DNA of 64,000 nt from Actinomycetes bacterium (GTDB lineage: Bacteria > Actinomycetota > Acidimicrobiia > Acidimicrobiales > Microtrichaceae), in assembly GCA_024222295.1 (NCBI GenBank), contig JAAEPF010000034.1:1-64000 (forward strand). Reading direction: 5' to 3'. This document shows, piece by piece, positions 1-64,000 of the stretch. Position 1 is the stretch's first letter. Every line of letters starts with the position of its first letter. The notes beneath the pieces are model-generated. The model searched no databases. It was not told the DNA's origin and saw only the letters and a program-made list of their open reading frames with translations. Position numbers and translations under genes: made by a program.

Positions 1-41
1 GCCCTGTCATCCACCGCCCTGTCATCCACCGCCCTGTCATC
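1..41. repeat. 15-bp in-frame tandem repeat
   Basis: The unit GCCCTGTCATCCACC is present twice, followed by a partial third copy running into the window edge. On the minus strand it encodes repeating Val-Asp-Asp-Arg-Ala in the tail of the FAD oxidoreductase. Because 15 is a multiple of three, changes in copy number would lengthen or shorten the acidic tail without a frameshift. The true number of units lies outside the window. Confidence 0.9.
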
Positions 42-1223
42 GCTTGGTCCCTCGTCAGCAGTGCTATTGCCGCCCGAGTTGGCCTTGTTCATGCGGTCCT
101 GTGCGACCGCCGCTGCGTGCCAGGGCAGGATCTCGCGGACGCACGCCTGTTCGTAGGCGACCGAGCTGGCGAGCGGATCCGGCTCCGCCAGAGCGTCACA
201 GAGCAACGCCGCCTGCACCATGGCGAGGCTGCAACCGCGCCCGTACAGCGGGTTGGTGGCCGTGTGGGCATCGCCGACGGCGTGCACACCCGTGATCAAG
301 GGGTGGCCGTCGACCAGGAAACCGCGCCGGCGGTTGATGAGGCCGCCCATCACCTCGACCCCGGTGATCGGCTCCGCCCTGCCATCGACATGTGCGGCGG
401 TGGGCGGTAGGCACGACGCTGCGGCCGAGAAGGCATCCGGGTCCATCAGGAGCCGGCGCAGCTCCTTGTCGCCCGTGTTGGTGGCCAGGGTGATCGAGAA
501 CGTGCGGTCATCGCCCGGAAACACCCCGAACTTCAGGTAGCCGAGGTCGCCACCGATCGGGCCGAGCTGCGGCGGATAGTCGTGCGCGTCGAGGAGTCGG
601 TAGAACCGGGAGAGGTACACGATCCCCGTGTCCTCGGTCTTCTCCTCCAGCTCCACCCCGCACGCGCCGTACAGCGCGGGCACGTCCATGCGACGTCCGC
701 CGGCCAGTACCACTGTGTCGGCGTGCAGGTTCTCGCCGTCGGACAGGCGCACGCCGGTCACCCTGGGCCGGTCGTCCCGGGAGGCGACCAACAGTGAGTC
801 GACGGACGCGCCGTGGTGCAGGGTCGCGGCACCCGTGTCCAGCACCGCATGGCGCAGCACCCACTCGAACGTCGTGCGCCGGCACGCCAGGGCCACGAGG
901 TCCTCGTCGCCCAACATGGGCGTGCGGTCCATTCCGTCGGGGAGCATCGCGATGAAGTCCATTTCCGTGGCGCCGGCATCGAGCAATGCCGCAAGCACGT
1001 CGGGGTGGTCATCGCGCAGCTGGTTGTGCAGGCGGGCCAGGAATGCATGGGAGTGCCGCACCTGCGGCGCGCCGCGGCGGTCCCACGAGAAGGCCTCGGC
1101 CGGGGTGGGTGGCAGGGGCGTGTCGTCGCGCTCCACGATCACCACCTCGTGCCCGGCCCGCCCGGCGTACAACGCCGTGCCGAGGCCGGCGACGCCCGCC
1201 CCGGCTATCACGATTCTCCCCAT
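1..1223 (-). CDS. FAD-dependent oxidoreductase (3' end outside window)
   Basis: The start is the ATG whose complement lies at 1221-1223; an AGGAGGG ribosome site sits just upstream on the minus strand. The frame stays open to base 1, so the C-terminus is missing; about 407 residues are visible. The N-terminus carries an FAD Rossmann motif (GAGVAG near residue 8-13) followed by a strand ending in VERDD. Near the C-terminus GDAHTATNPLYGRGCS matches the second FAD-binding motif of the aromatic-hydroxylase/geranylgeranyl-reductase-like flavoproteins. This supports a soluble flavin monooxygenase or reductase, but the substrate cannot be read from sequence. The last visible residues are an Asp-rich VDDRA repeat. 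Confidence 0.85.
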   Translation of the reverse strand, partial: MGRIVIAGAGVAGLGTALYAGRAGHEVVIVERDDTPLPPTPAEAFSWDRRGAPQVRHSHAFLARLHNQLRDDHPDVLAALLDAGATEMDFIAMLPDGMDRTPMLGDEDLVALACRRTTFEWVLRHAVLDTGAATLHHGASVDSLLVASRDDRPRVTGVRLSDGENLHADTVVLAGGRRMDVPALYGACGVELEEKTEDTGIVYLSRFYRLLDAHDYPPQLGPIGGDLGYLKFGVFPGDDRTFSITLATNTGDKELRRLLMDPDAFSAAASCLPPTAAHVDGRAEPITGVEVMGGLINRRRGFLVDGHPLITGVHAVGDAHTATNPLYGRGCSLAMVQAALLCDALAEPDPLASSVAYEQACVREILPWHAAAVAQDRMNKANSGGNSTADEGPSDDRAVDDRAVDDR

Positions 1224-1315
1224 GCAGCCCTCCTGTGGGCGTCAGTGCGGCACGTTAGCGGGGGGTCGCAGTCCGGCCATCAGTAACAGTTGTCACAGGA
1301 GCGGTGTGGAACCGT

Positions 1316-1321
1316 TAGATT
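1316..1321 (+). promoter_or_regulatory. -10 box (TAGATT) fixing the livH start
   Basis: TAGATT lies 7 nt before ATG 1329, as at many starts in this window. No ribosome site is correctly placed for that ATG. This favours a leaderless livH transcript and the start at 1329 over TTG 1290. Confidence 0.5.
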
Positions 1322-1328
1322 CCCATGG

Positions 1329-2756
1329 ATGCCCATGTCGTATCCGGGTCGCCGGCACCAGCAGCGCGCGTCCGCGTTCCGCATGCTCGTGTTCGTGCTC
1401 CTGTGCCTGGCCGCGATCGCATGGCCGGCCGCCAGCGGTGCGCAGGAAAACCCAGCTGCCGGAGACGACCCCACCGGCGGCGGCGAGGGTGAGGAGGCGC
1501 CATTCGCGGTCTTCGGCACGCTCAACGTGGTGCAGGACGGTGCCCGCACGGGTGTCGAGGGCGTGGTGGTCGAGGTCCTCGATGAAGCCGGCGACGTGCT
1601 CGGCTCGGCCACCAGCGGTGAGGACGGCAAGTGGGAGGTCGGCGTCGCGGAGCCCACCAGCTACCTGGTCCGCATAGACCTCGAGACGCTGCCCGCAGGT
1701 GTCACCATTGCCGACCCTGCAGCTGCCGAGCGCACCGTGGAGCTGAGCGACGGCAGGGTCCGCGTGGGTGCGCTCTTCCCGCTGGAATCGGGAGCCGAGG
1801 GCGCCGCCACGACCGGTCCCGACGGCGACCCCACGACCCCGACGGGTGACTCCGGTTCGGACGGATCCCGCAGCGACACCGAGCGGTTCCTCCAGCTCCT
1901 CGTGGAGGGCGTTCGCTTCGGCCTGTTGCTGGGCCTGATGGCGATCGGCCTGTCGCTGATCTTCGGCACCACGGGGCTCACCAACTTCGCCCACGCCGAG
2001 ATGGTCACCTTCGGCGCGCTGGCCGCCTTCTTCTTCAACGTCACCGTCGGACTGCACGTGATCCCCGCGTTCCTGCTGGCTGCGGTTGCCGGTGGTCTGG
2101 CCGGAGCCCTGTTCGACACTGTGATATTCAGGCCGCTGCGGCGCCGCGGCACCAGCCTGGTCGCCCAGCTCGTGGTCACGATCGGCCTGTCGATCTTCCT
2201 GCGCTACCTGTTCCTCTACCTCTTCCGTGGCGACCGTCGCAGCTACCTGCAGTACTCGGTCCAGCAGGGTGTCGACATCGGCCCGGTCAGCGCCACACCC
2301 AAGGACCTCTGGACGATCGGCATCTGCATCGTCATCCTCGGTGCCGTTGGACTTCTGCTGCAGCGCACCCGCACGGGCCGAGCCATGCGGGCCGTATCCG
2401 ACAACCGCGACCTGGCCTCGAGCTCCGGCATCAATGTCGAGCGGGTGATCGTGCAGGTCTGGATCCTCGGCGGCTCCATCGCAGCGCTCTCGGGCGCACT
2501 GTTCGGCCTTTCGGAGTCGGTCGCCTGGGACATGGGCTTCAAGCTCCTGCTGCTGATCTTCGCCGGGGTGACCCTCGGCGGGCTCGGCACGGCGTTCGGC
2601 GCCGCCGTCGGTTCTCTGTTCATTGGCGTCTTCGTGATGGTCTCGACCATGGTGATTCCGGCGGAGCTGAAGAACGTCGGTGCGTTGGTCGTGCTGATCC
2701 TGGTGCTCGTGATCAGGCCGCAGGGGATCATGGGCAGAAGCGAGAGAATCGGATGA
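1329..2756 (+). CDS. livH: Branched-chain amino acid ABC permease LivH with N-terminal exported domain
   Basis: The C-terminal ~290 residues are a standard LivH-type inner-membrane permease with many hydrophobic helices and the LTNFAHAEMVTFGA-type motif of the family. Ahead of it are about 185 extra residues: a signal-peptide-like helix (residues ~11-35), an acidic linker, a domain at ~58-154 resembling carboxypeptidase-regulatory/transthyretin-like beta sandwiches (GVEGVVVEVLDEAGDVLG then GKWEV), and a Thr/Asp/Ser-rich linker. Family members are normally about 290-310 residues. The TTG at 1290 and ATG 1335 are alternative starts; I chose 1329 because of the -10 box 7 nt upstream. livM follows after 13 nt. 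Transport of branched-chain amino acids or amides/urea is inferred from family. Confidence 0.88.
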   Translation: MPMSYPGRRHQQRASAFRMLVFVLLCLAAIAWPAASGAQENPAAGDDPTGGGEGEEAPFAVFGTLNVVQDGARTGVEGVVVEVLDEAGDVLGSATSGEDGKWEVGVAEPTSYLVRIDLETLPAGVTIADPAAAERTVELSDGRVRVGALFPLESGAEGAATTGPDGDPTTPTGDSGSDGSRSDTERFLQLLVEGVRFGLLLGLMAIGLSLIFGTTGLTNFAHAEMVTFGALAAFFFNVTVGLHVIPAFLLAAVAGGLAGALFDTVIFRPLRRRGTSLVAQLVVTIGLSIFLRYLFLYLFRGDRRSYLQYSVQQGVDIGPVSATPKDLWTIGICIVILGAVGLLLQRTRTGRAMRAVSDNRDLASSSGINVERVIVQVWILGGSIAALSGALFGLSESVAWDMGFKLLLLIFAGVTLGGLGTAFGAAVGSLFIGVFVMVSTMVIPAELKNVGALVVLILVLVIRPQGIMGRSERIG

Positions 2757-2769
2757 GGGGGCAGCAACG

Positions 2770-3786
2770 ATGAGCTGGTCGGACATTCTCAGCAACGCCC
2801 TCACTGCGGCGGTGGCCCTCAATGCCGCATGGTTCGCGCTCGCTGCGATCGGACTGAATGTTCACTTCGGCTACACCGGCCTGCTCAACTTCGGCCAGAT
2901 CGGCTTCGCCTCGATCGCGGCCTACGGAGTTGGCGTATCGGTCACCTACTACGGCTGGTCGATCTGGGTGGGCATGGGCGTGGGTGTGCTCATGTCCGTG
3001 TTGCTGGCACTGCTGCTCGGGCTGCCCGCGCTGCGGCTGCGGGCCGATTACCTGGCGATCGTCACCATCGCCGCGTCCGAGATCATCCGGCTCGTCGCCC
3101 GCTCGGTGGCGTTGCGCGACTTCTCCGGCGGATCGAACGGGATCAACGGCTTCTCCAGCCAGTTCTACGAACTTTCGCCGTTCGACCCTTCCTCGGAATA
3201 CCGGATCGGGCCCATCTTCTTCAGCAACGGCAGGCTCCTGTTCGTCACCCTCGTCACGTGGGGGCTGGTGGCGCTTGCGGCACTGGCGGTCTACCTGCTG
3301 ATGCGCTCGCCCTGGGGTCGCATCCTCAAGGCCATCCGCGAAGACGAAGATGCCGCCCGCGCACTCGGCAAGTCGGCCTACTGGTACAAGATCCAGTCGC
3401 TCGTGTTCGGCGGTGTTCTCGGCGGGCTCGCCGGCATGATGTTCGCAATTGGCACGGCCACCGTGCAGCCCGACAACTTCCAGCCACCACAGACCTTCTT
3501 CATATGGGCGGCACTGATCATCGGCGGCATCGGGCGGGTCTGGGGTCCGATCGTGGGCGCCATGATCTTCTGGTCCCTGCTGAGCCTCACCGAGAACATC
3601 CTGCGCCCGATGGCCGCCGGCAACTATTCGGTGTTCGGCCTCTTTGACTTCAACACCATCATGGAAGGCGTGCAGGTCGGCCAGGTCCGGTTCATGCTGG
3701 TGGGGGTGGGCCTCTTGTTGTTGATGATCTTCAGGCCACAGGGCCTGTTCGGCGACCGGAAGGAGATGGCGCTCGATGACAGCTGA
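2770..3786 (+). CDS. livM: Branched-chain amino acid ABC permease LivM
   Basis: This 338-residue polytopic membrane protein is the second permease of the Liv system. Recognisable family features are GLNVHFGYTGLLNFGQIGF near the N-terminus and the cytoplasmic coupling segment SPWGRILKAIREDEDAARALG that contacts the ATPases. Length and motifs are typical. It lies 13 nt after livH, and its last 11 nt overlap the start of livG, so livM and livG are probably translationally coupled. The ATG at 2770 is the first in frame after livH stops. Confidence 0.93.
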   Translation: MSWSDILSNALTAAVALNAAWFALAAIGLNVHFGYTGLLNFGQIGFASIAAYGVGVSVTYYGWSIWVGMGVGVLMSVLLALLLGLPALRLRADYLAIVTIAASEIIRLVARSVALRDFSGGSNGINGFSSQFYELSPFDPSSEYRIGPIFFSNGRLLFVTLVTWGLVALAALAVYLLMRSPWGRILKAIREDEDAARALGKSAYWYKIQSLVFGGVLGGLAGMMFAIGTATVQPDNFQPPQTFFIWAALIIGGIGRVWGPIVGAMIFWSLLSLTENILRPMAAGNYSVFGLFDFNTIMEGVQVGQVRFMLVGVGLLLLMIFRPQGLFGDRKEMALDDS

Positions 3787-5068
3787 AGACACCACCTCCT
3801 CTGCCGCTGCCTTCGAGGGCGTGGAGCCCGTGCCCGGCGTGGCCAAGCCCGACCCGGTCATCGTCGCTGACAAGGTGGCCCGCCACTTCGGTGGCCTCGT
3901 CGCAGTCGACGTCGAGCACCTCGAGATCCAGCGCGGTGTGATCACGGCGCTGATCGGTCCCAACGGTGCGGGCAAGACGACGTTCTTCAACCTGCTCACG
4001 GGCTTCGACACCGCCGACGAAGGCACTCGTCTGTACAAGGGCCGCGAACTCGACCGACGGGTGGCGGTGGCCGAGTTGGGCCAGGGCGTGCGCTTCGCCC
4101 TCGGAGCATTCGGAGCCCTGGCCATGTGGCTGTCGGCAGGGTGGATCCTGGCTCGTGCCAACGACGCCATGGTCTACCTGTTCGTTGGTCTTGTTGCGGC
4201 CGTGGTGACCTTCGCGCTCGCCATGAGGCGCAAGGACGGCCTGGAGGCCGTGTTCACGGTCTCTCTTGGCTGTGTCCTGGGCGCCCTGCTCGGCGGTGCG
4301 TTCGGGCTGCTGCTGGATGTCGGAGAGGGTTGGGTCACCGTCGACATGGGTGCCGGCTGGTTGATCGGCATGGGCGTCGCCCTCGGTCTCTGGCGTTGGG
4401 CGACCGGTCCGTTGCCTCCGCACGAGGTGGCCAACCTCGGCATGGTACGAACCTTCCAGCTCACCAAGGCGCTCTCCAAGCTGTCAGTGATTGAGAACAT
4501 GCGCCTGGGTGCGCCCAACCAGCGGGGTGAGAAGTTCCTGGCAGGGTTGTTCCAGCTGTGGCGCAGCGAGGAACAGGCGATCACCGAACGAGCGGACGCA
4601 CTGCTCGAGAGGTTCCTGCTCACCCGGATGCGCGACGAATTCGCCGGCACTCTCTCGGGCGGCCAGCGCAAGCTTCTCGAAATGGCCCGCGCCCTGATGA
4701 CCGACCCCGAGGTCGTGATGCTCGATGAGCCGATGGCCGGCGTGAACCCGGCACTCACCCAGTCACTGCTGGGCCACATCACGTCACTTCGCGACGACGG
4801 CATGACCGTGGTGTTCGTGGAGCACGACATGGACGTGGTGCGCGAGATAAGCGACTGGGTTGTCGTCATGGCCGAGGGCAAGATCATTGCCGAGGGACCC
4901 CCGACCGTCGTGGGCCAGAACCAGGACGTGATCGACGCCTACCTGGGTGCCCACCACGACGTGTCTCTCGAGGAGATCGACGAAACCGCGCTCGAGGCCG
5001 AGGCCACCGAGGAACTCGAGGCCGAGGCCGCCGAGCTGCAGCGGATCGAGGAGGAGTCCGGTGAGTGA
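3776..5068 (+). CDS. livG: LivG ABC ATPase with a four-helix membrane insertion
   Basis: All ATPase motifs of LivG are present: Walker A GPNGAGKTT (61-69), Q-loop Q228, signature LSGGQ (293-297), Walker B VVMLDEP with Glu318, and H-loop His350. The protein has 430 residues instead of ~255. The extra length is a ~118-residue block at about 95-212, between the small beta-hairpin after Walker A and the LPPHEVANLG segment before the Q-loop. It holds four hydrophobic stretches (~105-126, 131-150, 157-182, 192-209). An even number would return the chain to the cytoplasm, and the loop between helices 2 and 3 is basic (MRRKD). A further acidic Glu/Ala-rich tail follows the ATPase. AAGGAG precedes ATG 3776. 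Its role in Liv transport is inferred from the operon. Confidence 0.92.
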   Translation: MTAEDTTSSAAAFEGVEPVPGVAKPDPVIVADKVARHFGGLVAVDVEHLEIQRGVITALIGPNGAGKTTFFNLLTGFDTADEGTRLYKGRELDRRVAVAELGQGVRFALGAFGALAMWLSAGWILARANDAMVYLFVGLVAAVVTFALAMRRKDGLEAVFTVSLGCVLGALLGGAFGLLLDVGEGWVTVDMGAGWLIGMGVALGLWRWATGPLPPHEVANLGMVRTFQLTKALSKLSVIENMRLGAPNQRGEKFLAGLFQLWRSEEQAITERADALLERFLLTRMRDEFAGTLSGGQRKLLEMARALMTDPEVVMLDEPMAGVNPALTQSLLGHITSLRDDGMTVVFVEHDMDVVREISDWVVVMAEGKIIAEGPPTVVGQNQDVIDAYLGAHHDVSLEEIDETALEAEATEELEAEAAELQRIEEESGE

Positions 5069-5858
5069 CGAAGACGAAACCACCGCACCGGAATCCGGGG
5101 AGTCCGCTGCATCCAGCGAGGCGGTGGTGATCGAGGATCCGATCGTCGAGATCAACGACGTCGTCGCCGGCTACCTGCCGGGTGTGAACATCCTCAACGG
5201 AGCCGACCTGGCGGTCGCCGAGGGCGAACTCGTAGGGATCATCGGTCCCAACGGTGCCGGCAAGTCAACGATGCTCAAGGCGCTGTTCGGGCTGGTGAAG
5301 GTGACGAGCGGCGGCGTCAACCTCCGCGGTGAGGACATCACTTCGCTCAAGGCCCACCAGCTCGTGCAGCGTGGCCTGGCATACGTCCCGCAGAACAACA
5401 ACGTGTTCCCCCGCCTCTCGGTGGAGGAGAACCTCGAGATGGGTGCGTTCAGCCAACCGAGCCGGTTCGGTGAGCGCAAGGAATTCATCATCGACCTGTT
5501 CCCCCGGCTGGGCGAGCGGATCAAGCAGCGAGCTGGTTCCCTGTCAGGCGGTGAGCGCCAGATGCTCGCCATGGCGAGGGCTCTGATGACCGAGCCGAGC
5601 GTGTTGCTGCTCGACGAGCCCTCGGCCGGGCTGTCGCCGGCGCTGCAGGACCAGGTCTTCGTCCGTTGCCGCGAGATCAACCAGACCGGGGTGACGATCA
5701 TCATGGTGGAACAGAACGCGAAGCGTTGCCTCGAGATCTGCAACCGGGGTTACGTCCTCGACCAGGGCCACACCGCCTACACGGGCAAGGGCGCAGAGTT
5801 GCTGCGCGACCCCAAGGTGATCGAGCTCTACCTCGGCACCCTGGCAACCGCCGACTGA
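5061..5858 (+). CDS. livF: Branched-chain amino acid ABC ATPase LivF
   Basis: A 265-residue ATPase with Walker A GPNGAGKS (~62-69), signature LSGGERQ (~161) and Walker B LLLDEPSAGLSP. The order LivG then LivF is the usual one. The start is GTG 5061, which overlaps the livG stop by 8 nt and has a GGAGGAG ribosome site about 5 nt upstream. The first ~30 residues are an acidic, Ser/Glu-rich extension absent from most LivF proteins. No insertion like that in LivG is seen, so only one of the two ATPases is modified. Confidence 0.94.
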   Translation: MSDEDETTAPESGESAASSEAVVIEDPIVEINDVVAGYLPGVNILNGADLAVAEGELVGIIGPNGAGKSTMLKALFGLVKVTSGGVNLRGEDITSLKAHQLVQRGLAYVPQNNNVFPRLSVEENLEMGAFSQPSRFGERKEFIIDLFPRLGERIKQRAGSLSGGERQMLAMARALMTEPSVLLLDEPSAGLSPALQDQVFVRCREINQTGVTIIMVEQNAKRCLEICNRGYVLDQGHTAYTGKGAELLRDPKVIELYLGTLATAD

Positions 5859-5878
5859 ACTGCGGCCTGTACGCGAAA

Positions 5879-5904
5879 GAGGCCCGGCCTTTCGGCCGGG
5901 CCTC
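5879..5904. terminator. Bidirectional hairpin terminator
   Basis: A perfect 11-bp stem (GAGGCCCGGCC paired with its complement) with a 4-nt TTTC loop lies between the convergent livF and livJ ends, 20 nt after livF. T-tracts are short, as is common in high-GC actinobacteria, so it probably serves both transcripts. Confidence 0.85.
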
Positions 5905-5919
5905 CCTCGAAGTGTTCGG

Positions 5920-7203
5920 TCAGCCCGAGAGCTTTGCGAACTTGTACTCGGTCAGCGAGTCATCGGTCTGGCTGTCCGGGCCGTACTGCAGGATCGCGAA
6001 GCTCGCCTCTGAAGGCTCACCTGCGTCGATGAATGCGTACGGGCCACCGGCGCCGTCGTAGTCGATGTCCTCGCCGTCCTCGATCAGCTTCTTGCAGTCA
6101 GCGAAGGTCGTGCACGCCGTGCCGTCCTTGGTGACTCCGTTGATCTTGGACGCCGTGTCCTTCGGGTCGCCGCAACCGGCTTCCTCGGCCGCCAACGCAG
6201 TGATGATCACGGCGTCGTAGGTCTCGGGGCCATAGCTGAAGTCGGTGAGTTCCGGGTCCACCTCGAGGAGGCGGTCCTTGAAGTCAGATGTCAGCTCTGC
6301 AGAAGGCAGGGTGCCGCGCACGCCGGCCAGCTCGCCGTCGGGGAAGTTCTCACCGAGTGCGTTGCCGATGTTGCCGTCAACCAGCAGCAGCGGAACGGCA
6401 TCCGGGCCGATTCCCTTGGCGATCATCTCCTTGATGATCTGCTCCGACTCGGCGAAGCCGATGAGCACGATCACGTCGGGAGCGGCTGTGACAGCCTGGT
6501 CGACCTCAGCGGAGAAGTCGGTGGCGTTCGGGTCATAGACCACGTCGGTCACCGTGGCGCCGGCCGCTTCGAGGGGCTCCTTGGTGAACTTGAGCAGGCC
6601 TTCACCGTAGGGATCCTGACGGGCGAAGATGAACGGCGCGGTGTAGCCCTCTTCAACGATGAGGTCCGAGAGCACGCGGCCCTGGAGTACGTCGGAGGGA
6701 GCCGTACGGAAGTACAGGCCGTTGTCGTCGTAGTCAGTGAAGTCCGGGCTGGTGTTGGCCGGCGAGAAGTGGATCACGCCTGCACCGGTGATCTTGTCGA
6801 TCACGGTGAACGACACACCCGAGCTTGCCGCCCCGACAATCGCATCCACGCCGTCGGCGAGGTGCTTGTCGACGGTCTGGTTGGCGATGTCGGTCGTGGT
6901 GTCGCCCGAGTCACCCTGGGTCAGCTCCACGTCCTTGCCACAGACGCCACCGGCGTCGTTGATCTCCTGGACTGCCAACTCGGCACCGGCGAATTCCGGC
7001 GGGCCGAGGAAGGCGAGGTCGCCTGTCTCCGGCAGCAGCGTGCCGATCTTGAGCACGTCGTCGGAGCCACCCGAGCTGTCGCCCGATGAGTCCCCGCCCG
7101 ACGAGTCCTCGTCGTCGCTGTCGTCGCTACTGCACGCCCCGGCGACCAGTGTGAAACTGGCCAAGATGCCGAGGAGGGCAAGCCACCATCGCTTCCTGTT
7201 CAT
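5920..7203 (-). CDS. livJ: Liv-type extracellular substrate-binding lipoprotein
   Basis: A 427-residue secreted binding protein (Peripla_BP_6/ANF receptor type). It has a lipoprotein signal peptide with lipobox VAGAC, an Asp/Ser/Gly-rich linker, then the mature domain starting LKIGTLLPETGDLAFLG, typical of Leu/Ile/Val- or amide-binding proteins. It is encoded convergently to livHMGF, sharing the terminator between them. ATG at 7203 is preceded by AAAGGG at a good distance; an upstream in-frame TTG at 7209 is less likely. Ligand specificity is not determined. Confidence 0.93.
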   Translation of the reverse strand: MNRKRWWLALLGILASFTLVAGACSSDDSDDEDSSGGDSSGDSSGGSDDVLKIGTLLPETGDLAFLGPPEFAGAELAVQEINDAGGVCGKDVELTQGDSGDTTTDIANQTVDKHLADGVDAIVGAASSGVSFTVIDKITGAGVIHFSPANTSPDFTDYDDNGLYFRTAPSDVLQGRVLSDLIVEEGYTAPFIFARQDPYGEGLLKFTKEPLEAAGATVTDVVYDPNATDFSAEVDQAVTAAPDVIVLIGFAESEQIIKEMIAKGIGPDAVPLLLVDGNIGNALGENFPDGELAGVRGTLPSAELTSDFKDRLLEVDPELTDFSYGPETYDAVIITALAAEEAGCGDPKDTASKINGVTKDGTACTTFADCKKLIEDGEDIDYDGAGGPYAFIDAGEPSEASFAILQYGPDSQTDDSLTEYKFAKLSG

Positions 7204-7381
7204 ATCCAACCCTTTCGTTGATCCAAACCCGAACCGGTTGGGACATACGCCCTTGCGATCCGGTGCGTCGGAACCTTAGTGACGTTTGCCATCCGGCAAG
7301 CGGAACTTCACTCAGCGTGAGACGCCACGCCCGCTCTCCGTGGTTGCCGAAGCCGGGCATTCGGTCGACGAGAATGGCCCG

Positions 7382-8212
7382 GTGCTCACTGGCTCCGTGC
7401 TCGCCGTGAACCTCCCCACCTGGGTGGTCGTGGCCGGCGCCGTGCTGGCCGGGTTCGGCGCCGGCGTTCTTTCCGCCCTCCTCGGCATCGGCGGAGCCGT
7501 GGTCACCACTCCGGTGGTGAGGTTGCTCGGAGCGACACCCATCGAAGCGGTCGGTTCCACCGTGCCGGCTATCGTGCCCGGAGCGATCAGCGGGGCGTAC
7601 CGCTATGCCCGCGAGCAGATGGTCGAGTGGCGCCTGGCGCTGGGGCTCGGACTGACCGGTGCGTTCATGGCCGTGGCGGGTGCACTCACCTCCGACGTGG
7701 TGCCGGGGCGGCTGCTGATGGTGCTGACCGCCGCGCTGATGCTCTGGGCCGGGATCAGCGTGGTGATGAAGGTGCGCGGCGGATCGGCGGCGGCCATGGA
7801 CACGCGCCGCGACCTCGACGACGGTCGCGCGTACCCGATGGTCGGCGTGGCAATGCTGGGAGCGGTCGCGGGGTTCGTGGCCGGGCTGCTGGGCGTGGGC
7901 GGAGGGATTGTGCTGGTGCCGATGCTGACCGGGCCACTGCGGGTGCCGATGCGCCGGGCGGTGGCCTCCAGCCTCGTGGCGGTGGCGATGTTCCAAGTGC
8001 CAGCCCTCGTGACGCACGTCGCCCTCGGCCACGTGAACTGGGCGCTTGCGCTGCCCCTTATGGCGGGGGTGGTGCCGGGGGCGCAGGTTGGAGCGAAACT
8101 CACGGTCGCGGCCAGTGACCGCACGATCCGCATCCTGTTCGGCTTGCTGATCGTGGTGCTCGCCATCGTCTACGGAGCCACCGAGGCCAGGGGGCTGATC
8201 TCGGGCAGCTGA
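7382..8212 (+). CDS. TSUP (TauE/SafE) family membrane permease
   Basis: About 276 residues with two similar halves, each with a Gly-rich family signature: GVLSALLGIGGAVVTTPVV near the N-terminus and GFVAGLLGVGGGIVLVPML in the middle. About eight membrane helices are visible. TSUP proteins export or import small organosulfur or carboxylate anions such as sulfite or sulfoacetate; the substrate here is unknown. GTG 7382 was chosen because a GAGAAT -10-like box lies 6 nt upstream and it immediately precedes the first helix. A TTG at 7286 would add a hydrophilic 32-residue tail. Confidence 0.83.
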   Translation: MLTGSVLAVNLPTWVVVAGAVLAGFGAGVLSALLGIGGAVVTTPVVRLLGATPIEAVGSTVPAIVPGAISGAYRYAREQMVEWRLALGLGLTGAFMAVAGALTSDVVPGRLLMVLTAALMLWAGISVVMKVRGGSAAAMDTRRDLDDGRAYPMVGVAMLGAVAGFVAGLLGVGGGIVLVPMLTGPLRVPMRRAVASSLVAVAMFQVPALVTHVALGHVNWALALPLMAGVVPGAQVGAKLTVAASDRTIRILFGLLIVVLAIVYGATEARGLISGS

Positions 8213-8246
8213 CTGCCGCGACCCGACAGCCCGTAGCATCGCGGGA

Positions 8247-9095
8247 ATGACACGAGGCCGTACCCGTCGCCTGCTCGCGAGGGCACACAGCGACGACTCG
8301 GGTGGCCGGATGCCCGAGGAGGTCCTGGTCGAGGAGCCACTGGAGATCCGCCTCGACGGTGACCTCGTGGCCACCACGATGCGAACGCCGGGCCATGACT
8401 TCGAGCTGGCGGTGGGCTTCTGCTGGGCCGAGGGTTTCATCTCCGAAGCTCCCGGCAAGGTGCGGTACTGCGCCACCGGGAGCGCCACCGACACCGGTTT
8501 CAACGTGGTCACGGTGCAGCGGTCCCCGTCCGATGCGCGCACGACCCGGCCGCAAGGGCGCCTGGGCATCACATCGTCGTCGTGCGGTGTCTGCGGCTGC
8601 GAGCACATCGACGCCCTCACCGAAGACCTCCAACCGCTGCCGCCCACGCCGGGGCTCACCAGCAGGTTGCTGGTTGCGGCCGGCTCCGGCGCGCCGAGGA
8701 GCCAGGAGCTGTTCGGGGTGACCGGTGGGTCCCATGCGGCGGCGGCTATCGACCTTCACGGCGACCCGATCGTGCTCCGAGAGGACATCGGCCGCCACAA
8801 CGCCGTCGACAAGGTGGTCGGCTCGTTGCTTCTGGGCGAAACCCGCCGGCCCGCCGGCCCGGCGGTTCCCGGCGATCCAGGCCTTGCGGCCGTGCTGTGG
8901 GTCTCGGGCCGTGCAAGCTTCGAGATCCTCCAGAAGGCCTGGGCCGCCGGCTTCAGCGCAGTGGTCGCTGTTGGTGCGGTCAGTTCCCTCGCGGTGGATA
9001 CCGCCGAGCGGGCCCGGATCGTGCTCTGTGGCTTCGCCCGGGAGGGCCGGGTCACCGTGTATGCGGGTGAGGAACTACTGGGAGCACTGCCGTGA
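8247..9095 (+). CDS. fdhD: FdhD, sulfurtransferase for formate dehydrogenase
   Basis: FdhD moves sulfur from a cysteine desulfurase to the molybdenum cofactor of formate dehydrogenase. The 282-residue protein has the family's Cys motif (Cys113-Gly-Val-Cys116-Gly-Cys118) and the conserved REDIGRHNAVDKV segment. A TAGCAT -10 box 7 nt before ATG 8247 suggests leaderless transcription. Its stop overlaps the GTG start of the molybdoenzyme gene by 4 nt (GTGA), so the two proteins are made together, consistent with a chaperone/client pair. Confidence 0.93.
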   Translation: MTRGRTRRLLARAHSDDSGGRMPEEVLVEEPLEIRLDGDLVATTMRTPGHDFELAVGFCWAEGFISEAPGKVRYCATGSATDTGFNVVTVQRSPSDARTTRPQGRLGITSSSCGVCGCEHIDALTEDLQPLPPTPGLTSRLLVAAGSGAPRSQELFGVTGGSHAAAAIDLHGDPIVLREDIGRHNAVDKVVGSLLLGETRRPAGPAVPGDPGLAAVLWVSGRASFEILQKAWAAGFSAVVAVGAVSSLAVDTAERARIVLCGFAREGRVTVYAGEELLGALP

Positions 9096-11392
9096 GCCCC
9101 GCCATGGCCCGCACGACGTCGAACGGCGAACCGATCCTGGGAGGTGCTGTCGCTTCCGGGCTGCGCAAGCTGGGCCTGCATCCGGAACTGTGGGCGGGAT
9201 GGTCACCCAATGGCCGCGCAGAGCAGAAGCCGCGCCACTACCGCGACATGCTCCGTATCGCCCGCGAGCAAATGCCCAACGCTCCCTATGCCTGGAAGGT
9301 GCTGTCCAGGGGAGTATGTGACGGATGCGCCCTCGGAGTCGCGGGCCTGCACGACTGGACCCTCGACGGGGTGCACCTGTGCACCACGCGACTCGAGTTG
9401 CTGGAGCTCAACACCATGGGGCCGCTCGACGACCGACTGGTTTCGGACGTCGCCCCACTGCGCGAGCGCAGCTCCGCTGAGCTTCGCAAGCTCGGCAGAC
9501 TCGCACATCCGATGAGACGTCGACGTGGGGAGGCGGGCTTCACGCGGATCACCTGGTCCGAGGCCCTCGACACCCTGGCGAGCGCGATCCGTGGCGCTGA
9601 TGCCGGGCGGGTCGGGATCTACCTCACGTCCAAGGGCCTCACCAACGAGACGTACTACGTCGCGGGCAAGGCCGCCCGGGCGATGGGTACCCCCAACATC
9701 GACTCGGCTGCGCGGGTATGTCACGCGCCGTCGACGGTCGGCATGAAGGACACGATCGGCGTGTCGGCCTCGACCTGTTCGCTGCGCGACGTGATCGAGA
9801 GCGACCTGATCGTGCTCTGGGGAACCAACCCGGCCAACAACCAGCCGGTGTTCACCAAGTACCTGCACCGCGCCAAGGAGCGCGGCGCGAAGGTGGTGGT
9901 GGTCAACCCGTACCTGGAGCCCGGCCTCGAGCGCTACTGGGTGCCTTCGGTGCCGGAGTCCGCTGTGTTCGGCACGCGGATCTGTGACCTGCACGTGCCG
10001 GTGAAGGTCGGTGGCGATATCGCGCTCGCCACCGCAGCGCTCAAGCTGCTCGACGAACGCGGCGGGTTCGACGAACGGTTCATCGAGGACCACACAGAGG
10101 GGGTCGCGGCGCTTCGAGCCGCTCTGGGGTCCGAGCCGATGCAGCGGCTACTCGACCTGGCCGGCGTCGACCTCCCCACCCTCGAGGCGTTCGTGGACCT
10201 CTACGCAGCAGCGGACGCGTCCGTGCTCATCTGGTCGATGGGGATCACCCAGCACACCTTCGGGGTGCACGGCGTGCGGTCGATCATCAACCTCGCGCTG
10301 GCCAAGGGAAACATCGGACGTAACGGAGCCGGCGTGATGCCAATCCGCGGGCACTCGGGCGTGCAGGGCGGAGCCGAGATGGGCGCCTACGCGACCGCCC
10401 TGCCCGGCGGGGTGGCGGTCGACGCCGATGGTGCCGCACAGCTGTCCGCCCTTTGGGGGTTCGGGGTGCCGGACACGCCCGGCCTGACCGCACCGGCGAT
10501 GGTCGATGCCGCCTCGGCGGGCTCGCTCGACGTGCTGTGGTCCGCCGGAGGCAACTTCCTCGACGTGCTTCCCGACCCTCCGGGGGTTCGCACGGCGCTG
10601 GAGTCGGTTCCCCTGCGGGTGCATTCCGACGTGCACCTCACTTCCCAGATGCTGGTCGACGGAGAAGACGTGCTGTTGTTGCCGGTCACCACCCGCTACG
10701 AGCAGGAAGGCGGCGGCACCTCGACCACCACGGAGCGGCGGGTGGCGTTCTCCCCCGAGATCCCGCGACGCGTGGGTGAGGCACGCTCGGAATGGCGGCT
10801 CTTCGCCGACGTGGCCCGGCGGGCCCGCCCCGAACTGAAAGGCGCGTTCGACTGGCGGTCCAACCGCGACCTGCGAGCCGAGATCGCCAGGGTCGTGCCG
10901 AGCTACGACGGTATCCAGCACCTCGAGGTCACCGGCGATGCGATCCAGTGGGGTGGTCGCCACCTGTGCGGCGACGGAAGGTTCCCCACGGCCACCGGCC
11001 GGGGCCGGTTCACGGTGCCCGCGGTGCCAGATACGTCGGTGCCCGAGGGCATGCTGCGGGTCACGACCCGGAGGGGCAAGCAGTTCAACTCGATCCTCTG
11101 GGCCGAGGTCGACCCCCTCACGGGAGCGGGCCGCGACGCTGTCTACATGGACGCCGCCGACGTCGAGGCCTTTGGTCTCGCCGATTCACAAACGGTCTTG
11201 CTGCGCTCACCGCACGGCGAGATGGCGGCTCGCGTGCGCACGGCGCGGCTCCCGCAGGGCAGTGCGCAGGTCCACTGGCCCGAGGGCAACTCACTACTCG
11301 AGCCCGGCGCAGACCATCGCGACCCCGACGCGGGCATTCCCGACTTCCAGGCCCTCGTGACCGTTGAGGCGATCCCGGAGGAGCAGGCCTGA
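9092..11392 (+). CDS. Formate-dehydrogenase-like molybdopterin oxidoreductase (FdhF/YdeP type)
   Basis: A 766-residue protein of the molybdopterin oxidoreductase family that resembles the single-subunit FdhF/YdeP branch rather than multi-subunit NAD-linked enzymes. Visible features: Cys76-x2-Cys79 with Cys97, a possible Fe-S site; RVCHAPS with Cys210, near the position where Cys or Sec binds Mo in formate dehydrogenases; LWGTNPANNQPV; and GHSGVQGGAEMG. The C-terminal third contains the molybdopterin dinucleotide-binding fold (TRRGKQFNSILW). Pairing with fdhD supports a sulfurated Mo cofactor. Formate is the likely but unproven substrate. No electron-transfer subunit is adjacent. Confidence 0.9.
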   Translation: MSPAMARTTSNGEPILGGAVASGLRKLGLHPELWAGWSPNGRAEQKPRHYRDMLRIAREQMPNAPYAWKVLSRGVCDGCALGVAGLHDWTLDGVHLCTTRLELLELNTMGPLDDRLVSDVAPLRERSSAELRKLGRLAHPMRRRRGEAGFTRITWSEALDTLASAIRGADAGRVGIYLTSKGLTNETYYVAGKAARAMGTPNIDSAARVCHAPSTVGMKDTIGVSASTCSLRDVIESDLIVLWGTNPANNQPVFTKYLHRAKERGAKVVVVNPYLEPGLERYWVPSVPESAVFGTRICDLHVPVKVGGDIALATAALKLLDERGGFDERFIEDHTEGVAALRAALGSEPMQRLLDLAGVDLPTLEAFVDLYAAADASVLIWSMGITQHTFGVHGVRSIINLALAKGNIGRNGAGVMPIRGHSGVQGGAEMGAYATALPGGVAVDADGAAQLSALWGFGVPDTPGLTAPAMVDAASAGSLDVLWSAGGNFLDVLPDPPGVRTALESVPLRVHSDVHLTSQMLVDGEDVLLLPVTTRYEQEGGGTSTTTERRVAFSPEIPRRVGEARSEWRLFADVARRARPELKGAFDWRSNRDLRAEIARVVPSYDGIQHLEVTGDAIQWGGRHLCGDGRFPTATGRGRFTVPAVPDTSVPEGMLRVTTRRGKQFNSILWAEVDPLTGAGRDAVYMDAADVEAFGLADSQTVLLRSPHGEMAARVRTARLPQGSAQVHWPEGNSLLEPGADHRDPDAGIPDFQALVTVEAIPEEQA

Positions 11393-12042
11393 TGCCACCG
11401 AAGGTGAGCCACCCGGTGTTTGCGAGGGTCTTTGCCCGCCTCGTCGAGCTGGATGACCGCTCCGGGCAGACCGAGCACCGCGTCGAGATGCTGGCGGCAC
11501 TGCAGGGCCGGGTGATCGAGGTGGGTGCCGGAAGCGGTGCCAACTTCGCGCACTACCCCGACACCGTGACCGAGGTGGTCGCGGTGGAACCCGAGCCATA
11601 CCTGCGCGGCCTGGCGATGCAGGCGGCCGAGCAGGTCGACCTCTCGGTCACCGTGGTGGACGGCGTCGCTGAGGACCTACCGCTCGTCGACGGCTGGGCC
11701 GATGCGGCTGTGGCGTCGTTGGTGCTGTGCTCGTTCTCCGACCAGTCGGTTGCGCTGCGCGAGATGCACCGCGTGGTGCGCCCTGGGGGAGGCCTGCGGT
11801 TCTACGAGCACGTTCGGGCGGAAGCCCAACGGCCGGCACGGTGGCAGCGGCGGGTGGACGCCATCTGGCCACACCTGTTCGGTGGCTGCCACACCTCGCG
11901 CGACACAGCCGGCGAGATCGAGCGGGCGGGTTGGCGGATCGAGGCGCTGCGCCGCATCCACCTGGGACCGCCCCGCCTGCCCAATCCGGTGGCCCCGCAC
12001 ATCCTCGGCACCGCCGTTCGCGGAGGGGACGACGGTGCCTGA
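11392..12042 (+). CDS. Class I SAM-dependent methyltransferase
   Basis: A 216-residue enzyme with SAM-binding motif I IEVGAGSGANF, acidic motif VVAVEPEP, and a post-motif segment EMHRVVRPGGGLRFYEHV typical of the UbiE/METTL7-like Methyltransf_11 group. Its ATG overlaps the molybdoenzyme stop by one base (TGATG), so it is translated from the same message. The substrate is unknown; nothing in the sequence ties it chemically to formate metabolism. Confidence 0.88.
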   Translation: MPPKVSHPVFARVFARLVELDDRSGQTEHRVEMLAALQGRVIEVGAGSGANFAHYPDTVTEVVAVEPEPYLRGLAMQAAEQVDLSVTVVDGVAEDLPLVDGWADAAVASLVLCSFSDQSVALREMHRVVRPGGGLRFYEHVRAEAQRPARWQRRVDAIWPHLFGGCHTSRDTAGEIERAGWRIEALRRIHLGPPRLPNPVAPHILGTAVRGGDDGA

Positions 12043-12442
12043 CGACCTCCCGGTGCGCGGTGCCCTGGTGATACCGGGCGCCGAACTCACGGAGCGGTTC
12101 ATGCCCTCGGGCGGTCCGGGCGGCCAACATGCGAACCGCTCCAACACCCGCGTGGAGCTCCGCTTCGACGTTGCGGCCTCGGCCGTGTTGAGCGACCACC
12201 AGCGGTCGATGATCCTCGACCGTCTCGGTGAAGACGTCCGCGTCGTCGTCGACGACGAGAGGTCCCAGCACCGCAACCGCGACATAGCCCGTGAGCGACT
12301 GGCCGGCCGACTGCGCAATGCGCTCACTCCCGAGCGCTCGCGGCGCGCCACCAGGCCTTCGAGGGGATCGAAGGAGCGTCGCATCAAGGACAAGAAGCGG
12401 CGCTCGGAGATCAAGCAGCAGCGCCGGCGTCCCGACTACTGA
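12035..12442 (+). CDS. arfB: ArfB-like peptidyl-tRNA hydrolase (stalled-ribosome rescue)
   Basis: A 135-residue protein with the release-factor GGQ motif (PSGGPGGQHANRSNT, Gln31) and a basic C-terminal tail (ERRIKDKKRRSE...), the hallmark of ArfB/YaeJ/ICT1. ArfB enters ribosomes stalled on broken mRNA, places its tail in the mRNA channel and hydrolyses the peptidyl-tRNA. GTG 12035 was chosen because it overlaps the upstream stop by 8 nt and has GGAGGGG a few bases ahead. It is last in the fdhD chain. Confidence 0.92.
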   Translation: MPDDLPVRGALVIPGAELTERFMPSGGPGGQHANRSNTRVELRFDVAASAVLSDHQRSMILDRLGEDVRVVVDDERSQHRNRDIARERLAGRLRNALTPERSRRATRPSRGSKERRIKDKKRRSEIKQQRRRPDY

Positions 12443-12458
12443 ACCCGTCGCGCGCGGA

Positions 12459-12488
12459 CGTCGGACTCCCTGATCTGGGAGTCCGACG
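12459..12488. terminator. Bidirectional hairpin terminator
   Basis: A perfect 12-bp stem (CGTCGGACTCCC and complement) with a 6-nt TGATCT loop lies between the convergent arfB and LAxTG-protein genes, 16 nt after arfB ends. Confidence 0.87.
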
Positions 12489-12513
12489 CCACCGGCAGTG
12501 GGGGAAGGTCTGC

Positions 12514-13173
12514 TCAGCCCTGGCTGAGGCCCGATCGGCGGGACAGGTAGGACAGTGCGGCCACCAGGCCACCGGCGAGCAGGAGGCCTCCGCCGACGAG
12601 CGGCAGGTTCGAGTCGCTGCCGGTGTAGGCGAGTTCTTCGCCGACCGTCCGCTCGTCCTGTTCACCCTCGACCTCCACATCGGGGAACCCCGGCACCGTG
12701 GTCTCCGGGACTGAGTTCTCGGGTGCGGTGGTCTCCGCAACGGTGGTCTCGGTGGGGGTGTCGCCGGGCTCGTCACCGGGGTATTCATCGGGGTCGACCG
12801 GGTCGGTGGGGATCTCGGGGAAGTCGGGGAAGTCCGGTGCACCGGGGATCGTGTCGATGGTCGGCCTGCCGGGCAGGTCCGGCAGGTCCACGCCCGGGAC
12901 GGTGAGCTGCGGGGTGCCGTGACCGGGCACGTCGGGGACGTCCGCGATGGGGAAGGGATTCTCGAGCTGCGGCAGCGTGTGCGCCGGCGTGATCGGCTCC
13001 GGGTCAGCGACCGTCTCCCAGGAAGGGCTCGGGACGTGTGACTCGGCCGAGGCGACTGCACCGGTGCCGACGGAGCCGGCTACGGCGATCAGCGCTGCAG
13101 CGGCCAGGCGTCGGCCGTTGCGGCCGAAGAAGGAGGTTGTCGTGTTCTCGTTGTGCGCGGTGTGTGTGTTCAT
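12514..13173 (-). CDS. Secreted Pro-rich surface protein with LAxTG sorting signal
   Basis: A 219-residue exported protein. Residues ~20-43 form a signal peptide (AAAALIAVAGSVGTGAVASA). The mature part is rich in Pro, Asp, Thr and Glu with repeated PDxPG-like units and no catalytic domain. The C-terminus is a cell-wall sorting signal: LAYTG, a hydrophobic helix (LPLVGGGLLLAGGLVAALSYL) and a basic end (SRRSG). LAxTG is recognised by class E sortases of high-GC actinobacteria. GGAG precedes the ATG. It probably acts as a wall-linked stalk or adhesin; the sortase itself is not in this window. Confidence 0.85.
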   Translation of the reverse strand: MNTHTAHNENTTTSFFGRNGRRLAAAALIAVAGSVGTGAVASAESHVPSPSWETVADPEPITPAHTLPQLENPFPIADVPDVPGHGTPQLTVPGVDLPDLPGRPTIDTIPGAPDFPDFPEIPTDPVDPDEYPGDEPGDTPTETTVAETTAPENSVPETTVPGFPDVEVEGEQDERTVGEELAYTGSDSNLPLVGGGLLLAGGLVAALSYLSRRSGLSQG

Positions 13174-13315
13174 TGCTGTCTCCAGGTCTCGGGCGACCCG
13201 TTGTCGCCTTCGGGGTGCAAGAGAACTCCTCTGGCGGATCTGACAGAAAACTGTGGCAATCCTCCGGATTCCTCCCGCTGCGGGCCGGCAGGGCCTGTTT
13301 TCCTAGAGTGTGGCG

Positions 13316-14014
13316 ATGTCCAAGCCCGCCAGTTCCCAGCCCTCGATCGGCCTCGCCGTCCTTCACCTGTTCTGCAAGCCCGGTCCCCTGGTCGACGCAG
13401 CGGCGGTGCTCGCAGCCCTCGAGGCGGCGAGCGAACGCGGAGACCAGGTGGTCACCGCGGCGATGCTCGGCCACAAGGCCGACCTGGGGGTCATGGCGCT
13501 GTCGGAGGACCAGTGGAACCTGCGGGCGCTGCAGAGCGACCTCACCGATGCAGGCATGGAGGTCGTCGACTCCTACGTGTCGCTCACCGAGCTGAGCGAG
13601 TACGCAGCGGGCGTGCCCGAGGAGATGAAGCAGGCCCGCTTGCACCCCGAACTGCCTCCTGAGGGCAAGCCGGCATTCTGCTTCTACCCGATGTCCAAGA
13701 AGCGCGAGGGCACCGACAACTGGTTCGCCGAGGAGTACGACCGCCGCAAGGAGCTGATGTACGAGCACGGCGCGTCGGGGCGGAAGTTCTCCGGACGGGT
13801 GCTGCAGGTGGTGACCGGCTCGACCGGCCTTGACGACTACGAATGGGGAGTCACCCTGTTCTGCGTGAACCCTGACGACATCAAGGACGTCGTGTACACC
13901 ATGCGATTCGACGAGGCGTCCGCCCGCTTCGGCATTTTCGGACCGTTCTACGTCGGTATGGTTGCCGATCCGGCCGTAGTACTCGAACGAATCGGCGTCA
14001 CCGAGCAGGGCTGA
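13316..14014 (+). CDS. chdC: Coproheme decarboxylase ChdC (HemQ)
   Basis: This enzyme removes two carboxylates from coproheme to give heme b, the last step of the coproporphyrin pathway of Gram-positive bacteria. The 232-residue protein belongs to the chlorite-dismutase-like family. Tyr124 in FYPMSKK matches the catalytic Tyr, and His151 in YEHGASGR matches the proximal heme ligand; their 27-residue spacing equals that of Listeria HemQ (Tyr147/His174). VTGSTGLDDYEWGVTLF is also typical. ATG 13316 has a TAGAGT box 6 nt upstream. Genes for the three preceding steps lie at 38184-41463 in this window. Confidence 0.93.
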   Translation: MSKPASSQPSIGLAVLHLFCKPGPLVDAAAVLAALEAASERGDQVVTAAMLGHKADLGVMALSEDQWNLRALQSDLTDAGMEVVDSYVSLTELSEYAAGVPEEMKQARLHPELPPEGKPAFCFYPMSKKREGTDNWFAEEYDRRKELMYEHGASGRKFSGRVLQVVTGSTGLDDYEWGVTLFCVNPDDIKDVVYTMRFDEASARFGIFGPFYVGMVADPAVVLERIGVTEQG

Positions 14015-14031
14015 CACGGGGAGCAGGCACG

Positions 14032-15603
14032 ATGGCAGAACTGATCAGCAAGATCGCAGACAACAAGGGCGACGCACCCGCCCTCGTTGACGAACACGGC
14101 TCGACTTCGTGGGCCGAGCTCGACGACCGGGTCAACCGGGCCGTCGAGGCCCTGCGGGGCCTCGGGCTGGAGACGCACGACACCGTGGCGCTCATGTCGG
14201 GCAACCGCCGCGAGTTTTTCGAGGTCTTCGTCGCAGCGGCCAACGGTGGGTGGATCGTCGTGCCCGTCAACTGGCATTGGGTGGCCGAAGAGCTCGCCTA
14301 TGTGTCGGGCAACGCCGGGGCCAAGGTCGTGCTGGTCGACGACCGGTTCCTCGACGTCGCGATCGAGGCCCGAGCTGATGAGCGCACGGGAGACGTGCGT
14401 GCCTGGGTGGTGCTGGGCACCCCGCCCGGAGCCGACCTGCCCGAGGGCTTCATCTCCTATGAGGAGCTGCTCGCGGCTGCTTCGGGCGAAGCCCCGCAGG
14501 ACACTTCGATGGGCGGCCCGATGTTCTACACGTCTGGCACGACCGGGTTCCCCAAGGGTGTGAAGTCCACTCTCGCCACCACGGGGATTCCCTCTGAGGT
14601 TCTCGAGCTCATCTCGCAGAGCTTCACCGGCATGCTCGGCCTGCCCGCGGATGGAACGAGCCTGCTCATCGGCCCGGCATACCACTCTGCGCAGTGGGTG
14701 TTCTCGGTCTTCCCACTGCTGTCCGGATCCACCATCGTGATGCGCCACCGCTTCGACGCCCAGGAGACCCTCGACCTGATAGACGAGCACGGGGTCACCA
14801 ACATCCACCTCGTGCCCACCCAGATGATCCGCATGCTCCAGCTTTCCGAGGAGTCGCGCGCCGGCTTCGACGGGTCGTCGCTCACCACGGTCTTCCATGG
14901 TGCGGCGCCGTGCCCCGACCACGTGAAGCGCGACATGCTCGACTGGTGGGGCCCGGTCGTGTCGGAGTACTACGGCGGTACGGAGGGCGGCTTCCTCTCG
15001 CTCATCACCGGCGAGGAATGGCTCGAGAAGCCGGGAAGCCTCGGCAAGCCCGTCGACAACATCACCATTCAGGTGCTGGATGACGACGGCAACGAGTGCG
15101 CGCCCGGAACGCCGGGCCAGATCTGGTTCCGCAACGAGATGGGGACCGACTTCAGCTACCACGACGACGACGAGAAGACCGCAGCGGCGCATCGCGAGGG
15201 CTTCGGAACGCTCGGCGACGTGGGCTACATCGACGACGACGGCTACCTGTTCCTGTCCGACCGCAAGATCGACATGATCATCTCCGGTGGGGTGAACATC
15301 TACCCAGCCGAGATCGAACACGTGCTGCACGACCATCCGGCGGTGTCGGACGTCGCCGTGTTCGGTGTGCCCCACGACGAGATGGGCGAGAACGTTGCGG
15401 CAGCGTTGGAGCTGGCGCCTGGCACGGAAGGCACCGACGAGCTGCGCAGCGAGCTCATTTCGTACTGCCGCGAGCACCTCGCCGGCTACAAGTCACCCAA
15501 GCTGATCGAGTTCCACGACGAGCTGCCCCGCACGATGACGGGCAAGCTGCTCAAGCGCGAGCTGCGCGATCCCCACTGGGATGACTCCGGCCGCTCGATC
15601 TGA
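14032..15603 (+). CDS. Acyl-CoA synthetase (AMP-forming, FadD-like)
   Basis: A 523-residue ANL-superfamily enzyme that activates a carboxylic acid as acyl-AMP and then acyl-CoA. The P-loop YTSGTTGFPKG begins near residue 165; YYGGTEGG is motif A5; LSDRKIDMIISGGVNIYPAEIE contains the hinge; the C-terminal Lys-containing TMTGKLLKREL completes the active site. Length is typical. GGGGAG precedes ATG 14032, only 17 nt after chdC, so both may be cotranscribed. Acyl-chain specificity cannot be read from sequence. Confidence 0.92.
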   Translation: MAELISKIADNKGDAPALVDEHGSTSWAELDDRVNRAVEALRGLGLETHDTVALMSGNRREFFEVFVAAANGGWIVVPVNWHWVAEELAYVSGNAGAKVVLVDDRFLDVAIEARADERTGDVRAWVVLGTPPGADLPEGFISYEELLAAASGEAPQDTSMGGPMFYTSGTTGFPKGVKSTLATTGIPSEVLELISQSFTGMLGLPADGTSLLIGPAYHSAQWVFSVFPLLSGSTIVMRHRFDAQETLDLIDEHGVTNIHLVPTQMIRMLQLSEESRAGFDGSSLTTVFHGAAPCPDHVKRDMLDWWGPVVSEYYGGTEGGFLSLITGEEWLEKPGSLGKPVDNITIQVLDDDGNECAPGTPGQIWFRNEMGTDFSYHDDDEKTAAAHREGFGTLGDVGYIDDDGYLFLSDRKIDMIISGGVNIYPAEIEHVLHDHPAVSDVAVFGVPHDEMGENVAAALELAPGTEGTDELRSELISYCREHLAGYKSPKLIEFHDELPRTMTGKLLKRELRDPHWDDSGRSI

Positions 15604-15614
15604 CGGGCGTCCGG

Positions 15615-15797
15615 CTAGCCGTCGTCGGGGCGACGGTCCCATCCGGCGTCGGTGATCGAGCGGGGCTCGAAGAACAGGCAGCCCTCAGGGCAGGCGAACG
15701 GAGCCTTCTCCGCAGAGTCGACCCTGCAGCGCTGCACCAGTTCGTCGGCTGAAACGGTGCGGCTCGAGTAGTGACGGCAGTCTGGGCGCACGGCCAT
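15615..15797 (-). CDS. Small conserved four-cysteine protein
   Basis: Sixty residues with four Cys spaced as Cys7, Cys23, Cys35 and Cys39 (RPDCRHY, QRCRV, FACPEGCLFFEPR). The ending FACPEGCLFFEPR resembles small uncharacterised actinobacterial proteins, and four Cys suggest a zinc or Fe-S knuckle (inference). A TAGCGT -10 box 6 nt before the ATG supports that the gene is real and transcribed without a leader. It is convergent to the acyl-CoA synthetase. Confidence 0.68.
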   Translation of the reverse strand: MAVRPDCRHYSSRTVSADELVQRCRVDSAEKAPFACPEGCLFFEPRSITDAGWDRRPDDG

Positions 15798-15803
15798 GTC
15801 CCA

Positions 15804-15809
15804 ACGCTA
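15804..15809 (-). promoter_or_regulatory. -10 box (TAGCGT) of the small Cys protein
   Basis: Complement of ACGCTA, 6 nt before the ATG at 15797. It supports the start and a leaderless mRNA. Confidence 0.5.
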
Positions 15810-15846
15810 GACAGCCCGCTTACGGCACCGGCGCATGCCTGATTGC

Positions 15847-15884
15847 GTAACCAAAAGGCTCATCGCAGGAAACACTGCCGAAAC
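15847..15884 (+). promoter_or_regulatory. Possible GlnR-type operator upstream of amt
   Basis: Four 5-mers are phased exactly 11 bp apart: GTAAC, GCTCA, GAAAC, GAAAC, each separated by 6 nt. The actinobacterial GlnR consensus is gTnAC-n6-GaAAC repeated twice. The first, third and fourth boxes resemble it and the second is poor. The site lies ~80 bp upstream of the ammonium transporter gene, where a nitrogen regulator would be expected. Whether this lineage has GlnR is unknown. Confidence 0.45.
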
Positions 15885-15966
15885 ACTCCGTTCCTAGCGT
15901 CCTGCAGGTAACCCAACTGCCGTGGTGTGGGTCACTGCGGCATCCCGCGACGAAAGGGCCAATGAA

Positions 15967-17609
<1,643 letters not shown>

Positions 17610-17650
17610 GGACGGATTCTGGGTCAACGATCCCCGACCCACGGGGCGTT

Positions 17651-17684
17651 CCCCCGGCCGGGCCAGGCCCGACCCGGCCGGGGG
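17651..17684 (+). terminator. GC-rich hairpin between glnK and glnD
   Basis: A 12-bp stem (CCCCCGGCCGGG and complement) with a 10-nt loop begins 41 nt after glnK. No T-run follows, so it may be a partial terminator or an mRNA-processing structure that lowers glnD expression relative to amt-glnK. Confidence 0.6.
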
Positions 17685-17752
17685 GACTACGGGTTTCCCC
17701 GATGTGCACAACAATGGGCCAAACGGGCCGCAACGATCAACGGAGCACATAG

Positions 17753-20062
17753 ATGCCTCCAGCGCTGAAGCGCACAGACCTGCTGGAAGACACCTCGCTG
17801 CGGGGCCGTGCGTTCGTCGAGGCATGGACCGACAGAGTCGACGACTGGCTCGCAGAGCTGTTCGACGAGGCGGCATCCGGCGAGAGCGGCCTGGCGCTAA
17901 TTGCCCTCGGTGGCCAGGGCCGTGGCGAGATGGCACCGCAGTCCGACCTCGACCTGCTGTTGGTGTTCGGCTCGCGCTCGGAGCCGTCCGGTGTCGCCGA
18001 GAAGCTCTGGTACCCGGTCTGGGACGCGGGGCTGAAACTCGGCCATTCGGTGCGCAGCGTCCGCGACACGCTCTCGCTCGCGTCGGAGGACCTCGAGACG
18101 GCCACCTCACTTCTGTCTGCAAGGCACCTGGCAGGTGACCCCGACCTGAGCTCCGAGTTGTCGGAGAAGTCGCGGGCCAACTGGCGCAAGCGAGGCCGCA
18201 AGTGGCTCGAAGAGCTGGCGGTGGTGACCGACGAGCGGCACCGTAGCGCCGGGGAGGTCGCATTCAGCCTCGAGCCCGACCTCAAGGAAGGACGCGGCGG
18301 CCTGCGTGACGTGCATGCGCTCGCCTGGGCGTCGGCAGCCGGGGCTCCGTTCGACCCGCGCTTGTCGGACTTGCTCATGGGCTACCACGACGTGTTGCTC
18401 GAGGTGCGTGTCGAGTTGCACCGCCACCAGGGCAAGCCGGGTGACAAGTTGGTGCTCCAGGAGCAGGCGCCGCTCGCGACGATTCTCGGCGATGGCGACC
18501 CCGACGTTCTCATGGCCCGTGTCGCCGGAGCCGGTCGGGCCATAGCCATCGCGTCCGATGACGCCTGGCACGACACCAAGGTCGGGCTCGACGCCCGGCT
18601 GTTCGGCCGATTCAGGCGTGATCGGGCCAAGGCTTCCGACGGCCTGGTCGTGCGCGACGGCCGAGTTGCGTTGGCCGACGGTGTTGGAACCGTGACGGAC
18701 CCGTTCACGGTTCTCGCCGTGGCACGCATGGCAGCCGAGAACCGCCTGCGCATCGCGGCGTCCACCCTCGACGCGCTCGAGGCCGCGCCCCAGCCACCGT
18801 CGCCCTGGCCCGCCGAGGCCCGAGACGCCTTCTGCCGGCTGCTGGAGGTCGGCCCGCAGGCGGTCGAAGTGATCGAGATCATCGAGGACCGCGGTCTGTG
18901 GACCCGCCTGTTGCCGGAGTGGGAACCCACGGTGAGCAGGCCCCAGCGAAACGCGTACCACCGCTTCACCGTCGATCGGCACCTGCTCGAGACCGCTGCG
19001 GAGGCCGCCGCGCTGTCCCATCTCGTGGAGAGGCCCGACCTGCTGGTGATCGGTGCCCTCCTGCACGACATCGGCAAGGGCTACCCGGAACTGGGCGACC
19101 ACTCCGAGAGCGGCGCCGAGATGGCAGCCGGAATCGCGGCCCGCATGGGTTTCGACACGGACGACGTGGCCACGGTGCAGGCGCTGGTGCGCCATCACCT
19201 GTTGCTGCCCGACGTCGCCACCCGCCGGGACATCTCGAATCCGCAGACCGTCGACTTCGTGGCACAGGAGGCGGGTACCACCCAGCGAGTGGCGCTCCTG
19301 CGTGCGCTGACCGAGGCCGACTCGCTTGCGACGGGGTCGAGCGCCTGGTCCCCATGGAAGGCGGAGCTCGTGGACCGGCTCGCCAGCCGCGCCATCGAAC
19401 TGCTCGAGGGTGCGGTCGACAATGTCCACCCGGGTGTGTTCCCGACCGAGGCCCAGCGCGACCTGCTGGCGGTCGATGGTGTGGGCGTGGCAACCGACGG
19501 CAACCGGATCACGGTGTCGTGCGAGGACCAGCCGGGCGTGTTCTCCCGGGTTGCCGGTGCGCTCACACTGCACGGGCTCGACGTGGTCGAGGCCAACATC
19601 CTTTCCGAGGGTGAGCGCGCCCTCGATGAGTTCGTGGTGCGGGCTGCACCCGGGGGTGTGGTGCCGTGGGACCGGGTAACCGTGGACGTGGTCAAGGCCG
19701 TCGAGCGTCGCCTCGCACTCGAGGCCCGCATAGATGACCGGGCGCGCTCGCACAACCGCGCACGCCATGTTGGCATGCACCAGTTCGAGCCCGCAGTGCG
19801 CTTCGACAACGGCGCCAGCGGTGGCGAGGGCCGTACCGTCGTCGAGGTCGTGGGACCGGACAGCATCGGCCTGCTGTACCGGCTGGCCCGCTCGCTGGCC
19901 GAGTTCGACATCGACGTGAGCGGCGCCCGTATCGACACGCTGGGCCACGACGTCGTCGACTCGTTCTACGTGACCCTTCACGGCGGCGGACGCATTGAGG
20001 ACCCGGATCTGCAGCACGAGATCTCCCGGGCGCTGTTGCACGCCCTCGAGGGACCTGGCTGA
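17753..20062 (+). CDS. glnD: GlnD, PII uridylyl/adenylyltransferase and removing enzyme
   Basis: The 769-residue bifunctional sensor modifies PII at low glutamine and demodifies it at high glutamine. Domains in order: nucleotidyltransferase with GGQGRGE (53-59) and SDLDL (64-68); a linking helical region; an HD hydrolase domain (LLHDIGKGYPELGDHS near 436-452); and two C-terminal ACT domains (~583-650, SCEDQPGVFSRVAGAL; ~697-765, VGPDSIGLLYRLARSL) that bind glutamine. CGGAG precedes ATG 17753. It is the last gene of the amt operon; its end is 6 nt from the convergent PAC2 gene. Confidence 0.94.
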   Translation: MPPALKRTDLLEDTSLRGRAFVEAWTDRVDDWLAELFDEAASGESGLALIALGGQGRGEMAPQSDLDLLLVFGSRSEPSGVAEKLWYPVWDAGLKLGHSVRSVRDTLSLASEDLETATSLLSARHLAGDPDLSSELSEKSRANWRKRGRKWLEELAVVTDERHRSAGEVAFSLEPDLKEGRGGLRDVHALAWASAAGAPFDPRLSDLLMGYHDVLLEVRVELHRHQGKPGDKLVLQEQAPLATILGDGDPDVLMARVAGAGRAIAIASDDAWHDTKVGLDARLFGRFRRDRAKASDGLVVRDGRVALADGVGTVTDPFTVLAVARMAAENRLRIAASTLDALEAAPQPPSPWPAEARDAFCRLLEVGPQAVEVIEIIEDRGLWTRLLPEWEPTVSRPQRNAYHRFTVDRHLLETAAEAAALSHLVERPDLLVIGALLHDIGKGYPELGDHSESGAEMAAGIAARMGFDTDDVATVQALVRHHLLLPDVATRRDISNPQTVDFVAQEAGTTQRVALLRALTEADSLATGSSAWSPWKAELVDRLASRAIELLEGAVDNVHPGVFPTEAQRDLLAVDGVGVATDGNRITVSCEDQPGVFSRVAGALTLHGLDVVEANILSEGERALDEFVVRAAPGGVVPWDRVTVDVVKAVERRLALEARIDDRARSHNRARHVGMHQFEPAVRFDNGASGGEGRTVVEVVGPDSIGLLYRLARSLAEFDIDVSGARIDTLGHDVVDSFYVTLHGGGRIEDPDLQHEISRALLHALEGPG

Positions 20063-20068
20063 GCCCGG

Positions 20069-20935
20069 TCACCCCTGGTCGCGCAGGAAGTCCTCCACCT
20101 CGGTTACCAGCTCGTCGGCGGAGCCCAGGGCGGCACCTTCGACGTCGTACGCCTCCTCGAGGCGACCCAGGTAGGCAGCGGTGTCGTCATCCTCGGCCAC
20201 CAGTACGTCGAGTTGCTCCGCGTACTCTGCGGCCGAGTCGGCCAGTGCGGACACGTCGACAGCCGCACCGACGACGGTGCTGGTCTGCTCCACCAGGGCG
20301 AGGGCACCCGCCGGCGAGGGCACACCGGCTGCGTAGCCGGGCAGGGCGGCCCAGAGGCCTACAGTCTCGAGCCCGCCGGCGCGGGCGCATTCCTGCAGCG
20401 CGCTCGGGATTCCGGTCGGGCCTTCGTAGTCCGAAGCCGGCAGGGCCATCATGTCGAGCACCTGGCGGTCATGGGATGCGGTGAACACCGGCACGGGGCG
20501 CGTGTGGGGCACTTCGGACAACATCGCACCGAGCACCACCACCGCCGAACAACCGATCTCGTCTGCGGCCTCGACCAACTCGGTGCAGTACTGGCGCCAG
20601 CGGAACTGCGGCTCGGGTCCACGTACCAGCACCACCGACAGGGAAGGCGAGGGCGTGCACCAGCCGAGCTCGGTCACGGGCCAACGGAGGTCGCCCGGTA
20701 CGCCGGCGGACACCTCCACCCCCGGACGGGTGACGGTGAAGTCGACGTACTCATCGGGTTCGACCGAGGCGATGGTCAGCGCGTGCCATGTGTCCCAAAG
20801 GTGGTCGACCGCCCCGCTGGCGGCATCGGCGGCATCGTTCCAGCCGGAGAAGGCCGCCACCATCACGGTGTGGGTGGATCCGGTGACCTTCGATCCCGGA
20901 CGGTTGTGCCACTTGAGTTGCCCCACGGGATTCAC
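20069..20935 (-). CDS. PAC2 family (proteasome-assembly-chaperone-like) protein
   Basis: A 288-residue protein matching the actinobacterial PAC2 family: AFSGWNDAADAASGAVDHLW near the N-terminus, VLVRGPEPQFRWRQYC in the middle, and GLWAALPGYAAGVPSP with a C-terminal helical tail. The family is named after a eukaryotic proteasome chaperone; its bacterial role is not established. I chose GTG 20935, because the longer frame would run across the divergent acetyltransferase gene. No proteasome gene is present in the window. Confidence 0.8.
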   Translation of the reverse strand: MNPVGQLKWHNRPGSKVTGSTHTVMVAAFSGWNDAADAASGAVDHLWDTWHALTIASVEPDEYVDFTVTRPGVEVSAGVPGDLRWPVTELGWCTPSPSLSVVLVRGPEPQFRWRQYCTELVEAADEIGCSAVVVLGAMLSEVPHTRPVPVFTASHDRQVLDMMALPASDYEGPTGIPSALQECARAGGLETVGLWAALPGYAAGVPSPAGALALVEQTSTVVGAAVDVSALADSAAEYAEQLDVLVAEDDDTAAYLGRLEEAYDVEGAALGSADELVTEVEDFLRDQG

Positions 20936-20984
20936 GGTATCGGCACCTCGGGCCAGTTGTGCCCCGACCCCTAGGGTGGTGCGC

Positions 20985-21428
20985 ATGAGCGAAACGCAAT
21001 GCACGGTCGAGGAGCTGAACGAGGTCACCGACGAACTCGTCGAGGCAATGCAGCGGCTGGTGCCCCAGTTGTCGTCGTCCGCACCGGCCCCCGGTCCCGA
21101 TGTGCTCGCAACCATCACCGGATCGCCCGCCTGTCACCTCCTGGTCGCCCGCGACGACACAGGCATCCTGGGGTCCCTGACCCTCGTCGTGTTCCCCATC
21201 CCCACGGGTATCCGGGCCTGGATCGAAGACGTTGTGGTGGACGGCGCGGCCCGCGGCAAGGGTGTCGGCGACGCCCTCAACCGCCATGCCATCGACCTTG
21301 CCGCAGATCTGGGAGCGAAGACCGTGGACCTAACATCGCGTCCCAGCCGCGAGGCGGCCAACCGCCTCTACAAGCGGCTCGGTTTCGAGCAGCGCGACAC
21401 CAACGTGTACCGGTTCGCCGGCGCCTGA
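20985..21428 (+). CDS. GNAT family N-acetyltransferase
   Basis: A 147-residue single-domain acetyltransferase. The acetyl-CoA pyrophosphate-binding motif ARGKGVGDALNRHAIDLA is clear, and the end EAANRLYKRLGFEQRDTNVYRF is typical of the family. ATG 20985 has a TAGGGT -10 box 7 nt upstream. The acceptor substrate is unknown; small stand-alone GNATs modify amino acids, antibiotics or protein N-termini. Confidence 0.86.
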   Translation: MSETQCTVEELNEVTDELVEAMQRLVPQLSSSAPAPGPDVLATITGSPACHLLVARDDTGILGSLTLVVFPIPTGIRAWIEDVVVDGAARGKGVGDALNRHAIDLAADLGAKTVDLTSRPSREAANRLYKRLGFEQRDTNVYRFAGA

Positions 21429-21510
21429 GCCGTCAGAGCAGTACCGGGCGGCACCAGTCGTGAAGCTCGCAGCTGCGCGGTAGCGGCGGCTGCGACATAG
21501 CCTGCAGATC

Positions 21511-22305
21511 ATGAGCGAGACCGGCACCCAGGAAACCGACCGAGAGCCAGAGGACCGGGCCGGGCTGGGAACCACCCTGGTGTCTGTGTGGTCGTGGTTC
21601 GTGTTCGGCGCCTGCGTCGCGATCTGGATCCCCCTCATGTGCATCACCTGGCTGGTGACGCTGCCGTTCGACCGGGCCCGCTGGTATGTCGGCTACCTGT
21701 ACCGCAAGATGCCGGTGGTCGTCGAGAAGCTGAATCCGCTCTGGCACTTCAGGGTCACTGGCAACCTGCCGGACAATCCCCGCAACCCCTACGTCGTGGT
21801 GTCCAACCACGAGTCCTTCGTAGACATCCTGTTGATCAGCCACGTCCCCTGGGAGATGAAGTGGCTGTCGAAGAAGGAGATGTTCAAGATCCCGGTCGCA
21901 GGATGGCTGATGTACCTCTCCGCCGACATCCCCCTCGAGCGTGGTGACCGCGGCAGCGCGGGCAAGGCCATGCAGCTGTGCAAGAAGGCACTCGACCGGC
22001 GGGTTTCGGTGATGATCTTCCCAGAGGGCACCCGCTCGGAGAGCGACGACATGCGGCCTTTCAAGGACGGTGCGTTCCGGCTGGCAATCGAGACACAGCT
22101 ACCGGTGCTGCCACTCGTCGTGCAGGGCACCCGGCGCGCCCTGCGCAAGCATGACTGGCGGTTCGGACACGCCGATGCGCAGGTCAAGGTGCTCGACCCG
22201 GTACCGACCGAGGGACTCACCCTCGACGACGTCGACGCCCTGCGCGACCAGGTGCAGGGCCTGATCCTCGCCGAGCGCGACCAACTGCGGGCCGCTGCGG
22301 CCTGA
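21511..22305 (+). CDS. plsC: 1-acylglycerol-3-phosphate acyltransferase (PlsC family)
   Basis: A 264-residue membrane-associated acyltransferase making phosphatidic acid or acting on a related lysolipid. The catalytic NHxxxxD motif is NHESFVD, and FPEGTRSESDDMRPFKDGAF is the substrate-binding block. One N-terminal hydrophobic helix is visible. ATG 21511 has a TAGCCT -10 box 7 nt upstream. It ends 4 nt from the convergent lipoprotein gene. Confidence 0.9.
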   Translation: MSETGTQETDREPEDRAGLGTTLVSVWSWFVFGACVAIWIPLMCITWLVTLPFDRARWYVGYLYRKMPVVVEKLNPLWHFRVTGNLPDNPRNPYVVVSNHESFVDILLISHVPWEMKWLSKKEMFKIPVAGWLMYLSADIPLERGDRGSAGKAMQLCKKALDRRVSVMIFPEGTRSESDDMRPFKDGAFRLAIETQLPVLPLVVQGTRRALRKHDWRFGHADAQVKVLDPVPTEGLTLDDVDALRDQVQGLILAERDQLRAAAA

Positions 22306-22309
22306 TTGC

Positions 22310-22738
22310 TCAGCCGATGCAGGAACTCAGGCCCTGACGTAGGCCGTCCCATGCGGCCTGGGTCACGTCGCCCGCGTTCTCGGCGATGTTCTGGGCGCTC
22401 TGGTCGAGGTCGGCCAGGTCCTGCTGCATCGCGGTGATGTCACCCTCGGATGCGTTGTTGAAGAAGTCCGAGAGGTTGTCCTTCACGTACTCCCGATCCT
22501 CGGAGGTGTAGAAGGCGTACTCGTTCTCGAGGTTGTCCAGCTCCTCGGCGATGTTGTCGCTCGCTTCGCGGGCCTCGTCGCGGTCGTCTGCTTCCCAGAG
22601 GTCACAGATGGCCTGGCCGAGCGCCTTGCCATCTCGCTCCGAGGTGTACTTGCGTGAGCAGGCCGTGGCGGCGAGCGCGGGCACGAGTACGGCGACTGCC
22701 ACTGCGGCGAGAGCGCGGCGGGTGCGGTGGCTCATCAT
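22310..22738 (-). CDS. Small helical lipoprotein, unknown function
   Basis: 142 residues: a lipoprotein signal peptide with lipobox ALAATAC, followed by a mostly helical, acidic domain with no recognised family. Its ATG overlaps the stop of the HdeD-like gene (ATGA), with AGGAGGG 5 nt upstream, so the two are translated together. The products are probably a membrane protein and an outward-facing lipoprotein acting in the same envelope process (inference). Confidence 0.78.
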   Translation of the reverse strand: MMSHRTRRALAAVAVAVLVPALAATACSRKYTSERDGKALGQAICDLWEADDRDEAREASDNIAEELDNLENEYAFYTSEDREYVKDNLSDFFNNASEGDITAMQQDLADLDQSAQNIAENAGDVTQAAWDGLRQGLSSCIG

Positions 22739-23310
22739 TGGGACCCTCCTGTAGGCAGGGAACGGACTCTGAACGCCGTGATGATGTCGGAGATCCCCCG
22801 GACCAGGGCGCCGATGCCCACCCACAGGATGAGCAGCCAGGCGGACCGGCCCGGATAGCCGATTGCCCACAGGCCGAGCAGGATCTCGATGATTCCCACG
22901 GCCAACTGGACACCCCACAGGGGGATCTGGTCACGTCCGGCGATGCTCAGCGTGATGTCGAAGACGCCCTTCAACAACAGGAACCAGCCGATCAGCAGGG
23001 CGAGGATTCCGAAGGTCTGGAACGGTTCGATCAGCGCAAGGATGCCGGCGATCACGAACAGCACACCCATGACCCCGTGCAGCCACTTCCATCCCTCGGC
23101 GACACCGATCGCCACGAACTCGGCCACTCCTGCGAACAACAGCACGAAGCCGAACATGAATGCGATCGTGGCGGCCGACGTCGGATCGAACGACAGGACG
23201 ATGAACGAGATGACGATCCAGAGGATTCCGGTGATCAGCCAGAGCCACCAGTTGTTGCTGAACTGGCGAACTTCTTCGGCAACTAGATCGTCTTCGGTGA
23301 CGGCCGTCAT
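22735..23310 (-). CDS. HdeD/DUF308 family membrane protein
   Basis: 191 residues with six hydrophobic helices, in pairs typical of HdeD-like proteins (WWLWLITGILWIVISFIVL; GILALLIGWFLLLKGVFDI; GIIEILLGLWAIGYPGRSA). E. coli HdeD is linked to acid resistance at high cell density; the actinobacterial versions are uncharacterised. GGAGGA precedes the ATG. The lipoprotein gene downstream overlaps it. Confidence 0.86.
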   Translation of the reverse strand: MTAVTEDDLVAEEVRQFSNNWWLWLITGILWIVISFIVLSFDPTSAATIAFMFGFVLLFAGVAEFVAIGVAEGWKWLHGVMGVLFVIAGILALIEPFQTFGILALLIGWFLLLKGVFDITLSIAGRDQIPLWGVQLAVGIIEILLGLWAIGYPGRSAWLLILWVGIGALVRGISDIITAFRVRSLPTGGSQ

Positions 23311-23386
23311 GTGCGTCCTCCGGTCTCTCGGCGACTCACCCGAACTCTAGGTCCGCACGGGTCCCGGTGGGTGGACGGCCGGCCGT

Positions 23387-24781
23387 TCAGCGCACTTCGG
23401 GCAGGTGCTGGCGACCGGCGGGGCCTGCGCCACCAGCGACGGCCAGCAGGTCATCGAGGCCGACGTCGCGAGCGTGGCGCCTGCGGACCGACTCCGGGTT
23501 GTCGGAAGGCACCATCAGCGTGAGGCCGCCCGGGTGGATCCTGAACCGCAGGGGGGTGGCGAGTTCCGCGGCCTCACCGTCCATTCCGGCGAACGCCGTC
23601 CCGCAACGGGAGTCGACTTCGAAACCGGTGGTGGCGAACTCGTGCCAGTGCGGGCTGCGTCGCTGCACGCCCAGCGCCGACAGTGCGGCCAGCGCGGCCG
23701 CGTCGGCGCCGGTCGTGTTGCTCAGCGCGAACACGCCGAGGTGCCCCGTGTCGAGCGCTCGACGCTGTCCCAGATCGGCGTTGGGGCCGTAGACATAGGG
23801 GTTGTTGGACACGAGCAGGAGGAACGCCCCGTTGACCGGGGTGCCGTCGAGGCCCACGAAGGAGAGGTCGAACGGATCGGTGCGGCTGCCGAGGAGCTCG
23901 GGTAGGAGGTCGAACGCGGTGCTCGCCTTTGCGTCGCGGTAGCTGTCCTCCTGCACAACCGTGGCGTACACACCGAGAGACACGTTGTTCACGAAGAAGT
24001 GGATGTCGCCGCCTGACTCAACGGTCGCGTAGTCCACCGAACGGCTCAGGCCCGTGGTGAACGCATCGAGAGTGCTGGCCGGATGGTCGCGGTCCAGCCC
24101 CAGGTCGAGCGCGAAGTGGTTGCGCGTGCCGGCGGCGACGCATACGAACGGCAGCCCTGCTTCCACCGCAACCGACGCGACGACGGCCTGGCTGCCGTCA
24201 CCCCCCGCCATCCCGAGACAGTCGGCGCCACCGGCTACGGCGTCACGGGCAATACGTTCCAGATCGTCGCCCTGTCCGAGCACGACCGCCTGCACTCCCA
24301 GGGACTCGGCCTTCTCGACCAGGCCGTAGCGCTGGACCTTCCCGCCCCCCGACACCGGGTTGCACACCAGGACTGGTCTCTGCGGCGGCTGCCGCCTGAC
24401 GAAGACCGTCCGCGAGCCCGAGCTCACGGCTGTGCGTGCACAGACCGTCGTCGCCGCGATGCCGAACGCGACGCCGAGAATCCGCCAGATGGCGACGTCG
24501 GCTTCGACTGCGGAGCCCAGCGCCCACACGACCACGAACCCCCCGAAGCCGACAGCCAGCAGCGCCAGCCAGCGGCGCGGCCACAGCGAGGTGGCCGCGT
24601 ACCAGGAGCCAACGCCGACGAGAGCCAGACCGGCCAATGCCACGACAACATGGCCGATGTTGTCGACCAGGATCAGCACGACGGCCAGGGCCGTCGCGGC
24701 GCCGAGGACCAGGGCCGCCACAGCCATGGCCCGCTGGTGGCGGCGGGCCACCCTTGCGGGGCGCGAGTCCCGGATGCCCAT
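23387..24781 (-). CDS. Diacylglycerol/lipid kinase-like protein with N-terminal membrane helices
   Basis: 464 residues. The N-terminal ~125 residues hold about four hydrophobic helices. The rest is a DAG-kinase catalytic fold: VCNPVSGGGKV (nucleotide-binding strand), GMAGGDGSQAVVASV (the GGDG motif) and CVAAGTRNHFALDLGL. Most bacterial DgkB/YegS/BmrU kinases lack a membrane domain at the N-terminus. ATG 24781 overlaps the stop of the sugar dehydrogenase by one base. The likely substrate is a membrane lipid headgroup acceptor. Confidence 0.85.
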   Translation of the reverse strand: MGIRDSRPARVARRHQRAMAVAALVLGAATALAVVLILVDNIGHVVVALAGLALVGVGSWYAATSLWPRRWLALLAVGFGGFVVVWALGSAVEADVAIWRILGVAFGIAATTVCARTAVSSGSRTVFVRRQPPQRPVLVCNPVSGGGKVQRYGLVEKAESLGVQAVVLGQGDDLERIARDAVAGGADCLGMAGGDGSQAVVASVAVEAGLPFVCVAAGTRNHFALDLGLDRDHPASTLDAFTTGLSRSVDYATVESGGDIHFFVNNVSLGVYATVVQEDSYRDAKASTAFDLLPELLGSRTDPFDLSFVGLDGTPVNGAFLLLVSNNPYVYGPNADLGQRRALDTGHLGVFALSNTTGADAAALAALSALGVQRRSPHWHEFATTGFEVDSRCGTAFAGMDGEAAELATPLRFRIHPGGLTLMVPSDNPESVRRRHARDVGLDDLLAVAGGAGPAGRQHLPEVR

Positions 24782-26055
24782 CAGCTGAGCCGGTACAGCC
24801 CGCCAGCGCTGACCACGATCGCCTCGCCCGCCTCGTCCGGGTTGACCGAGACGACCGACTCGGCGGCCACCCCGAGATCGACTGCAGTCCCGTCGGAGGC
24901 CAGCGCCCACAACTGACCATCGCAGAAGTCGGAGAACAGGTAGGCACCGTCGAGCCCCGCGATGGAGCCCCGGTACAGGTACCCGCCGCTGATGGAGCAC
25001 CGCCCGTCGTGCGGGTATGTGTGAAGTGGCCCGACGAGGATGGCGTCGTCGTCGGGCCAGCCGTCGGTCGGGCCCGGGTCGTCGAAGAGCTCGTTGCCCT
25101 CGAAGCGGTCCCATCCCAGGTCTGCGCCGCGGCCCGTGCCATCGTCGGCGCGCAGCACGGAGATCTCCTCTACGCGGTCCTGGCCGACGTCCGCGATCCA
25201 CAGGTCACCGGTCGCCGGGTCGAAGCTGATGCGCCACGGGTTGCGAAGTCCGCGGGCCCAAACCAACGCGTTGGCATCGGGGTCTTCGACGTAGGGGTTG
25301 TCGGCGGGGGCGAGTTCATCCCCAGAGCCTGCGAGTGACGGGTCCAGGCGCAGCAGCTTTCCGAGCGGGTCCGACAGCCGCTGGGCGCGTCCTTCGGGAT
25401 CATTGCGCGAACCTCCGTCACCCGTTGGAACCCAGAGCATGTCATCGGGTCCCCACTCCAGGTCACCGGCGTTGTGGTTGGGGAACGGCTGGTCGATGAC
25501 CAGCAGCTCCCTGCGGGCGTCGGCGCGCCGCGACCCCGGTGCGCCCGAGAGCGTGTACTCGGCCACGACCGTTGCGCCGTCGTCGGTGCGCGTGTGGTTG
25601 ACGTACAGATGCGTCTCGTCGCGGTCGGTGGTCAGCCCCAGCAGGCCTCGCTCGGCCTCGGTGGAGCCGACCTCGTCGCGCAGGTCCACGACGGTGCCGG
25701 CCACCTCGTAGTCACCTGTTGCGTCGGGCACGAGTTCGACGACCCTGCCGTTGCGCTCGGTGACGAGCAGCGTGCCCCCCGACGCATGCACGTCGGTGGG
25801 GGAGTCGAGGCTCACGCCCAGCGGGTCGAGCGACACATCGACCTCGCCGAGCCGTGGAGGCCCTGTTGGGGGTGCGCTCTCCTCCGAGCTGTCGCCGGAC
25901 GTGGTCGTCGAAGGCGTCGATGTGGGCCGCGCTCCGCTCTGGCCGGCATCCGCAGTGCCCCCGGATCCGTCGGAGTCGCCGCCGCAAGCGCCGGCCAGAA
26001 GGGCTACCGAGGCCAGCAGCACGGCGGTCGTGTGTGTCGTGCCCCGCCGCATCAT
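24781..26055 (-). CDS. PQQ-dependent sugar dehydrogenase-like lipoprotein
   Basis: 424 residues with a lipobox (LLAGACGG), a Thr/Ser-rich linker, and a six-bladed beta-propeller of the glucose/sorbosone dehydrogenase family. Typical blocks are LGLTTDRDETHLYVNHT, NHNAGDLEWGPDDMLWVPTGDGG and ADVGQDRVEEI. These proteins oxidise sugars extracellularly with PQQ, although many relatives have unknown cofactors. Its start overlaps the tesB stop by 4 nt, and its own stop overlaps the lipid kinase gene, giving a tight three-gene unit. Confidence 0.88.
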   Translation of the reverse strand: MMRRGTTHTTAVLLASVALLAGACGGDSDGSGGTADAGQSGARPTSTPSTTTSGDSSEESAPPTGPPRLGEVDVSLDPLGVSLDSPTDVHASGGTLLVTERNGRVVELVPDATGDYEVAGTVVDLRDEVGSTEAERGLLGLTTDRDETHLYVNHTRTDDGATVVAEYTLSGAPGSRRADARRELLVIDQPFPNHNAGDLEWGPDDMLWVPTGDGGSRNDPEGRAQRLSDPLGKLLRLDPSLAGSGDELAPADNPYVEDPDANALVWARGLRNPWRISFDPATGDLWIADVGQDRVEEISVLRADDGTGRGADLGWDRFEGNELFDDPGPTDGWPDDDAILVGPLHTYPHDGRCSISGGYLYRGSIAGLDGAYLFSDFCDGQLWALASDGTAVDLGVAAESVVSVNPDEAGEAIVVSAGGLYRLS

Positions 26056-26921
26056 TCGTCTCCACCTTCACGCATCGGCCTGATCACGCCCTCCTGCATC
26101 ACCGACGCCACGAGCAGACCCTCACGGTCATAGACCAGCCCACGCCCGAGTCCGCGCCCGTGTGACGCGCTCGGAGTGTCCTGTGCGTACAGCAGCCAGT
26201 CGTCGCTGCGGAACGGTCGATGGAACCACATCGCATGATCTAGAGACGCCATGAACACGCTGCCCGCGGCAAACGAGGCGCCGTGGGGCTGCAGCGTGGT
26301 GTCGAGAAGGGTCATGTCCGACGCGTAGGTGAGCACGCAGATGTGCAGCACCGGGTCATCCGGGAGGATCCCGTTGGCCTTCAGCCAAACGTTCTGCACC
26401 GGCGGCAGTGCCTCGCTGCGCTCCCACGGCCCCGGACCGCAGTAGCGGCTGTCGATCGCCCGCGGGCGGTCGTACCAGTCGCCGATCAGGTCCTTGTAGG
26501 GCGCCATCCGGGTGCGGAAGTCGGCCAGGTCCTCAGGCTCGGGCAGTCCCTCGGGAGCGGTGAACTGGTGCTCGAAGCCCTTCTCGTAGAGCCCGAAGTT
26601 GGCCGACAGGTGAAAGATCGGCCGGCCGTGCTGGATGGCCTGCACCCGTCGGGTGCCGTAGCTGCGCCCATCGCGGATGCGGGCCACCTCGTAGACGATC
26701 GGCACGCTCGGGTCGCCGCCCCGCAGGAAGTAGGCGTGCAGGGAATGCACGTGCTTGTCGTCCTCCACGGTGCGTGCGGCGGCCACCAAGGCCTGGCCTG
26801 CCACCTGGCCGCCGTAGACCCGCTGACGGTCCTCATCGGGGCTGTTGCCGCGGAAGATGTTGGCCTCGATGCGCTCGAGATCCAACAGGTCCACCAAATT
26901 GTCCACTGCTGACTGGTCCAC
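26052..26921 (-). CDS. tesB: Acyl-CoA thioesterase II (TesB)
   Basis: 289 residues forming a double hotdog thioesterase. Conserved blocks: VYGGQVAGQALVAAARTV, HSLHAYFLRGGDP, SLDHAMWFHRPFRSDDWLLY and GRGLGRGLVYDREGLLVAS. It hydrolyses medium- and long-chain acyl-CoA in the cytoplasm. GTG 26921 was chosen because it begins the conserved domain and a CAGAAT -10-like box lies 6 nt upstream; longer versions overlap the divergent GtrA gene. Confidence 0.92.
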   Translation of the reverse strand: MDQSAVDNLVDLLDLERIEANIFRGNSPDEDRQRVYGGQVAGQALVAAARTVEDDKHVHSLHAYFLRGGDPSVPIVYEVARIRDGRSYGTRRVQAIQHGRPIFHLSANFGLYEKGFEHQFTAPEGLPEPEDLADFRTRMAPYKDLIGDWYDRPRAIDSRYCGPGPWERSEALPPVQNVWLKANGILPDDPVLHICVLTYASDMTLLDTTLQPHGASFAAGSVFMASLDHAMWFHRPFRSDDWLLYAQDTPSASHGRGLGRGLVYDREGLLVASVMQEGVIRPMREGGDE

Positions 26922-26988
26922 GGCCCCATTCTGCCGGGTGGTTTCACCAATGGGGAGCGCCCCGGGTGCTCCTGTAGCATCAAGTGCT

Positions 26989-27525
26989 GTGAAGGTCACC
27001 CCCGCAGCGCTGCGGGACCACGCTCGCTCCGAAGAGGGCCGCAAGCAACTCCGCTACGCCGGGGTGTCCCTGGTGTTCGTGCCGTTGGGCCAGATCCTCA
27101 TCCAGCTGTTCGGCGCGCTGCTGTTCACCACGACCCTGGCCGACGGCACGACAGACATCAACTGGGTGGCGGCGTCACTGGCTTCTGCTGCGGTGCTCAC
27201 GGTGCCCAACTTCTTCGCCAACAAGCACTGGGTCTGGCGCAACACCTCCAAGGACAACCTCCACACCCAGGTGGTGGTGTTCTGGGTGGCGGCGATGCTC
27301 GGCGTCGGGCTGGCCACGCTGCTCACCCTGTTCGTCGACTGGGCCATCGAGGGCCACGGCGTCTGGGAGAAGGTGGCGGTGTTCTTCGCCCAGCTGACCG
27401 GTTTCGGCATCGTCTGGCTCGCCCGCTTCTTCATCCTCGACCGCTGGTTGTTCAAGGTCACCCACCACGGCGACGAGCCGAGCGATGACGACCTGGACAT
27501 GATGCACGGCGACCTGCCGGTCTGA
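26989..27525 (+). CDS. GtrA-like membrane protein
   Basis: 178 residues with four hydrophobic helices, including AAVLTVPNFFANKHWVWR, which matches the GtrA consensus around the second helix, and a C-terminal helix ending ARFFILDRWLF. GtrA-type proteins are proposed to flip polyprenyl-linked sugars during glycan or teichoic acid modification. GTG 26989 has a TAGCAT -10 box 8 nt upstream. A methyltransferase gene follows after 13 nt. Confidence 0.85.
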   Translation: MKVTPAALRDHARSEEGRKQLRYAGVSLVFVPLGQILIQLFGALLFTTTLADGTTDINWVAASLASAAVLTVPNFFANKHWVWRNTSKDNLHTQVVVFWVAAMLGVGLATLLTLFVDWAIEGHGVWEKVAVFFAQLTGFGIVWLARFFILDRWLFKVTHHGDEPSDDDLDMMHGDLPV

Positions 27526-27538
27526 CTCGGGGGTCTGC

Positions 27539-28177
27539 GTGGACGAGAAACTGCTCGCGCATGCCGAGGCTGCCCGCGGGTTCATGCCTCTCGACGAGGG
27601 GATCGCACTTCACGATGCCGCCCTGGACGCCGTCGCCGCCGTGCCGGACGCGCCCGTGGTCGAGGTGGGCACCTACTGCGGTCGCTCGACCCTCTTTCTG
27701 GCCGCGGCCGCCCGGGAGGCAGGCAATGTGGTCGTTACCGTCGACCACCACCGCGGCTCAGAGGAGAACCAGCCCGGCTGGGAGTGGCACGAGCCCGACC
27801 TCGTGGACCCCGAGCTCGGGGTGATGGACACGCTGCCCACATTCCGGCGCAACATGTTCACGGCCGGGGTCGAGGACGTGGTCGTGGCCATCGTCGGTGA
27901 CTCGCCCACGGTCTCGCGATGGTGGTCGACACCCGCCGCGATGGTCTTCATCGACGGGGGCCATGGTGTGGAGCCGGCCCGCGCCGACTACAGGTGCTGG
28001 AACCCGATGGTTGCCGAGGGCGGGTTGCTGGCGATCCACGACGTGTTCCCGGACCCGGCCGACGGTGGACGGCCTCCCTATGAGGAGATCTACCTTCCGG
28101 CGATCGAGTCGGGTCGCTTCGAGGAAGTGTCAGCCGTCGGATCCCTGCGGATCCTGCGGGCAAGACGCGCCGAGTAG
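27539..28177 (+). CDS. Class I SAM-dependent methyltransferase (Methyltransf_24-like)
   Basis: 212 residues with motif I VVEVGTYCGRST, an acidic VTVDHHRGSEENQPG and a DGGHGVEPARADYRCW block, like enzymes that methylate sugars or small metabolites. It lies 13 nt after the GtrA gene. The last 88 bp overlap, tail to tail, the end of the 843-residue adenylating acyltransferase. GTG 27539 is the first start after gtrA. Confidence 0.85.
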   Translation: MDEKLLAHAEAARGFMPLDEGIALHDAALDAVAAVPDAPVVEVGTYCGRSTLFLAAAAREAGNVVVTVDHHRGSEENQPGWEWHEPDLVDPELGVMDTLPTFRRNMFTAGVEDVVVAIVGDSPTVSRWWSTPAAMVFIDGGHGVEPARADYRCWNPMVAEGGLLAIHDVFPDPADGGRPPYEEIYLPAIESGRFEEVSAVGSLRILRARRAE

Positions 28178-30621
28178 GCCACCAACCGGTCCCACACCTT
28201 CTGCGCGAGCACGCCAGTGAGGATCGAGAGGAGCAGCAGGCCCAGGGGGGCGACACTGCCCTCGAGCGGCGGGTACACCTGCCAGTGGGTCAGGTAGATC
28301 CACATTGAAGCGCCACCGATGGTGCCGATGGTGGGCGCCAGTTGTCGCGGGACGGGTACCTCGCGCAGCCAGATGATCGCCAGCATCGCAACAGCCACTG
28401 TCACCTCGCGCATCGGTTCGCCGAACCATCCCGGCAGTGCAACCGCCACGATCGCGGTCACCAGCAGGCGGCGGGGGACGGTCCCGGCACGGTGCGCCGC
28501 CCAGCCGAGCAGGAACAGCCAGGCAACGCCGGTGGCGAGGTTGACCTGGCGGTACTCGTGGCCGTACTCGATGATGCCGAACCGCACGGTCAGCGCCGCG
28601 ATTGACAACCCGAGCGGCAGGGCGAACGGGAAGCGGGAAGCCGCCCGGCGCATCGCAGGGATGCAGAAGACCAGGGCCATCACCGCCAGGATCTGCACCA
28701 GCGCTTCGAGGTACCAGTAGCGCCAGGTGTCGCCCCACGAGTCCGGCCCGAAGACTGCGTTGAGGAAGCCGACGTTGGCCCAGCTGTAGCCACCGGTGAC
28801 GATGACCACGGCTGCGAGCCACAGCGCGGTTGGTACCGCCACGCGCAGCATTGCGGAGAAGATCCGCCCGAACCTCCCGTCGCGCAGCGACGCGGTGAGC
28901 GGGAAGCGGCTGAAGTTGTGGCCGCTCAGGGCCATGAGGACGTGCGCTCCGCCCCCGAGCACAGTCAGCTCCACATGCCGGCCGACCACCATCAGGATTC
29001 CGAGGGTCCGCAGCACCCCGCCGATCTCGACCCGCGCGAGACGGCGGGGAGGGCCCGCAGCGGCCTCCAGTTCCTCGACGGTGAGAAGGTGCCAGTCGGC
29101 GGGCAGCCGGCCGAGCGCCGTCTCGAGCTCCATCGACACCTCTACGTACGAGAGCGAGTCGCCGCCGAGGTCCACGAACGTGTCACCGGCCCCCACGGCG
29201 GCGCCGGGGAATGCGACCTCGAAGATCTCGCTCACCGAGTCGCGGCGCGAGTCCTCGCCAGCCGGCCCGCCCGCATCATCGAGCAGCTCCTCGACCCTGA
29301 CGCTGTCGACCTTGCCCGAGGACGTACGAGGGATCGCGTCGGTGCCCACACTGCGGATCGCCCCGGGAGGCAGGCCGGTGTGGGCGGCGAGCAGGGTGGT
29401 CGCGTGTTCGGGGTGATCGCCCTGAACGAGGCAGCCCAGTAGTTCCGCTCCGTCGCGCTCGAGGGCCATGCAGCAGGCCGTGATCCCGTCATCGGTCAGC
29501 GTCTGTTCGAGTCGCTCCAGGTCCACGCGCAGCCCGAACGGCTTCGCGAACCGACTCCGTCGGCCGGTGATCTCCCAGAGGCCGTCGGGGGCCCGGCGCG
29601 CCAGGTCACCGGTGTGCAGTTCGTCGATGGTTCGCCCGAGCGACAGGTCGTGGCGGCTGGCTGCATAGCCGAGCATCACGTTGGGGCCGCTGTAGACGAG
29701 CTCGTCGCCATCGAGGCGGAACGAACCACCCGGGATCGGCTCGCCGATGGCATCGGGCCTGCTCGACGCGAGTTCGGGGCGGAGCCACGCCATTCGGGCA
29801 GTGGCCTCTGTCTGGCCGTACATGACGATGAAGTCGAAGCCGCGCTCCTCACCCATGGCGGCCCAACGCCTCACGTCGGGAGCAGGCAAGCGTCCACCGG
29901 CCTGGGTCACGAGGCGCAGCGTGTGAGGCAATCGGTCGAGCGAGCCACGCTCCAGCAGGCTGAACGTGTGGGGAACGCCGGCGAAGCTCGTTACGCCTGC
30001 ACGCCCGGCCAGCTTCCATGTGCACGGGTCCACCACACTGTTGTCGGTCAGCACGACCGCAGCACCGGCCACGAGGTGCGAATTGAGCACCGACAGGCCG
30101 TAGCAGTAGTGCAGCGGCAACGTGGCGAGCGCTCGGTCCGCAGCAGTGATCCCGAGGTACTGCGCGATGGCCTCGGCGTTGCTGCGCAGGTTGTCGTGCG
30201 AGAGGCGGACCAGCTTCGGCGATCCCGTGGTCCCAGAGGTGCTCAGCAACAGTGCCAGGTCCGGGTGCAGGTCAGGCGCCGCGAGATCGCGGTGTTCCCA
30301 GGTGGCGCCGTCGAAGCTGAGCCCGGGTACGAATCGATCCGTGACCTCGTCGGAAGGTCCGTCGGGGTCGGTCAGCAGCACGACATGGCCGGCGGCCATC
30401 GCCCCCAGGTAAGCCGTCACCGAGGCACGGTCGCGAGCCGCCTTCACCACCGCGAGGGTGCGGGGTGCTGCGAGGGCTTCGGCCGTCTCCGCGACGGCGT
30501 CCGCCAGCTCCCCGTGCGAGAGCGTGCCCGACGCGTCGATCAGCGCCGGTGACGACGGGTCCCCGAGCGGCGTGATGGCACCGTGGGGAGCCGCGAGGGA
30601 CGCAGCCGGGGTGGGGCACAT
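28090..30621 (-). CDS. Three-domain adenylation - carrier - membrane acyltransferase protein
   Basis: 843 residues in three parts. Residues ~30-440 are an AMP-forming adenylation domain (LSTSGTTGSPKLVRLSH, MYGQTEATARMAW, RTSSGKVDSVRV). Residues ~455-530 are an acyl/peptidyl carrier domain; GGDSLS contains Ser489, the phosphopantetheine site. Residues ~545-825 are an Acyltransferase_3 membrane domain with about ten helices. A self-contained route is implied: activate a carboxylic acid, load it on the carrier, transfer it to an acceptor across or in the membrane (inference). ATG 30621 has a TAGCAT -10 box 6 nt upstream that abuts a palindrome. The 3' end overlaps the convergent methyltransferase. 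Confidence 0.9.
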   Translation of the reverse strand: MCPTPAASLAAPHGAITPLGDPSSPALIDASGTLSHGELADAVAETAEALAAPRTLAVVKAARDRASVTAYLGAMAAGHVVLLTDPDGPSDEVTDRFVPGLSFDGATWEHRDLAAPDLHPDLALLLSTSGTTGSPKLVRLSHDNLRSNAEAIAQYLGITAADRALATLPLHYCYGLSVLNSHLVAGAAVVLTDNSVVDPCTWKLAGRAGVTSFAGVPHTFSLLERGSLDRLPHTLRLVTQAGGRLPAPDVRRWAAMGEERGFDFIVMYGQTEATARMAWLRPELASSRPDAIGEPIPGGSFRLDGDELVYSGPNVMLGYAASRHDLSLGRTIDELHTGDLARRAPDGLWEITGRRSRFAKPFGLRVDLERLEQTLTDDGITACCMALERDGAELLGCLVQGDHPEHATTLLAAHTGLPPGAIRSVGTDAIPRTSSGKVDSVRVEELLDDAGGPAGEDSRRDSVSEIFEVAFPGAAVGAGDTFVDLGGDSLSYVEVSMELETALGRLPADWHLLTVEELEAAAGPPRRLARVEIGGVLRTLGILMVVGRHVELTVLGGGAHVLMALSGHNFSRFPLTASLRDGRFGRIFSAMLRVAVPTALWLAAVVIVTGGYSWANVGFLNAVFGPDSWGDTWRYWYLEALVQILAVMALVFCIPAMRRAASRFPFALPLGLSIAALTVRFGIIEYGHEYRQVNLATGVAWLFLLGWAAHRAGTVPRRLLVTAIVAVALPGWFGEPMREVTVAVAMLAIIWLREVPVPRQLAPTIGTIGGASMWIYLTHWQVYPPLEGSVAPLGLLLLSILTGVLAQKVWDRLVAYSARLARRIRRDPTADTSSKRPDSIAGR

Positions 30622-30627
30622 GCCCCC

Positions 30628-30633
30628 ATGCTA
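30628..30633 (-). promoter_or_regulatory. -10 box (TAGCAT) of the adenylation-acyltransferase gene
   Basis: Complement of ATGCTA, 6 nt before ATG 30621. It touches the palindrome at 30634-30647. Confidence 0.55.
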
Positions 30634-30647
30634 TTAAGCACGCTTAA
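30634..30647. promoter_or_regulatory. Palindromic operator candidate TTAAGC-AC-GCTTAA
   Basis: A perfect 6-2-6 inverted repeat occupies the bases directly upstream of the -10 box, where a repressor would block RNA polymerase. AT-rich palindromes are rare in this GC-rich window. The cognate regulator is unknown. Confidence 0.5.
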
Positions 30648-30674
30648 CACGGTGCAATGTCGGTTCGACGGCCG

Positions 30675-30716
30675 ACAGCTTCAGTCGACAGCTTCAGTCG
30701 ACAGTTTCAGTCGACA
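30675..30716. repeat. 13-bp tandem repeat, three units
   Basis: ACAGCTTCAGTCG occurs at 30675-30687 and 30688-30700, and with one change (T for C) at 30701-30713, followed by ACA. The third unit contains the stop codon of the neighbouring minus-strand gene (30707-30709). Each unit contains TCAGTCG, so each carries a potential TGA in the same orientation, although 13 bp is not a multiple of three. Confidence 0.9.
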
Positions 30717-31090
30717 ATGCCCGGGGGTCGGGGCTTGCGTACGTCACCACCGGCACGGCGGGCCACCTCCACCCGGTCCAACCCGGCCTCGCGGCGCCTG
30801 GCCCGGTTGACCCGACCACGCCAGATCACCCAACCCGCCATCGCGAGGATCACCGCACACACCAGGAAGAACAGCGCCACTTGCTGCCACCCGCCCGGGT
30901 CGCCGGGATCCTGTGGCTCCTGGCCCGAATTGGGCAACGGAATGATCCGGCCGATGTCAGCATTCGACTCGGGCAGCGTGGAGGTCGTGACCGGGGCATC
31001 GTCGGACTGGTTCCCGTGCGCCGAAGCAGTCGACCCGAACGTGACCAGCACGAAGCCGACAGCGAGAATCGCAGCCGCACTGCGCAGCAC
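30707..31090 (-). CDS. Small secreted/anchored membrane protein, unknown
   Basis: 127 residues: an N-terminal signal peptide (AAAILAVGFVLVTFGSTASA), a short hydrophilic external part, one helix (VALFFLVCAVILAMAGWVIW) and a basic cytoplasmic tail (RGRVNRARRREAG). No family is recognised. GTG 31090 lies 3 nt after the stop of the alpha/alpha-barrel gene with GGAAGG ahead, so it belongs to that operon. Confidence 0.75.
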   Translation of the reverse strand: MLRSAAAILAVGFVLVTFGSTASAHGNQSDDAPVTTSTLPESNADIGRIIPLPNSGQEPQDPGDPGGWQQVALFFLVCAVILAMAGWVIWRGRVNRARRREAGLDRVEVARRAGGDVRKPRPPGIVD

Positions 31091-31093
31091 GGC

Positions 31094-32161
31094 TCAGCCT
31101 TCCAGCGCGTCGGCGTCCACCACGGCAGGAAGCTCCTCGTGGCGGGTGAACAGTCCTGACGCAGGCGACGAGCCGTTGAGCGCATCGGCTGCCATCACGA
31201 TGGCCGACGATGTGTACGTGGACTGCTCGCCTCCGGGGAAGTGCACTTCCTCGGGCACCACGATGCCGGTCCAGTAGCGGTCCTCCTCGGACCGAAGCTG
31301 CTGAGACCATCCGAACAGTCGCCGGGCCCACTCGTCCTCGCCAACGGCCAGGTGCGCCATCGCACACTCGCACGTCTCGGCGGCGGTGATCCACGGCCGG
31401 TCCGAGACGCAGCGGATTCCCCATCCATCGATCACGAACGCCTCGCGGCGGTGCGCTAGCCGCTCACGGCCCGCTTCGCCCAGCACGGCACCGGTGAGCA
31501 CCGGGTAGTACCAGTCCATCGCCCAGCGGTGTTTGGGTGCGAAGGCGTCGGGCTCGTCGCGAACCGTGCGCACCAGCCGCGCGGCCGAGCGCCGCCAGGT
31601 GGGGCGCTCGTGGCCGAGCTCCTCCGCGATCGCGATCGCGCAGCGGAGGCTGTGGCCGATCGACGAAGAGCCTGTAAGCAGTGCGAAGGTCCACGGCGTG
31701 CCGTCTGCATGGCGAGCCCAGATCACCTCTCCGCGGTGGGTCTGCAGTCCTCGCACGAACTCGACTGCCGCTTCGACCATCGGCCACATCGACTCGAGCG
31801 CACCCCGGTCGCGGTAGAGCAGCCAGTGGAACCAGACACCGCCGGCCACGTAGGCCACGCAGTTGGCATCGAGCTTGTCCTGCTCCACGCGGTCCGCCAG
31901 GTAGTACTGGTGCCACGAACCGTCGTCCCGCTGGGACTTCTGGAGCCACTCGAAGCCGGCCTCGGCCTCGCCGCGACGCCCACCCAGCATCAGCGCCATG
32001 AGCGCTTCGGTGTGGTTCCACGGGTCAGCGTGGCCGCCGGGGAACCAGGGCACCATGCCCGACTCGAGCTGCCACTCGGCGATCGCATCGACAGTCGCCT
32101 GGAGTTGTGGTGCGGACACGAAGTCGTCCACGTCCGCCAGGAAGTTGGGGCTCTCAGGCAT
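31094..32161 (-). CDS. Alpha/alpha-barrel protein (prenyltransferase/glycoside-hydrolase-like)
   Basis: 355 residues predicted as an alpha/alpha toroid. WHQYYLADRVEQDKLDANCV, NHTEALMALMLGG and TYTSSAIVMAADALNG are typical of the proteins annotated as prenyltransferase or squalene-cyclase-like in actinobacterial glycosylation loci. I see no DDxD or DxDD cyclase motif, so a sugar- or lipid-binding/hydrolase role is equally possible. ATG 32161 overlaps the methyltransferase stop and has AAGG at suitable spacing. The group reads glycosyltransferase - methyltransferase - this gene - small membrane protein. Confidence 0.78.
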   Translation of the reverse strand: MPESPNFLADVDDFVSAPQLQATVDAIAEWQLESGMVPWFPGGHADPWNHTEALMALMLGGRRGEAEAGFEWLQKSQRDDGSWHQYYLADRVEQDKLDANCVAYVAGGVWFHWLLYRDRGALESMWPMVEAAVEFVRGLQTHRGEVIWARHADGTPWTFALLTGSSSIGHSLRCAIAIAEELGHERPTWRRSAARLVRTVRDEPDAFAPKHRWAMDWYYPVLTGAVLGEAGRERLAHRREAFVIDGWGIRCVSDRPWITAAETCECAMAHLAVGEDEWARRLFGWSQQLRSEEDRYWTGIVVPEEVHFPGGEQSTYTSSAIVMAADALNGSSPASGLFTRHEELPAVVDADALEG

Positions 32162-32921
32162 GCACATCCGCCTTGTCCTCAGCTGCTTCGCTACGGGCGG
32201 CCGAGCCTGAAGCGGTGGCGTAGACGACCACACTCTTGCCGATCACCGGACTCAACAGCTTCTCGGCAGCCTGGGTAACAGCCGGCTGGTCCACCATGTC
32301 CCAGACCAGCAGCTCGTGGTACGCCTTGACCAACGGGTGGTCGTCGTTGGTGGGACCCACCAGGCAGCGAAGCCACCAGTAGGGCGAGTGCAGTGCGTGT
32401 ACCCGGTGCGACTCGGTGGGCTCCAGCCCGGCCTCCTCGAGGCGTGCCTTCAGGTGCTCCTCGGTGTAGATGCGCACGTGCCCACCGGGTGACAGCGGTG
32501 CGTGGTACTCCGCTGACAGCGCCCAGCAGATCTTCTCGGGCAGCCAGGCCGGCACCGTGGCGGCGAGTGTGCCTCCGGGCTTGAGGACTCGCTGCAGCTC
32601 GGACATCGCGTCGGTGTCGGACGGGATGTGCTCGAACACCTCGGAGCAGATCACGTGGTCAAACGTGTCATCGGCGAACGGCAGGCGCAGCGCGTCGCCG
32701 TTGATGCATGCGGCGAGCCCCTCGCGGGGCGCCTCGCCGGCTTCCTTCATGGCCCACATGAGGTCGCGCACCGGTGGCAGCTCGTCGAAGCCGTAGTCGA
32801 GTGCCACCACCCGGGCCCCACGGCGGAAGCACTCAAAGGAGTGGCGACCGGCGCCGGCGCCCATGTCGAGCACCAGGTCGCCTTCAGCCAATCCAAGTCG
32901 GTCGTAGTCGACAGTCAGCAT
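32154..32921 (-). CDS. Class I SAM-dependent methyltransferase
   Basis: 255 residues with motif I VLDMGAGAGRHSFE, acidic strand VVALDYG, and FDHVICSEVFEHIPSD followed by LQRVLKPGGTLAATVP, all of Methyltransf_11 type. The C-terminal half has a long helical extension rich in Trp and His. It lies 17 nt downstream of the glycosyltransferase gene and overlaps the next gene by 8 nt, implying action on the same lipid- or polymer-linked glycan (inference). Confidence 0.88.
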   Translation of the reverse strand: MLTVDYDRLGLAEGDLVLDMGAGAGRHSFECFRRGARVVALDYGFDELPPVRDLMWAMKEAGEAPREGLAACINGDALRLPFADDTFDHVICSEVFEHIPSDTDAMSELQRVLKPGGTLAATVPAWLPEKICWALSAEYHAPLSPGGHVRIYTEEHLKARLEEAGLEPTESHRVHALHSPYWWLRCLVGPTNDDHPLVKAYHELLVWDMVDQPAVTQAAEKLLSPVIGKSVVVYATASGSAARSEAAEDKADVHA

Positions 32922-32938
32922 TCGGTTCTCCCGGCCCG

Positions 32939-34219
32939 TCAGCGCCGGGCCTGAGGCGGGGTGGCCTCGAGCGTGGCGCGGTAGTGGTCGACGGTCTGTT
33001 CTGCGGTGTGGCGCCAGCTCCAGCGGTGGATCACACGCTCGCGGCCGGCCTTGCCGATGATCTCGGCTGCGTGGGGGTCATCCAGCACAGCCATGATCCC
33101 CCGGGCGAGGTCGGCGCCGTCACCGGGCTTCACGGCGTAACAGGTCTCGCCGTCAGCACCGGCCACCTCGGGCAGGGCGCCCCCGGTCGTGGCCACGAGC
33201 GGACACCCGGTGCTCATCGCTTCGATGGCCGGGAGTGAGAAGCCCTCGTAGAGAGAAGGCACCACGGCGCACGCCGACTCGTTGTAGAGCTCCACGATGC
33301 GCTCGTCGCTCACCCCGGAAACGAACTCCACGACGTCGTTGAGTCCGAGTTCGTCGATGGTGCGTTTGGCTGCCGAGTCCTCCTTGAGCTTGCCGACCAT
33401 CACCAGGCGGAGGTCGGCCTCGGGCCGGTCGGCGCGGATCTGGGCGAGAGCCTCAAGCAGGTAACGCTGGCCCTTCATCGCCACATCAGACGAGGCGGTC
33501 GAGATGATCTGGTTGGGGCGGCGCTCCACGTCGGGCATCGGCGTGAACAGGTCGGGGTCGACGCCCACCGGTACCACGTGCAGGCGTTCGGGCGACACGA
33601 GGTGGTCGCGCACGATGTCCTCGTAGCTGTTCTTCGACACGGTGATTACGCGACGCAGACGGGTCGCAACCCGGGTCTGCATCTTGGTGAAGGCGTACCA
33701 ACGCGCCTTTCCCATGCGCTTCCACGGCGTTTCGGCGTGCTCCATCTCGAGGCGGCGGTCGACGGTGATCGGATGGTGGATGGTGCCGAGCACCGGCAGT
33801 CCCGATCGCTCCATGGCGAGGAGGCCGTAGCCGAGGCACTGGTTGTCCTGCACGAGGTCGAACTCGTTGACCCGCTTGCGAAGGTGGTCCCATGCACGCA
33901 TCGAGAAGGCGAGCGGCTCTGGGAAGGTGCCCGTGGAGAAGGAGGTCACCTCGAGCCAGTCCCAGCGGTCCTTGAGCTCCCAGATGCCGGGCATGCGCAT
34001 CGGGAAGTGGTCGTTGTAGATGTCGAGGCTCGGCAGTTCCACCAGCGGCACGCGTGGGTCGAGCACCGGGTACGGCTGGCCGGAAAGCACCTCGACGTGG
34101 TGGCCGAGATCAGCCAACGCCTTGGTCAGATGCCGGGTGTAGACCCCCTGGCCACCCACGTGGGGCTTCCCGCGGTAGGTGAGGTATGCAATACGCAGCG
34201 GGTCGTCGGGGCCGGGCAT
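32939..34219 (-). CDS. Family 4 glycosyltransferase (GT-B fold)
   Basis: 426 residues. The N-terminal domain begins [20 protein letters not shown], with the Gly-rich acceptor-site loop. The C-terminal nucleotide-sugar domain holds [20 protein letters not shown] (the E-x7-E motif region) and [11 protein letters not shown]. It transfers a sugar from a nucleotide donor to a lipid or polymer. ATG 34219 was chosen over TTG 34228. It is first in a four-gene minus-strand operon. Confidence 0.9.
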
Positions 34220-34307
34220 GACCAACAAGGGTCGCCGCGGTACGTGGTGTAGGTCAAACGCGCCACCACGTTGGGTGATGAAGCTGCCAGCCGGTCAGAC
34301 TGTGTCC

Positions 34308-34766
34308 ATGAGGGCCCTCGTGCAGCGAGTTACTTCGGCCGCCGTGGTCGATCGCGAAGCCGAGCAGCAGGTCGGGGCAATCGGTCAAGGGCTGGCGGTG
34401 CTCGTGGGCGTGACCCACGACGACGACGAGGCCACGGCGAAGAAGATGGCCGACAAGCTCTGGAACCTGCGGGTGTTCTCCGATGACGACGGGGCGATGA
34501 ACCGGTCGCTGGCGGACCGGGAGGCGGCGGGCGAGGAGGGGGGAATCCTGGTCGTTAGCCAGTTCACGCTCTACGGCGACGTGCGAAAGGGCCGTCGGCC
34601 GTCGTTCGTGGCGGCCGCGCGCCCCGAACACGCCGAGCCACTCATCGACCTGCTCGTTGCAGAACTGGCGCACCTCGGAGCGGACCCCCAGACCGGAAGA
34701 TTCCGCACCGACATGGAGGTCTCAGTCGTCAACGACGGCCCGGTCACGCTCCTCGTCGAGCTCTGA
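34308..34766 (+). CDS. dtd: D-aminoacyl-tRNA deacylase Dtd
   Basis: 152 residues with the two signature motifs SQFTLYGD and NDGPVT (cis-Pro motif), plus an N-terminal [13 protein letters not shown] typical of Dtd. It clears D-amino acids and glycine mischarged on tRNA. ATG 34308 has a CAGACT -10-like box 6 nt upstream. The last 45 bp overlap the 3' end of the convergent lnt-like gene. Confidence 0.94.
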
Positions 34767-36203
34767 GTCCCGCAGCCGTAGCTGCGCCACGGCGACGGCG
34801 GCAGCGGCGAGCAGCAACGCCGGCATCGCACCGAGCGCCTGGGCCGGCATGGTGGAGTCGTAGCGGTCGATGGTGCGCTCGAGGACGGCCTGTTCAGACA
34901 CACCAGTGCGCTGGTACACGCGCCCGTCGGGATCGATGAACGCCGAGAAGCCGGTGGGTGACGTCTGCACGACCCAGCGGCCGCTCTCGACGGCGCGCAG
35001 TTGCGATGCCGCGACCTGCTGGGTCTGCACCTGGGTGAGTGTGTAGCTCGAGCCGTTGGTCGGGTTGAGCACCACCTCGCCACCGGCACGCACGCCCTCA
35101 CGGACCCGACGGGAGAAGAACACCTCCCAGCTCACCACCACCGCCATCGGGCCACCCGGTGTGTCGATCACAGCCACGCCTTCGCCCGGGATCTGGTCGC
35201 GCGGTGGCAACGCGCCCGCTGCCACGGGCTCGAACAGCCACCGAACAGGGGTGTACTCGCCGAAGGGCACCCGACGTTCCTTGTCGAATCGGTCGCTCAA
35301 CTCGCCATCGGGCTCGACCACGAGCAAGTAGTTGTGGAAGCTGTCGTCGGTCGGACCATCGTCCACCACTCCGACCACGATCGGGACACCTATGCGGGCA
35401 GCTTCGGCTGCGATCACCTCACGCCAGGGATGGTCCGCGAAGTTGCCGTCGACGTTGATCGCGTTCTCCGGCCACACCACGAGGTCCACCGGTGCGTCAT
35501 CGGAGATTGTGCGCGTCGCCTCGACGTGGCGGTTGAACACCTGCGGCTCCTGGCCCGAGGCGAAGCGGGTTCCCTGGGGCCCGCCGCCCTGCACCGCAGC
35601 AATCGTCACGGTGCCGACCGGGTCGCCGAGCGGCCAGAGCGAGCCCACGATCGCCAAGGCGATCACGGCGCACACCGCAGCGACGGGTGCCCGCCAGCGG
35701 CCCTTGGCCGCCAGATACAGGGCTACTCCCAGTGCCGACACGGCGGCCCCGACCAGCAGCACCCCGCCGAGGCGGGCGATGCCGAGCAGCGGGGTGCCGA
35801 CCTGGGACATGCCGAGCATCGACAGCGGCGCCCCACCAAAGGGTGCGTGGGAGTGGAACCACTCGTAGCCCACGATCGCCGCGGGCAACACCAGGAAGCG
35901 GCGTCGGTCCGGGGGGACCACGGCCGAGGTGAAGGCCACCATCGGACCCCAGCCGAACACGACCCCGAACGGGTAGCCGGCAGCCGTGAGGCCGTACATC
36001 CACAACGTCGACGGCCCGAACCAGCCGATGCCAACGATCCAGCCGATACCGACCCGGCGTCCGAGCGGCGCACCATCGAGCAGGTGCAACCACAGGGCGA
36101 TCCCGGCGGGCGCCAGCGGCCAGATTCCCCAGGGAGGCATCGAGAAGCAGACCAACAGGCCGGCCGCGAGCGCGATTACGCCTGTGCGGATCCGGTCGGA
36201 CAT
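34722..36203 (-). CDS. lnt: Apolipoprotein N-acyltransferase homologue with Ser at the catalytic Cys
   Basis: 493 residues: about eight hydrophobic helices, then a nitrilase-fold domain, then a C-terminal helix, as in Lnt. Lnt adds the third acyl chain to lipoproteins, with a Glu-Lys-Cys triad. Glu is present in VVWPENAIN and Lys in [14 protein letters not shown], but the segment that should read CYE/CWE is VSWEVFF, where codon 35130-35132 (AGC) gives Ser358. The fold is intact and not frameshifted. ATG 36203 has GACAAT 7 nt upstream; GTG 36227 is an alternative. It may be a divergent enzyme, an Lnt2-like accessory, or inactive. Confidence 0.87.
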
Positions 36204-36315
36204 GGCCCGGATTGTCGCATCCGTCACACCGTGGACCTAAACGCGGGGCCCGGACCTGAGTGGCGTCTGTGGGTCTTTTGACCTTGCTGGTCCGGGTGCA
36301 GCAGCGTTGTTGCAG

Positions 36316-36987
36316 ATGCGACGGTCCACCACTCACCCCCGGTCGCGCACCTACGGGTTCGCCACGGCCCTGTTCGCCTCAGCCGGCCTGTTGTTCGCTG
36401 CCTGCGGAGGGTCGGACTCGGCTGCGTCGACCTCCTCTTCCACCGACGGGGTCGACACGTACTCGGGCTACGTGGTCGATCCACCTCCGTTCGTCGGTGA
36501 TGTCAGCCTGCCGCTTGCGGACGGCAGTGGCCAGCACACGATGTCTGCTGTGGCAGGTGGTCTCGAGCTCGTGTACTTCGGCTACACCTTCTGCCCCGAC
36601 GTGTGCCCGACAACGATGTCGGACGTGAGGCGGGTGCTTGGCGGACTTCCGGAGGACGAAGCCGAGCTGATCGATGTGTCCGTGGTGACGGTCGACCCCG
36701 CTCGAGACACAGCCGATGTGCTCGATTCCTATGTCACCAACTTCGTGCCCGACGGCCTCTCGCTGCGCACGGATGACGACGCAGCCCTGCGCTCCGCAGC
36801 CGACTCCTTCGGTGCCAACTACGAGGTGACGACCAACGAGGCGGGCGACATCGAGGTTTCCCACACCGGGGAGCTCTATGCCGTCGACGACCAGGGCCAG
36901 GTGGTCATGGCATGGCCGTTCGGCACCACATGGGAGTCCCTCGAACGAGATGTGCGGTCACTGCTGGCCGAGCAACCACAAGGCTGA
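36316..36987 (+). CDS. Sco1/SenC copper chaperone lipoprotein
   Basis: 223 residues with a lipobox (LFAACGG) and a thioredoxin-like Sco domain. Copper ligands are Cys93 and Cys97 in the CxxxC motif CPDVCP and His183 in VSHTGEL, the usual set. Sco proteins insert copper into the CuA centre of cytochrome c oxidase. It begins a three-gene unit with PCuAC and a cupredoxin-like lipoprotein. The start is ATG 36316 in preference to an upstream TTG. Confidence 0.92.
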   Translation: MRRSTTHPRSRTYGFATALFASAGLLFAACGGSDSAASTSSSTDGVDTYSGYVVDPPPFVGDVSLPLADGSGQHTMSAVAGGLELVYFGYTFCPDVCPTTMSDVRRVLGGLPEDEAELIDVSVVTVDPARDTADVLDSYVTNFVPDGLSLRTDDDAALRSAADSFGANYEVTTNEAGDIEVSHTGELYAVDDQGQVVMAWPFGTTWESLERDVRSLLAEQPQG

Positions 36988-37010
36988 ACAACTGAGAGAA
37001 TGGAACTGTG

Positions 37011-37631
37011 ATGAACAACCGCCGCAAGACACGTCGATTCGCAACCGCCGCAGCGCTGACCCTGCTCGTGGCAGCCCCCGCCGCCGCATGCAGCAGCGAC
37101 GACGAATCCTCATCGGATACCGAGGCAGCTGCCGGCGCCGAAGTGGCCATCAGCGACGCTTGGGCCCGGTCGGGCGCGGCCGGAGGCAACACCGCGGTGT
37201 ACATGGTGCTCCAGGGCGGCAGCCAGGCTGACGACCTCGTCGGTGCGTCCGTGTCCAGTGACGTGGCAGCCGAGGCGCAGGTCCACGAGACCACCGCCGA
37301 CGACGGCATGACCGACGACAGCATGGCCGGCGACGAAGGCGACATGAGCGCTGACGAGGGCATGTCTGACGACAGCATGACCGACGACAGCATGACCGAC
37401 GAGGGCATGTCCGAGGACGACATGGGTGGCGGCTCCGGGATGATGACCATGCAGGAGGTCGAGGAGGTCCCCGTACCGGCCGATGGCTCGGTTGCCCTCG
37501 AGCCCGGTGGCTACCACATCATGTTGCTCGACCTCGCCGCTGACCTCACCGCCGGTGACACGGTCGAGGTGACCCTGCTCTTCAGCAGCGGTGCCGAGGA
37601 GACGATCGACGCAGAGGTGAGGGACTCCTGA
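37011..37631 (+). CDS. PCuAC copper chaperone with Met/Asp-rich insertion
   Basis: 206 residues: an apparent lipoprotein signal peptide ending in AAACSS, then a PCu(A)C domain. The family copper site is H(M)-x10-M-x21-H-x-M. Here Met147-x21-His169-x-Met171 is exact, but the first His (His92) is separated from Met147 by 54 residues instead of about 10. The extra stretch (about 100-138) consists of acidic Met repeats such as MTDDSM and GMSDDSM. PCuAC passes Cu(I) to cytochrome oxidase and works with Sco, whose gene lies 23 nt upstream. GTG 37008 is an alternative start. Confidence 0.9.
   Translation: MNNRRKTRRFATAAALTLLVAAPAAACSSDDESSSDTEAAAGAEVAISDAWARSGAAGGNTAVYMVLQGGSQADDLVGASVSSDVAAEAQVHETTADDGMTDDSMAGDEGDMSADEGMSDDSMTDDSMTDEGMSEDDMGGGSGMMTMQEVEEVPVPADGSVALEPGGYHIMLLDLAADLTAGDTVEVTLLFSSGAEETIDAEVRDS
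37308..37424 (+). repeat. Degenerate Met/Asp codon repeats inside the PCuAC gene
   Basis: Imperfect 15- to 18-bp units built on GACGACAGCATG and GACGAGGGCATG encode DDSM and DEGM repeats. All are in frame, as expected for a length-variable protein segment. Confidence 0.8.
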
Positions 37632-38041
37632 TGCCCCGCCGACTCCGCCGGCTCACGCTGCTGGTTCTGGCTGCGCTCGTACTGGGCGCGTGCTCGGCGG
37701 AGTCGGCCGAGGGTACGTCGACGTCATCGGGGGCCGTACCCGAGCTCCAGGTCGTTGACTCCGATGCCGACGACTACGATTACGACTACGTGATCCCCTT
37801 CGGCACCGGCCGTCGACTCGACGGCGGCGAGGAGATAGAGATCGTCCCCGGAGAGCTCGACGTGAAGGTCGGCGAGCGGATCCGCATCGTCAACGAAGAC
37901 GTACGCGGCGCCGCGGTCGGCATCTTCTGGGTACCGGCCGAGCGGACCGTGGCGATGGAGTTCACCACCCCTGGCACGCTCACCGGAGAGTGCGACGTGC
38001 ATCCGAGCGGCGTCTTCACCATCAACGTCACCGGAGCCTGA
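37631..38041 (+). CDS. Cupredoxin-like lipoprotein
   Basis: 136 residues with a lipobox (LVLGACSAE), an Asp/Tyr-rich stretch (DADDYDYDYV) and a cupredoxin-like beta domain (GELDVKVGERIRIVNEDVRG ... GECDVHPSGVFTINV). Cys121 and His124 are present, but the usual first copper His after the NED-like segment is missing (RGAAVG). It may bind copper weakly or through other residues. Its ATG overlaps the PCuAC stop by one base, so it is part of the copper-delivery operon. Confidence 0.8.
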   Translation: MPRRLRRLTLLVLAALVLGACSAESAEGTSTSSGAVPELQVVDSDADDYDYDYVIPFGTGRRLDGGEEIEIVPGELDVKVGERIRIVNEDVRGAAVGIFWVPAERTVAMEFTTPGTLTGECDVHPSGVFTINVTGA

Positions 38042-38183
38042 CCCGCTGGGGCCCGCCCCATGGCGGCAACGATGCGCAAGATCCTGGGCGCCTGCGCAGT
38101 AGTGGTTGCGCCCGTCGGATCGTCTTGCACGCTGCCCGGGGGTGCTGCCCGAGTTGCTTTGCGGGGCCACCGGCTGAGCCCGC

Positions 38184-39509
38184 TCAGTCGACGACGGCTG
38201 CGCGCCCCTGGCGGATGCAGGCCGGGATGCCCACTCCGCGATAGGCCGAGCCGGCCACCCTGATCCGTCCGTCCGTGTCGTGGCCAAGTGCCTCATCGAT
38301 CCGGTCCACCAGGTCGAGATGGCCCACGTCGTATTGGTGGAAGCCATCGTTCCAGCGCGACACCCGGGTGGCTACCGGCGCTGTGTCGAGGCCCGACGTC
38401 GTGGCGATGTCGGCGAGCATCCCGGCCACGATCTCCTCGTCGGTCATCTCGCACACGCGCTGGTCGTCGCGGTGCCCGGCCGAGGCGCGCAAGACGCTGT
38501 GGCGACCGTCGTCCCAGTGAGCCCACTTGGTCGACCCCCACGACACCGCCGCCAGGAACTGCCCGGAGTCGCGGGGAACCAGGTAACCGCTCGCCCCGTC
38601 GGGCAGGTCCAGGCGGTCGTAGACGAGCGTTACGAGCACGACCGAGACCGTCTCGATCGAACCCAGGAGCTCCACCGACGTGGCCGAGGTGCCGGCAAGC
38701 ATCCGTGCCGACGTGGCAGCGGGTGTGGTCAGCACCAGGCGGTCGGCGTCGAGCGCCTCCAGGGACTCCACAGAGGTGTTCGTTTCGAGCACGGCGCCGC
38801 GATCGCCGAGCTGTTCCACCAGCGCGTCGATGAGGGTGCCGGTGCCACCGCGCAGGCCATGGAACACCGGGCCCGCCGGCGCCGACGATGCACGCCGGCG
38901 GAGCTCGTCGGTGAGGCAGCCGCCGACCGCTGCGGCATCCGCGATCTGGGGGGTGGTGGCCCGAAGCGACATGCGGTCCACGTCGCCCGCGCTGATGCCT
39001 CCGACCAGCGGCCCGACCACCCGGTCCACGAGCTCGTTGCCGAATCGGGCCCGCAGGAAGCCACCCACCGAGGCGTCCTCGGTGAGCGCAGAATCCTCGC
39101 GACCCGACTCGGCGCGAACAGCCGCCATGCCAGCGTCGCTGAGCAGGCCTGACTCCTGGAGGTCGTCCAGGTCGAGTGGTACCCCGAGGACGGACCCGGC
39201 AGGGAACCACTTCAGCCCGCCGGGCGTGTGGACCATGGCCCGTCCCGCGGCCGGTTGCGTGAACTGGTCCTCCAGACCGAGCTCGCGGCAGAGGTCGACC
39301 GCTTCGGGCACGCGGGCGAGGAACGCGTCGGCGGCCTCGTCGATCACGAGCGCGTCGCCTCCGGGCAGCTCCACCGGTGAGGTACGGATCAGACCGCCGA
39401 AATGGTCGGACGCCTCGAGTACGCGTACGGAGTCGCCGCGGTTGAGTGCCTCCCATGCCGCGGCCAGGCCGGTGATCCCACCACCCACGATCGTGACCGT
39501 TCGACTCAT
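38184..39509 (-). CDS. cgoX: Coproporphyrinogen III oxidase CgoX (HemY-type)
   Basis: 441 residues. An FAD motif VGGGITGLAAAWEALNRGD opens the protein, and the end RIRVAGSAYRGVGIPACIRQG is the C-terminal FAD-contact block of HemY/CgoX. In Gram-positive bacteria this enzyme oxidises coproporphyrinogen III to coproporphyrin III, before iron insertion by CpfC. ATG 39509 overlaps the cpfC stop by 4 nt. The presence of chdC in the same window supports the coproporphyrin route over the protoporphyrin route. Confidence 0.92.
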   Translation of the reverse strand: MSRTVTIVGGGITGLAAAWEALNRGDSVRVLEASDHFGGLIRTSPVELPGGDALVIDEAADAFLARVPEAVDLCRELGLEDQFTQPAAGRAMVHTPGGLKWFPAGSVLGVPLDLDDLQESGLLSDAGMAAVRAESGREDSALTEDASVGGFLRARFGNELVDRVVGPLVGGISAGDVDRMSLRATTPQIADAAAVGGCLTDELRRRASSAPAGPVFHGLRGGTGTLIDALVEQLGDRGAVLETNTSVESLEALDADRLVLTTPAATSARMLAGTSATSVELLGSIETVSVVLVTLVYDRLDLPDGASGYLVPRDSGQFLAAVSWGSTKWAHWDDGRHSVLRASAGHRDDQRVCEMTDEEIVAGMLADIATTSGLDTAPVATRVSRWNDGFHQYDVGHLDLVDRIDEALGHDTDGRIRVAGSAYRGVGIPACIRQGRAAVVD

Positions 39510-40414
39510 GGCTGCTCTCCAGTTGCCAGCACGAGGCGCGCCAATGCGCCCATCACAGCGGGGTCGTCGTTGGGTACCGCGGTGCGGCCGAACGGGAGGC
39601 CGGCCCGCTCGGCGGCTCGGGCCGCTTCGATGTCGAGGTCGTAGAGCACTTCGAGATGATCGGAGGTGAACCCCTGGGGCACCACCACGAGCCCGTCGCT
39701 GCGGCCCGTCTGTGCGAGGTCGTCGATGATCCCGAGGATGTCGGGGCCCCGCCACGGCTCGGGCGTTCGGCCCGCCGACTGCCACCCGAGCCCCCAGCCT
39801 GCCCATCGCGAGACGCCGGCCGCGGCTGCGATCGCCTGGGCCGACTCGTGCAGCTGGTCAGGGTACGGGTCATCGACCAGCACCCTCTCGGGAAGCGAAT
39901 GGGCGGTGAACACCACGTGCGTGCTGCCCGGCATTGCGGCCAGCGACTCGCGCAATGCACGGGCCTGGAAGCTCACGAACTCGGGCAGGTCATGCCACGA
40001 CTGGATTCCGCGAAAGGGTGTGGTGTGCGCGGCGGCTTCGGCGCGGGCGTTGTACTGGCCCACGCTGAACGCCGAGTAGTGGGGGGCCAGGACGAGTCCG
40101 ACGATGCGGTCCACTGCGGATGCCCTGAGCTCGGCGACGGCGTCCTCGATGAACGGGTACGCATGCTTCTGTCCGAGCCGGACCAGCCAGTTGCCCGGGT
40201 CGGCGGCCGAGAGCTCCGACTCGATGGCGTCGAGCTGTGCCCGGGTGCGCTGCGCCATCGGAGAGATCCCTCCGATTGCCTCGTAGCGGGCGGTCAGCTC
40301 GGCCAGCTGTCGGGGTTCGGGAGGCTTACCCCGACGGATGTGGGTGTAGTACTCCTCGACCTGTTCCGGGCCCGACGGCGTGCCGTAGGCCATCACGACG
40401 AGCCCGTGGGTCAC
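39506..40414 (-). CDS. cpfC: Coproporphyrin ferrochelatase CpfC (HemH)
   Basis: 302 residues. The catalytic His lies in VLAPHYSAFSVGQY and the conserved acid in FTSDHLEVLYDLD; FTAHSLPERV is also diagnostic. It inserts ferrous iron into coproporphyrin III to form coproheme, the ChdC substrate. GTG 40414 overlaps the hemE stop by 4 nt (GTGA), and the stop overlaps cgoX. All three are one coupled operon. Confidence 0.94.
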   Translation of the reverse strand: MTHGLVVMAYGTPSGPEQVEEYYTHIRRGKPPEPRQLAELTARYEAIGGISPMAQRTRAQLDAIESELSAADPGNWLVRLGQKHAYPFIEDAVAELRASAVDRIVGLVLAPHYSAFSVGQYNARAEAAAHTTPFRGIQSWHDLPEFVSFQARALRESLAAMPGSTHVVFTAHSLPERVLVDDPYPDQLHESAQAIAAAAGVSRWAGWGLGWQSAGRTPEPWRGPDILGIIDDLAQTGRSDGLVVVPQGFTSDHLEVLYDLDIEAARAAERAGLPFGRTAVPNDDPAVMGALARLVLATGEQP

Positions 40415-41463
40415 CTGTCGCTCCCAGAGCTCGTGTGGATGTGCTCCACGAGAGCCTCCAGCACCGTTGGGTCGGTCTCGGGCAGCACGCCATGGCCGAG
40501 GTTGAAGACGTGACCACCGCGCCGGTCGGCTCCGAGCCGCATCACATCGTCTGCAGCCGGACGGACCGCCTCCCAGCCTGCGACCACCAGCGCCGGATCC
40601 AGGTTGCCTTGCAGCGCGGTTCCTTCCGGCACACGGTCGCGGGCCGCGTCGAGGGGTGTGCGCCAGTCGACACCCACCATCTCTGCGCCGGCCGACGCCA
40701 TCAGGCCGAGCAGCTCTGCTGTGTTCACCCCGAAGTGGATCCGGGGGACGCCCAGGTCGGCCACTGCTGAGAGCACTCTTGTGCTGTGTGGCAGAACGAA
40801 GCGCTCGTAGTCGGAGGGGTTGAGCGCCCCGGCCCACGAGTCGAACAGCTGGAGTGCCGATGCGCCCTCGGCCACCTGTGAGCGCAGCGACGCGATCGCA
40901 AGGTCGGCGAGGCGGTCCATCAGCTGGTTCCAGAGCGCCTCGTCGGTATGCATGAGCGTCTTGGTGACGGTCCAGGTGCGGGTGGGTCGGCCTTCGAGCA
41001 GGTAGCTGGCAACCGTGAACGGGGCGCCGGCGAACGCAATGAGCGGCACCGGCAGTTCCGCCACGAGATTGCGCACGGTTTCGAGCACGTAGGGAGTGTC
41101 GGCGCCGGCATCCAGTGGCCGTAGTCGCTCGAGGTCGGCCGCCGAGCGGAATGGCTGTTCCACCACGGGCCCGACGCCGGGCTCGATGTCGACGCCGAAA
41201 CCGATGGCATGAACGGGGGTCATGATGTCGGAGTAGAGGATCGCTGCGTCGACTCCGTAGCGGCGCACCGGCTGCAAGGTGATCTCCGTGGCGCGGTCCA
41301 CGTCAGCGATCGCGTTGATGATCGTGCCCTCCCCGCGGACTTCGCGGTACTCCGGGAGTGACCTACCCGCCTGGCGCATGAACCACACCGGTGTGTGCTC
41401 CACGGGCTGGCTCCGCGCAGCGCGGATGAAGTTGGAGTCCTCGTGGGAGGGGAGGTTCGCCAT
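40411..41463 (-). CDS. hemE: Uroporphyrinogen decarboxylase HemE
   Basis: 350 residues with the family's N-terminal signature PVWFMRQAGRSLPEYRE, YSDIMTPVHAIGFGVDIEPG with the catalytic Asp, and HFGVNTAELL later. It decarboxylates uroporphyrinogen III to coproporphyrinogen III. ATG 41463 was chosen; a GTG two codons upstream is possible. It is first in the hemE-cpfC-cgoX operon and diverges from a small gene at 41575. Confidence 0.95.
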   Translation of the reverse strand: MANLPSHEDSNFIRAARSQPVEHTPVWFMRQAGRSLPEYREVRGEGTIINAIADVDRATEITLQPVRRYGVDAAILYSDIMTPVHAIGFGVDIEPGVGPVVEQPFRSAADLERLRPLDAGADTPYVLETVRNLVAELPVPLIAFAGAPFTVASYLLEGRPTRTWTVTKTLMHTDEALWNQLMDRLADLAIASLRSQVAEGASALQLFDSWAGALNPSDYERFVLPHSTRVLSAVADLGVPRIHFGVNTAELLGLMASAGAEMVGVDWRTPLDAARDRVPEGTALQGNLDPALVVAGWEAVRPAADDVMRLGADRRGGHVFNLGHGVLPETDPTVLEALVEHIHTSSGSDR

Positions 41464-41574
41464 TGCCACAAGTCTCGCGCCGCACATGATCGAGGCGGTA
41501 CTCGGGTGCGGCGCGCGAGGCCCCGACCCCGGTCGTCCACCGCTGCTCGATGACGGCAGCGGTAGCGTCCACAC

Positions 41575-41826
41575 ATGCGACGGATGATCGATGACGACCA
41601 GGTACCTGTGCCCCCGGGCCCGGAGGAGGACGAGGTACCAGCCAATTGGGCGGTCACGATCGTGGACGACTACGAAGACGCCACGCCGCGGGTGGCTCTC
41701 GTGGTCGAAGAGGTCGGCGCAGCCGGCACCGGTCTGTCGGTCCACCTGGATGCCGATCGTGCCCGGCGCCTCCGCCTCGCCCTCGCCAACGCACTCGGTG
41801 AACTCGGCGAGGAACCCGGCCGCTGA
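41575..41826 (+). CDS. Small acidic protein, unknown
   Basis: 83 residues, acidic, with a TIVDDYEDATPRVALVVEEV beta-like segment followed by an amphipathic helix (DADRARRLRLALANALGEL). No family recognised, but a TAGCGT -10 box 6 nt before ATG 41575 and coding-like base use support it. It is divergent from hemE and may be leaderless. Confidence 0.65.
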   Translation: MRRMIDDDQVPVPPGPEEDEVPANWAVTIVDDYEDATPRVALVVEEVGAAGTGLSVHLDADRARRLRLALANALGELGEEPGR

Positions 41827-41869
41827 TCCCCCCACCGCGCACCGGCCGATCCGCCCAGCCGAGCGGCAG

Positions 41870-42685
41870 CTACATCGGTTTCCAGTCGGGGTCCGTCTTC
41901 GTCATGGCGGCTTCCACCCCGGCGCCGAGGTTGCCGGTGAACAGGCCCAGTACCTGTGTGCGGTTCTCCATCTCCATGGCGTGACGCAGCGAGGGTGCGT
42001 CCATCGCCAGCCACATGCCCTTCTTCGACATCCAGATCCCGTACTCACTGTTGCGGGTGACCAGTGCGGCCAGCTCCAGCGCCGCATCGAGCAGTTCATC
42101 AGCGGGCACGAGTCGGTTGAGCATCCCGAAACCGTCGGCCTCTTCGCCGGTGAAGATCCGACCCGACATCATCAGCTCAGCCGCACGGGTGGGTCCCACG
42201 ACCCGTGGCAGGAACCAGCTCACGCCCACGTCTGCTGCCGACAGCCCGAGGTTGTGGAACACTGCGCCGAAACGGGTCTCGGGTGTGGCGACGCGCATGT
42301 CGGCGGCGAGGGCCAGAGCCAGCCCGCCGCCAACCGACGCTCCGTGCGCAGCTGTGATCACCGGCTTCGGGCACTCGTGCACGACCTGGATCATCCGGGC
42401 CAGGTGCTCCTGTGCCCGGTAGTTGGTTCCGACCTGGCCACGCCCCTCGCTGTCGGGCGGCGGGCTGCCGTCGCCCTTCACATCGGCCCCGGCGCAGAAA
42501 CCCTTCCCGTTGCCACGCAGGACCACCACTGACACGTCGCGCTCGGCACCCATCTCGCCGAACGCTTCGGTGATGGCCGTGGTCATGTCCATCGACAGCG
42601 CGTTGAGCCTGTCGGGTCGGTTGAGGGTGACCACGCCGACCGAGTCGTCGCGCACCTCTGTCAGCACCAGGTCATCGTTGCCCAT
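41870..42685 (-). CDS. Enoyl-CoA hydratase/isomerase family protein
   Basis: 271 residues of the crotonase fold. The oxyanion-hole segments GNGKGFCAGADVKG and AAHGASVGGGLALALAADMR are clear. Catalytic Glu positions of classic hydratases are not both obvious, so isomerase or hydrolase activity is possible. GAGGAGG precedes ATG 42685. A short-chain dehydrogenase gene lies 36 nt upstream on the same strand, together suggesting acyl-CoA metabolism. Confidence 0.9.
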   Translation of the reverse strand: MGNDDLVLTEVRDDSVGVVTLNRPDRLNALSMDMTTAITEAFGEMGAERDVSVVVLRGNGKGFCAGADVKGDGSPPPDSEGRGQVGTNYRAQEHLARMIQVVHECPKPVITAAHGASVGGGLALALAADMRVATPETRFGAVFHNLGLSAADVGVSWFLPRVVGPTRAAELMMSGRIFTGEEADGFGMLNRLVPADELLDAALELAALVTRNSEYGIWMSKKGMWLAMDAPSLRHAMEMENRTQVLGLFTGNLGAGVEAAMTKTDPDWKPM

Positions 42686-42721
42686 CGAATCCTCCTCACG
42701 TCGCACCGATGCCGGTACGAC

Positions 42722-43510
42722 TCAGTTGACGGTCATTCCGCCGTCGACGACGAGCGTGTGGCCAGTCATGAAACTCGACGCGTCGCTCGCCAGAAACGCG
42801 GCCGCTGGAACCATCTCAGCCGGTTCCGCGAGCCGCTTGATCAGCTGCGAGTCGACCGCTGCGGCCTGAAACTCCTCGGGGGTGTTGAACACCATGTCGG
42901 TGCCCACCGTGCCGGGCGCCAGTGCGTTGGCCCGGATGCCATCGCCGGCCAGCTCGGATGCCATCGAGCGCGTCATGGCAGTCATCGCAGACTTGGCCGC
43001 GACGTAGAGCGACACGAACCCGCCCTGCGTGTACACGCCGGCCGTGGTCACGTTGACGATCGCGGCGTGGTCGGATCGACGCAGTTGTGGGAGCGCCTCC
43101 TGCACCAGAAGCACGGGGCCGCGGAAGTTGGCCTCCCAGGACTTGGCCATGGCATCGGGCGTGATCGAGCCGATTGGCTGCGCCAGGGCATTGGCCGCGT
43201 TGTTGACGACGATGTCGACCCCGCCGAACTCATCGACCGTACGGGCAACCAGCTTGGCAAGCCCTTGCGGGTCGCCCATGTGTGTTGCGACCGGCAGCGA
43301 GTCACCCCCGGCGTCGCGGATCTCGTTGGCGGCCGCATCGCACGCATCTGCCTTGCGGCTGGCGATCACCACCCGTGCACCCAGTGAGGCGAAACCGCCG
43401 GCGATGGCCCGCCCGATCCCCCGACTGCCGCCGGTGACTATGGCCGTCCGTCCGCTGAGGTCGAAGTTCCCAAGGAGCTCGTCGCGGGCGTGGCGCATGT
43501 CCTGTTGCAT
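42722..43510 (-). CDS. Short-chain dehydrogenase/reductase
   Basis: 262 residues with NAD(P) motif TGGSRGIGRAIA, NNAANA, and catalytic Tyr-x3-Lys in SLYVAAKSAM; VDGGMTVN closes the fold. A Thr/Ser occurs in the usual Ser position (VTTAGVY). A TAGGGT -10 box 8 nt upstream supports ATG 43510 over ATG 43498. It is probably a 3-oxoacyl or hydroxyacyl reductase, cotranscribed with the enoyl-CoA hydratase. Confidence 0.9.
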   Translation of the reverse strand: MQQDMRHARDELLGNFDLSGRTAIVTGGSRGIGRAIAGGFASLGARVVIASRKADACDAAANEIRDAGGDSLPVATHMGDPQGLAKLVARTVDEFGGVDIVVNNAANALAQPIGSITPDAMAKSWEANFRGPVLLVQEALPQLRRSDHAAIVNVTTAGVYTQGGFVSLYVAAKSAMTAMTRSMASELAGDGIRANALAPGTVGTDMVFNTPEEFQAAAVDSQLIKRLAEPAEMVPAAAFLASDASSFMTGHTLVVDGGMTVN

Positions 43511-43518
43511 GCCGCCGG

Positions 43519-43547
43519 ACCCTAGACGCCCCAGCCACACGTAGGAT
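43519..43547. promoter_or_regulatory. Divergent -10 boxes for the SDR and DUF1838-like genes
   Basis: TAGGGT (minus strand, 43524 to 43519) lies 8 nt before ATG 43510. TAGGAT (plus strand, 43542-43547) lies 7 nt before GTG 43555. The two promoters face away within 30 bp and share upstream DNA. Confidence 0.5.
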
Positions 43548-43554
43548 CGCCGCC

Positions 43555-44451
43555 GTGGCGATCGACTTCGAGGATCCGGCGGACAACGTCCATGCGTTCG
43601 TCAAGATGTGGGCGTCGGTTGGTGACGAACCTGCGTATGGCTGCTTCCACGGCACCATGTTCGCCTCGATCGGCGACCGGAAGCTGATGCCCCTGTTCGG
43701 CTATGGGGGAACCGGGGTGATGCAGGCGAAGATCCTTTCCAGCGGCCACGCTCGCCTGCGTGGCAAGGAGACCGGGTACTTCACCGACCTTGCCACCGGC
43801 GAGCCGATGTCGAGCTGGGACAATCCGTTCACCGGCGAGACGGTCGAGGTGTTCGATTTCCTCAACGATCGTGTGCGCGGCGAACTGGGCCTGGAGATGC
43901 CGCGCTTCGAGTTCGGTGAGGCGGGCGATGAGCCCACCGACATGCACGCGGGAGCAGAGCGAGCCGACGTCGCCCCTGGTGCATCCGGCGGCGTTCCGTT
44001 CGTGTTGCCGTGGCAGGTCTACGGCGACCAGGTGCTGCTCGAGTGGGACTACACGCACCGCTACACCAACCCGGTCACCCCGGCTCTGTGGCCGATGGCG
44101 TCCACCGGCGAGTTCATCAATCCCTCCGAGCACTTCTGCTTCGTCACGTCGCTCGCCCAACTGCAGGACAGCGGCGTCGACTCCGCGCACTTCACCGCAG
44201 GGTTCTCGCGGCTGAGCCCCTGGTGGCCCTGGATGCGGATGGGTGGCAGCGGCGTTGACGGTGTGCTGTTCGGCCGCATGTTCTCGCGCAAGGTCGTCCG
44301 TGGACTCGAGGACGTCCCTGCGCCGGTCCTGGCACACACCGAGAAGCACCATCCCGAGTTCCTGCAACCGCCGACGGACTGGGACGATGGAGGGCCGATC
44401 AGCACGTGGGAGGCCTATGCCCGCGACGTGCCGCCCGAAGAGATTCGATGA
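43555..44451 (+). CDS. DUF1838-like protein
   Basis: 298 residues. Segments such as DLATGEPMSSWDNPFTGETV and FSRLSPWWPWMRMG fit the uncharacterised DUF1838 family as I remember it; the assignment is not certain. The protein is rich in Trp, Phe and Tyr, has no signal peptide or membrane helix, and no obvious catalytic motif. GTG 43555 has TAGGAT 7 nt upstream. An SDR gene follows after 23 nt, so a role in a reductive/oxidative pathway is possible. Confidence 0.72.
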   Translation: MAIDFEDPADNVHAFVKMWASVGDEPAYGCFHGTMFASIGDRKLMPLFGYGGTGVMQAKILSSGHARLRGKETGYFTDLATGEPMSSWDNPFTGETVEVFDFLNDRVRGELGLEMPRFEFGEAGDEPTDMHAGAERADVAPGASGGVPFVLPWQVYGDQVLLEWDYTHRYTNPVTPALWPMASTGEFINPSEHFCFVTSLAQLQDSGVDSAHFTAGFSRLSPWWPWMRMGGSGVDGVLFGRMFSRKVVRGLEDVPAPVLAHTEKHHPEFLQPPTDWDDGGPISTWEAYARDVPPEEIR

Positions 44452-44474
44452 CCACTTAACACGGGGGACCCGAC

Positions 44475-45254
44475 ATGAGTGACAGTGGACCGGAAACGAA
44501 GACCGAGCCCGCGGAGATCGCGGATGATGCCGTGATCCCGACGACCGCGCTGGTGACCGGTGCCAACCGGGGCCTCGGCCTCGAGATCGCACGACAGCTC
44601 GGCGCACTCGGCACCACCGTGTTCCTCGGCTCACGAGAGTCGACCAACGGTGATGCTGCGGCGGAGGAGCTGCGCCGCGAGGGCCACGACGTCCGTGCCG
44701 TGCAGCTGGATGTGACGGACCAGGCATCGGTGGATGCCGCTGCAGTCGCCATTGCCGCCGAGGTCGACCACCTCGATGTGCTCGTCAACAACGCGGGTGG
44801 CAACTTCGACTTCGGCCACGCGGTGCTCGGCAGTGATGTCGAGATGATCGCCGGAATCGTGGATGCCAATTGTTTCGGGGCCATGCGCTGCGTGAATGCA
44901 CTGCTCGACCTTCTCCGCGCTGCGCCGAACGCCCGCATCGTGAACGTCACCTCTGAAGCCGGCTCGCATGCCGGCCCGATGGGGTTGCCGACCCAGCAGG
45001 ACAACCTTGCGGGCTATGCGGTCGCCAAGGCCGCACAGAATGCCTACACCCGCAAGCTTGCGTCGGCGCTCGAGGACAGTTCGGTCCTCGTCACCGCGAT
45101 CAGCCCGGGCTTCGTCGCCACCCAACCCGGCAGCGAGAACATGGGTGCCCGACCGGTGTCCGACGGCGCCATGAGCGTTGTGTGGGGCGCCACCCTGCCC
45201 GTGGGCACTCCCACCGGCGGCTACTTCCGCGACGGCGTGCCCGTGGAGTTCTGA
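44475..45254 (+). CDS. Short-chain dehydrogenase/reductase
   Basis: 259 residues with TGANRGLGLEIARQLG for NADP, NNAGGNFDFG, Ser in VTSEAGSHAG and Tyr-x3-Lys in AGYAVAKAAQ, so the catalytic set is complete. The end GGYFRDGVPVEF resembles the carbonyl-reductase-like (CBR) SDRs. The ATG follows the DUF1838-like gene on the same strand with GGGGGA-type spacing. Substrate unknown. Confidence 0.9.
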   Translation: MSDSGPETKTEPAEIADDAVIPTTALVTGANRGLGLEIARQLGALGTTVFLGSRESTNGDAAAEELRREGHDVRAVQLDVTDQASVDAAAVAIAAEVDHLDVLVNNAGGNFDFGHAVLGSDVEMIAGIVDANCFGAMRCVNALLDLLRAAPNARIVNVTSEAGSHAGPMGLPTQQDNLAGYAVAKAAQNAYTRKLASALEDSSVLVTAISPGFVATQPGSENMGARPVSDGAMSVVWGATLPVGTPTGGYFRDGVPVEF

Positions 45255-45305
45255 CCGTCCAGGAGACGCCACAACTTTCGACCCACCTTTTTGGGGTGAG
45301 GGTGC

Positions 45306-45562
45306 TCAGTCGAGAGGTTTGATGTGGCCGATCTCGAACGCGCACTCGTGGAGGAGCTGACCGAGCTCGCTCGCTAGTTCCCGCAGCTGCTCTGCGAGGA
45401 CCTGAGTGGCGGCCGCGTGCGGGATGGTCCCGTCACTGTCGGTCATAGCGTTCGCACGGTCGACTGCACGGTCCGCGAAGTGCGGCACCACGTCCACGAG
45501 CACAGCGACGTTGCTGAGCGTCTCTGCGAGCTGGCGCGGACTGAGGTCTTCAGTCAGGCGGG
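45306..45562 (-). pseudogene. 3' half of a split small gene (C-terminal 84 codons, including the repeat)
   Basis: The frame reads RLTEDLSPRQ through the 33-bp repeat, then LAETLSNVAVLVDVVPHF and on to EIGHIKPLD, stopping at 45306. It has no good start of its own: a TGA sits just upstream of the repeat in this frame. The same repeat in the same frame ends the N-terminal piece at 46506-46608. Joined, they give 108 codons. The sequence is helical and amphipathic; function unknown. Internal GTG or ATG codons could still allow a shortened product. Confidence 0.6.
45530..45562. repeat. 33-bp direct repeat, copy 1
   Basis: Exactly identical to 46506-46538. It contains an internal inverted repeat GACTGA-GGTCT-TCAGTC. 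The bases just outside differ between copies (A/G on the left, G/C on the right), so the repeat is exactly 33 bp. Confidence 0.95.
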
Positions 45563-45658
45563 GTTGTCATCCAGCCGGAGGTCGCCACGAAACCACACCA
45601 CTCCGGTGCCGCCCGACCTGTCAGGGAACCTCTCCTCATGCTGCTGGCGCTCGGACAT
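45554..45658 (-). pseudogene. phr: DNA photolyase 5' stub
   Basis: An ATG at 45658 opens a 34-codon frame whose end GVVWFRGDLRLDDNPA matches the N-terminus of deoxyribodipyrimidine photolyases (consensus VWFRRDLRLxDNPAL). The match stops exactly where the 33-bp repeat begins: the final Pro-Ala codons lie within the repeat and the next codon is TGA. The remaining ~430 codons of a photolyase are absent from the window. Confidence 0.75.
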
Positions 45659-45769
45659 CAGCGAGTTAACACCACGGCTTGACGCAGCCGGGCTGGCGCG
45701 CTGGTCGTGCAGCGCCAAGCAGATGACTCCGACATCTAATCGCTCGGGGGCGGAGCTAGGTTGACCCTG

Positions 45770-46414
45770 GTGCCCACAGATGACGAGTCTCGGTCGGATC
45801 GGATCGCCACGCGTCGTAGCGACACGATGCTCGCCGTCGTGGCCGCCGTTGCGACGTTGGCGTTCGCTTGGACCGGTTTCCAGAGCGCGCAGTGGGTCAG
45901 GGAGAGATTCTCGCGCTCCGATGAGGCGGCGGCGCTCAGTGAGCAGGCGCTCGAACTGGCAGCCGAAGCCGACCGGATCCAGGAGCGCGACGAGATCCTC
46001 TACCTGGAATGGCGTCTTGCCCTCGCGGCGCAGGACGACGAGACGGCCGAGGTGATCTTCGGGCTCTTCCGGCCCCCCGTACAGGCCTACCTGGATGACG
46101 CCCCTGTGGACGAAGCGGGTCTTCCTGTCGCGCCAGATTTCGATGACCCCAACTACGTTGTGATGGTCGAACGCAACGAGGCCAAACAGCTGGATGAGGA
46201 GTCACAAGAGCAGCGCGCGCTCAGTCGAGCTGCCTCGGCCCGAGCAGCGAGGTTCGGCGGACTGGGTGTGGTGTTCGCTGCTGTTCTCGCGGCGGCCGGG
46301 ATTGCGGGCAGGTTCGATGACCTGCGCATGCGGCGAATCCTGACGGTCTCGGCGATGGTGATGTTGGCGATCGGGATAGTGCTCTTGATCGGCAGTCCGA
46401 TGAACTTTGGGTAG
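45770..46414 (+). CDS. Membrane protein with coiled coil, unknown
   Basis: 214 residues: a helix near the N-terminus (AVVAAVATLAFAWTGFQSAQW), a charged helical stretch rich in Ala/Glu likely to form a coiled coil (~residues 45-85 and 125-150), and two C-terminal helices (GLGVVFAAVLAAAGIAG; ILTVSAMVMLAIGIVLLIG). Similar uncharacterised proteins occur in bacteria, but I cannot name a family. TAGGTT 7 nt before GTG 45770 supports that start over TTG 45761. It is the only intact gene between the two 33-bp repeats. Confidence 0.78.
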   Translation: MPTDDESRSDRIATRRSDTMLAVVAAVATLAFAWTGFQSAQWVRERFSRSDEAAALSEQALELAAEADRIQERDEILYLEWRLALAAQDDETAEVIFGLFRPPVQAYLDDAPVDEAGLPVAPDFDDPNYVVMVERNEAKQLDEESQEQRALSRAASARAARFGGLGVVFAAVLAAAGIAGRFDDLRMRRILTVSAMVMLAIGIVLLIGSPMNFG

Positions 46415-46430
46415 TCGCACTCGCTGAGGT

Positions 46431-46508
46431 GCTCAGTCGTGGTTCACGAACTCCTCGCCGCTGACGTCCACCACCACGGCCTCGATCTCACCGCCGGCGG
46501 AACTGGCT
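46431..46508 (-). pseudogene. C-terminal gene fragment
   Basis: A coding-like frame ends SSAGGEIEAVVVDVSGEEF followed by a stop at 46431. It runs upstream into copy 2 of the repeat, where a TGA closes it, and has no start. It may be the tail of a gene cut by the rearrangement. Parent family not recognised. Confidence 0.4.
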
Positions 46509-46538
46509 GGCGCGGACTGAGGTCTTCAGTCAGGCGGG
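46506..46538. repeat. 33-bp direct repeat, copy 2
   Basis: Identical to 45530-45562; the distance between copies is 976 bp start to start. Confidence 0.95.
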
Positions 46539-46608
46539 CGTGGTAGCTCACGTTCCGCACTGCGTCGCCTGCCGCTCCCGTCATCGCTACTGCTTCTCCG
46601 GCGTCCAT
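46506..46608 (-). pseudogene. 5' part of the split small gene (N-terminal 34 codons)
   Basis: ATG 46608 opens MDAGEAVAMTGAAGDAVRNV, then SYHARLTEDLSPRQ ending in the repeat. After the repeat the frame continues into unrelated codons (PVPPAVRSRPWWW) and stops. Replacing that tail by the sequence after copy 1 restores a smooth 108-codon gene. A GAGGAC sequence just ahead of the ATG could act as ribosome site. Confidence 0.6.
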
Positions 46609-46771
46609 GAGTCCTCAGAGTCCATCAACGGCGCTCGAACGCGCGGCTCAACAGACTTACTTCGTTTCTTTCGTGCACCCGTACCGCGTGCGCAGGTGAT
46701 GTCGGAGTGATGCCCGGACCCCAGGTGGCACCCCCCACTTGCTCAATACGCAGACGCCGGGCCGGGTCGGC

Positions 46772-47704
46772 TCAGTAGCCGAGGGTGGCGTCGACTGGGC
46801 CGATCAGTTCCTCGCCGGCGATCCACCGCACGACGTTGGTGGTGATGCGCTCGGCCAGCAACGGCCGCGCCATCTCGGGGGTGTTGCCCACGTGCGGCGT
46901 GATGATGCAGTTGTGCATGTCCCACAGCGGGTGGCCGTCGGGCAGCGGTTCGGGGTCGGTCACGTCCAACCCGGCCCCCATGATGCGGTCCTGCTGCAAT
47001 GCCGCCACGAGGTCATCGGTGACGATGTGGGCGCCGCGCGCCACGTTGACCACCACCGAGCGGCGGTGCAGCAGGGCCAGCCGTCGGGCGTCGATCACGC
47101 CCGTCGTTTCGGGAGTCAGCGCCAGGGCCAGGACCACCATGTCGGCGCCGGCGATCGCGTCATCGATCTCGGTGGTTGAGGAGCCCAGCACCCGATCCGC
47201 ACCTTCCATCACCGTCGGTCGGTTGCGCACCACCGTCACCTCGGCCTCGAACGGCGCCAGGAGCCTCAGCAGTGCTTCGGTGATGCCGCCGCCGCCGAGG
47301 ATGGTCACTTTCGCGCGGCGCAGGTTGACGCCCATGTGGCCGTGCTCAAGCCATGTGGTCGCACGGGCGTAGCGGTCGACTGCCCTCATCGCGGCGAGTC
47401 CGAGCGTGAGTGCCATCTCGGCCACCGGCTCGGCGTACACGCCCTTGCCGCAGGTCCACAGCCGATCCAGGTCCAACGCGGAGACGTACGGTTCGATGCC
47501 GGCCCACGGCAGCTGCACCCACTCGAGGCGCGTGCCGGCGTCGTCGAGGACTCGTCGCAGCCCGCCGGGGTCGTTGGGTGCCCCCCACAGCAGTGCGTCG
47601 GCCTCTGCGAGGGGAACCACATCGCCGCCACCGGCCGCCACCGCATCGGACATCCACTCAGGGACTCCCTCGGGGCCGACTGCGATTCGGGGGCTTCGCT
47701 CCAT
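46772..47704 (-). CDS. D-isomer-specific 2-hydroxyacid dehydrogenase
   Basis: 310 residues. NAD-binding motif VTILGGGGITEALLRLL, catalytic Arg in VNVARGAHIVTDDLV, Glu in LDVTDPEPLPDGHPLW, and His in NCIITPHVGNTPEM complete the active site. It probably reduces a 2-oxoacid such as glyoxylate or hydroxypyruvate, or oxidises the reverse. A GAAGAT -10-like box lies 6 nt before ATG 47704. Confidence 0.92.
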   Translation of the reverse strand: MERSPRIAVGPEGVPEWMSDAVAAGGGDVVPLAEADALLWGAPNDPGGLRRVLDDAGTRLEWVQLPWAGIEPYVSALDLDRLWTCGKGVYAEPVAEMALTLGLAAMRAVDRYARATTWLEHGHMGVNLRRAKVTILGGGGITEALLRLLAPFEAEVTVVRNRPTVMEGADRVLGSSTTEIDDAIAGADMVVLALALTPETTGVIDARRLALLHRRSVVVNVARGAHIVTDDLVAALQQDRIMGAGLDVTDPEPLPDGHPLWDMHNCIITPHVGNTPEMARPLLAERITTNVVRWIAGEELIGPVDATLGY

Positions 47705-47824
47705 CCGGGCATCTTCGCAGGCCCACCACCCCCGGATTGGCCCCGTGCAGACCGCGAGTACAATGGACGACTACCCATTTTCGGGTTCATGCGGCCCCAG
47801 CGGCCTGGACCCACAGGAGGTTGT

Positions 47825-49915
47825 GTGGCGAACCACCCGGAGCTGGAGTCGGAGCAGGCCTACATAGAGCACGCGCACGAGTGCCTCGAGGCGACCCGTG
47901 CCGAGGTCGAGGCGATGCGCAACTCCGTGGAGGGCGGCAAGGGCGGCACGTTCCAGAACCGTTTCGAGCGTGACGTCATGTGGGACCGGGTGGACTCCAG
48001 GCTGCACCAGCTCGACCTCGGTGACATGTCGCTGGTGTTCGGCCGCCTCGACAGCGAAGCCCTCGAAGGCGACGAGAACGGTGTCGGAGCCCGGCCCGAG
48101 GAGACCTACTACATCGGGCGCACCGCTGTTTCCGACGCCAATCGGGATCCGGTGGTAGTCGACTGGCGGGCGCCGATGGCGGAGACCTTCTATCGGGCCA
48201 CCGGTGTGGACCCGATGGGACTGAAGCGGCGGCGGCACTTCTCGACTCGTGGAAGCACGTTGCTCGGGATCGACGACGAGCTGTTCGGCACCGCAGCAGA
48301 CGCTCTCGATCAGGGTCTGGTGCAGGGTCACGGTGCGCTCATTTCGGCGCTGGAGGAGTCACGCTCGGGGAAGCTCTCCGACATCGTCGGCACGATCCAG
48401 GCCGAGCAGGACGCCATCATCCGCTCCGAGCTCCCGGGCGTTGTGGTGGTGCAGGGCGGACCGGGCACCGGCAAGACTGTCGTGGCACTGCACCGCGCCG
48501 CATACCTGCTCTACACCCATCGCTTCCCGCTCGAAGGCCAGGGAGTGCTGGTGGTGGGGCCCAACCGGGTGTTCCTCAGCTACATCGAGCAGGTGCTGCC
48601 ATCGCTCGGCGAGGCGGGCGTGGAGATCGCCCAGCTGTCCAACCTGGTGCCCCACGTGAGAGTCACCGGCTACGACGACGAGCAGACCGCACGGGTCAAG
48701 GGTGACCTGCGCATGATCGACGTGGTGCGCGCCGCCGTGCGCGATCGCCAGCGCGCGCTGCCCGAACCGTTGCGGATTCCCTACGGCGTGCAGCACCTGA
48801 CCCTGTCGGTGGAGGACTCCGCTGAGATAGTCACCCAGGCCCGTCGTCGGTTCCGCACCCACAACGCTGGTCGAAAGTTCGTCGAGCAGCTGTTCTTCGA
48901 GCGACTTGCCGAGAGCCACCGCAACGACGACCCAGCCGAGACCGTGCGTGGCCGGATTCGCCGCGAGCCCGAGGTGCGCGCGGCGCTCGAACGCATGTGG
49001 CCGTTGTTGACGCCCACCGAGTTGCTCAACGACTGCTTTGGCTCCCCGGGACTGCGTCGCTCGGCCACGAGACGCTTCCTCGACGACGACGAGGCGGCGC
49101 TGCTCGCCCGGGAGCGCCTCGGCGACCCTGTCGATGTCGTGTTCACGCACCACGACGTGCCACTTCTGGACGAGGCCCTCGAGAAGCTCGGGCCGCGGCC
49201 CAGGCACAAGGAAGCCGATGCCGTGCGCACCTACGGGCACATCGTGATCGACGAGGCGCAGGACCTCTCACCCATGCAGCTGCGGGTGCTCGATCGCCGG
49301 TCCCTCAACGGGTCGATGACGATCGTGGGCGACATCGCGCAGTCCACCGGAGCGTGGGCGCACGATGACTGGGAGTCGGTGCTCGACCACCTGCCGTCGC
49401 GCCGCGAGCCCCGTTTCGAGGAGCTGACGATCGGCTACCGAGTGCCCGGGCCGATCATGGACCTGGCCGCGCGGGTGCTCCGGGTGGCTGCGCCCCAGCT
49501 GGAACCGCCGACTTCGATCCGCCACAGTGGCGAGCCACCCCGGATCGTGGGAGTCCCGGCCGGTGATCTCCACCTCGAGCTGGCCGATCTGGTCCGCTCG
49601 GAACTGAAGGCGGTCGAGACCGGCAATGTTGCTGTCGTGGTGCCGCTGTCCATGGCCGAGCGGATCGACGAGGTGCTGGACACAGCCGGGATCGAACACG
49701 GTCGGGCTACTCGTCAGGGCCTTGCCAGGCAGGTCACGATCGTCACGCCGTCGCTGGTCAAGGGCCTCGAGCTCGACTCCGTGATCGTGGTGGAGCCGGA
49801 GCTCATCCTGCACGAGGAAGCCCGCGGTCCCCAGTCGCTCTATGTGGCGGTGACCCGGTCGACCAAGCGGCTCAGCATCCTGCACACGGGCGAGTTGCCG
49901 CAGATCCTGCGCTGA
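47825..49915 (+). CDS. HelD/HelR-like UvrD-superfamily helicase
   Basis: 696 residues. The layout is that of HelD: an N-terminal coiled arm (residues 1-~60), ISDANRDPVVVDWRAP-type motif upstream of Walker A, Walker A QGGPGTGKTVV (~213), Walker B VIDEAQDLS, VGDIAQSTGAWAH and C-terminal VTPSLVKGLELDSVIVVEP. HelD proteins pry RNA polymerase off DNA and recycle it; actinobacterial HelR also lowers rifampicin sensitivity. GTG 47825 has AGGAGG about 6 nt upstream. No clear rifamycin-associated element is seen in front. Confidence 0.88.
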   Translation: MANHPELESEQAYIEHAHECLEATRAEVEAMRNSVEGGKGGTFQNRFERDVMWDRVDSRLHQLDLGDMSLVFGRLDSEALEGDENGVGARPEETYYIGRTAVSDANRDPVVVDWRAPMAETFYRATGVDPMGLKRRRHFSTRGSTLLGIDDELFGTAADALDQGLVQGHGALISALEESRSGKLSDIVGTIQAEQDAIIRSELPGVVVVQGGPGTGKTVVALHRAAYLLYTHRFPLEGQGVLVVGPNRVFLSYIEQVLPSLGEAGVEIAQLSNLVPHVRVTGYDDEQTARVKGDLRMIDVVRAAVRDRQRALPEPLRIPYGVQHLTLSVEDSAEIVTQARRRFRTHNAGRKFVEQLFFERLAESHRNDDPAETVRGRIRREPEVRAALERMWPLLTPTELLNDCFGSPGLRRSATRRFLDDDEAALLARERLGDPVDVVFTHHDVPLLDEALEKLGPRPRHKEADAVRTYGHIVIDEAQDLSPMQLRVLDRRSLNGSMTIVGDIAQSTGAWAHDDWESVLDHLPSRREPRFEELTIGYRVPGPIMDLAARVLRVAAPQLEPPTSIRHSGEPPRIVGVPAGDLHLELADLVRSELKAVETGNVAVVVPLSMAERIDEVLDTAGIEHGRATRQGLARQVTIVTPSLVKGLELDSVIVVEPELILHEEARGPQSLYVAVTRSTKRLSILHTGELPQILR

Positions 49916-49927
49916 CGGCGGGGACCC

Positions 49928-50608
49928 TCAGGCTGCGACGAGTATCCGCTCGGTGGCGAACGTACCGATCCCGATGGTGCGGCCCTCGACCTCGACCGTC
50001 GCGGTGCCGTCGGGTGACATGGCGGTGAGCACGCCCGTGCTGCCGGGGACCAACTCGTTGGACTCCAGGAACTCGAGCAGTCCGGGCGTGAACTCGAGCT
50101 CCTCGGGGATCCGGTTGATCGTGAATCCGGACCCTACGGCCAGGTCCGACAGCGGGGTCGTGTCCGGCGGCTCGTAGCTCGCTCCCGGAATCGGGTTGCC
50201 GTGCGGGCAGGTGGTCGGCTCGCCCAGCACGCGGGTCATCGCCGCCTCGACCGGTTCGGAGATCACGTGCTCCCACTTGCCGGCCTCCAGGTGGGCGTCG
50301 GCCCAGGGCAGTTCGAGGATGTCGGTCAGGAACCTCTCGGCGAGGCGGTGGCGTCGCACGACTCGTTCGGCCAGCGCCCTGCCGTTGTCGGTGAGCACTA
50401 TCGAGCCGTCGACGTCGATCAGGCCTTCCCTTTCCATCCTGCGGATCATCTCCGACACTGCGGGTCGGCTGACTTCGAGCCGCTCGGCGATGCGGGCCTG
50501 GATCACCTTGATGTCGTCCTCGCGAAGTTCCCAGATCGCCTCGCAGTACTCCTCGAACGCCGGGTGGAACTCACGGGTGGCGGGCGGGGAGTCTGCGGGC
50601 GGGGCCAT
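49928..50608 (-). CDS. DtxR-family metal-dependent transcription regulator
   Basis: 226 residues: winged-helix DNA-binding domain (IAERLEVSRPAVSEMIRRME), a dimerisation/metal domain with the family's VVRRHRLAERFLTDIL, HLEAGKWEHVISEPVEAAM and GEPTTCPHGNPIPG, and a C-terminal SH3-like domain. These regulators repress iron or manganese uptake genes when the metal binds. TACAAT 6 nt before ATG 50608 indicates a leaderless message. It is divergent from lhr. Confidence 0.93.
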   Translation of the reverse strand: MAPPADSPPATREFHPAFEEYCEAIWELREDDIKVIQARIAERLEVSRPAVSEMIRRMEREGLIDVDGSIVLTDNGRALAERVVRRHRLAERFLTDILELPWADAHLEAGKWEHVISEPVEAAMTRVLGEPTTCPHGNPIPGASYEPPDTTPLSDLAVGSGFTINRIPEELEFTPGLLEFLESNELVPGSTGVLTAMSPDGTATVEVEGRTIGIGTFATERILVAA

Positions 50609-50614
50609 ACGCTC

Positions 50615-50693
50615 ATTGTAAGGCACACTTCACGCAGTGTCTTCCGCGCCGTAGCTGGTCGCAGGCCCGGCTGTCGCAGCGCTTCTGTACGCT
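50615..50693. promoter_or_regulatory. Divergent promoter region between the DtxR-family gene and lhr
   Basis: TACAAT (minus strand, 50620 to 50615) is 6 nt from ATG 50608. TACGCT (plus strand, 50688-50693) is 6 nt from GTG 50700. Just upstream of the first box is an imperfect palindrome (GTAAGG-CACA-CTTCAC), a weak candidate for autoregulation. Confidence 0.5.
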
Positions 50694-50699
50694 CGGCCA

Positions 50700-53600
50700 G
50701 TGCCACCTGAGGCCGATCCCCCCGATCACCAGCAGCCCCACACGGGTGGACAATCCGGCGCGGCGATGCACGGGTTCTCCGAGCCGGTTCGCGAGTGGTT
50801 CGGATCGTCGTTTCCGGAGCCGACCTCCGCGCAGGCCGGAGCCTGGCCCGCGATCGCCCGCGGGGAGCACACGCTTCTGTGCGCACCCACGGGCTCGGGC
50901 AAGACCCTCGCGGCGTTCCTCTGGGCACTCGACCGCCTCGGTCAGGCCGGCGAAGCCGCTGCCGGTCCCGCTGGCACGCAGGTGCTCTACGTGTCGCCGC
51001 TGCGCGCCCTTGCGGTGGACGTGGAGAAGAACCTTCGCTCGCCGCTGCGCGGGATACAGCTGGCGGCAGAGCGAGCGGGCGCCACCTGGGTTCCGCCCAC
51101 CGTCGGCGTGCGCACGGGCGACACCTCGGCCAGCGAGCGACGCTCACTCGTTCGCCATCCACCCGACATCCTCATCACCACGCCGGAGTCGCTATTCCTG
51201 ATGCTCACCTCGGCGGCCCGCGAAACGCTCGTCGACGTAGGCACCGTGATCATCGACGAGATCCACGCATTGGCTCCCACCAAGCGCGGCGCTCACATCG
51301 CCGTGAGCCTCGAACGACTCGAGCGGCTGGTGTCAGCGTCGCGTCGCGAACGTGGCATGGCTGTCGAGGCGGCTGCGGTGCAGCGGGTGGGGCTGTCGGC
51401 CACCCAGCGGCCACTGGAGGTGGTTGCGGGCTTCCTAGGCGGTGCCGAGGTGTCCGGTGAGGGTGTGCAGCCCCGCCCGGTCACCGTCGTTGATGCGGGA
51501 GTGAGCAAGGAGCTCGACCTGCAAGTCGTCGTGCCCGTGCCCGACATGACCGCTCCGGCGACCGGCTCCACTGACGGGGACTCCACGCCGTCGATCTGGC
51601 CTTCGATACATCCCCGGCTGCTGGAGTTGATCGAGGCCCACAACTCCACGCTGGTGTTCGTCAATGCCCGCAGGATGGCCGAGCGCCTCTCGAGCCGACT
51701 CAACGAACTCGCGCATGAAGGGGAGCCGGAGCACACCGCAGGTGAGGCGGCCGGCACATCGGTGGCCGACGAGTCGATGGAGCTCGTCAAGGCCCACCAC
51801 GGTTCCCTGTCGCGAGAGAGGCGCCTGCAGGTCGAGGACGAACTCAAGTCGGGCTCATTGCGCGGGCTGGTGGCCACTTCGAGTCTGGAGCTGGGTATCG
51901 ACATGGGCGCGGTGGACCTGGTGGTGCAGGTTTCCTCGCCGGGTTCGGTCGCATCCGGTCTGCAGCGCATCGGCCGCGCCGGCCACCAGGTGGGCGTCCC
52001 GAGCCGCGGCCGCATCTTTCCCAAGCATCGTGCCGACCTCCTGGAGGCCGCCGTCGTGACCCGACGGATGCACGAAGGCCTGATCGAACGTACCGCGGTG
52101 CCGCGCAACCCGCTCGACGTTCTCGCCCAGCAGGTCGTGGCCACGGTGGCTCTCGATGAGTGGCCCGACGACGAGTTGTTCGACCTGGTCCGCCAGGCGG
52201 CCAACTACAACACGCTCACCCGCGGTGTGTTCGATGCGGTGCTCGACCTGCTCGCCGGGCGGTACCCGTCCGAGGAGTTCGCCGAGTTGCGGCCGCGGAT
52301 CGTATGGAACCGGGTGGACGGCATCGTGCGCGGCAGATCCTCGGCACAGCGCCTGGCGGTCACCAACGCCGGCACGATTCCCGACCGGGGGCTGTTCGGG
52401 GTCTTCCTTCCCGACGGCACGCGGGTGGGCGAGCTCGACGAGGAGATGGTCTACGAGTCCCGCGTGGGCGAGACCTTCCTGCTCGGCGCGACCACGTGGC
52501 AGATCCAGGAGATCACCTTCGAGCGCGTCGTTGTCACACCGGCACCGGGCCGACCGGGAAAGATGCCGTTCTGGCACGGCGACGGGCCCGGCCGCGACGC
52601 CGAGCTGGGCGCGGCGATGGGCTCGTTCGTGCGGGAGCTCCGCTCCAAGGACCCGGACTCGGCGTTCGCCGAGTTGCTCGAGCACCATGACCTCGACGAC
52701 CTTGCCGCACAGAACCTGCTGGCATACCTCGAGGAGCAGTCCGAGGCCACCGGCGTCGTACCCGACGACCGCACGCTCCTCGTGGAGCGGTTCCGCGACG
52801 AGATCGGCGACTGGCGGCTCTGCATCCACTCGCCCTACGGCTCGCGGGTGCATGCGCCGTGGGCGATGGCCCTGCGCGCACGACTCGAGGAGCACTTCGG
52901 AGGCGACACCCTCGGCGTCGAGGTGATCTGGAGCGACGACGGTATCGTCGTGCGCCTGCCCGACACGGCCGATGAGGTGCCGACCGAGCTGCTCTTCGGT
53001 GACCCCGACGAGATCGAGTCCGAAGTGGTCACGGCTCTGCCGGCCAGCTCCGCGTTCGCCGCACGATTCCGCGAATGTGCAGCGCGGTCGCTGCTCCTGC
53101 CACGCCGGCGACCCGACCAGCGAACGCCCTTGTGGCAGCAGCGCCAGCGGGCCGCCGACCTGCTGTCGGTGGCGTCCAGGTACCCGAGCTTCCCGGTATT
53201 GCTCGAGACCACCCGCGAGATGTGCAGCGACGTCTATGACCTCGCCGCACTCAAGTCGGTGCTGGCCGACGTGCGAAGCCGGGCGACGAGGGTGGTCTCG
53301 GTGGAGACACAGTCGCCGTCGCCGTTCGCCCGCTCGTTGCTGTTCGGCTGGATCGCCGTCTACATGTACGAGGGGGATGCGCCACTCGCGGAGCGGCGTG
53401 CGGCGGCCCTGGCGCTGGACCGCGACCTGTTGCGCGAGTTGCTCGGCGCCGAGGAGCTGCGTTCCCTGCTGGACGCCGATGTTGTCGCCACGGTGGAGCT
53501 CGAGCTCCAGCGGCTCGTCGACGGGCGTGGAGCGCGTGATGCCGATGAGCTGCACGACCTGCTCCGGGTGCTCGGCCCCATGTCGGTGGTGGAGCTGGGG

Positions 53601-55334
53601 GCCCGAAGTGCTCACCCTGCTGACACCCAGAACTGGTTGGATGACCTTGTCGGTTCGCGACGTGCGATGCCCGTGGCTGTCGCAGGTGAGGAACGGTTCG
53701 CGGCAGCCGAAGACGCCGGCCGTCTTCGTGACGCCCTGGGCGCGGCTGTTCCGATTGGCCTGCCGGCGGCGTTCACCGAGTCGGTCGACCACCCGTTGCG
53801 CGAGCTGGTGGCGCGCCACGCACGTACCCATGGCCCGTTCACCACCGATTCGGTGGCCCGCCGCTTCGGTGTGTCACGCGAGGTGGTCCAGGGTGCTCTC
53901 ACTGCGCTCGAGGACGACCACCGGGTCGTCGCCGGTGAGTTCACCCCCGGTGGCGTGGAGCGCGAGCACTGCGATGCCGAGGTGTTGCGCCAGCTACGCC
54001 GGCGTTCACTGGCGTCGCTGCGCAAGGAGGTGGAGCCCGTCGGAGCGGCCACCCTCGCCCGCTTCGTCACCCGTTGGCAGGGTGTCGGCAGCACCCATCG
54101 CGGGGCCGACGCCGTGGCCGAGGCGGTTGGCGTCCTGCAGGGGGCGTCACTCGTCGCGTCGACCGTCGAGGAGGACGTGTTGCGTACCCGGGTGGCGGAC
54201 TACCGGGCCGCGGATCTCGACCTGTTGTGCTCCACCGGTGAGGTCGTGTGGTGTGGAGCCGGTGGGTTGGGGGCCAACGACGGCCGCATCCGACTGGGCT
54301 TCCGTGACCAGTTCGCATCACTGGTCAATGCCCCGGATGGTGACCTGCCGGCCGACCCCCACCACGAGGTCCTTCGTTCCCACCTCGCGGAGGTGGGCGC
54401 TTCGTTCTGGGCTGACCTCGTCGAGGCCGTGCGCCGCGAACGCATCCCATCTGACGACGAGACGGTGCTCGAAGCGCTGTGGGACCTGGTGTGGTCCGGC
54501 GAGGTCACCAACGACACACTCTCGCCGCTGCGTGCGCGACTGGCCGGTGGCTTGCGCCGCAAGGGGTCGGGTGCGCGGTCGCGTCGACGCCCGGACCTTC
54601 GCGCGGTTAGTCGCACCGGTCCGCCGAGTGCCGCCGGCCGCTGGTCCAGCACGGCTCCGCTGTTCGCCCGCTCGCCGACACCCACCGAATCGACCATGGC
54701 GCGGGCCCTGCAGCTGCTCGAGCGCTATGGAGTGCTGACGCGGGAGATGGCGCTGGCCGAGGGCATCGAAGGTGGTTTCGCCGGCGTCTATCCGGTCCTC
54801 AAGGTCCTCGAGGAACGAGGCCAGGTGCGCCGCGGCTACTTCGTGGAGGGGTTGGGCGCAGCGCAGTTCGCGTCCCCGGGCGCAGTCGACCGACTGAGGG
54901 CCGAGGGCAACAGGAGCTTCGAGGCGGCAGACACCGACACCGCCCGCCTGCCGTGGGAACCGGAGCCCGACACCCCCGACGAGCCCGACACGTGGGTGCT
55001 CGCCGCAACCGACCCCGCGCAGCCGTTCGGTGCGGCGATTCCCTGGCCGCGCAGCGCCGGCCAGCCGTCGCGGTCGGCCGGTGCCTACGTGGTGATCGTG
55101 GGCGGTGAAGCGTGTGCCTACGTGGAGCGCGGTGGTCGCAGGTTGCTCACGTTCCCCGCCGCGGAGGGCAACGATCGCTGGGCTCCCGCGCTCGCCGGTC
55201 TCGTAGCGTCGGGTCGGGTGCGCCGGCTGCAGGTGGAGAAGGTCGACGACGATCGGGTCGCTGCCTCTCCCCATTGCGGCCCCCTGCGCGCGGCGGGGTT
55301 CGCCGAGGGTTACAAGGGACTGACCCTGGGCTAG
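50700..55334 (+). CDS. lhr: Lhr-type long DNA/RNA helicase
   Basis: 1544 residues, the usual size of full-length Lhr. The core holds Walker A APTGSGKTLAAFLW, motif II IIDEIHAL (DEIH), motif III VGLSATQRPL, motif IV region TLVFVNARRMAERLS and motif VI LQRIGRAGHQVG. After the winged-helix and Lhr domains comes the long Lhr C-terminal region, built of winged-helix-like modules (TDSVARRFGVSREVVQGALT). Lhr is linked to repair of DNA damage in mycobacteria. GTG 50700 has a TACGCT box 6 nt upstream; ATG 50766 is an alternative. Confidence 0.93.
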   Translation: MPPEADPPDHQQPHTGGQSGAAMHGFSEPVREWFGSSFPEPTSAQAGAWPAIARGEHTLLCAPTGSGKTLAAFLWALDRLGQAGEAAAGPAGTQVLYVSPLRALAVDVEKNLRSPLRGIQLAAERAGATWVPPTVGVRTGDTSASERRSLVRHPPDILITTPESLFLMLTSAARETLVDVGTVIIDEIHALAPTKRGAHIAVSLERLERLVSASRRERGMAVEAAAVQRVGLSATQRPLEVVAGFLGGAEVSGEGVQPRPVTVVDAGVSKELDLQVVVPVPDMTAPATGSTDGDSTPSIWPSIHPRLLELIEAHNSTLVFVNARRMAERLSSRLNELAHEGEPEHTAGEAAGTSVADESMELVKAHHGSLSRERRLQVEDELKSGSLRGLVATSSLELGIDMGAVDLVVQVSSPGSVASGLQRIGRAGHQVGVPSRGRIFPKHRADLLEAAVVTRRMHEGLIERTAVPRNPLDVLAQQVVATVALDEWPDDELFDLVRQAANYNTLTRGVFDAVLDLLAGRYPSEEFAELRPRIVWNRVDGIVRGRSSAQRLAVTNAGTIPDRGLFGVFLPDGTRVGELDEEMVYESRVGETFLLGATTWQIQEITFERVVVTPAPGRPGKMPFWHGDGPGRDAELGAAMGSFVRELRSKDPDSAFAELLEHHDLDDLAAQNLLAYLEEQSEATGVVPDDRTLLVERFRDEIGDWRLCIHSPYGSRVHAPWAMALRARLEEHFGGDTLGVEVIWSDDGIVVRLPDTADEVPTELLFGDPDEIESEVVTALPASSAFAARFRECAARSLLLPRRRPDQRTPLWQQRQRAADLLSVASRYPSFPVLLETTREMCSDVYDLAALKSVLADVRSRATRVVSVETQSPSPFARSLLFGWIAVYMYEGDAPLAERRAAALALDRDLLRELLGAEELRSLLDADVVATVELELQRLVDGRGARDADELHDLLRVLGPMSVVELGARSAHPADTQNWLDDLVGSRRAMPVAVAGEERFAAAEDAGRLRDALGAAVPIGLPAAFTESVDHPLRELVARHARTHGPFTTDSVARRFGVSREVVQGALTALEDDHRVVAGEFTPGGVEREHCDAEVLRQLRRRSLASLRKEVEPVGAATLARFVTRWQGVGSTHRGADAVAEAVGVLQGASLVASTVEEDVLRTRVADYRAADLDLLCSTGEVVWCGAGGLGANDGRIRLGFRDQFASLVNAPDGDLPADPHHEVLRSHLAEVGASFWADLVEAVRRERIPSDDETVLEALWDLVWSGEVTNDTLSPLRARLAGGLRRKGSGARSRRRPDLRAVSRTGPPSAAGRWSSTAPLFARSPTPTESTMARALQLLERYGVLTREMALAEGIEGGFAGVYPVLKVLEERGQVRRGYFVEGLGAAQFASPGAVDRLRAEGNRSFEAADTDTARLPWEPEPDTPDEPDTWVLAATDPAQPFGAAIPWPRSAGQPSRSAGAYVVIVGGEACAYVERGGRRLLTFPAAEGNDRWAPALAGLVASGRVRRLQVEKVDDDRVAASPHCGPLRAAGFAEGYKGLTLG

Positions 55335-55390
55335 GGTCGCCGCACACGAACTGGACAGGTGTCCAGCTCGACGGGACCAAGGAGTGAGGC

Positions 55391-56254
55391 GTGTCTGCAA
55401 CAGACGGTGATGCGTTCGACCGCAACAGGCGATACGAGGGCAAGGTGGTGCTGGTGACCGGGGCGGCCCGCGGTCAGGGGCGCAGCCATGCGGTCGGCTT
55501 CGCCCGTGAGGGAGCCCACATCATCGGGATCGACATGTGCGCCGACCTGGAGCACGCGCCGTATCCACTGGCGACAGAGGAGGATCTCGCCGAGACCGTA
55601 CGCCTGGTCGAGGAGGCCGGCGGCGCGATGCATCCCGAGCGGGCCGACGTGCGCGAGTACCGGCCGCTGCGCGAGGCGGTCAAGCGGGGCATTGAGCTCT
55701 TTGGCCGCTTGGACGTGATCCTCGCCAACGCCGGCACCTACGCGCCGATGCCGGTGCAGTACGTCGACCCCGACTCGTGGAGGGAGACCGTCGACGTGAA
55801 CCTCACCGGCGTCTTCCACACGGTCAAGGCAGGGGTGCGCACCATGATCGAGCAGAACGAGGGCGGTGCGGTCGTGATGACGTCGTCGACCGCCGGGCTG
55901 AAGGGCTTCTACGGCGCCCCTGCGTACAACGCGGCGAAGCACGGCGTGGTGGGACTGATGCGGTCGCTGGCGCTCGAACTCGCCCCCAACCAGATCCGGG
56001 TCAACTCGATCCATCCCACCTCGGTCGCGACGCCCATGATCGTCAACGAGGTGTTCCCCAAGCTGGTGCGGATGGACCTGGAGGACCCGGGTGTCGACGA
56101 CGCAGCCGAGTTCCTCAGGCCCCAGCAACCGATGGACATCCCTTGGATCGAGGCTCAGGACATCACCAACGCGATGCTGTGGTTGTGTTCCGACGAAGCC
56201 CGCTACGTCACAGGAGTCACGATGCCGATCGATGCGGGTGCCCTGCTGAAGTAG
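55391..56254 (+). CDS. Mycofactocin-type SDR oxidoreductase
   Basis: 287 residues. VTGAARGQGRSHAVGFAREGA and the long insert between strand 2 and 3 (CADLEHAPYPLATEEDLAE) are diagnostic of the mycofactocin-coupled SDR family. The catalytic Ser is in TSSTAGLKG and Tyr-x3-Lys in PAYNAAKHG; the end is GVTMPIDAGALLK. Enzymes of this group hold NAD tightly and pass electrons to the peptide cofactor mycofactocin. AAGGAG precedes GTG 55391. Mycofactocin biosynthesis genes are not in the window. Confidence 0.9.
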   Translation: MSATDGDAFDRNRRYEGKVVLVTGAARGQGRSHAVGFAREGAHIIGIDMCADLEHAPYPLATEEDLAETVRLVEEAGGAMHPERADVREYRPLREAVKRGIELFGRLDVILANAGTYAPMPVQYVDPDSWRETVDVNLTGVFHTVKAGVRTMIEQNEGGAVVMTSSTAGLKGFYGAPAYNAAKHGVVGLMRSLALELAPNQIRVNSIHPTSVATPMIVNEVFPKLVRMDLEDPGVDDAAEFLRPQQPMDIPWIEAQDITNAMLWLCSDEARYVTGVTMPIDAGALLK

Positions 56255-56282
56255 TCCGGGAGTACGCGGGTACTTTGGGCCC

Positions 56283-56909
56283 ATGCCCCGAAAGCGTCCG
56301 ACCCGTATTCGTGTCCTGCTGGTGGCGCTCGGCGCCACGGCTTTCGTGGCGGCCGGCTGCACCTCGGAGGGCGACACCGCCTCGGACCAGGTCGAGTCCT
56401 CGCGTGACGACGAGCCGGCGGTGGCCCCGGGTGGGGGCGACGACGCCGACGGCGGCTCCGATGCCACGCCGGACGCCGAGGCCGACTCCGGCGTGCCCGC
56501 CGATGCGGGAGTGGTCATGACCGACGTCGCCACAGGAGAGTCGGTGCCGCTCGACGCGGCGCTTGCCAGCTCCGACGGCAAGCCGGTGCTCGCATGGTTC
56601 TGGGCTCCGTACTGCCCTACGTGCCGTGGCGAGGCCCCTGAGCTCAACGAGTTCATGGCCTCGAACTCGGACCGGGTCAAGCTGGTCGGCATAGGCGCGC
56701 GAAACGACCTGGAGCAGGCCGAGGGATTCCTGTCGGACACCGGCGTGTCCAACTTCCCGCTGCTATGGGATCCGACCGGCCAGTCGTGGGTCGACAACGC
56801 AGTTGCCGCGCAGCCGTACATGATCCTGTTGGTGGACGGTGAGGAAGTGGAGCGTTGGCCGGGTGGTGCATCGGTGCGCCAGATCGAGGACGCGCTCGCG
56901 CAGGTCTGA
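56283..56909 (+). CDS. Thioredoxin-like (TlpA/ResA type) lipoprotein
   Basis: 208 residues: lipobox AAGCTS, a long Asp/Gly/Ala-rich linker (residues ~30-75) and a thioredoxin fold with redox motif WAPYCPTCRGEAPEL and a cis-Pro in AAQPYMIL. Such proteins reduce or form disulfides outside the membrane, often for cytochrome c maturation. TACTTT 6 nt before ATG 56283 suggests a leaderless message. Confidence 0.89.
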   Translation: MPRKRPTRIRVLLVALGATAFVAAGCTSEGDTASDQVESSRDDEPAVAPGGGDDADGGSDATPDAEADSGVPADAGVVMTDVATGESVPLDAALASSDGKPVLAWFWAPYCPTCRGEAPELNEFMASNSDRVKLVGIGARNDLEQAEGFLSDTGVSNFPLLWDPTGQSWVDNAVAAQPYMILLVDGEEVERWPGGASVRQIEDALAQV

Positions 56910-56930
56910 CCCAGCGCCGTGCCCCGCCGG

Positions 56931-57950
56931 CTAGACGAGGGGTATGTATCCCGGCACCTGGCGGTGCGGCGTGTCCAGGTAGACCTTCGCCTCGGGTGAG
57001 CCGCCGAGGCGGCCATGGCTCCACCGGATCTCGACGTGACCGACCACCTCCACGCTGCCGCCTTGCCCGGAGTCGTCGCGTGCCGACATGGCAGCCGACC
57101 AGGTGACCTGCGGTTGTCCGGCCGCCTGCGGGCCGATCTCGAAGTCGTCGAGCTGCCACGCCTGGTTCCAGTCCCACGGGGTCGCCACGCGCAACCGCAG
57201 TGATTCGCCCCGGCCGGTGCCGAGCACGAAGTAGGGCGTCGCCGAGAGCCGCAGCAGCCTCCAGAGCATGGAACGCCTCTCGCGGTCGGTGCCGAGTGCG
57301 GAGTTCCACCGTTGCGCGGACACTCTGGAGACCACCTCGGCGAGTTCGGCGTAGGCGATCGCTGTGTCGGGCGAGGTCACCTCGCGGGCCTGCGCGAGCT
57401 GTCGGCGCTGCACCGTGTCGAGATCGCCGACCCTCTCGGGGAGCTGCTCTCCGCCCTCAACCAGCCGGCGTACCGCCTGGTAGTGCGCCTGGTGTTCGGC
57501 GGGTGCGACCTCGGCGAACCAGTCGCCGCTGCGCTGGCCCGCGGCACCTGTGAGGCAACGGTCGAACAAGGCCGAGGGAGACGCGTTGTGAAGCACCTTG
57601 GATGCGTACTTGCAGCTCACCAGGTACACGTGGTCGATCCGCAGGTCAGCGGGCACTGCGTGGTCGGCGGGGTCGCGGTGACTGCCCTTCCATTCGATCG
57701 CCACCGGATGGCGGTCCCGCAGGCCGTCGGTGGCGCGCAACAGTGCCCGGCCGTTGTTGAATGCGGCCAGGAACTCACCTTCGTGGTTGCGGTCAGCGAA
57801 GGCGCCGCGCAGCCGGTCCCAGGTGCCGTCGTCGACGTTGCGGAGCTCGGGTGGCGCCTTGGCACCCGCTAGCGCCGCCTGCGGGTCGTCGTCGCCGAGC
57901 GTGCCGAGACCCGTGACGATCTCGGTGATCTCGGTGCGAAGCGACGCCAT
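56931..57950 (-). CDS. Unknown protein with possible nuclease-like core
   Basis: 339 residues with no family I can name. The stretch VAIEWKGSHRDPADHAVP then RIDHVYLVSCKYASKVLHN has acidic residues followed by Lys pairs (E-W-K, S-C-K), the spacing loosely resembling PD-(D/E)xK nucleases. The second half (LWRLLRLSATPYFVLGTG ... VEVVGHVEIRWSHGR) looks like a separate beta-rich domain. ATG 57950 was chosen because a longer version overlaps the divergent NTF2-like gene. Soluble, no signal peptide. Confidence 0.7.
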   Translation of the reverse strand: MASLRTEITEIVTGLGTLGDDDPQAALAGAKAPPELRNVDDGTWDRLRGAFADRNHEGEFLAAFNNGRALLRATDGLRDRHPVAIEWKGSHRDPADHAVPADLRIDHVYLVSCKYASKVLHNASPSALFDRCLTGAAGQRSGDWFAEVAPAEHQAHYQAVRRLVEGGEQLPERVGDLDTVQRRQLAQAREVTSPDTAIAYAELAEVVSRVSAQRWNSALGTDRERRSMLWRLLRLSATPYFVLGTGRGESLRLRVATPWDWNQAWQLDDFEIGPQAAGQPQVTWSAAMSARDDSGQGGSVEVVGHVEIRWSHGRLGGSPEAKVYLDTPHRQVPGYIPLV

Positions 57951-57982
57951 GTCGAGATCATGCCCCAGGTAAGGTCGGCGGC

Positions 57983-58366
57983 GTGCCAACCACCCAAGAG
58001 ATGATCGCGGCGGTCGAGGCCTACACCGCCGCCCACACTGCCGGCGACGTGGAGGCGATAGTCGCCCTGTTCGCGCCCGACGCCGTCGTGGCCGACCCGA
58101 TCCACGAGCCGGCCCACGTCGGCACCGACTCCATCAGGGCGTTCTTCACCGGTACCCACCAGTTGGCCGACTCACTCGACCTCCAGCTCACCGGACCGGT
58201 TCGCGCAGTCGACAGGTTCGTGGCCTTCCCGATGCGTGCCGTTTCCACGATCGGGGAGATGAAGGTGGCAGTCGACATCATCGACGTGATGACCTTCCGA
58301 GACGACGGCCTGATCGGCGACATGAAGGCCTACTGGGACCCGGCAGCGATCACCCCGGTCGACTGA
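57983..58366 (+). CDS. SnoaL/NTF2-like protein (ketosteroid-isomerase fold)
   Basis: 127 residues with the cone-shaped NTF2 fold pattern: AYTAAHTAGDVEAIVALFAP, DPIHEPAHVG and IIDVMTFRDDGLIGDMKAYW, like steroid delta-isomerases and SnoaL-type enzymes. Substrate unknown. TAAGGT 7 nt before GTG 57983 marks a leaderless start. Confidence 0.86.
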   Translation: MPTTQEMIAAVEAYTAAHTAGDVEAIVALFAPDAVVADPIHEPAHVGTDSIRAFFTGTHQLADSLDLQLTGPVRAVDRFVAFPMRAVSTIGEMKVAVDIIDVMTFRDDGLIGDMKAYWDPAAITPVD

Positions 58367-58466
58367 CAGGGCGGCTCTGGCGCGTGCACCGTTTGGATCG
58401 GCCGAGGCGACTCGTAGGCCTGTCTTAGCCGTCAGCACCGCCGGTTCCCGGCAGAAGGGCAGGCCG

Positions 58467-58862
58467 ATGAACGGAGCCGAAGCACTCGTGTTGTCACTCG
58501 AGCGGGCCGGAGTAGAGCGAATCTTCGGCATCCCCGGCGAGGAGAACATCCACGTCGTCGAGGCCATGCGGACTTCTTCGATCGAGTTGGTGCTCACCCG
58601 CCACGAGCAAGCGGCCGGCTTCATGGCTGCCACGCACGGACGGCTCACCAGACGGGTGGGTGTGTGCATGTCGACGCTGGGACCGGGTGCGACCAACCTC
58701 GTCACGGCGGCTGCCTACGCGCAGTTGGGTGGGTTTCCCATGCTGATGATCACCGGTCAGAAGCCGATCGGTCGATCCAAGCAGGGTCGCTTCCAGATCC
58801 TCGACGTGTGCTCGATGATGTAGCCGCTCTGCAACTTCACACGCCGCGTCGAGTCCGGGTGC
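58467..58862 (+). pseudogene. Truncated IlvB-like (acetolactate synthase family) N-terminal stub
   Basis: ATG 58467 opens a 118-codon frame with the TPP-dependent-enzyme start: FGIPGEENIHVVEAM, TRHEQAAGFMAA with the TPP-activating Glu, and MSTLGPGATNLVTA. It ends at TAG 58821-58823. Beyond it, PLCNFTRRVESG still matches the family (PLTKFTxxVxSG), so the TAG is a nonsense mutation. Homology then breaks at ~58862. About 430 codons are missing. The stub would lack the cofactor-binding C-domain. Confidence 0.82.
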
Positions 58863-58864
58863 GA

Positions 58865-59581
58865 AGCTGCAACGTCGACTCGACGGTCAACGGCGCGACG
58901 CGCAGCGACAAGGGCGCCCCGAACGCCGCGGTCGTGTGGCCCGGAGCTGACGGGAATGACCAGGTTGCGGTGGTGGAGCTCACCTCCGCCAGCTACGACG
59001 CGGGTGCTGCCACGGCCGCCTACGGCTCCGAGGCCCTCGGGGGTGACCATGACCGACTCAGCGGGTTCGGCTACGCCGCAACGCTGCCGACGGGTGAGGA
59101 ATTGGCGCCGGTGAGTTTGTTCATCGACAGCCTCACCGAGATCGAGAAGTGCTACCTGACGGTTCACAACAACACCAGGGACGACTTCAAAGTCGTGTCC
59201 AGCGTCGACACTGGCGTGTTTCCGCACTGGCCTGACACGATCGCCGCCGGCACGACAGCGAACATGTACTCGAGGGCCTTGCTGATCATCCACCCGTGCA
59301 ACGGTGAGGCCCTGTACCAGGCTGACGGTGGCGGCGAGTTCGGTTACACGTGGAACAACCCGGTGACCGGTTCGAACGAATGGTCGTACTACTGAACTGA
59401 CGGCTACGACTGCTACTCGCAGAACGACGAGAACGACTCGAGCCTCAAGAACGTGCTGTGGATCTGCGACAAGGGCGGCGACTGCGCCACGGCTGCCGCC
59501 GGTCAGAAGATGGGTGTCGGCACGGTCCCGTCCACGACGTCAGCGGACCACTCGCAGGTGAACCAGCAGATCACCGACTAG
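58865..59581 (+). pseudogene. Fragment of a secreted Cys-containing protein with internal TGA
   Basis: A frame begins abruptly (SCNVDSTVNGATRSDKGAPN) after the IlvB stub, reads through Cys-containing, beta-rich sequence (EIEKCYLTVHNN; IIHPCNGEALYQADGGG), and meets TGA at 59393-59395 after NEWSYY. The same frame continues as protein-like sequence (TDGYDCYSQNDENDSS; VLWICDKGGDC) to TAG 59579-59581. No signal peptide or proper start is present. Probably a 5'-truncated gene with a nonsense mutation; the family is not recognised. Confidence 0.6.
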
Positions 59582-59755
59582 TTGCAGCTCGCCCCTGGCC
59601 TTCCCAGCGTCGAGATCGCGCGGCATGTAGTGCAGCGCTCCACCCGCGACCCGGGTGCCGTGGCGCTGCGGTTCGCGAGGGTGCGCCAATGCCGCGCCGA
59701 CAGTGCACCGGAGCAGGCCGACTCCATCGAGGCTGTCCAGGCCCTCCGGTCCTGA
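59582..59755 (+). pseudogene. Short coding-like fragment
   Basis: Fifty-eight codons ([20 protein letters not shown] to IEAVQALRS) continue in the same frame after the TAG at 59579. GC-rich third positions look coding, but there is no convincing start or family match. It may be the tail of another lost gene. Together with the two preceding entries, this fills the stretch 58824-59767, which holds no intact gene. Confidence 0.3.
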
Positions 59756-59767
59756 GGCGTCCAGGCA

Positions 59768-62434
59768 CTATTCGGAGGAGATTGCGTCGAGCATCTCGAG
59801 TCGCCTTGCCCGGCGAGCCGGGAGGATCGCTGACAGGACCCCGAGCAGTGCGGCCGCGACCGTTATCACGACCAGTTGCAGCCACGGCAGCTTGAGGGTG
59901 AGCAGTCCGGGGTCGTCAGCGGAGATCGCGAACGCGAGGGCGACGGCAAACAGGATTCCGATCACCATGCCGAGCAAGGTTCCGAACACGGCGATGATCG
60001 CCGCCTCGGTGCGGACGGTCCATCCGAGCTGGCGCCTCGACATGCCGACGGCGCGCAACAGGCCGAACTCGCGGGTGCGCTCCAGCACCGACAACGAGAG
60101 CGTGTTGGCGACCCCGATCAGGGCGATGATCACGGCCAGCGCCAGCAGTCCGTAGAGCACGGTGACGAACAGGTCGATCGGGGCGGTCTGCGACTCGATG
60201 AACTCCTCGACGTCCTGGATCACCACGTCTGGGCGGCTGTCCACCATCTCCTCGAGGTCTGCCTTCACCGTGGCGCGTACTTCGTCGTCGTCTTCGGTGG
60301 ATACGTAGACCGCGAAGATCACGTCGAGATTGGGCAACGGATTCGCCTGGATGGTCTCGTTGGAGAGGTAGTAGTTGTCGTCGGGTCCCAGCCCGTCGCT
60401 GTAGGTCGCAACGAGGGTGATGTCCTGCACGCCCGTGGAAGCGAAGTACATCGGGATGGTGTCGCCCACCTCCCAGCCGCGCTCCTCGGCCACCTCTGCA
60501 CGTGCCACGAGGGCGGAGCCGGGTGATGCGGTGGGATCACCCTCGATGTCGCCCATGTCGATCAGGTCGAAGAAGTTCGAGGGCTCGTATCCGTTGGCGA
60601 ACACACTCTCGCCGTCGGGCACCTCGTCGCTGACCCCGAACTCGCCCCGAGTCGAGTCCTCTGTGGGCACTGTGGTTGTCGTGGCGTCCTCGGCCGCCTT
60701 GCGCTTTGCCTCTTCGTCGAGCAGGACCACGGCGCTGAACCGGACCGGTGAGGTCTCCTCGACCCCGTCGATCGAGTTGGCGCCGTCGACCAACCCGGGA
60801 GGTACGCCGAGGTTGGAGAAGTTGCCTGCGCTCGCGATGAAGTCGACGTCGCCGAGAGCTGACTCGATCTCCTCGGTGACGCTGGCCTTGACCGTGTTGG
60901 CGAGCACTGCGATAACCACGACCAGGGTCACGCCGACGGTGAGGGCGGCCGCTGTCACCGCTGTGCGCCGCGGGTTGCGCGCGGCGTTCTCCGCGGCGAG
61001 GCGCCCGGTCACGCTGCCGCTGCGGGTCAGCGGCCAGGCAAGCGCCATGCTCGCCGGACGCGCGAGCAGCGGGCCGAGGATCACGGCCACCGACACGAGT
61101 ATGAACAGCAGGCCTGCGCCCACGAGGTAGAGCGGGCTGTCAACTGAGTCAGTCAGGCCGAGGGCCGCCAGCACGATGCCACCGAACAACAGCAGGCTTC
61201 CCCAGACCTTTCGCGGTGTGGATACCCCGCTGCGGTCTATGCCGACCTCGGCGAGCGCTGCCATGGGGCTGATACGTGACGCGCGGATGGCCGGAATAAC
61301 CGCTGAAACGGATGTGACGCCGATGCCCACGACGAAGGCCAGAACGAGCGTCGACCCTGTCGGGAAGGCGAGGCCGCTCTCGACGCTCACGAAGGTGCCC
61401 GTCAGCGCCTTGATCGCCGTCGCCAGCAGTGAGCCACCGATGAGTCCGATCGCTGACGCAAACAGGCCGATGATCACCGCCTCCACCAGCGTGGCGACGA
61501 CCACCTGCCGACGCTTCGCCCCGATGGCCCGCAGCAGGGCGGTTTCACGCGTGCGCTGGGCCACGATTATCGAGAACGTGTTGTAGATGATGAACGCCGC
61601 CACCACGAGCGCAATCACTCCGAACACCGACACGACCGTGGTGAGGATGCCCACGAACTGGGCGACCTGTTCGGAGTTTTCCTCGGTCCACTCCTCGCCG
61701 GTCAGCACCTGCGTGTCCGGCGCCGCGTCGGCCAGCGACTCGGCGAGTTCCTGTTGTGAGACGCCTTCGGCGGCACCCGCAGCCACGTAGCTGTACTGTC
61801 CCGGCGCACCTGACAGCTGCTGCGCGACCTCTTCGGTGAAGTAGAGCGGCTTGGCCCCCGAGAACTGGTCGCCTTCCTCACCCAGGCCGAGGATGCCCAC
61901 GAGCTCGAACTCGGCTTGGGTGTCCTGGCCCACGACCTCGACGGTGTCGCCGATGGACCAGCCGTTGTCCTCGGCGGTCCTGAAGTCCATCGCCAGCTGG
62001 TCCGGTTGCGTGGGACCCTCGCCGTCGACGAGCACGCCGGGTCGGATCGGGTCGTCGATCCAATTGAACACGAGGGTTGGCGGCCCGAATCCGGAGTTGA
62101 TCACCTTGCCGTCGGGTCCGACCAGCGCCACTGTCGATGCCTCGACAATGCCGTACGCGGCGCGCACACCGTCAGCGGATCGGGCTTCCTCGACGACCGA
62201 CTCGTCCACGGGTGGGCGGAGTTCGCCAAGGGGGAACTCCTGCACATCAGGCGAACGAACGACGGCGTCGTAGCCCTTATATACGTCTGAGATCAGCGAG
62301 TCGATCGATTCGTTGAGTACTCCGGCGAGGATCTGCGTGCCGGTGAGGAACGCGATGCCGAGGATGACGGCCAGGCCGGTGGTGACGAGCCTGCGCTTGC
62401 GCGCCATCAGCTCCTTGAACGCTACGCGTAGCAT
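59768..62434 (-). CDS. FtsX/MacB-type ABC transporter permease (two FtsX domains)
   Basis: 888 residues. A first helix (TTGLAVILGIAFLTGTQIL) is followed by a large external MacB-PCD-like domain, three helices of the first FtsX domain (VSVFGVIALVVAAFIIYNTF; AIGLIGGSLLATAIKAL), three more central helices, a second external domain and the second FtsX domain (LFVTVLYGLLALAVIIALIGV). This is the single-chain, double-FtsX layout of actinobacterial exporters of the LolE/MacB type. It lies 10 nt downstream of its ATPase gene. Probable role: lipoprotein or peptide export, or envelope signalling. Confidence 0.91.
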   Translation of the reverse strand: MLRVAFKELMARKRRLVTTGLAVILGIAFLTGTQILAGVLNESIDSLISDVYKGYDAVVRSPDVQEFPLGELRPPVDESVVEEARSADGVRAAYGIVEASTVALVGPDGKVINSGFGPPTLVFNWIDDPIRPGVLVDGEGPTQPDQLAMDFRTAEDNGWSIGDTVEVVGQDTQAEFELVGILGLGEEGDQFSGAKPLYFTEEVAQQLSGAPGQYSYVAAGAAEGVSQQELAESLADAAPDTQVLTGEEWTEENSEQVAQFVGILTTVVSVFGVIALVVAAFIIYNTFSIIVAQRTRETALLRAIGAKRRQVVVATLVEAVIIGLFASAIGLIGGSLLATAIKALTGTFVSVESGLAFPTGSTLVLAFVVGIGVTSVSAVIPAIRASRISPMAALAEVGIDRSGVSTPRKVWGSLLLFGGIVLAALGLTDSVDSPLYLVGAGLLFILVSVAVILGPLLARPASMALAWPLTRSGSVTGRLAAENAARNPRRTAVTAAALTVGVTLVVVIAVLANTVKASVTEEIESALGDVDFIASAGNFSNLGVPPGLVDGANSIDGVEETSPVRFSAVVLLDEEAKRKAAEDATTTTVPTEDSTRGEFGVSDEVPDGESVFANGYEPSNFFDLIDMGDIEGDPTASPGSALVARAEVAEERGWEVGDTIPMYFASTGVQDITLVATYSDGLGPDDNYYLSNETIQANPLPNLDVIFAVYVSTEDDDEVRATVKADLEEMVDSRPDVVIQDVEEFIESQTAPIDLFVTVLYGLLALAVIIALIGVANTLSLSVLERTREFGLLRAVGMSRRQLGWTVRTEAAIIAVFGTLLGMVIGILFAVALAFAISADDPGLLTLKLPWLQLVVITVAAALLGVLSAILPARRARRLEMLDAISSE

Positions 62435-62444
62435 CGCAGGGCCC

Positions 62445-63206
62445 TCAGGCGCCGAGGTGCTTCATGTAGTCCAGGACACCCTCGGCCGTGGGTTGGATCA
62501 TCTCGTCGACGATCTTGCCGTCAGCGAGGAACACCACGCGGTCGGCCCATGCGGCGGCTACCGGGTCGTGGGTGACCATCACGATGGTCTGGCCCAACTC
62601 GTCGACCGCCGAGCGCATGAAGTGCAGTATCTCGGAGCCGGAGCGGGAGTCGAGGTTGCCGGTGGGCTCGTCGGCGAAGATGATCTCCGGGCGTCCAGCC
62701 AGGGCACGTGCCACCGCGACGCGCTGTTGTTGGCCGCCGGACAACTCGCTCGGGCGGTGTGACAGCCGGTCGCCCAGCCTCACGGTCGACACGACCGTGT
62801 CGAGCCACTGTTGGTCGGGCTTGCGCCCTGCCAGGTCCATCGGCAGCGTGATGTTCTCCTCGGCCGACAGGGTCGGGATCAGGTTGAAGGCCTGGAACAC
62901 GAAACCAACCGTGTCGCGTCGCAGTTCGGTCAGGTCCGAGTCGCTCAGGGTGTCGAGGTAGGTCTCGCCGATGAACACGCGGCCCTCGGTCAATCGGTCG
63001 AGCCCGGCCAGGCAGTGCATCAGCGTCGACTTGCCGGACCCCGACGGCCCCATGATCGCCGTGAAGCGCGAGCGCTCGAATGTGGCGGTGACTCCATCAA
63101 GAGCATGCACCACCGCCTCACCCTCGCCGTAGTCCTTGCGGGCGTCGGTGGCGCCCGCGGCGATGGCTGTTGGTGCGGCGGATTGGGTCAATCCCTCTTG
63201 GGACAA
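62445..63206 (-). CDS. ABC transporter ATPase, LolD/MacB type
   Basis: 253 residues with Walker A MGPSGSGKST, Q-loop FVFQAFNLIPTLSAEENITL, signature LSGGQQQRVAVARAL, Walker B IIFADEPTGNLDS and H-loop THDPVAA. VFQAFNLIPTL and DEPTGNLD are typical of ATPases paired with FtsX-like permeases. No ATG or GTG exists at the N-terminus; TTG 63206 has GGAG about 8 nt upstream and is preferred. Confidence 0.92.
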   Translation of the reverse strand: MSQEGLTQSAAPTAIAAGATDARKDYGEGEAVVHALDGVTATFERSRFTAIMGPSGSGKSTLMHCLAGLDRLTEGRVFIGETYLDTLSDSDLTELRRDTVGFVFQAFNLIPTLSAEENITLPMDLAGRKPDQQWLDTVVSTVRLGDRLSHRPSELSGGQQQRVAVARALAGRPEIIFADEPTGNLDSRSGSEILHFMRSAVDELGQTIVMVTHDPVAAAWADRVVFLADGKIVDEMIQPTAEGVLDYMKHLGA

Positions 63207-63308
63207 GGTTCTGCTCCGGAATCGGGGACGCGGTCATCCAGACCCTAATGGTGAACCGGGGTCAGGCACTCAGCGCGTTCGCCGGAAGTGACCCCTGCAA
63301 CAGGTTGC

Positions 63309-64000
63309 TCAGTTGCGTTCGGGATCCCACACGCGATCCGAGAGGGCGGGCACGGATGCGACGGCCCAACGCGCGAACGGCCTCAGTTCCCCGCGTCTCA
63401 GCTGCCGGGCAAGCCCGAGCAGCGCCTTCGCCTCCGGGTGTCGGCGCAATCGCGCAGCCGCCACCCCGCCGATGGTGGCGTAGCGGGCGAGCAGGTCCAC
63501 GTCGGGGATTGGCGAGTCGCTGAGCATGTCCACGGCGTCCAGCGCCCAGCGCAGGCGCTGGCCGTCGTCGGCCGGCGCGGGATCGCGGGGTCGGTCGAAC
63601 CAGTCCACCAGAGCCTCCGGCGTGCGCGCACTGCGTGCCGGGCTGCCTTCCGGGTCCGTTGGGAGCGGGCCGCCGGACGGGTGCTCAGATGAGGTGAAGG
63701 TGGTCGACTCGACCCAGTGGGTCAGGTCTATCGGAGCGTCGGCCTCGACTTCGCGGAGCTGGTCCGCCCGGGCCACGAATGCTCCGGGCCTGGAGTTGCG
63801 AGGAGCGGGCAGCACTTCCGAGAGGGTGCCATCGCCGTGGTGCTGGGCCCCACCGCAGAAGACGACGTCGGCGCCGGTGCGGTCCGCGAGCATGGCGCAG
63901 CGCGCCAGCCACTGCGGCCGGGCCGTCGTGCCGGCATCGATCACGCTGACCCACTCGCCCCGGCAGGCGGACAGTCCGGCGCCGAAGTCGTGGTCATCAG
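63309..64000 (-). CDS. Glycosyltransferase family 2-like protein (5' end outside window)
   Basis: The frame is open at base 64000, so the N-terminus is missing; about 230 residues are visible. The first visible segment, FGAGLSACRGEWVSVIDAGT, matches the GT2 pattern in which the D-x-D-like acid lies after a GARNxG-type helix (here DAGT). WLARCAMLADRTGADVVFCGG follows. The C-terminal half is Arg- and Ala-rich helices. If GT2, it transfers a sugar in wall or capsule synthesis; the missing N-terminus leaves this open. Confidence 0.65.
   Translation of the reverse strand, partial: DDHDFGAGLSACRGEWVSVIDAGTTARPQWLARCAMLADRTGADVVFCGGAQHHGDGTLSEVLPAPRNSRPGAFVARADQLREVEADAPIDLTHWVESTTFTSSEHPSGGPLPTDPEGSPARSARTPEALVDWFDRPRDPAPADDGQRLRWALDAVDMLSDSPIPDVDLLARYATIGGVAAARLRRHPEAKALLGLARQLRRGELRPFARWAVASVPALSDRVWDPERN

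Follow-up and report, generated by a model that had tools for sequence, protein, structure and literature searches.

How did 943 bp of DNA carrying a complete gene come to lie between two exact copies of a 33-bp sequence, apparently inside another gene? The initial annotation of the window, that is, the whole 64,000-nucleotide stretch analyzed here, had proposed that a small minus-strand gene was split by the insertion of a segment carrying a membrane-protein gene, the repeats being either attachment-like ends or duplicated target. The insertion itself is supported by our analysis, with a frame that is continuous across the repeat. The explanation that we favor, at a probability of about 0.62, is that a small orphan gene captured, in a single event of illegitimate, microhomology-assisted joining, ∼0.95 kb of DNA from a foreign chromosome. 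The features of the locus are as follows.

45306..45562, minus strand: 3′ part of the putative interrupted orphan gene (86-codon open frame; a stop is met just outside copy 1; 0.43 bits/codon)
45530..45562, no strand: direct repeat copy 1, the putative host target sequence (exactly identical to 46506-46538)
45563..46505, no strand: 943-bp insert, interpreted as part of another chromosome (flanked by the repeats; two putative truncated donor genes and one whole gene)
45555..45718 (ORF 45554-45718), minus strand: predicted DNA photolyase stub, N-terminal (GVVWFRGDLRLDDNPA), truncated at copy 1 (PF00875 match and DNA identity)
45770..46414, plus strand: complete small membrane-protein gene, ∼214 amino acids, function unknown (the longest ORF starts at TTG 45761)
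46433..46516, minus strand: predicted C-terminal stub of an arylsulfatase (SAPASSAGGEIEAVVVDVSGEEFVNHD, then stop), truncated at copy 2 or a few bases into it (similarity to the end of a sulfatase in genome G105)
46506..46538, no strand: direct repeat copy 2 (exactly identical to copy 1)
46506..46608, minus strand: 5′ part of the putative interrupted orphan gene (the repeat joins it in frame to the 3′ part; no other frame has a positive coding score)

Direct repeats and the putative interrupted gene

Sequence comparison of the two 33-bp copies revealed no differences between them and unrelated flanks on both sides, confirming that exact repeats, spaced 976 bp apart, bracket the insert. Except for a tandem repeat at the window's first bases, this pair provides the sole repeated 25-mer of the window. 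In two sets of third-order Markov null sequences for 1.92 Mb of the same genome, repeats at distances of 300–20,000 bp never exceeded 20 bp, and the 33-bp identity is therefore far beyond chance. The initial annotation had recommended a search of the genome for other copies of the 33-mer; none was found elsewhere in the host. Allowing up to three mismatches, the 26-base core of the repeat occurred at only these two sites across 397 genomes of the order (the host and 396 others), and a 17-base core had no match among viral contigs. A one-mismatch match to the repeat core on host contig C62 was rejected as unrelated and sits in degenerate repeats beside an IS21-type element. This short contig (L007, 4442 bp), which may be contamination or a collapsed repeat, also encodes a tyrosine integrase; this gene and the IS21-type transposase/ATPase pair adjoin the degenerate short repeats.

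The 33-mer does contain the inverted repeat GACTGA-GGTCT-TCAGTC, which had been likened to a recombinase core. Its occurrence is at chance level, an equally good inverted repeat being present in 3.5–5.5% of random 33-mers from the window, and the role of a recombinase core is not supported. No pair of inverted repeats was found at the insert ends, and, in agreement with the earlier description, the ORFs and profile matches between the repeat copies included no recombinase; nor did they include a transposase. An insertion sequence or transposon was rejected for lack of a transposase ORF and of terminal inverted repeats. We also rejected an integron gene cassette, as the insert begins with GTTGTCA, which does not fit the attC core GTTRRRY.

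Joining the flanks through one repeat copy generates an open minus-strand frame of 108 codons (MDAGEAV...RLTEDLSPRQLAETL...KPLD, then stop). Scored with codon statistics taken from the window's long ORFs, this frame outscored the other five on each side of the repeat (+0.36 bits/codon on the N-terminal side and +0.43 on the C-terminal side), so that the proposed joined gene is indeed coding-like to the left and right of the junction. An intact copy of this gene or an empty site in relatives, which had been suggested as a check, was not found. The 108-codon gene is an orphan, without a detectable homologue in anything searched, and therefore no empty site could be found. A 28-bp match between the orphan gene and an α/β-hydrolase gene of another genome (G044) was judged to be due to chance. 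As neither an empty site nor an intact orphan gene was available, we infer the direction of insertion and the target duplication from the continuity of the frame, which suggests that the target was one intact gene with an empty site.

Ends of the insert and the gene between them

What our analysis adds to the initial annotation is the probable identity of the insert. Its GC content is 64.8%, compared with 68.0% for the window (7th percentile). A search of the whole region as DNA in 61 relatives returned only short gene matches, from which the two end stubs of the insert, photolyase and sulfatase, were recognized.

At the left end, the minus-strand ORF matches PF00875 (E = 7e-4, profile positions 2–16). 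Over the 53 bp that are comparable (45555–45607), the stub shares 83% DNA identity with the host's intact photolyase gene on contig C32. The NPAW motif was found in all eight photolyases read (the host's and those of seven relatives), and the DNA at this motif reads GACAACCCCGCCTGG in two relatives versus GACAACCCCGCCTGA in the insert. Photolyase homology extends eight bases (45555–45562) into copy 1. These last eight matching bases, CCCGCCTG, are also the repeat's first eight bases on that strand, after which the insert departs from the TGG of NPAW; an uncut donor photolyase would continue ...CCCGCCTGG. Since the photolyase reading continues eight bases into the repeat, donor and host target most likely shared these eight bases, suggesting a microhomology join at this end.

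At the right end, the stub comprises the last ∼25 codons of a gene whose predicted product is 45% identical over 29 amino acids to the end of the G105 sulfatase (PF00884), an 822-residue frame ending in ...FTGGTIREAIVDVSGEPFVDLEKEAIAMLARE. At the sulfatase end, too, the protein similarity may run into the repeat (S-A-P). The ∼25 residues, together with one syntenic genome, identify the stub as a probable arylsulfatase end. The host genome itself was considered as the source of this end and rejected, as none of the six full-length host arylsulfatases found matched the stub at the protein or DNA level.

Between the two stubs lies the membrane-protein gene. Its product had no match above the cut-off in Pfam, NCBIfam, or PHROG, no match in phages, plasmids, or viral contigs, and no close relative in genome_contigs. 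Relatives with 21–32% identity were present in 20 of the 396 other genomes of the order. In G105, the homologue of the membrane-protein gene and the arylsulfatase gene are convergent neighbors ∼10 bp apart; the gap in the insert is 18 bp. The same locus (G105:C12; L080:6285-10616) has a formylglycine-generating-enzyme-like gene, the membrane-protein homologue, and the arylsulfatase gene side by side. This adjacency suggests a possible link between the membrane-protein family and sulfatase metabolism.

Origin of the insert and competing explanations

Because both ends appear to be truncated ordinary genes and the membrane-protein and sulfatase genes are syntenic in G105, the most plausible reading of the insert is one uninterrupted, random piece of another chromosome whose ends fall within two ordinary genes. 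This piece is presumably foreign: the host genome contains no second copy of it, and the host's photolyase and arylsulfatases are located elsewhere, none of them fitting as a source. The donor locus would have had the order photolyase (reverse), membrane protein (forward), and arylsulfatase (reverse), with random breaks inside the outer two, and the 33-bp repeats would represent host target that was duplicated. That half of the earlier proposal is supported. Its other half, attachment-like ends, is not, given a core that occurs only twice in 397 genomes, an inverted repeat at chance level, and insert ends that lie in photolyase and arylsulfatase genes cut in midframe.

The duplication could have arisen by either of two routes. 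A staggered break with a 33-nt overhang might have been filled in on either side of the captured fragment during Ku/LigD end joining, or replication might have switched template into a foreign strand and returned 33 nt behind its point of departure. Illegitimate joining with short homology would account for the random ends and the microhomology as well as for the lack of mobility genes. The genes for Ku (PF02735) and the LigD primase-polymerase (LigD_Prim-Pol, PF21686) are adjacent on host contig C25; therefore, end joining should be available to the host. Counting against capture are the length of the duplication (33 nt, a large value for simple end joining), the failure to find an empty site or intact orphan gene, the shortness of the sulfatase stub, whose identification draws on one syntenic genome, and the division of the assembly into 115 contigs.

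The capture of DNA fragments at repaired breaks is already known from Streptomyces, in which healed double-strand breaks contained inserted fragments of 30 bp to 18.8 kb (PMC5869714). As in that system, an unrelated chromosomal fragment occupies a single site and brings no mobility genes, and the present host has Ku and a LigD polymerase. The Streptomyces fragments were endogenous, however, whereas the fragment described here is absent elsewhere in the host and is accompanied by a 33-bp target duplication. In homology-facilitated illegitimate recombination, one end requires a longer stretch of homology, and host DNA is usually lost (PMC3240628). The process resembles our case in its foreign segments of ∼1 kb and in its illegitimate-join microhomology of 3–10 bp, but here only short overlaps were found at the joins, 33 bp of host DNA appear duplicated, and the frame is continuous. 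Genomic islands made by integrases likewise place a gene-bearing segment between direct repeats that are identical over some tens of bp; in contrast to these, our insert has no recombinase and no tRNA or conserved target gene, and its ends lie inside ordinary genes.

An assembly or amplification chimaera, formed in a mixed-strain or amplified sample and with junctions absent from the cell's DNA, is an alternative that we consider unlikely, though not negligible. It is possible because the source genome is in 115 contigs, with an estimated contamination of 2%, and it would account for a foreign fragment of slightly lower GC content that is cut in midgene at both ends. The overlap of ∼8 bases at the photolyase end also resembles template-switch chimaeras, and 33, the length of the repeat, is also one k-mer size of a common assembler. 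A simple artefact of k-mer overlap, however, needs a long stretch of identity between donor and host at the join, where the photolyase overlap amounts to only 8 bases. In addition, the site lies within a 342-kb contig, and two independent false junctions would be required. We infer that the insertion is physically real.

Alternatively, a small nonautonomous cassette might have been integrated site-specifically by a recombinase supplied in trans that used the 33-mer as att core. This would fit the exact 33-bp flanks with a small inverted repeat inside them, and the same genome has another segment without a recombinase, at a tRNA-Lys gene, that lies between exact 49-bp repeats. We regard such an integration as improbable, given that the insert lacks a recombinase gene, the inverted repeat of the 33-mer is at chance level, the core recurs nowhere else in the 397 genomes, and the insert ends in housekeeping-type genes cut short, not in the termini of an element. 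We hold it to be very improbable that the 108 codons were never a single gene and that the repeats came to flank the segment otherwise, for example by a larger rearrangement followed by a deletion. In favor of this view, searches of the order's 396 other genomes, of genome_contigs, and of plasmids, phages, and viral contigs yielded no homologue of the joined protein. Against it, one and the same frame is open on either side of the repeat, with coding-like composition, and the frame of the 3′ part breaks down immediately beyond the repeat. Capture of a foreign fragment remains our preferred reading of the locus; the insert has the appearance of a single mishap during DNA repair and not of a mobile element.

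Exact repeats elsewhere in the genome and implications

Across 1.92 Mb, exact short-range repeats of at least 18 bp were mostly tandem arrays, tRNA pairs, terminator-like palindromes, and paralogous genes. A 25-bp exact repeat at G000:C34:71017-72363, for instance, derives from two adjacent paralogous acyltransferase-type membrane genes. Another, of 23 bp (G000:C32:25914-27034), has related flanks (GCGGGRCTTCCGCG...CACCGCGG) and perhaps belongs to a dispersed palindromic repeat family.

The survey yielded a second clean pair, 49 bp long and exact, at G000:C23:341780 and 343874 (to 343922; L175:1780-3922), its copies spaced 2094 bp apart. Copy 1 of this pair overlaps the 5′ end of a tRNA-Lys(ttt) gene. 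The 2045 bp between the copies (63.8% GC versus 67.5%) contain a methyltransferase gene and no recombinase, and the ordinary reading of this segment is a tRNA-associated integrative remnant. That the host repeatedly gains recombinase-free segments through an undescribed process that duplicates tens of target bases (33 bp here and 49 bp on C23) is a conjecture to which we give hardly any credence.

The locus offers a readable case in which a complete gene, apparently together with its upstream region, was gained without any mobile element, and it does so in a lineage whose genetics are little developed. If the 49-bp case on C23 differs in origin, the 33-bp insert would be a curiosity, as well as a warning against reading every exact direct repeat as an att site. 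If the two cases share an origin, they would point to a repeated route of DNA acquisition that leaves long target duplications.
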